From a virus, in IMG/VR virus record IMGVR_UViG_3300038420_000019, positions 1-21,549 of that record: 21,549 nt of DNA; one strand, written 5' to 3'. This document shows, one piece after another, positions 1-21,549 of the stretch. Numbering within the stretch: the first letter of the stretch is position 1; the number at the start of each line of letters is the position of its first letter. Under the pieces are notes generated by a model that saw only the letters and a program-made list of their open reading frames with translations, did no database searches and was not told the DNA's origin. The translations under genes and the position numbers were made by a program.

Positions 1-192
1 ACGCAAACGCTTGGCGGTATTCACGAAGGCGGAGAGCCGCACGATACGCGGGTTTACACACGCGCCGAACTGGACGAAATGCGACTGAAGAATCCGGCGG
101 AATTTCGCCGGGTCTCCAGAGAAATCGCGGCCCAGCTTGACGCTCATCCCGAGCAGACTGCGGACATTCTCAATCGGTCGATCGGGCGGTAA
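1..192 (+). CDS. C-terminal end of a probable capsid scaffold-type protein (partial)
   Basis: Frame 1 is open from the first base to TAA at 190-192, giving the last 63 residues of a protein whose start lies outside the window. The visible part is highly charged and predicted helical. It contains a YTRAELDEM stretch near residue 20, then repeated Arg/Glu/Asp-rich helices, and ends NRSIGR. Phage scaffold or prohead-assembly proteins often have this kind of charged helical C-terminus with a YTRAE-like motif and sit just upstream of the major capsid gene, which fits the capsid gene at 1856. That assignment is inference from composition and position. The stop codon overlaps the next start (TAATG), so the two genes are probably translationally coupled. 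Confidence 0.5.
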   Translation, partial: TQTLGGIHEGGEPHDTRVYTRAELDEMRLKNPAEFRRVSREIAAQLDAHPEQTADILNRSIGR

Positions 193-491
193 TGCAGCAG
201 CAATTCACTATAGACCCGACCAGCCCGTTTCCGCTGGAACTCGGTGGCTATTCGCCGCAGACTGTCAAGAATCAGAGCCAGCGGACGGGAATGGCGCGCT
301 GGGGGCCGAACCAGGAATGCCGCCACTGCCATGAATTGCTTCGCGTAAAGCACGGCCTCACGCCGCAGGGTCACTCGCTTGGCTGGCTGCTACGCGGTTT
401 CGGCCCGTTTTGTTACGGATGCAATCTCTCAGCTTGGGATGCATGGAAGCGCGGGCTATTTCATGGAATGACAGAGCTGAGCGGGTACTAG
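192..491 (+). CDS. Small CxxC zinc-binding-like protein, function unknown
   Basis: This is a 99-residue protein whose ATG overlaps the upstream TAA. It has two CxxC pairs, C43-x2-C46 and C74-x2-C77, separated by about 27 residues, with several histidines between them (H45, H47, H54, H61). The arrangement suggests a zinc ribbon or knuckle. The last 20 residues are aromatic (WDAWKRGLFHG). I do not recognise the family. Its place between the scaffold-like end and the capsid gene suggests a head-morphogenesis or accessory role, but nothing in the sequence proves it. It is convergent with a second small zinc-ribbon gene on the other strand (532-717). The start is chosen for the stop/start overlap. 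Confidence 0.7.
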   Translation: MQQQFTIDPTSPFPLELGGYSPQTVKNQSQRTGMARWGPNQECRHCHELLRVKHGLTPQGHSLGWLLRGFGPFCYGCNLSAWDAWKRGLFHGMTELSGY

Positions 492-521
492 CTTTCTTCG
501 TAGTGAGGGATGCGTCAGGGT

Positions 522-547
522 ACGGGAGAATTTAATTCCGATCCCGT
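522..547. other. Hairpin between convergent genes
   Basis: ACGGGA at 522-527 pairs with TCCCGT at 542-547, and the loop has a second short GAATT/AATTC pairing. It lies over the stop codon of the minus-strand zinc-ribbon gene and downstream of the 192-491 gene. Neither side has a U-run, so a classical intrinsic terminator is not supported. Confidence 0.3.
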
Positions 548-717
548 GTTCCCGTAGGAGCCGCGTCACTTCGCCGCGTTTTCTTCCGGCGTCGAGGGAT
601 ATTCCAATAAGGACTTCGACACTTCGGACTCGCGCAACGCTCTGGAGGCTCGGATGAATGACTTTTCCACTCCCATCCGCATCGTTCGCATTTCCATCCA
701 TTGAGTTGAATCCTCAC
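532..717 (-). CDS. Small zinc-ribbon protein (GTG start)
   Basis: This is a 61-residue protein read on the minus strand from GTG at 717-715 to TAA at 534-532. Residues 7-41 form a classic short zinc ribbon: C10-x2-C13 in a GWKCERCGWEW context, then C28-x4-C33 followed by SPYWNIPRR. Many small prokaryotic and phage proteins share this CxxCG-W…CxxxKC-SPYW pattern; their function is mostly unknown, with DNA or protein binding assumed. The tail is very basic (PRRRKKTRRS). The frame stays open to 888 with an ATG at 798, but that start has no visible ribosome site. The GTG sits at the expected start point of a good promoter and gives a protein of usual size, so I prefer it. It runs against the flanking phage genes and is probably an independently expressed cargo gene. 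Confidence 0.7.
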   Translation of the reverse strand: MRIQLNGWKCERCGWEWKSHSSEPPERCASPKCRSPYWNIPRRRKKTRRSDAAPTGTRDRN

Positions 718-723
718 AAACGC

Positions 724-752
724 AGGATACCAACGAATGGTACTCGTGTCAA
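724..752 (-). promoter_or_regulatory. Sigma70-like promoter for the zinc-ribbon gene, with a palindrome in the spacer
   Basis: Read on the minus strand, a perfect -35 TTGACA (752-747) is followed by a 17-base spacer and a -10 TATCCT (729-724). Six bases separate the -10 from GTG at 717, so transcription would begin at or next to the start codon and the mRNA would be leaderless. Within the spacer and touching the -10 is an inverted repeat TACCA-N5-TGGTA (728-742), placed where a repressor could bind. The promoter match is direct observation; operator and leaderless status are inferred. Confidence 0.6.
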
Positions 753-813
753 GGCGTCCAAAAAGTAGGGACTTGCGCTTTTCTGATATTTCGCTCATAG
801 ATTGTGGCAACGC

Positions 814-1019
814 AGGTCGTAATGCTTCGACCTTGAGACACCCCATCGGGGAAAGACATTCGCGGACAATACCTAACCGCGTCAACAAAATGGCCGTCGA
901 AAGACGGAGGCGTTGGCCGACTCTAACGAGTCGGGAGGAATTGAAAGGTTCCTCGCCCCCATCAACAGGAAACGCGGGGCAAAAGTTTCGAGTCGGAATT
1001 GTCCGACAGGAGTTTTTGC
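814..1019 (+). ncRNA. Putative multi-hairpin structured RNA (strand tentative)
   Basis: This non-coding stretch between the zinc-ribbon gene and the HNH gene holds a chain of perfect hairpins: 814-819/828-833; 841-844/848-851; 861-865/877-881; 894-898/903-907 with a GAAA tetraloop; 917-923/928-934 with a TAAC loop; 935-940/949-954 directly adjoining it; and 992-997/1002-1007. A longer pairing GCGTT 910-914 with AACGC 971-975 would close a multibranch junction. GCCCC 955-959 can pair with GGGGC 976-980, which makes a pseudoknot with that closing stem. GCAAAA 979-984 can pair with TTTTGC 1014-1019 around the last hairpin, which ends in a T-run. The plus strand is preferred for its GNRA-type loop and final T-run, but all pairs are Watson-Crick, so strand is uncertain. 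I do not recognise an RNA class. The surrounding bases from about 753 to 1047 hold no convincing protein gene. Confidence 0.5.
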
Positions 1020-1047
1020 TTTGCGGATTGCTTCAGAGAAAAAACAG

Positions 1048-1752
1048 TCAGTCAGCCAGCGGAACCTGCTTCCAGCTTTTGCCGGTGAATATTTGCCGGA
1101 TCGTCTGGCTCGACACTCCGTAGCGTCGCCCGATTTCTCTCATACTTACGCCTTCGGCCTGAAGGCGGCGAATTTCGGGAATATCCTTCTCGGTCAATTT
1201 GGAGAGGGCGTGCGCAGAACCTGCGACGCGATGGCCTCGGCGAATGCCGCCAGTAAGGTGTTGCCAACGTCGTCCGTTCACGATCATTCCGATCATCGAG
1301 AAGCTGACCTTGAATTGCGCAGAAAGTTCGTATTGTTTTGCGCCAGCTTCGTACAATCGAAGGATTTCGAGAACATCGGCATCGGTGAGTTTGGCCCAAG
1401 AGCAGGCGGAACCGAAGACGGGCTTTCGTCGAAGTCCCGTGCGGAGCGCGTGAAGTTGGTTCTGGCTGGGTGTATTCCATTCCAGATTTTCAAGCGTGTT
1501 ATCGGTTTTGATTCCGTTGATGTGATTGACCTGCCAAGGCCCAGGTCCAATAGGCTCGGGCAGAAAAGCCCCCGCCACCAGTCTGTGAACACGGAAATCC
1601 TTTCTGTCTCGCACGAGAACAACTCGACTGTACCCGTTTGGAGTCGGCCAGATGGAAACTGGCTGATGATCGGATGCACGTCGAACGTGTCCAAGGTTAG
1701 AAACTTCATACGGCCAGCCTTCGATTGGTTTCCAGATTTCTTCGGTGTTCAT
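1048..1752 (-). CDS. NUMOD4-HNH homing endonuclease with two C-terminal HTH repeats
   Basis: This is a 234-residue free-standing homing endonuclease on the minus strand, opposite to the capsid genes. Residues 6-25 (WKPIEGWPYEVSNLGHVRR) are a textbook NUMOD4 DNA-binding start. Residues 54-101 form the HNH nuclease, with VHRLVAGAF around H56, VNHING (N76, H77), ENLEWNT (N89) and a closing H101. Two related segments follow (about 117-168 and 182-231). Each begins KLT, has a helix-turn-helix pattern, and ends in a VNGRRW or FTGKSW block like the intron-encoded nuclease repeat motif. Such enzymes cut an intron- or gene-free allele so that their own gene is copied in. The gene sits between the small CxxC gene and the major capsid gene, so its target probably lies close by. 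The ATG lies inside a long palindrome (1750-1773). No inactivating change is visible. Confidence 0.93.
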   Translation of the reverse strand: MNTEEIWKPIEGWPYEVSNLGHVRRASDHQPVSIWPTPNGYSRVVLVRDRKDFRVHRLVAGAFLPEPIGPGPWQVNHINGIKTDNTLENLEWNTPSQNQLHALRTGLRRKPVFGSACSWAKLTDADVLEILRLYEAGAKQYELSAQFKVSFSMIGMIVNGRRWQHLTGGIRRGHRVAGSAHALSKLTEKDIPEIRRLQAEGVSMREIGRRYGVSSQTIRQIFTGKSWKQVPLAD

Positions 1753-1773
1753 AGTGTAGAACTCTACACGATG
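1750..1773. repeat. Near-perfect palindrome over the HNH start codon and -10 box
   Basis: Two 11-base arms (1750-1760 and 1763-1773) match at 10 of 11 positions around a 2-base centre. The inner seven pairs (GTGTAGA/TCTACAC) are perfect. The element covers the HNH start codon (1752-1750 on the minus strand) and the likely -10 box. It could be an operator for self-repression, an mRNA hairpin hiding the start codon, or part of a nuclease recognition site. Confidence 0.6.
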
Positions 1774-1790
1774 CGCCGTGCGTCTGTCAA
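1761..1790 (-). promoter_or_regulatory. Likely promoter of the HNH endonuclease gene
   Basis: On the minus strand, a perfect -35 TTGACA (1790-1785) is followed by 18 bases and a -10-like TAGAGT (1766-1761). Eight bases separate the -10 from the ATG, so the expected start point falls at or within two bases of the start codon. This repeats the leaderless arrangement of the zinc-ribbon gene. No strong Shine-Dalgarno sequence is visible. Confidence 0.45.
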
Positions 1791-1855
1791 CCTCGCGGCT
1801 GGCCTTGTTGGGGCGCTATGAGAACATTACAACGCCTCAATAAAGGAGCGTAAAC

Positions 1856-3028
1856 ATGCTTTCGCAGGTCGTTGCGAACGATCCGGTCGCCGTCCAGATT
1901 TACAGCCAAAGGTTCTTTGCACAGCCCGTAAAGTCGCCCGTTCTCGTGAAGATGATGGCGGCGTCGTTGAATCCGCGCGACATGACGAATTTCGCGCAGT
2001 ATTTCGACGAACCGCTGCATGGACCGGGCGACAATGTTCGGTACGACCTACTGCCGAACATCGCCAGCCTCGGTGTGCTGGGGGATGCTCCAGTGACGGG
2101 GCAGGAAGTGCCGATCAAGTACACGTCGGGGGTGGTGGTAATCAATCAGCACCGGCTCCCGATTCTGTGGAATGGCCGAATGAGCCAGCAACGCGCTCCG
2201 TGGTCGGCACGGGACGCGATCTACGTCATCGCGTCGAACTGGATCAAGGAGCTTTGGGGATACGCGGCGCTGAATCAGGCGGCGGGAAACACTGGACAGC
2301 CCGATGTACGGGCGACTGGAATGAACCCCGTCACTGCGATTGACTCCGCGCATATCATCCTTGCTGGCGGGGTCGCAAACATTGCGGCGCTGACTCAAAC
2401 GCCGGCAGCCAGGTTTGAACTCGGCATGATCAATCAGGCGGTTGCGCTAACGCGCGCGCTACCGTTTCCGATCAAGCCGGTGGTGGTGAAGGGAATCGAG
2501 ATCAACGGTCTGATCTTTATCCACACCTATCAGGCGCGTGATCTACGGAACAACTACGATCGCGGGCAGTGGGGAGATATCTTCTCCAGTCTGCTTCAAG
2601 GCGGCATCGCGACGGGCAACCCGATATTCGTCGGAGCCCTTGGAATCATCAACAATTGCCCGATTCACGAAGATGCTCACGTTCCGTGGGGCGATTCGAC
2701 GCAAAACCTCTGGTTCAATCCGAATGCCGCAGGTGGCAACGGTGCGCTGGTCGCATCGCCGGGCGCACTCGGAGCACCGGGCAATGGAACAACTTCAGTC
2801 GCCTACGGCATTATGGTCGGAGCGCAGGAATTGGCGGTGTCATTCGGCGCGGTGGACATTGTGGACAGCGAGCCGATGCGGGTCAATTGGTACGAGGAAT
2901 TGCTGGATGCGGGCAACGATCTACGAGTGACGCTCACCATGATCTACGGCTTCCAGCGGACGATCTTCTACGGCCAGACATACGCTGGTATCGGCCTTTA
3001 CAGCTTCGCGTCGCCGACAGGAGCATAA
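1856..3028 (+). CDS. Major capsid protein, N4-gp56/DUF4043 family
   Basis: This 390-residue protein forms the icosahedral shell. Family signs are the N-terminal GDNVRYDLLPNI (58-69) and GQEVPIKYTSG (82-92) strands. The conserved NGRMSQQR stretch (about 106-113) precedes a helix that runs into SNWIKELW. FIHTYQARDLR (221-231) and GALGIINNCPIHE (260-272) match the second conserved half of N4-gp56-type capsid proteins. Length is in the family range. An AAAGGAG ribosome site (1842-1848) lies seven bases before the ATG. A weak promoter-like pair (TTGTTG 1805-1810, 17 bases, TACAAC 1828-1833) lies just upstream and could restart transcription after the inserted endonuclease gene. This family occurs in N4-like, Bcep22-like and other short-tailed phages, and it is the main reason for calling the window a podovirus-type phage. 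Confidence 0.93.
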   Translation: MLSQVVANDPVAVQIYSQRFFAQPVKSPVLVKMMAASLNPRDMTNFAQYFDEPLHGPGDNVRYDLLPNIASLGVLGDAPVTGQEVPIKYTSGVVVINQHRLPILWNGRMSQQRAPWSARDAIYVIASNWIKELWGYAALNQAAGNTGQPDVRATGMNPVTAIDSAHIILAGGVANIAALTQTPAARFELGMINQAVALTRALPFPIKPVVVKGIEINGLIFIHTYQARDLRNNYDRGQWGDIFSSLLQGGIATGNPIFVGALGIINNCPIHEDAHVPWGDSTQNLWFNPNAAGGNGALVASPGALGAPGNGTTSVAYGIMVGAQELAVSFGAVDIVDSEPMRVNWYEELLDAGNDLRVTLTMIYGFQRTIFYGQTYAGIGLYSFASPTGA

Positions 3029-3040
3029 GGAGAAACGATC

Positions 3041-3625
3041 ATGGCACAAGTTAATTGGTACGCTGCTGATTACGGCAACACGCCGCCGCAGATGCAGCAA
3101 TTCACGCCGGTCGTGCGACCTTTCAACGTCCAAGTCAATACGACCGCCGGAGCCAGCTACGGGACACAAGGCTATGCGCCTGTTTCGACGCTTACCTCGA
3201 CCTCCCCAGATCAGATTCATCTTTGCACTCTGCCCGCTCAGGGCTCAGGCATCGTGATTCTCGATTGGTTTCTTGACTGCGGGGAACTCGATACTGGCAG
3301 CCATGCGCTCGTGATGGAACTCGGCCTTGCGCTTTTGACGCTGGACCCGCTACAGAACACCGCACAGGCATTGGGCTTCTTCGCAACCGGGATCACGCCG
3401 GGAGCTGGTGGCGGTCAGGTCAGTCCGCAATACGCCGGACTCAGTGCCACGATTGTCAGCGGTGCCGTGCCCTATACCATCGCGGATGGATTGCCGAATA
3501 CCAATGGCGGTCTCTATGACTTGGTGCTGACGGTGACGACCTCGGCGGGTACTGTGTCGGCAACCGCCGCGTACATTCGCGGATGGATTCGATACGCACA
3601 AGTCTCACAACCTTGGGCCAATTAG
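3041..3625 (+). CDS. Probable capsid decoration or minor head protein
   Basis: This 194-residue protein lies 12 bases after the major capsid gene, with a strong AAGGAG site in the gap. It is rich in Thr, Ser, Gly, Ala and Val and predicted mostly beta-strand, with no charged helical region, signal peptide or membrane segment. That pattern, together with its place directly after the major capsid gene, fits a capsid-stabilising or decoration protein that coats the shell. I do not recognise a named family. The last strand pair (AAYIRGWIRYAQVS) ends close to the C-terminus. The stop codon TAG (3623-3625) overlaps the stop of the minus-strand LAGLIDADG gene, so the two genes are tail to tail with no spacer. 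Confidence 0.65.
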   Translation: MAQVNWYAADYGNTPPQMQQFTPVVRPFNVQVNTTAGASYGTQGYAPVSTLTSTSPDQIHLCTLPAQGSGIVILDWFLDCGELDTGSHALVMELGLALLTLDPLQNTAQALGFFATGITPGAGGGQVSPQYAGLSATIVSGAVPYTIADGLPNTNGGLYDLVLTVTTSAGTVSATAAYIRGWIRYAQVSQPWAN

Positions 3626-4218
3626 GCAAATCGGCGAGGACGTTGAGCAGTACGGAGCCAAAGATCGTGACGACCAGCAGCATCGAGATGTTTGTACCCA
3701 GCCTTGAGCAGTTCGGCTATCGGACGCTTGATGATGAGATATGGCAAAATCTCGTTGATGAGAACGATGGCCGGATTGGTCGAAACCATCCAGCGGTGCA
3801 TTTTCATTTTTCCAAAACGATTCAGCCGATGATCGGTGCAGACGTTGCCAGCAGGAATTTTCTTGTGGAGCCAGTCGACGACTTCGCGATTCGTATTGCC
3901 GATAGAAATCCAGATTCGGCAGCGATTTGTCATTACTCCAGCCCGACGTTCTTTGGCAAAACTGATATTCCCCTCGCCATCGAGAAGACCGGCAAGATAC
4001 CCCCGCTCTGCCTCAGTCAGTTGCGAGATAATGGTATCTTGATCGAATCGTCTTCGATGCGAGCAAAGGCCGAGTCTCTGCATTTTGTTGGCTATCGCAT
4101 TAGGACTGCGGCCAAGTTGATCAGCCAATATTCTCAAATTCGGATGCGGGCTTGGCGCTTCGTAAAGAAACTGAAGATCACGTTTTGTCCAGCGTGGGCA
4201 TTTATGGCTCTGTTGCAT
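3622..4218 (-). CDS. Free-standing LAGLIDADG homing endonuclease with N-terminal HTH
   Basis: This is a 198-residue protein read against the structural genes. The signature is YLAGLLDGEGNISF (74-87), with the LAGLLDGEG helix at 75-83 and the catalytic acidic residue expected at E82. Only one such motif is present, so the enzyme should act as a homodimer on a partly symmetrical site. The C-terminal part has the usual IVLINEILPYLIIKRPIAELL helix pattern (151-171). Residues about 9-51 (WTKRDLQFL…ILADQLGRSPNAIANKMQRLGL) form an added helix-turn-helix domain. It occupies the whole gap between the decoration-type gene and the next small gene, as expected for an intergenic mobile endonuclease. The start codon lies inside a 34-base inverted repeat. 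No clear promoter or Shine-Dalgarno sequence is seen upstream. Confidence 0.9.
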   Translation of the reverse strand: MQQSHKCPRWTKRDLQFLYEAPSPHPNLRILADQLGRSPNAIANKMQRLGLCSHRRRFDQDTIISQLTEAERGYLAGLLDGEGNISFAKERRAGVMTNRCRIWISIGNTNREVVDWLHKKIPAGNVCTDHRLNRFGKMKMHRWMVSTNPAIVLINEILPYLIIKRPIAELLKAGYKHLDAAGRHDLWLRTAQRPRRFA

Positions 4219-4243
4219 GTGGATACGCTAACACATCCAACAG
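4210..4243. repeat. Long inverted repeat over the LAGLIDADG start codon
   Basis: Arms 4210-4221 (CTGTTGCATGTG) and 4232-4243 (CACATCCAACAG) are complementary at 11 of 12 positions around a 10-base spacer. The left arm contains the minus-strand start codon (4218-4216) and first codons. The right arm ends one base before the AGGAG ribosome site of the plus-strand gene at 4257. It could be an operator, a translation-blocking hairpin in either transcript, or a binding or cut site for the homodimeric nuclease. Confidence 0.6.
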
Positions 4244-4256
4244 CAGGAGTAAAATA

Positions 4257-4475
4257 ATGGCATCATCTGAGCAGAGAAGTGCGGACGCTCTAGAGCGAAT
4301 CGCAAAAGCGCTTGAGTATTTCATGGAAGACGAAAAGCAGCGCAAAGCAGAGTACACCAAAATCACCGAACCGGAAACACTTGCGCCACCTCCGGTTACT
4401 CCTCAAGTACCTGAGCCGCCGTCATCTCCTCCGTCTGCTCTGGCGCAAGCAGTGACACCTGCGGAAACAACGTAA
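4257..4475 (+). CDS. Small phage protein, helical N-terminus and Pro-rich tail, unknown
   Basis: This protein has 72 residues. The frame is open further upstream to 4152, but that part lies within the antisense of the endonuclease gene. AGGAG at 4245-4249 sits seven bases before the ATG at 4257, so that start is chosen. Residues 1-37 are predicted to be one long charged helix (SADALERIAKALEYFMEDEKQRKAEY), possibly a coiled coil. Residues 42-72 are Pro/Glu/Thr/Ser-rich and probably disordered. I do not recognise the family. Its stop overlaps the next start by one base (TAATG), so it is co-translated with the following gene. It lies in the block of small head/neck-region genes. Confidence 0.75.
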   Translation: MASSEQRSADALERIAKALEYFMEDEKQRKAEYTKITEPETLAPPPVTPQVPEPPSSPPSALAQAVTPAETT

Positions 4476-4888
4476 TGGCAGTCGATCGAAAAAGCCTCGC
4501 AATGCGCATACCGACTGAGGTGCCTTTTGAGGGCAAGGGTAGTTGGCAAGTCAGCGACGAAAACAACGAGCCGCATTCGGAAGAATATTACCCGGATGGA
4601 TTCTATGCGCCGGATTACGTTCGCCGGGGCGTACCAAGCGAGATGAACCTTGACCGGATGATTTCGCCGGTTCGGGCAGATCGCGAGAATGGCTATCTTC
4701 CCGGTGCGGTGCGTACCGACATCCCGTGGAACTTGCCATCGCATGAGCGCAAGCGGCTGGAAGTCAAGGCTCAAGCGGAAGAACTGAATCGCAAAGAGGC
4801 GGCGCATCGTATGCGCGCGCGATCGCTCAGAATCACCGAAGGTAACGTAACTGGAGGCTTTACAGGCCCACCCGACCGGGTGAGGTAG
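4475..4888 (+). CDS. Conserved-looking phage protein, function unknown
   Basis: This 137-residue soluble protein is rich in Arg, Glu and Pro, without signal peptide, cysteines or membrane segment. The N-terminal half is polar and tyrosine-rich (EEYYPDGFYAPDYVRR, about 36-51). Residues 88-118 form a long basic helix (SHERKRLEVKAQAEELNRKEAAHRMRARS given here only in part as the charged run) that could be a coiled coil or bind nucleic acid. The start overlaps the stop of the previous gene, and the next gene follows eight bases after its own stop. The family is not recognised. Position among small genes between capsid and adaptor genes suggests a minor virion or assembly role, but this is only context. 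Confidence 0.75.
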   Translation: MAVDRKSLAMRIPTEVPFEGKGSWQVSDENNEPHSEEYYPDGFYAPDYVRRGVPSEMNLDRMISPVRADRENGYLPGAVRTDIPWNLPSHERKRLEVKAQAEELNRKEAAHRMRARSLRITEGNVTGGFTGPPDRVR

Positions 4889-4896
4889 GAGTATTT

Positions 4897-5283
4897 ATGG
4901 CGACGAAAAAGATGGGTTCGATTTTCGGCGGTCTATCTGATCGCGGTCCCGGCACGAAGGGTATGGACGGCACACAGGAAATCGCTGATCCAAATCTCGA
5001 AATCGGAATGAATCGGCCTCTGTGGTATCGCGACCGTGCGGGCTTCGGCACGTCCGAAGACATGACTACTGGCGGACGCACCGCAGCTTTCGGCAGTTTC
5101 GCCGGTCCCGAAGTCGGCGAGAACTATCAGGAACCGATGGGCGAGGATCGCGCCAAAGTCACCTACGTCCGCTCGAATGCGATGAAGCTGATGGACGGGC
5201 CTGGCGAGATGGCGGCTGGCGAACGCGGCGGAATGGTGTCTGAGGCTGCACCGCAGAACTACAGTGCGGCGGGAAAGGAGTAA
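4897..5283 (+). CDS. Small structural-region protein carrying an AFGSFAGP motif, unknown
   Basis: This 128-residue protein is Gly/Met-rich (TKGMDGTQE, MKLMDGPGEMAAGERGGM) and probably largely disordered. An AGGAG site lies five bases before its ATG. Residues 64-71 read AFGSFAGP, and the DNA there is part of a 27-base stretch repeated exactly in the 1514-residue polyvalent gene (12467-12493) in the same reading frame. I do not recognise the family. Sharing this motif with a likely internal-virion protein suggests that both contact the same partner or are processed alike, but this is inference. It is followed immediately by an AAGGAG site and a lysine-rich micro-gene. Confidence 0.7.
   Translation: MATKKMGSIFGGLSDRGPGTKGMDGTQEIADPNLEIGMNRPLWYRDRAGFGTSEDMTTGGRTAAFGSFAGPEVGENYQEPMGEDRAKVTYVRSNAMKLMDGPGEMAAGERGGMVSEAAPQNYSAAGKE
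5085..5111 (+). repeat. 27-base exact direct repeat, copy 1
   Basis: This copy is identical to 12467-12493. Both copies are read in the same frame and encode AFGSFAGP plus the start of an acidic residue. It lies inside the 128-residue gene product. Confidence 0.9.
5275..5280 (+). promoter_or_regulatory. Ribosome binding site of the 14-residue micro-gene
   Basis: AAGGAG ends six bases before the GTG at 5287 and overlaps the end of the previous gene. This strong site is the main reason for accepting the very short reading frame that follows. Confidence 0.6.
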
Positions 5284-5286
5284 GCC

Positions 5287-5331
5287 GTGGCGAAGAAGAA
5301 AGGCAGCAAGAAGAAAAACAAAGAGTGCTGA
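5287..5331 (+). CDS. 14-residue lysine-rich micro-protein
   Basis: GTG at 5287 opens a 14-codon frame ending TGA at 5329-5331. Seven of its 14 residues are lysine (pattern AKKKGSKKKNKEC), and it ends in a single cysteine. It fits exactly between the 128-residue gene and the 55-residue gene, with a strong AAGGAG site and a three-base gap to the next ATG. Such a peptide could bind DNA or RNA or the capsid interior, but it could also be a coupling leader that carries ribosomes to the next gene, which lacks a good site of its own. Function is unknown, and translation is inferred only from the ribosome site and gene packing. Confidence 0.45.
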   Translation: MAKKKGSKKKNKEC

Positions 5332-5334
5332 TTT

Positions 5335-5502
5335 ATGCCCGCGAAGACGGAGAGGCAGCGTCAATTTATGGGCGCGGAACTTCGCCGCAAGCGGGAGGGC
5401 AAGGCTACTGAAACAGGGATGAGCGAAAAGCAGTTGGCCGATTTTGCGCGTAAGCCGAAAGGCCATCACGCACACGGCAAGGCGCATCACGCTTATGGCT
5501 AG
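5335..5502 (+). CDS. Small basic phage protein (DUF3008-like)
   Basis: This 55-residue protein begins MPAKTERQRQFMGAEL and continues RRKREGKATETGMSEKQLADFARKP, with the two parts quoted separately. Small phage proteins with the pattern MPAxSxxQxxFMGAELxRKRxGxxTxTGMSExQLxDFA are common in structural regions and have no known function; the DUF3008 label is my nearest match from memory. The last 13 residues are unusual, a Gly/His/Ala stretch with five histidines (GHHAHGKAHHAYG) that could bind metal. The gene overlaps the next one by eight bases. No strong ribosome site of its own is visible, so it may depend on coupling to the micro-gene upstream. Confidence 0.75.
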   Translation: MPAKTERQRQFMGAELRRKREGKATETGMSEKQLADFARKPKGHHAHGKAHHAYG

Positions 5503-5707
5503 AGAGAAATTCATCGATCCAGTCGGCAGTGACGAATACGACTCCGGACTCAAGGGCAATGCCTGCGTTAACTTCTTTGGCGGCTCAACGGGGCTGTTGG
5601 AGTCGAACAAGATCGTACTGATCGAGGGCACGGGAACGCCGCCGCCGAGCGAGCACCCTATGAAACAAAATCTGGGCAATCTCCGCTGGTTCAACGACGA
5701 AGCGTGA
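5495..5707 (+). CDS. Small phage protein, function unknown
   Basis: This protein has 70 residues. The frame is open back to 5444, but the ATG at 5495, which overlaps the end of the 55-residue gene by eight bases, fits the tight packing and removes a basic stretch that is a shadow of that gene. The protein has an acidic N-terminus (FIDPVGSDEYDSG), a central Gly/Asn-rich part with one cysteine and a hydrophobic LLESNKIVLIEGTG strand (about 34-47). It ends NLRWFNDEA. No domain is recognised. It lies just before the adaptor-like gene, so a connector-region role is possible. Confidence 0.65.
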   Translation: MAREKFIDPVGSDEYDSGLKGNACVNFFGGSTGLLESNKIVLIEGTGTPPPSEHPMKQNLGNLRWFNDEA

Positions 5708-5712
5708 AATGA

Positions 5713-6354
5713 ATGCCGAATCAGCAAGGGCAGTTGACATGGGCCGATGTGAAAGGACAGGTTGCATTCCGCCTCAATCGGTCAACTCTCGATCCCGCCT
5801 TCATCCAATTGATGGCCGAAGAGCGTGCGGACATTCTCGCGTCCGAAGGCTACTACCCGTCGCAGATCACCGACACGTCGATCACGACTCAACCCGGCCA
5901 ATACATGTACTTGCAGCCGAAGGGCACCGTGAAGATTCTCATGGTGCGCTTCTTGCTCACACAGGTTTGGATACCGCTCTCATGGGCGCGGCGCTACGAG
6001 GACATCCTGCTTGCCGATCCGGTGCAGCCGCCGTTTACCGCGATCCCAAGTTCGGCGCGGTCATTCGGCAGACTGCTCAGATTATTTCCGACACCAAACG
6101 GGCAATATCCGCTCGAATTGTCGCTGGAAGCAGCGATCCCGGTGCCGACCGACGATCAGGACACGGAAAGTTTTTGGGTGAACGAGGGCCGTCCGCTCAT
6201 GATCAATATGACTTGCCAGCATATCGCGCAGGAATATCTCCGCGATCCCGACCGGGCGGCATTGCATGAGAAGTCGGCGAACGAAGCAAAGGATGCGCTT
6301 GAGGAACAGACGCATACTCGGAATGGGCCGGTCGTTTTAGACCCGCACTACTAA
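5713..6354 (+). CDS. Probable head-tail adaptor protein
   Basis: This protein has 213 residues. The N-terminal 60 residues contain helices typical of phage adaptor proteins (LTWADVKGQVAFRLNR then DPAFIQLMAEERADILAS). A beta region follows, including FGRLLRLFPTPNGQYPLELSL (about 116-136), which resembles the LRLxPxPxxxYxLxL strand of podovirus adaptor or gp11/SU10-type connector proteins. The C-terminal half is helical (EYLRDPDRAALHEKSANEAKDALEE quoted in part). Such proteins form the ring that joins the portal to the tail nozzle. Its place two genes before a nozzle-like protein supports this. The assignment rests on pattern and order rather than a strong signature. The longer overlapping frame from 5709 is a shadow. 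Confidence 0.65.
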   Translation: MPNQQGQLTWADVKGQVAFRLNRSTLDPAFIQLMAEERADILASEGYYPSQITDTSITTQPGQYMYLQPKGTVKILMVRFLLTQVWIPLSWARRYEDILLADPVQPPFTAIPSSARSFGRLLRLFPTPNGQYPLELSLEAAIPVPTDDQDTESFWVNEGRPLMINMTCQHIAQEYLRDPDRAALHEKSANEAKDALEEQTHTRNGPVVLDPHY

Positions 6355-6368
6355 AGAGAGGAATCGAA

Positions 6369-6797
6369 ATGAAAAGCAAACTGCACTACATCGTTCTTGG
6401 CCTGATCGCCTTGATCGTGACGGTGGGACTCGTCACAAATCCGCCGGGCAGCGCGCGCGCCGGTTATTCGGGTTCGACGCCGGTTGCGGTTGGCACGGCT
6501 ACGCCTGTCGTCGTCATACAGGCGGGCAACAAGAGCCTTCTCACTCTCTGTAATACGAGTGCGGCCAACACCGCCTACTGCCTGGCTGGACCAGCCGCGA
6601 GCATCGGCGTCGTATCGAGCACCAACTGGAATATCATCGTTCCCGCCGCCGTCGCGTCGGCTGGCAACAGTTACGGCGGATGCTGGAATTCGCCGCTGCT
6701 TCAGAAACCGACTCAGTTGGGTCAAGGTGTTGCAATACCGGACCAGATAAATTGCATCGGGAACGGCCCGATTACGATGCAGTATTACTATCGTTAA
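6369..6797 (+). CDS. Exported small cysteine protein inside the tail gene block
   Basis: This protein has 142 residues and an AGAGAGGAA ribosome site before the ATG. The N-terminus is a classic Sec signal peptide: basic MKSK, hydrophobic core YIVLGLIALIVTVGLV, and an ARA cleavage site after A31. The mature part is beta-rich with four cysteines (C61, C71, C105, C129), enough for two disulfides. It begins GYSGSTPVAVGTATP, resembling the Thr/Pro/Ala-rich starts of later exported products. No known domain is recognised. A secreted protein between the adaptor and nozzle genes is odd, since these parts assemble in the cytoplasm. It may change the host envelope, exclude other phages, or use the hydrophobic stretch as a membrane anchor during DNA delivery. 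All of these are inference. Confidence 0.75.
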   Translation: MKSKLHYIVLGLIALIVTVGLVTNPPGSARAGYSGSTPVAVGTATPVVVIQAGNKSLLTLCNTSAANTAYCLAGPAASIGVVSSTNWNIIVPAAVASAGNSYGGCWNSPLLQKPTQLGQGVAIPDQINCIGNGPITMQYYYR

Positions 6798-6820
6798 CTG
6801 GACGGAATTGGCACGGATGA

Positions 6821-8296
6821 ATGCCTGTACCGACACCCAGAACGAGCACGCCATCGCAGCCAACGAGGTATAGCGATTACGCGCCTGATACCGATCCGAT
6901 CACGCCGGGTAATGTCCAATCCTCATTTGGCTATTATCCCTCAGAGAAAGGGTTTCGCACTTTCCCCGGCCAGCGCGTTCTAGGTTCCGGCCTCCCTTCT
7001 ACTTGTCTCGGCGCGTACAGCGGCATTCTGCTGACGCTGCCGACCGCCACGGTTCCCGCGCCTCCATCGACACCAATTCTTGTCGGCGCGACTGCGCAGG
7101 GGCTTTACGTTGCCGATGCGAACAGCAATATGAAAGTGTCCCAGCTTGGATTTCTGAACGGGACAGGCACGAATCCGACAAATCGCTGGCGCTTTGCAGC
7201 CTATGGACAGGATTTGCTTGCGGTCAACGGCGTCGATGCGGATCAATTCTATCGGCTTTCGGCTGCAAAGTGGGCACCGCTGCCAGCGGGGGCGGATGGC
7301 TCTACGGCTCCGGTTGCTGCAATCGTGGAGGCGACCGATTACGCGATCATTCTGGTGCCGCCGAATTCCTACAGCTTCGTTTCCTCATTGTCAGACAGTC
7401 CGCCGAGTTGGCTTGGGTCGGTTCCGAATCAGGTCTATATTCAGCCAATTCAGCAGACCGAAGGCGCGATCACGGCGGTACGGCGGCTCCGCAACACGGC
7501 GATTTTCTACAAGGCCAATTCCATGTTCGTCGGCTACTTCAATGGCGGCACGACGGGATGGGACGTGCAGGAAGTGTCGCTGCAAATTGGAGCGCCTTGC
7601 CAAGAGGCGGTAATCAACACCGGAGACTACCACTACTTCTATGATGGAGTGTTTAAGTTCTGGCAATTCGACGGCTGGAATCTGACAGAGCTTCCGAATC
7701 ACCTGATCGAATGGTTGCAGCGGGACATAAACCCCGCCTACGCTCAGAATATGGCGGGACAGTTCGATTCGAGCCGAGACTTGCTTATCTGGTGCTACTC
7801 CAGCAAGTACGCGAATCCCGAAGGCTCTTTCGATAGCAGGCTGATTCACTATCGGCGTCAGCAGCGATGGGCGTTCGAGCGGCTGGCGGTCGATCTGCCG
7901 ATTCCGAGTCTGTATCAGGCTCCGAGCACCGGACTTCAATATGCGGGCTTTTTCAGTACCGAGCACGCGCCAATCGTGTACGATAATGCCGTGACGCCGG
8001 GGCAGGCATATATTACAAGCAATCTTTTCGGGGACTACTTTTATGTCTTCGAGTCTCAGCGCGTGCGTCCGGGCTTCGGACCTAACGGGTATCCGACCTA
8101 TTCGACACTGACGGCGCTGAATCAGAACAAGGGCGGTGGGTATCAGTGGATTGGGCCGACTGAAACTCTGACCGATGATGGCTGGTATGATTTGAAGAAT
8201 ACGGCTCGCTTGCAGAGCTACCAGCTAACGACTCGCGGGTTTGCGGAAGTGATCGAATTGCAGCCTGTGTTGATTCCATGCGGAGATGTCGGCTGA
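6821..8296 (+). CDS. Probable tail nozzle/stabilisation protein (P22 gp10 / tubular-B type)
   Basis: This 491-residue protein is almost entirely beta-strand, with repeated propeller-like blades. Typical pieces are ILVGATAQGLYVADA (86-100), RWRFAAYGQDLLAVNGVDADQFY (123-144, quoted in part as the AYGQDLLAVNGVD core), and later GAPCQEAVINTGDYHYFYDGVFKFW, where a repeated blade ends in aromatic residues. The AxYGDxLxAxNGVDxxQ pattern is characteristic of podovirus tail nozzle or stabilisation proteins, the six-fold assembly beneath the adaptor ring. Length is similar to that class. It follows the adaptor-like gene, separated by the small exported protein gene. Its stop overlaps the next start (TGATG). 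The ribosome site is weak (GGACGGAAT further upstream), so the start is slightly uncertain. Confidence 0.7.
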   Translation: MPVPTPRTSTPSQPTRYSDYAPDTDPITPGNVQSSFGYYPSEKGFRTFPGQRVLGSGLPSTCLGAYSGILLTLPTATVPAPPSTPILVGATAQGLYVADANSNMKVSQLGFLNGTGTNPTNRWRFAAYGQDLLAVNGVDADQFYRLSAAKWAPLPAGADGSTAPVAAIVEATDYAIILVPPNSYSFVSSLSDSPPSWLGSVPNQVYIQPIQQTEGAITAVRRLRNTAIFYKANSMFVGYFNGGTTGWDVQEVSLQIGAPCQEAVINTGDYHYFYDGVFKFWQFDGWNLTELPNHLIEWLQRDINPAYAQNMAGQFDSSRDLLIWCYSSKYANPEGSFDSRLIHYRRQQRWAFERLAVDLPIPSLYQAPSTGLQYAGFFSTEHAPIVYDNAVTPGQAYITSNLFGDYFYVFESQRVRPGFGPNGYPTYSTLTALNQNKGGGYQWIGPTETLTDDGWYDLKNTARLQSYQLTTRGFAEVIELQPVLIPCGDVG

Positions 8297-9000
8297 TGGC
8301 GACTCCTAAACCACTGCCGCTTCGTCTGATACCGAAACCAGCGCCACGCTCAATGCGGCTGGCGGATAGTGTCGGCAACCATGAAAAGTACCTGCTGACG
8401 CTTTCGCAGTTCCTACAGCAGAACAATCAGGACTTCCAGACTTCGGCGACTGACCAGAACGGGCAGGAAAGCGGTGGGATCGTGCTGGCGCAGCATCTAC
8501 CGTCACGCTTTCATGCCTACCAGTTGAGTGCGCCCATTGCGCCTCATGTCGGCGATCTGCCGAGCCAGCCATCGGCGGTAACTTACGACGGGCCTTTGAA
8601 CCTGACGGCGGCTTCGCTTCCCAATGGCGTGAATTCGACCTACGGTTATAGTCGCTGGACCGGCTACATCAATCCGCCAACTCCCGCACTCTACACATTT
8701 CATCTAAAGTCAGCGGGCGGCGGCTCGAATCTATTTATCAACAAGCAGCAATTGGTTGGCGCTCTGACCGCAAACTCAGTGAATCAGGCCGCGCAGATTC
8801 AACTCGGCGGCGGTCCTGTACCTATCGTGACTGAATTTCAGTACGGCACCGAAGATCCAGCCCTATCGCTGATGTATTCTGTTGGGGGCGGAACCCCGGC
8901 ACTTGTGCCGAATAGCTGGCTATCAAATTCGGTAAATCAGATGACGGGCTACTTGGTCGGATATCATTGGAACGGAAATAGGGCGTGCTACTACCCATGA
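8296..9000 (+). CDS. PA14-domain protein of the tail region
   Basis: This protein has 234 residues. The start at 8296 overlaps the nozzle gene's stop and is preferred over an upstream in-frame codon. Residues about 115-210 follow the PA14 pattern: YSRWTGYINPPTPALYTF, then a glycine turn and LFINKQQLV (146-154), an EFQYGTEDPALSLMYS strand pair (180-195), and a closing VPNSWL (204-209). PA14 domains are beta-barrels that often bind carbohydrates and occur in glycosidases, adhesins and toxins. Residues 30-95 are helical and may attach the protein to the tail. A role in recognising host surface sugar fits the place after the nozzle gene. No catalytic domain is visible. Confidence 0.7.
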   Translation: MATPKPLPLRLIPKPAPRSMRLADSVGNHEKYLLTLSQFLQQNNQDFQTSATDQNGQESGGIVLAQHLPSRFHAYQLSAPIAPHVGDLPSQPSAVTYDGPLNLTAASLPNGVNSTYGYSRWTGYINPPTPALYTFHLKSAGGGSNLFINKQQLVGALTANSVNQAAQIQLGGGPVPIVTEFQYGTEDPALSLMYSVGGGTPALVPNSWLSNSVNQMTGYLVGYHWNGNRACYYP

Positions 9001-9518
9001 ACAACAAGAACGGACATATTCAAGTTGCGCCGACCATCAGGCTCCGCATGGTGAAGGCGGATCGAGCGCGTATGGTTGCCGAGTGGCCGAAAGTCCGGCT
9101 GGGCTGCCTTATGCTGAAAAACTCCGACAAGTATGCCGACGCGGGGAATTGGACGCCGGAGCACATTCGCGCGCAACTTGAGATGGGCTTTGTGGGCCGG
9201 AGCAGTTGCGAACTGTTCTGTTTCGATAACGAGCAGAATCAGATGCAAGGCTTCGCCGTCACGATCATCGGCAACTGCCCGTACTTGCAAGTGCCTCAGT
9301 CGTTGATTTTGTGGGTGGTCTATAGTTTCCGCCATCCGACCGGCGCGGAATCGCGAACCATGCTGCGGGAATTGAAAGCCTATGGGAAATCCTTGGGTCT
9401 GCTCTATGCGGATACCTACACGATTGATCCGCGAATCGCGCTGTATCTCCAACGCTACGGCGAGAATTTCCGTGTTGCTCAAACATTGATGAGAGCAAAT
9501 CTCTGGGAGACAAGCTGA
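8997..9518 (+). CDS. GNAT acetyltransferase-like protein
   Basis: This protein has 173 residues. ATG at 8997 overlaps the previous stop (ATGA); an ATG four codons earlier is possible. The order of elements fits a GNAT fold: ELFCFDNEQNQMQGFAVTII (beta hairpin), SLILWVVYSFRH (central strand), a helix SRTMLRELKAYGKSLG, then LLYADTYTIDPRIALYLQRYG and FRVAQTLMRANL. The usual Q/RxxGxG/A acetyl-CoA loop is degenerate here (HPTGAESRTM), so activity is uncertain. GNAT-like proteins occur in tail regions of several short-tailed phages with unknown role. The alternative is a structural protein that kept only the fold. Confidence 0.45.
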   Translation: MNNKNGHIQVAPTIRLRMVKADRARMVAEWPKVRLGCLMLKNSDKYADAGNWTPEHIRAQLEMGFVGRSSCELFCFDNEQNQMQGFAVTIIGNCPYLQVPQSLILWVVYSFRHPTGAESRTMLRELKAYGKSLGLLYADTYTIDPRIALYLQRYGENFRVAQTLMRANLWETS

Positions 9519-10306
9519 TGGGCGGCGGCGGACCTTCAAGCGCACAATCCAGTTCGACCTTCTCGGCTCCCGGCTGGGCAACCGGAGACCTGAAGAAGTA
9601 TATCGAGAGCATGGCCAGTCAGGTCTTTGGTCCCGGCGGTCCTGGTGGCGGCACGAACGCCATGCCTGCTGGACTCAACCAGCAAGTAGCGCCATTCACG
9701 CCGGATCAACAATCCGCTCTTTCAGGAATCAGCGGGCTTACAGGAGTGGCCGAAAATCTGACTGGCCTCGGCGCTAGCGACATCGCTCAATTCGCATCCG
9801 GTGCGAATGCAGGACCGAACAATCCTTATCTCGCCGCCTACTACGGTGCGGCGGCGCAACCGACCGTCACCAACTATCAGAACGCCGTGCAGCCGGGATT
9901 GCAGGCGCAAGCCGAGCAAACGGGATCATTCGGCGGCACCGGCATGATGGCGCAGCAAGGAGTCAATCAGCAGAACCTTGGCAACACGCTCGCCAACCTT
10001 GGTGCGAGCATCTATGAGCCTGCGTATCAGCAGGGCCAGCAACTTCAATTTCAGGCGGGACAGGCGTTACCGGGAGCCGCAGCCGCGATGTATCAGCCCT
10101 ATCAAGCTCAGTATGGAGCGGGAGCGGCACAGCAGGCGCAAACGCAGGCGGGCCTTAATACGGGATACCAAAATGCTCTGACCCAGAGCCAATGGCCGTT
10201 TGCCTTGCTCAGTGAGTACGGGCAGGCGCTTGGAATGGGATTAGGCTCTGGCGGAACTACAATCGGTACGCAACCAATCGTTGGCGGCAGCGGCACGAAA
10301 CTATAA
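9518..10306 (+). CDS. Gln/Gly/Ala-rich putative internal virion protein
   Basis: This 262-residue low-complexity protein has a poly-Gly start (MGGGG), repeated Gln/Ala/Tyr segments (AYYGAAAQP, YEPAYQQGQQLQFQAGQ, MYQPYQAQYGAG) and no cysteines. Around residue 135 is GSFGGTGMMAQQGVNQQNLG, similar to the GAFGGSRQ-type motif seen in internal virion or ejection proteins of short-tailed phages. These proteins leave the head with the DNA and help build a conduit through the envelope. Start and stop overlap both neighbours (TGATG, TAATG). The role is inferred from composition, motif and position before the long ejection-type genes. Confidence 0.6.
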   Translation: MGGGGPSSAQSSSTFSAPGWATGDLKKYIESMASQVFGPGGPGGGTNAMPAGLNQQVAPFTPDQQSALSGISGLTGVAENLTGLGASDIAQFASGANAGPNNPYLAAYYGAAAQPTVTNYQNAVQPGLQAQAEQTGSFGGTGMMAQQGVNQQNLGNTLANLGASIYEPAYQQGQQLQFQAGQALPGAAAAMYQPYQAQYGAGAAQQAQTQAGLNTGYQNALTQSQWPFALLSEYGQALGMGLGSGGTTIGTQPIVGGSGTKL

Positions 10307-10773
10307 TGCTTGGCATAGGCGATAAATTGAGCGCGATGTTCGGTGGCTCCGGCGTGCTGCCTATCGCTAGTCCACAGCAGCAGGTCGGGAATCTGGCAAA
10401 TGCGGGGTTTCCGGGGGCACAGCAGATGCAACAGCAAGGAGGCGCAGCCAGCACACCCGCTCTTGCGGGGCCATCGTCAGCTTTTCAGACGGCGTATCTC
10501 AATTTGATCGCGCAGGGCGTTGATCCGAGTACGGCGGCGATTCTCGCACAGCAGCAGACATCGCAACAGGGACCGTCCACGGCATCTACAGCAGCGGCGG
10601 GTTTGGGCGATGTGGGCTTGGAAGTGCTGCAAGCGAAACTCCGGCCCGAACTTGGCGAGCTACCGCATCCGGTGCCGATAGGCGTTACTGCGCCACGCGG
10701 CTTGGAATTGCAGGGACAGCCGGGGCCGAACCCGGCAATCACGACCGCATCGATCATCGCGGAATTGGTGTGA
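10306..10773 (+). CDS. Gln/Ala/Pro-rich protein, possible internal virion component
   Basis: This 155-residue protein starts within the previous stop (TAATG). The N-terminus is amphipathic (MLGIGDKLSAMFGG), similar to the GIGSKLGSMFSSG segment of the next gene product, which suggests that the two are related or share a partner. The middle is Gln/Ala-rich (QQMQQQGG, ILAQQQTSQQG). A helical piece with charged residues (VGLEVLQAKLRPELGELP, about 103-120) follows. No domain is recognised. The compositional match to its neighbours and the tight coupling suggest one functional group. Confidence 0.6.
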   Translation: MLGIGDKLSAMFGGSGVLPIASPQQQVGNLANAGFPGAQQMQQQGGAASTPALAGPSSAFQTAYLNLIAQGVDPSTAAILAQQQTSQQGPSTASTAAAGLGDVGLEVLQAKLRPELGELPHPVPIGVTAPRGLELQGQPGPNPAITTASIIAELV

Positions 10774-10774
10774 T

Positions 10775-11143
10775 ATGGCAGCTTTAGCGCAACAGTTGAT
10801 GGCGGGGCAGCCAGCGGGTACGGCGGGCGTTACGCCGCAACTCAGTTTGCCACAGCAAGGGCAGCCGGTAAAAGCTAGCGCGCCGCCAGCGCCGGGAGCG
10901 ATTCAGCAACAGTCGGCGATGGCGAATGGTGGCATGGGTTCGATGATGTCAGCGATACCGGGGCTGGCAAACATGTTTAGTTCGACTGGTGGACCTTCGG
11001 GTGGGGCAGGCGCCTTGTCGGGAATAGGGTCGAAGCTCGGCAGTATGTTCTCATCGGGGGCAGCGGCGGGTGGTGGCGCTGATGCGATGTCTATGGTGGC
11101 CGAATCTTTGCCAACCTTGGGGGCAGCAGCAGTAGGGGCCTAA
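10775..11143 (+). CDS. Gly/Ala/Ser/Met-rich protein, possible internal virion component
   Basis: This 122-residue protein starts one base after the previous stop. It is low complexity, with Gln/Pro-rich residues 10-45 and then hydrophobic Met/Gly/Ser/Ala-rich segments (GMGSMMSAIPGLANMFSS, GIGSKLGSMFSSGAAAGGG, AESLPTLGAAAVGA). The mildly hydrophobic, glycine-rich repeats resemble membrane-active peptides, so envelope insertion during DNA delivery is possible but unproven. The GIGSKLGSMF segment echoes GIGDKLSAMF of the preceding product. No family is recognised. Confidence 0.6.
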   Translation: MAALAQQLMAGQPAGTAGVTPQLSLPQQGQPVKASAPPAPGAIQQQSAMANGGMGSMMSAIPGLANMFSSTGGPSGGAGALSGIGSKLGSMFSSGAAAGGGADAMSMVAESLPTLGAAAVGA

Positions 11144-12210
11144 TGCCAGATACCGATACAGAATCCGGCTCTCTTTGGAGCAGAGTCAAAGACCTCCTGC
11201 CTCTTGTCGCTGACGCTGCGATTGGCGGTGCCATAGGCGGTCCTGCGGGCGCGGTTGCCGGTCTGGGCGGCGCGGGGCAGGCGGAGTTTAAGCAGCAGGA
11301 ACTTAATCAGCAGAAACAGAATCAAGCGTTAGAACGGGCAATGCGGGCGCGACGCACGGCAGTTGAGCAGCAGCGGGCCGACCAGCAAAAGAGTTACCAA
11401 GATCAGGAAGTCACCGCGCGCAATCAGGAAGTCCAACTTCGCCGCGACGAATTCAATCAGCGAGTAGGCGCAGCCGCGAAGACTGACGACGCATACAAGC
11501 AATGGGTGAGCGGTCAGCCGAAGGACGACCAAGAGCGTTTGCTAGCTATTCCGCCGGGAACGGCTCGTAACAGCATTATCACCGAGCGCGAAAAGAACCG
11601 AGACGCCGAGAAACATCGCCCGCAGCTTATGGCCGATCTCGCAAAGCGTGGAGTTGATCCATCGACGCTTGACGGCGTTCCAGCCCGCGACATGGCGCGA
11701 ATGCTTACGCGTAAACCAGAGACAGGGGCTAAAGTACCCAAGCCGCCGAAGCCGACCGACATTCTGGCCGAGCATGTCGAACTCGGCAAAGGAATCACCA
11801 CAGCAAGCGATGCGTGGGACAAGGCGCATCCGACTACGGGCGATCCTAATCTCGATCCTGACTCCGCAAAGGTCGCTCCCGCGAAAGCGGCATGGATGAC
11901 TCAGCGGCTTGCGCTGACGAACAAGGCATACAATCGGATGTCGCCGGAAGAACGCAAGTCGTTTCAAACGGCGCTAACCGGCTATCTTAAGGGCGGCGGG
12001 ACTGACTTGCAGACGTTCTTGGATTCCCACTTTCCGACGACGCCACCGACTGCGGCTCCAGCACCCAAGGCAGAAACGCCTAAGACTGAAGCGGCGGCAA
12101 AACCGTCTGCACCTAAAACACCACCGGCCGGACTGCCGGCGGGTTCTACGCCCAACGATGACGGCACATGGACCTTGCCTGATGGAACGAAAGTGAGACC
12201 GAAGAAATGA
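11143..12210 (+). CDS. Coiled-coil protein with Gly-rich hydrophobic N-terminus, likely ejection protein
   Basis: This protein has 355 residues. After a short polar start, residues 20-45 (VADAAIGGAIGGPAGAVAGLGG) are Ala/Gly-rich and hydrophobic, like a glycine-zipper membrane segment. Residues about 47-108 form a highly charged, Gln-rich coiled coil. The middle part is soluble and helical. Residues about 298-330 are an Ala/Pro/Thr/Lys linker, and the end reads DDGTWTLPDGTKVRPKK. A glycine-zipper followed by coiled coil is common in internal virion proteins that cross the cell envelope. It overlaps the stop of the previous gene and the start of the 1514-residue gene, so all three are co-translated. 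Function is inferred. Confidence 0.6.
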   Translation: MPDTDTESGSLWSRVKDLLPLVADAAIGGAIGGPAGAVAGLGGAGQAEFKQQELNQQKQNQALERAMRARRTAVEQQRADQQKSYQDQEVTARNQEVQLRRDEFNQRVGAAAKTDDAYKQWVSGQPKDDQERLLAIPPGTARNSIITEREKNRDAEKHRPQLMADLAKRGVDPSTLDGVPARDMARMLTRKPETGAKVPKPPKPTDILAEHVELGKGITTASDAWDKAHPTTGDPNLDPDSAKVAPAKAAWMTQRLALTNKAYNRMSPEERKSFQTALTGYLKGGGTDLQTFLDSHFPTTPPTAAPAPKAETPKTEAAAKPSAPKTPPAGLPAGSTPNDDGTWTLPDGTKVRPKK

Positions 12211-15200
12211 TCACTACGGGCGCACAACCTGATACTTACGATCCGCGTCTCTGGGAGCCGGTGAAGTCCGCGCCGGCTTACGATCCGAAGTTGTGGGAAC
12301 CCGTGAAAGCGGAAGCATCGCCAGAGCTGACGCTCGAACAAGCCGAAGCAGAAAGGGAAAAGATCGAAGGGCCAGGGCCCGAACTTGAGGACGCACCTAT
12401 CGCAAATGCCATGATCGCGGGTGCTGCGAGTGGCGGAGTTGGCGCATTAAGAGAAGGCGCAACTGAAGCTTTCGGCAGTTTCGCCGGTCCCGATCTTGCA
12501 TCGCTTGCTGTGAATGTTGTGATACGGTCGCTTGCGGAAGGTGTCGATTGGGGCGCTTTTACGATACTGTCTGATTGGGGCGACAAGCTGATCGGCGGGC
12601 CTCTCAAGAATCATCCGTATCTACGGGAGGCTCTTGACGTGGCTGGCGGCGTTGGCCTTGCGATGAAAATGCCAAGCGCAAGCCGTCTGCCAGGACTGCG
12701 ACTATCCGCGGCGGAAGCGGAGCGGGGAGCGGACGTGCTCCATCGTCTCGCCGAGCATCGCGCTCTCGCTGGACCAGAAGAAGAAATGGCGGGTACAGCA
12801 ACTGATTTGTTCGAGGAACCGCCCGCACCGAAAGCCAAGGAACCAGTCGAATTCAAGCCGGAGCAGGAAGTTCGAGAGCCAGAGCCGCCAAAGGAAATAC
12901 CACAGCCGAAAGAAGACATACAGCAGGCGGTAGCGGCAGGCGATACGGCTAGCGCCAAAGAAGGCGTGCTACAGGAACTTGAACGTCATCCGTCCGCCCA
13001 AGTGTATGAGATGAAAGTCGGCGATATGAAGCGCGATCCCGAACGATTCCAGTACAAAAAGGGAACCGATCCAACGACGGGTGCGGGCGCTGCGCTCGGC
13101 GACATCAAGACTTATGACCGGGGACTCGGCGGCGTCATTACGATGTATCACGATCCCGATGGTCAGTTTTACGTTGCAAACGGCCATCAGCGCGTCGATG
13201 CCTTGGAACGGCTGGAAGGGCCGGAAGCCAGTCACCGCGTCCAGATAATCGAATCACGGCCGGCGGACGATCCAGAAGCTACAAAAGGTGCGATTCGATA
13301 CGGACAGACGCCAGAGCAGGCACGTTCTTACGGGGCGATCATCAACATTGCCGAAGGTCGCGGCACTGCGATGGATGCGGCACGCTTCTTTCGTTCGCAG
13401 GGCATGGACACCTCGACGATGATTGAACACGGTATCTCGCTCGATCCGCGCGAAGAAAAGACGCTGCAAGCGGCGGCGCTCTCCCAACTATCGCCGATGG
13501 TCTTTCGTGCCGTCGATCATGGCGTCCTGCCGCAACGTTTGGGTGTCGTCATTGGGCGCGAACTTGGCGACAATCCGACTGCGCAAGATGCGCTCTATCA
13601 GATGCTCAAGAAACGCGGATTTCGCGATATGGGGGCGTCGAAACTCGGTGAGATGTTACGGCTCGCCAAGGGCGCAGGAGAAACCACCGAAACGACGATG
13701 ACGCTCTTTGGCCCGGAGACGATGAAAAAAAGCCTGCTGATGGAGCAGGCCGACGTTCTGGCGGGTATCAAGTCCCGGCTGGCTTCCGAAAAACGGCTGT
13801 TCGGTACGGTTGCAGGCGGTGCCGAGCAGATTGAAGAAGCAGGCGTCGGCAAGGTCGATGCCGATACTGGGGAGCATCTATCTACGGTCGCCGCACAGAA
13901 TCTCGAATTGCTGGGGCGAACGGCCTACGGCGCGGGGCCAGTGAACGATGCCATTAAGGACGCGGCGAAAAAACTGGCGGAAGGCAAGACCAGCAAGAGC
14001 GCAATCATCAAAGAGGCATACCAGAAAGTCGCCGATGAGTTGGGCAAGATCATTCCCGAAGCGCCGCAGCAACGCGAGTTAATTCCAGCAAAGTTTGTGG
14101 AACCGGCAGAGCCTGAACCTGTTTCGGCGGCTGAGCCTAAGGAGCCGGAGCCGGTCGATATGTATTCCGGCTTGCCGGTTGCGCAGATTGCGCGCAACGT
14201 AGTCGATGCGCTTCCTGAAAACGTCCGTAACTATCCAGCGCAGATCGGCAAGCAACTTGTCCGCACTTTCGCGCCGGAAACCGATGGCGCATTCGCCAAG
14301 CGCGCGACTGAGATTCAGGAATCCAAAGCGTCGGAGCTTCGCGCCCGCATCGGTTCCGCTTCTCGCGCCATGCGACCGCTACGCGCATGGTTCGATTCAC
14401 AGCCGGAGTCGGCACGTTATCAGCTTTCATCGGCGCTCGAACGCGGCGATAGTAGCGCCCTGCCAGATGAACTCAAGCCGTTCGGTTCCGCAATGAAGCA
14501 GATTACCGACGCGGCGCACGATCGCCTGAATACGCTCAGGCCGGATCAGGAAGTCGGCTACATCAACAATTATTGGCGGCATCTATGGGCGAATAAGCCA
14601 GAAGAAGTGCGGGATGCTTTTGAATCGCTCAAATCTGGCGGTGGAAAGGCGCTGACTGCGGGCAAGGGATTTCTCAAACAGCGTAAATTTCCGACGATGG
14701 CTGAAGGTATCCAAGCCGGACTGACACCGAAATTCAAGAATCCCGTCGATATGTGGCTGGCGGGTGTGCAGCAGGAGTGGCGCTACCAGACTGGAACCGA
14801 GATGTTTAACGCGCTCAAGGATTCCGGACTAACGCACTATGTTCGCGTAGCTGAGCGTCCACCAAAAGGATGGGCCAAGATTGATGATTCGGTGGCTCGC
14901 GTGCTGGCTCCGACAGAAAAAGGCATCGCGCAGCTTGGAGAGTACTATGCGCCGGAAGAAGTCGCGCGAATCTTCAACAACTATCTGAGTCCAGGATCGG
15001 GTCTTAATCCGCTCATCTCGTTATCGGCCGCAGGCAATCGACTCCGCGTGGAATTTTCAGCTTTCCACTTCATGCTGACTTCGCTCTCGAATATGGCGGG
15101 ACAAGTCGGGGATCAGTTTATGGCTGGCGTGGGAGACCTGATGCACGGTGACACCGGAGCCGGGATGCTCAAGATCGCAACGACACCGCTCAAGGTGCTC

Positions 15201-16751
15201 AGTTCCCCATTGCAAACCTATCGGGATTGGAAAGTCGGCAAGAACGTCATTGCCAAGGCGCTGGACGGTCGATTTGAAGACCCGATGGTGCAGGATGCGA
15301 TGCTTGGCGGTCACGATTTCGGCATGGGGGACCACGAGACGGGAAGCGCGATAGGAGCGGCATCGCGTGGTGTGCTTGGCTGGCCGGCGCAACTCGCCGA
15401 GAAATTCGGCGCGGTAATGAAGCATTGGGTGTCGCCGCTCAAGATCGGGACCGCCATGCGGATGTACGGGGCCAAACTTGACGAGGCCGCGCGAGAAAAC
15501 GGTGATCAGGCTTTAAGCATGGCTGAGCGGCGGACTATCGCGGTTAATGTCCGGCGTCACATGGACAACGTGATGGGGATGATCCACCGGGACAATCTTC
15601 ATTTCAGCAACGGAATGAAGGATGCGCTGCACATGGTTGTTGCGTATCCAGGCTGGCAGATTGGCTCGATTCGCCTGACTGGCGGGGCGGCTCGCGGCAT
15701 TGCTACGGGGCTGCGTGGCGGTGAGATGGACGAGCAGGCAGCGATGGCGCTCCGCTACGTCTCCGGCATGATTATCACCAGCGGCACACTTGGCACGATT
15801 ACCAATTATCTGATGACTGGCAGGATGCCCCGAAGCGTATCCGAAGTATTCCTGTGGCCTACGGGCAAGAAAGACGCCAATGGAAACGACGTGCGGATTG
15901 TGCCGCCTGAATACCTCGTGCGGGACTATCTGAGCACGCTAGGCCATCGGCGCACGCAGCCGGGAAATGACATCATGGCGTGGCCGAAAGCGCTTGGAGA
16001 AACGGCGCTATCGAAGATGAACTGGCCGTTGGCAGCAGCCGGATACATCATGCGGAATGCCGACTACTTCGGAAAACCGATTAGCTTTCCCGATCTCGAT
16101 AGCCAGCCGCAGTCGCTTCGCAACATCGTCAATCAGATCGTCAAGTACGGAGAGACGATTGGTAAGGAAGTCGAACCGTTCTCGATGTCCAACTATGAAG
16201 AGGCAAAACGCCAAGGCGTCGGCGGAATTCGCACTGGCCTTGCGGCTGGGATAGGGATGACACCGGAATCCCGCGTCTTGCGGCAGACTCCGGCACAGAA
16301 CTTTATCGATCGTTTCAAGACGCCAAGCCAGCAGCCGCAATCTCCCGATCAGCAACAGCGTCAGCAGATACTTGGGCAGTTTGAAGCCGATCTGCGCCGT
16401 GCCCGCCAAGGCGGAGCGCCGGTCAACTTCGGGCCGATCAAGGATGCACTGGCTAAGGGATTGGTTACGACTCAGGAAATTAAGGAGCGAGAAGCTGATG
16501 CTCGGCTTCGTCCGTTCGCCAGTGCTGTTAAGAAACAGAATATCGGCGTAGCCTTGCAAGCGTGGAAATTGGCGCATGACAATGGCGATACGCAGGACGA
16601 AAACGACGCGGCGCGGGCGATCTTTGCGAAGCTCAGGAACAAGGATTTGCAGAAGTTGCCGCCCGATCAGCAGGCGCAGGCAAGGGGATTGCTGACGCGG
16701 TTTCTAAAGGCTGCGACAGGAAGAGAAGAGAGCGCGGAGGCTCGACCGTGA
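12207..16751 (+). CDS. Large polyvalent/internal virion protein with ParB-like domain
   Basis: This is a 1514-residue protein. Residues 11-34 carry a tandem YDPxLWEPVK repeat. Residues 62-160 have Gly/Ala-rich helices and include AFGSFAGP, shared with the 4897-5283 product. A Pro/Glu/Lys-rich linker follows (about 203-240). Residues about 265-345 resemble a ParB/DdrB-like domain: VYEMKVGDMKRDPERFQ, then GQFYVANGHQRVDAL, where NGHQR (325-329) is the typical catalytic-loop motif. The C-terminal half has the pattern of large polyvalent proteins, with EVGYINNYWRHLW near 780, LKQRKFPTMAEGIQAG, and hydrophobic stretches near 948-966 and 1181-1203. Polyvalent proteins are thought to be carried in the head and injected with DNA, where the ParB-like part may act on host or phage DNA. 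The Gln-rich tail after about 1370 is likely flexible. The end overlaps the next gene (GTGA). Confidence 0.8.
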   Translation: MITTGAQPDTYDPRLWEPVKSAPAYDPKLWEPVKAEASPELTLEQAEAEREKIEGPGPELEDAPIANAMIAGAASGGVGALREGATEAFGSFAGPDLASLAVNVVIRSLAEGVDWGAFTILSDWGDKLIGGPLKNHPYLREALDVAGGVGLAMKMPSASRLPGLRLSAAEAERGADVLHRLAEHRALAGPEEEMAGTATDLFEEPPAPKAKEPVEFKPEQEVREPEPPKEIPQPKEDIQQAVAAGDTASAKEGVLQELERHPSAQVYEMKVGDMKRDPERFQYKKGTDPTTGAGAALGDIKTYDRGLGGVITMYHDPDGQFYVANGHQRVDALERLEGPEASHRVQIIESRPADDPEATKGAIRYGQTPEQARSYGAIINIAEGRGTAMDAARFFRSQGMDTSTMIEHGISLDPREEKTLQAAALSQLSPMVFRAVDHGVLPQRLGVVIGRELGDNPTAQDALYQMLKKRGFRDMGASKLGEMLRLAKGAGETTETTMTLFGPETMKKSLLMEQADVLAGIKSRLASEKRLFGTVAGGAEQIEEAGVGKVDADTGEHLSTVAAQNLELLGRTAYGAGPVNDAIKDAAKKLAEGKTSKSAIIKEAYQKVADELGKIIPEAPQQRELIPAKFVEPAEPEPVSAAEPKEPEPVDMYSGLPVAQIARNVVDALPENVRNYPAQIGKQLVRTFAPETDGAFAKRATEIQESKASELRARIGSASRAMRPLRAWFDSQPESARYQLSSALERGDSSALPDELKPFGSAMKQITDAAHDRLNTLRPDQEVGYINNYWRHLWANKPEEVRDAFESLKSGGGKALTAGKGFLKQRKFPTMAEGIQAGLTPKFKNPVDMWLAGVQQEWRYQTGTEMFNALKDSGLTHYVRVAERPPKGWAKIDDSVARVLAPTEKGIAQLGEYYAPEEVARIFNNYLSPGSGLNPLISLSAAGNRLRVEFSAFHFMLTSLSNMAGQVGDQFMAGVGDLMHGDTGAGMLKIATTPLKVLSSPLQTYRDWKVGKNVIAKALDGRFEDPMVQDAMLGGHDFGMGDHETGSAIGAASRGVLGWPAQLAEKFGAVMKHWVSPLKIGTAMRMYGAKLDEAARENGDQALSMAERRTIAVNVRRHMDNVMGMIHRDNLHFSNGMKDALHMVVAYPGWQIGSIRLTGGAARGIATGLRGGEMDEQAAMALRYVSGMIITSGTLGTITNYLMTGRMPRSVSEVFLWPTGKKDANGNDVRIVPPEYLVRDYLSTLGHRRTQPGNDIMAWPKALGETALSKMNWPLAAAGYIMRNADYFGKPISFPDLDSQPQSLRNIVNQIVKYGETIGKEVEPFSMSNYEEAKRQGVGGIRTGLAAGIGMTPESRVLRQTPAQNFIDRFKTPSQQPQSPDQQQRQQILGQFEADLRRARQGGAPVNFGPIKDALAKGLVTTQEIKEREADARLRPFASAVKKQNIGVALQAWKLAHDNGDTQDENDAARAIFAKLRNKDLQKLPPDQQAQARGLLTRFLKAATGREESAEARP
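12237..12308 (+). repeat. Tandem YDPxLWEPVK coding repeat
   Basis: Two 30-base units (12237-12266 and 12279-12308) encode YDPRLWEPVK and YDPKLWEPVK at residues 11-20 and 25-34, separated by four residues. The units differ at several third positions, so selection at the protein level is likely. They may be short docking peptides. Confidence 0.75.
12467..12493 (+). repeat. 27-base exact direct repeat, copy 2
   Basis: This copy is identical to 5085-5111 and encodes AFGSFAGP in the N-terminal part of the 1514-residue protein. Flanking bases differ immediately on both sides. Confidence 0.9.
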
Positions 16752-19700
16752 AGTTGAGACACTTTATTCCGATGCTGTTGCTTTTATTCGCGGCTCCCGC
16801 ATGGGCGCAGACACCTACGCCAACAGATACCCCGACGGCTACAATCAGCGTCACGCCGACTGCAACAGCCACAGCTACGACCACGGCTACGCCGACAGGC
16901 TGTGGAACGCTGGTGCAGGCGATAAACGGCAATACGGCTTCTTGTAGTGCAGCATTTCCGACTACCAACAGCTTTACTCCGACTGCTGGAGAATTGATTG
17001 TCGTCAACGTGAGCATTTCGGGAACTGGCACGACCCCCTCATCAATTACCGTTACCGACACGCAAGGGAATCTATGGATTCCGCACCCTCAAAACAACAA
17101 TGCAAATGTTTGCTCACCTACCGCTAGTGTTTGCGCCGCCCAATTTGCGACTATCGCGAAGGCAAGCACCGCTGATGTTGTGACAGCTCATATCGGAGCA
17201 CCCGGTTCGGGGACTTGCAGCGGCACGATTTCGGTAGTGGACTTATCGGGCAACGCGGCCTACGCCGGTTACGATGTTTCAAATTGGGGCAGCACGGGAT
17301 ACAGCACGACTCAAATAACCGGGCTGACGCCGACTACATCAAACAATGCCGAAATTATCGTCGGCATGTCAGGTATCAATGGATCGAATCTAGGGGCGAC
17401 AAGCGGGCCTACGGAATATGGAACGGCTAGCGGCTCGAGCAGTACGGCAATCAACACTGTGCTCCGTAATAGCGCGCAATTTGTCGGCTGGGTCAATCAA
17501 AATGGTGCGGGCACTGAGGGGTTGAGTTGGACGACAAGCCCAAATGTCTATAACACCGGCTTAATCGGCGCATTCCTTTGTGCAGGCGAATCAACTCCAA
17601 CTCCATCGCCAACGATAACGCCGACTCCAACCGCAACAAAGACGGTGACTCCGACGCCGACCAAAACGCCCACTGTGACGGCAACACCTACGATCAGCGC
17701 AACGCCGACAATCAGTGCGACCGCGACTGCAACCGCAACCAAAACTGCGACCGCCACTGCGACGCCCACGGCAACACCCACGGCGATTGCAGGATGTCCG
17801 CTATTCATTTCGGAAATGTCGCCTACTTCGCTTTGGGTTCCGCCGAGCAGCGGGAACACGATCCCCGATTCCATCGACTCCAATCCGCTGACGATTCAGG
17901 GCGATTCCAACTATACGCTCGAACCAGGCAACGCGATCTACTGTAACGCGCTGCAAGGGCCGAACGGCTGCGATCTGACCAGTTCGGTTGCTTATACCAG
18001 CCCGCAGCCGATGAGCTTGCTTGTGGCGTATTCCGGCACGGGTGGGCCGCTGGCTCAATTCGGCGGTTTTTCTTCGATTCAGAGCTTCCAGCAATTCTAC
18101 GAACTCTATCTGGATACCTTCGGAAAGCTCAGTTTCGGTACGTTCAATTACGGTGCTCTGAACGTGCTCCAGAGCAAGACGCCGCAGAATTACGCCGATG
18201 GGAATGAACACATTGCGGTCGCGAGCATCGGCAATCAGGGGATGAATCTATACGCCGATGGAACCAAGCTCGGCAGCCTGAATTCCAGTCTCGCAAACTA
18301 TACCAACGGATACTGGTTCTTCGGCGGGGCCGCGCTGACTGGTGCAAGCCCGTCGGGAAATACATGGCCTTATGCTCCGCCGTCCTCGTGGTTTAACGGA
18401 ACTCTCTATTGCATGGCGTGGTGGAACGGAACGCAACTGACGGATCAGCAGGCGCAATCCGCAACGCTGAACAAGCCGATTACTCCAGTCAATAACAACT
18501 ATGCGACGATCACCGGCTCGATCGCTTCTCTGGTTCAAGGGACGGGATACGCTTACGCGAATCAGACGGTGACCTTTAAGACTCAGCAGTCGCAGGGGTC
18601 GTATCTGCCGGGGTGTGGTTCTCAAGTGCCTATCGCGCCGTCGCAGATGACGTATCAGACTGACTCGCAGGGCAATCTACCGAGCGGCTTACTCATCCCA
18701 CAGGGTGCTCACGTCACATTCCAAGTCAACTCCGGGCCTGCGGTTCCGCTTACGGTGTCTTGTCAGAACAGCGTGGACATCGCGAGTCTGATGCTGGCTC
18801 AGAACGATCCGCCAGACGTAGTGGATGCGGTAGCTGTGCAAGGACCAGTATTCGCGGGAACGACGGTGACGAATCCGGGTCCGGGACAGACAGGTACAGC
18901 GACACTAACGGCACCGGGGAGTCAATGCCAACCCGCAAGCGGCAGTACAACGCTTAATCTTGCCAACGGTAATACTCAGTGCGTGACGCTCTCCGCAAGC
19001 TCGACGGTGACTCTAAGTGGCATGATCGATGGACAGCAAACCATCGTGGATACGATTGAGAATGCGTTGGGCGGTTATACGCCAACTTTTGCGGTCCCTG
19101 CCGGGTATTCACTGGTCTGGTCGGGTGGTGGTACTCAGCCGTCTTCTGCAACGGCAGCCAATACCTACAGCCAGTGGTCGTTCATCACTATCGGAACCGC
19201 CGTTCAAGGCGCGTTGATCTCGTCTCCGACAGGCGGAAATACTTTCTCGACTTTGAACGTGACTTCGGGCATCGCCGATACGGGCCAAGTGACAGTCACT
19301 CCGATCACGGCAGAATTGCCGACTGTGACGGTAAACGGAACCACCGGAAGCACGTCGTACAGCTATGCGCTGCAATGCAACGACGGAAATGCGGGAACGA
19401 CTTGGCCTTTGTCTTTCGTAACCGTAACCAATGGCAACGCCACACTGAGCGGAACGAATTTCAATACGATCGCTGCGGCGGCGCAGCAGGGATGCGTCTC
19501 ATGGACTGTGTTCAAAACGAATAGTTCGACGGTGTTGGGCGCGATTGCTTCTCCAACTGGCAGCCTGAATGACACCGGGCAGGCGACTTCGACCTACAGC
19601 GGCGCGACGGTGAATACGACTGGACAACTGAGTGCCGCCTTTCTCGCCGGGGATTTAACCACGCTTACAACAGTCGGCGACATGCTGACTGAAAACAGCG

Positions 19701-20845
19701 CCGATGAGAACGTCAGACTTCCGGGCTCGATAACTCAACTGCCGACGCCTCCAGCGCCGACAATCACAACCTTTGGCACGGCGGGCTCGACGACCTACAC
19801 CTATTATCTCGTCTGCCATGACCGATATGGAAACAGCAGCTTGCCCACAGGCGGCGGCTCAACCGGCCTTGGCAACGCGACTCTCAGCACGAGTAACTAT
19901 AATATCGTCACCCTCCCTGGTGAAGTGGGCTGCCTGACGTGGGACGTGCTTTCCCCTGATACTGCGCATTCAGTCGCATTGGCTCAACCCGGACCGACTT
20001 TCAACGATTATGGCTTGGGCTCAAGTCCCTACACAACGCCGACACTGAATACGACGGCTGCGGATTCCTACCTGCTCAGTTCTCCGAATACCAGCGCGAG
20101 CCCGATTCTGCCAAATCCGCCGACATGGCAAACGATTTTGCCGTCGGATGTTTCGGGGTTCGATAATGTGACGGTGACGGGCATACCAGCGCAAAACTCG
20201 CTGATCGTAGGAACGGGGCCGAATACTGCGACTTGGCAACCGGGGCTCAACATCACACAACTGATTACACATGGAGAACGGTGCTTTACCGCAACAGGTA
20301 CATACACGATTCCAGCCAATGTATACTCGATGGTCGCTGATTGCTGGGGTGGCGGGGGTGGGGGTGGCGGATATGGTTCGGGGGATACGGCGGGCAGCGC
20401 CGGCGTCATAACGACGCTCGCTTATGGATTCAGCACGGTTTGTTCGGCGGCTGGCGGATCGGGAGGGCCGGGTGCTACTCACGGTAATGCGGCCAATGGC
20501 GGATTAGGCGGTGTAGCCGGAAGCATCGGCGCGTTGAACATAGCTGGAAGCAATGGCTTCTCAGGGCTTACTTCGGGAACAGTAACAGCGACAGTAGGCG
20601 GTGGCGGCTTGGGAGGCATCGCGCCAGGATTGGGAAACGGCAGTTACGGGGCTGGCGGCAACGGTGGCGGCGGCAACAGCAACGGTGGTGGTGGTGGCGG
20701 TAGCGGCGCAAAGAATGAAAACCAGTTCGCGGTGACGCCGGGCGGTACGCTTACACCGACTGTAGGCACTGGCGGCGCTGCTGGGACTGGCGGAGATGAT
20801 AACGGCAATCCCGGCGCAGCAGGTCTGATTTGCATAAGTTGGTAG
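16748..20845 (+). CDS. Giant exported modular fibre/adhesin-like protein
   Basis: This 1365-residue protein starts at GTG 16748 behind a GGAGG site and overlaps the previous stop. Residues 1-20 (MKLRHFIPMLLLLFAAPAWA) are a Sec signal peptide with an AWA cleavage site. A Thr/Pro/Ala linker follows (21-50), then a beta-sandwich-like domain (about 52-277), a second longer TP linker (279-349), and a LamG/concanavalin-like domain (about 405-577, with HIAVASIGNQGMNLYADGTKLG). Further beta regions lead to two related domains of about 95 residues (about 853-950 and 997-1102). From about 1179 the protein is a glycine-rich tip, starting with TATGTYTIPANVYSM and CWGGGGGGGG, as in phage fibre tips. About 22 cysteines are spread along the chain. 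It is probably a receptor-binding or adhesive protein. A signal peptide on a virion protein is unusual, so secretion to the host surface is the main alternative. Confidence 0.75.
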   Translation: MKLRHFIPMLLLLFAAPAWAQTPTPTDTPTATISVTPTATATATTTATPTGCGTLVQAINGNTASCSAAFPTTNSFTPTAGELIVVNVSISGTGTTPSSITVTDTQGNLWIPHPQNNNANVCSPTASVCAAQFATIAKASTADVVTAHIGAPGSGTCSGTISVVDLSGNAAYAGYDVSNWGSTGYSTTQITGLTPTTSNNAEIIVGMSGINGSNLGATSGPTEYGTASGSSSTAINTVLRNSAQFVGWVNQNGAGTEGLSWTTSPNVYNTGLIGAFLCAGESTPTPSPTITPTPTATKTVTPTPTKTPTVTATPTISATPTISATATATATKTATATATPTATPTAIAGCPLFISEMSPTSLWVPPSSGNTIPDSIDSNPLTIQGDSNYTLEPGNAIYCNALQGPNGCDLTSSVAYTSPQPMSLLVAYSGTGGPLAQFGGFSSIQSFQQFYELYLDTFGKLSFGTFNYGALNVLQSKTPQNYADGNEHIAVASIGNQGMNLYADGTKLGSLNSSLANYTNGYWFFGGAALTGASPSGNTWPYAPPSSWFNGTLYCMAWWNGTQLTDQQAQSATLNKPITPVNNNYATITGSIASLVQGTGYAYANQTVTFKTQQSQGSYLPGCGSQVPIAPSQMTYQTDSQGNLPSGLLIPQGAHVTFQVNSGPAVPLTVSCQNSVDIASLMLAQNDPPDVVDAVAVQGPVFAGTTVTNPGPGQTGTATLTAPGSQCQPASGSTTLNLANGNTQCVTLSASSTVTLSGMIDGQQTIVDTIENALGGYTPTFAVPAGYSLVWSGGGTQPSSATAANTYSQWSFITIGTAVQGALISSPTGGNTFSTLNVTSGIADTGQVTVTPITAELPTVTVNGTTGSTSYSYALQCNDGNAGTTWPLSFVTVTNGNATLSGTNFNTIAAAAQQGCVSWTVFKTNSSTVLGAIASPTGSLNDTGQATSTYSGATVNTTGQLSAAFLAGDLTTLTTVGDMLTENSADENVRLPGSITQLPTPPAPTITTFGTAGSTTYTYYLVCHDRYGNSSLPTGGGSTGLGNATLSTSNYNIVTLPGEVGCLTWDVLSPDTAHSVALAQPGPTFNDYGLGSSPYTTPTLNTTAADSYLLSSPNTSASPILPNPPTWQTILPSDVSGFDNVTVTGIPAQNSLIVGTGPNTATWQPGLNITQLITHGERCFTATGTYTIPANVYSMVADCWGGGGGGGGYGSGDTAGSAGVITTLAYGFSTVCSAAGGSGGPGATHGNAANGGLGGVAGSIGALNIAGSNGFSGLTSGTVTATVGGGGLGGIAPGLGNGSYGAGGNGGGGNSNGGGGGGSGAKNENQFAVTPGGTLTPTVGTGGAAGTGGDDNGNPGAAGLICISW
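16808..16897 (+). repeat. Thr/Pro/Ala linker, first segment
   Basis: Codons for residues 21-50 alternate Thr with Pro or Ala directly after the signal peptide cleavage site. Third positions vary, so this is a protein-level repeat and not a perfect DNA microsatellite. Confidence 0.85.
17582..17794 (+). repeat. Thr/Pro/Ala linker, second segment
   Basis: This is about 71 residues of alternating Thr with Pro, Ala or Lys, including two TPTISA units in a row. It joins the first beta domain to the LamG-like part. It is extended and a possible O-glycosylation target if exported. Codons are degenerate, so slippage is less likely. Confidence 0.85.
19304..20053 (+). repeat. Two diverged cysteine-paired fibre domains
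   Basis: The units at about 19304-19597 and 19736-20053 share the order PTxTxxGTxGSTxYxYxLxC, then GNATLSxxNxNxI, GCxxW and a DxG close. This resembles a beta domain common in phage fibres. Each unit has one cysteine after the first strand (LQCND, LVCHD) and one before the tryptophan (GCVSW, GCLTW), which could form a disulfide. Boundaries are approximate. Confidence 0.65.
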
Positions 20846-20853
20846 GAGAATTT

Positions 20854-21402
20854 ATGAAACGTGGCAAACTGATTGTTCTCTTTCTGATTGCGGGCTGTCT
20901 CTATGCGATACCCGATGCCCGCGCTCAGACTGCAACACCAACTGCCACGGCCACCGCCACCGCGACGGCAACCACGACGGCGACTGCGACAGCGACCACA
21001 ACGCCTACAATTTCAGCCACGCCGACGGCGACAGCCACGAGCAGTCCATGCGCTCTTTCAACGCCAAGTTCTACGAGTGGCTTGAGCGGCCGATATACTT
21101 GTTGTTTGACGCAAGTGGGTTCTTCAGTAGCTCCGGTTCAGGTCAAACCGCCGTGGCCTATGACTACATGGAGTATTACCTGGAGAACGGGCGGCGCGGC
21201 TCCTGTTTTAATTTTCCCATATTCAGGGACTTTACCAAGCACCGCGCCAGCGAATGCGCATGAACTGTCGAGTCAGAATTCGTCCTATAGTGATTCCGTG
21301 GGTGTCGCGACACCCAGCGGCCTTAATGGCATTGGGGAAGCATGGGCGGCAGTATTGGAGACGGGAAGCACACAGGTTCCCGTAGACGCCTGCTGGAGAT
21401 AA
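20854..21402 (+). CDS. Exported protein with Thr/Ala linker, possible lipoprotein
   Basis: This is a 182-residue protein. The frame is open eight codons upstream, but AGGAG at 20844-20848 sits five bases before ATG 20854, which gives MKRGKLIVLFLIAGCLYA. The N-terminus is a signal peptide. It could be cut after ARA at residue 24, giving QTATPT as in the previous product. It also contains a lipobox-like LIAGC with C15, so lipid attachment is possible. Residues 26-65 are almost purely Thr/Ala/Pro and include TPTISATPTATAT, matching the linkers of the 1365-residue protein. The mature domain (66-182) has four cysteines (C66, two adjacent in YTCC, one in DACW) and is beta-rich. No family is recognised. 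It may partner the large exported fibre-like protein encoded directly upstream. Confidence 0.75.
   Translation: MKRGKLIVLFLIAGCLYAIPDARAQTATPTATATATATATTTATATATTTPTISATPTATATSSPCALSTPSSTSGLSGRYTCCLTQVGSSVAPVQVKPPWPMTTWSITWRTGGAAPVLIFPYSGTLPSTAPANAHELSSQNSSYSDSVGVATPSGLNGIGEAWAAVLETGSTQVPVDACWR
20929..21048 (+). repeat. Thr/Ala linker, third segment
   Basis: About 40 residues consist almost only of Thr and Ala with a few Pro, following the signal peptide of the 182-residue protein. The unit TPTISATPT is shared with the second linker of the upstream gene, which suggests duplication or shared descent. Confidence 0.8.
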
Positions 21403-21404
21403 CA

Positions 21405-21549
21405 ATGCGGCGCATCTGGCTTCTTATGATCGCCTTTCTCCTGCTCCCTTGCGCGGCATCAGCGCAAAATTCCAGCTACGGCCAGATTCCCGGCACCACC
21501 GTGTATGGTCCTCCGCAAGCCGTCAATCAAGTGTTAACATCAACAGCGG
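21405..21549 (+). CDS. Exported protein, N-terminal part only (runs off the window)
   Basis: ATG at 21405 follows the previous stop by two bases and opens 48 complete codons to the window edge. The start is a clear Sec signal peptide: basic MRR, hydrophobic IWLLMIAFLLLPCA, and an ASA cleavage site before QNSSYGQIPG. LLPCA is a weak lipobox alternative. The mature start (IPGTTVYGPPQAVNQVL) lacks the Thr/Pro linker within the visible part. It is the third exported product in a row, but its domain content cannot be judged. Confidence 0.7.
   Translation, partial: MRRIWLLMIAFLLLPCAASAQNSSYGQIPGTTVYGPPQAVNQVLTSTA

Follow-up and report, generated by a model that had tools for sequence, protein, structure and literature searches.

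A tail-fiber locus encoding putative Sec-exported proteins in podoviruses from soil and peat

Results

Putative export from a tail-fiber locus

Judged from their sequences, the proteins encoded at the tail-fiber locus of a podovirus clade from soil and peat are Sec-exported. We propose that these proteins are translated late, together with the virion genes, and would pass to the periplasm, where the signal peptide would be removed and the disulfides closed. With type I signals and no membrane anchor, most of the proteins would, if the host is diderm (we assume an outer membrane) and there is no outer-membrane exit, be retained in the periplasm until lysis. Lysis would free them with the virions, and most likely they would then dock on the tail as receptor-binding fibers. 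We give a probability of about 0.4 to this reading, in which fibers are exported, disulfide-bonded, and stored in the periplasm, and are joined to otherwise complete tails no earlier than lysis. The signals, their conserved place, the cysteine pairing, and the fiber-type modules are supported by the sequences; from these we infer that the proteins are in fact exported and cleaved, are held in a periplasmic depot, and dock. These soil phages thus probably complete their adhesins beyond the host cytoplasm, an unusual arrangement among tailed phages.

Gene order in the window

The window, the whole stretch of DNA analyzed (21,549 nucleotides), is the whole of IMG/VR record IMGVR_UViG_3300038420_000019, a single 21.5-kb metagenomic fragment of a podovirus. 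Its gene order is capsid, adaptor, nozzle, ejection-type proteins, a cysteine-free 1514-aa protein, and then the exported genes 1 to 3; the capsid, adaptor, nozzle, short tail appendage, 1514-aa, and four exported genes are all on the plus strand. The major capsid protein (1856 to 3028) served as query for relatives and outgroups, and the homologues of the tail adaptor (5713 to 6354) and of the nozzle or tail stabilization protein (6821 to 8296) served as synteny references. The 1514-aa protein (12207 to 16751), presumably an ejection or internal virion protein, forms the left border of the exported cassette. A match of this protein to phrog_21 ('portal') was taken as misnaming; the portal candidate, judged by length and place, is a 718-aa gene located upstream (L003:3426-5582). 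A 416-aa gene between portal and scaffold (L003:6071-7321) resembles ATP-grasp enzymes by eye. The 1514-aa protein has a domain in common with Dunaliella viridis virus SI2 (L011, HQ332136.1), which is recorded as an algal virus and classed in Caudoviricetes.

The exported genes

Gene 1 (16748 to 20845, 1365 aa) has a GTG start that overlaps the stop of the upstream 1514-aa gene by 4 bp. Given this overlap, and since no promoter or terminator signals above chance were found, a single operon is likely. The N-terminus (MKLRHFIPMLLLLFAAPAWA↓QTP) was called by rule as a signal peptide with an AWA↓Q cleavage site. The signal is followed by a linker, domain 1 (about 52 to 280), a second linker (about 283 to 345), a ConA/LamG-like region (about 397 to 560), central modules, and a Gly-rich C-terminal tip; the mature protein has 22 cysteines. 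Gene 1 has no evident means of leaving through the outer membrane or of being anchored there, and there is no strongly hydrophobic segment that could serve as a membrane anchor in mature gene 1 or gene 2. A search of solved structures with the gene 1 profile returned no matches, and two structure predictions (pLDDT 52 and 37) were too poor for fold searches. A solved-structure match of a protein from contig G013 was taken as low-complexity linker similarity.

Gene 2 (20854 to 21402, 182 aa) encodes a signal peptide, a Thr/Ala/Pro linker, and a small domain with a cysteine pair; it starts with the ATG at 20854 rather than with the TTG at 20830. The signal (MKRGKLIVLFLIAGCLYAIPDARA↓QTA) has an ARA↓Q site. 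It also fits a lipobox (LIAG↓C), which makes the ARA site uncertain, and gene 2 may be a lipoprotein. The lipobox is absent from genes 1 and 3 and from the fourth exported gene, and by eye none was seen in the signals of the gene 2 homologues. These homologues are in contigs G005, G013, and G022, and the cysteine pair of the small domain is kept in four phages. A match of gene 2 to PF21827 (New_glue) fell below the cut-off and covered the signal and linker; we regard it as a composition effect.

Gene 3 (21405 to 21549), of which the contig holds only the first 48 aa, begins with a signal peptide with an ASA↓Q site (MRRIWLLMIAFLLLPCAASA↓Q). The fourth exported gene (6369 to 6797, 142 aa, four cysteines), with the signal peptide MKSKLHYIVLGLIALIVTVGLVTNPPGSARA↓G, has the tail adaptor gene on one side and the nozzle gene on the other. 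At the corresponding position in the relative L005 (8120-9309), three adjacent small genes carry export signals. Shine-Dalgarno motifs precede the starts of genes 1, 2, and 3 (GGAGG, AGGAG, and GGAG, respectively) at a spacing of 5 to 7 nt.

The sequence-only reading had described genes 1 to 3 as three adjacent signal-peptide genes, two of them with Thr/Pro/Ala linkers and the first with a Gly-rich, fiber-like tip. All three signals held up, with the ARA site of gene 2 in doubt because of the lipobox, which that reading had missed; the linkers amount to 98 residues in gene 1 and 56 in gene 2, and the tip, present in gene 1, occurs in three members of the family.

Relatives and distribution of the signals

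Single-query searches of viral contigs with gene 1, gene 2, and the 1514-aa protein gave no usable relatives. A DNA pattern for signal-plus-linker proteins (AQT(A/P)T...) returned contigs G005 (58 kb) and G013 (39 kb) plus many unrelated matches; having come from that pattern, these two contigs are not independent tests of the signals. The capsid alignment led to G021, G022, G028, and others, and L211 was found via the mature part of gene 1 only. Other linker-bearing contigs (G010, G014, G017, and G020) are at most candidate carriers of such tail cassettes. The homologues of gene 1 share 54-64% identity in two stretches (G005), 49% over 277 aa (G013), 40% over 585 aa (G021), and 42% over 879 aa (G022). 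No prophage or host was found in genome contigs searched with two capsid alignments. The record name of G028 (IMGVR_UViG_2626541854_000001) suggests an origin in a single bacterial genome, not a metagenome.

Signals were called with a home-made rule set (positive n-region, hydrophobic h-region, and AxA site), not with SignalP. By these rules the window's exported proteins have the n-region, h-region, and AxA site of a Sec and signal peptidase I substrate, gene 2 being ambiguous. In 60 other viral loci, a simple scorer passes about 4% of the genes that are 100 aa or longer; with the same scorer, the signals in the window exceed chance. In the relatives, export signals are again found on genes after the large ejection protein. 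When one rule was applied throughout to six divergent phages, signals were called on two of the 115 genes that precede the ejection-protein gene and on 27 of the 38 that follow it (Fisher P=5e-19); the phages in our counts are related, so that P values overstate independence. Some of the misses are rule failures by eye (e.g., G021 33856). In L211, as judged by eye, the gene 1 homologue and its neighbors have signals, and the start of a farther downstream gene is lysozyme-like.

The window is a single metagenomic fragment and the rule set is simple, so the signals could in principle stem from host DNA, from an assembly error, or from N-termini that are hydrophobic by chance. We consider such an artifact very improbable: the arrangement is kept in independent contigs from other samples, and Shine-Dalgarno motifs are found at 25 of 36 starts vs. 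13% at random positions.

Among the outgroups (eight phages), one of 106 post-capsid genes has a signal. Paracoccus phage KLEP18-1 matches in gene order, including the acetyltransferase-like gene. At the cassette position it has gp22 and gp23, both annotated 'putative tail fiber', which have no signals and contain zero and two cysteines; the 'structural protein' labels in this phage may rest on proteomics. In Microcystis phage Mae-JY35, a cultured cyanophage, a tail-fiber gene is directly followed by one for a subtilase (L202:19373-20605; Peptidase_S8, 59 bits), whose N-terminus is signal-like.

Signal divergence and cysteine content

In two pairs of gene 1 homologues, 8 of 20 and 8 of 22 signal residues are identical (36-40%), whereas the mature N-termini of the same pairs are identical at 66 of 105 and 74 of 95 positions (63-78%). 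Diverging signals beside conserved mature sequence are what one expects of export signals, not of a docking peptide.

The mature parts of the exported proteins contain 361 cysteines in 15268 aa. Of the 36 proteins, 33 have an even number of them (P=2e-7), compared with 65 even and 43 odd counts among the controls. The presumed cytoplasmic ejection proteins have none. Richness in cysteine together with even counts implies disulfides formed outside the cytoplasm. This argument does not cover G028, whose five tallied proteins are nearly cysteine-free and were left out of the parity count.

Tail fibers are normally cytoplasmic products, and the cleavage of the signals is here predicted from sequence; ordinary cytoplasmic fibers could also keep the N-terminal helix uncleaved, as a segment that docks on the tail or acts on membranes. 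This is unlikely, since the segment varies in sequence yet retains its n-, h-, and c-regions and AxA sites, the cysteines pair, and the outgroup fibers have no such segment. The signals in divergent relatives, the even cysteine counts, the divergence of the signals, and the signal-less outgroups make it highly likely that the proteins of this cassette truly leave the cytoplasm.

Fiber-type modules and a signal-less tail appendage

Several exported proteins carry modules of the fiber type. G028 has a Peptidase_S74 domain with TAIG repeats behind a signal, G021 has collagen-like repeats behind a signal, and matches to tail-spike and virion PHROGs are also found behind signals. The gene 1 family has a LamG/ConA domain, and modules have been gained and lost at its C-terminus. 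Fiber-type modules with swapped C-termini are found, with S74 and the collagen repeats in the relatives only and not in the window. S74 and LamG are also found in bacterial surface proteins and do not prove a role in the virion. The cassette occupies the tail-fiber place in the structural operon, by synteny with KLEP18-1 and the relatives; the export signals depart from the tail fibers of tailed phages, which fold in the cytoplasm and carry none. It is likely that the exported proteins are adhesins or receptor-binding proteins. No shared tail-docking domain was identified across them; one small family shares a domain that follows the signal, and the domain searches gave no match to a known docking domain.

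In several members the nozzle gene is followed by a signal-less gene whose product starts Pro-rich and continues with a helix and a small domain. In the window this candidate short tail appendage (8278 to 9000) consists of a Pro-rich N-terminus, a helix, and a PA14 domain, and KLEP18-1 likewise has a signal-less gene at this position. The appendage may be the real short fiber, or a socket on which exported fibers dock. Its presence means that virions may manage without the exported set, and the finding of signal-less appendages led us to abandon an early idea that these phages export all their fibers.

The exported proteins might never enter the virion. They could instead act on the infected cell, on neighboring cells, or on debris, whether as adhesins (free or cell-bound), as receptor blockers, or as enzymes that degrade polysaccharides. 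The signals and cysteine pairing agree with this, as do the separate signal-less appendage, the Thr/Pro/Ala linkers, which are typical of bacterial surface proteins, and the possible lipoprotein encoded by gene 2. Against it, the genes belong to the late structural operon and occupy the ordinary tail-fiber position, fiber hallmarks such as S74 occur, and gene 1 shows no obvious outer-membrane exit or anchor. We regard this alternative as a serious possibility, though short of an even chance. Docking of the exported proteins on virions comes close to an even chance and is the best explanation overall. The in vitro addition of P22 tailspikes to heads makes late docking plausible.

Three explanations had been offered from the sequence: secreted adhesive proteins, fibers completed outside the cytoplasm, or another use of the N-terminal helix. 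Real export is borne out, and the third has little in its favor; the evidence is compatible with secreted adhesins as well as with fibers completed outside the cytoplasm.

Comparison with known systems

The cassette shares its order and its place after the ejection proteins with the P22/T7-type podovirus tail-fiber cassette (KLEP18-1 gp22-gp23), which differs in that its proteins are nearly free of cysteine and lack signal peptides. The coat proteins pIII and pVIII of filamentous phages are Sec-exported virion proteins, and pIII has disulfides. However, filamentous coat proteins are membrane-anchored until assembly at the membrane, whereas mature genes 1 and 2 show no anchor, and the phage here is a tailed dsDNA phage. 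The superinfection-exclusion lipoproteins Llp of T5 and Cor are phage-made envelope proteins; these are small lipoproteins, whereas in the window only gene 2 has a possible lipobox.

Some phage endolysins are exported by Sec, including Lys44 of fOg44, and P1 Lyz and R21 with SAR (PMC6116005); exported endolysins and the cleavable signal of the T4 antiholin RI have been described (PMC6116005, PMC8385771). Like the cassette proteins they are late phage proteins exported by Sec, but they are single lysis enzymes, whereas here there are runs of fiber-like proteins. Five rumen phages have zero to two signal peptides each (PMC5723332). The sequence-only reading knew of no described system of this kind; this agrees with our limited search of open-access papers, a weak negative, in which no description of Sec-exported fiber cassettes in tailed phages was found.

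If fiber-type proteins do pass through Sec, disulfides and possibly glycosylation would be open to phage adhesins. Either virion assembly would be split over two compartments, or tailed phages would have a large arsenal of secreted adhesins.

Other genes in the window

Two genes on the minus strand, either side of the capsid gene (1048 to 1752 and 3622 to 4218), resemble, by eye, HNH and LAGLIDADG homing endonucleases. The gene at 8985 to 9518 is retained between the nozzle and ejection genes among the relatives; at the equivalent position, gp18 of KLEP18-1 is annotated as an acetyltransferase.
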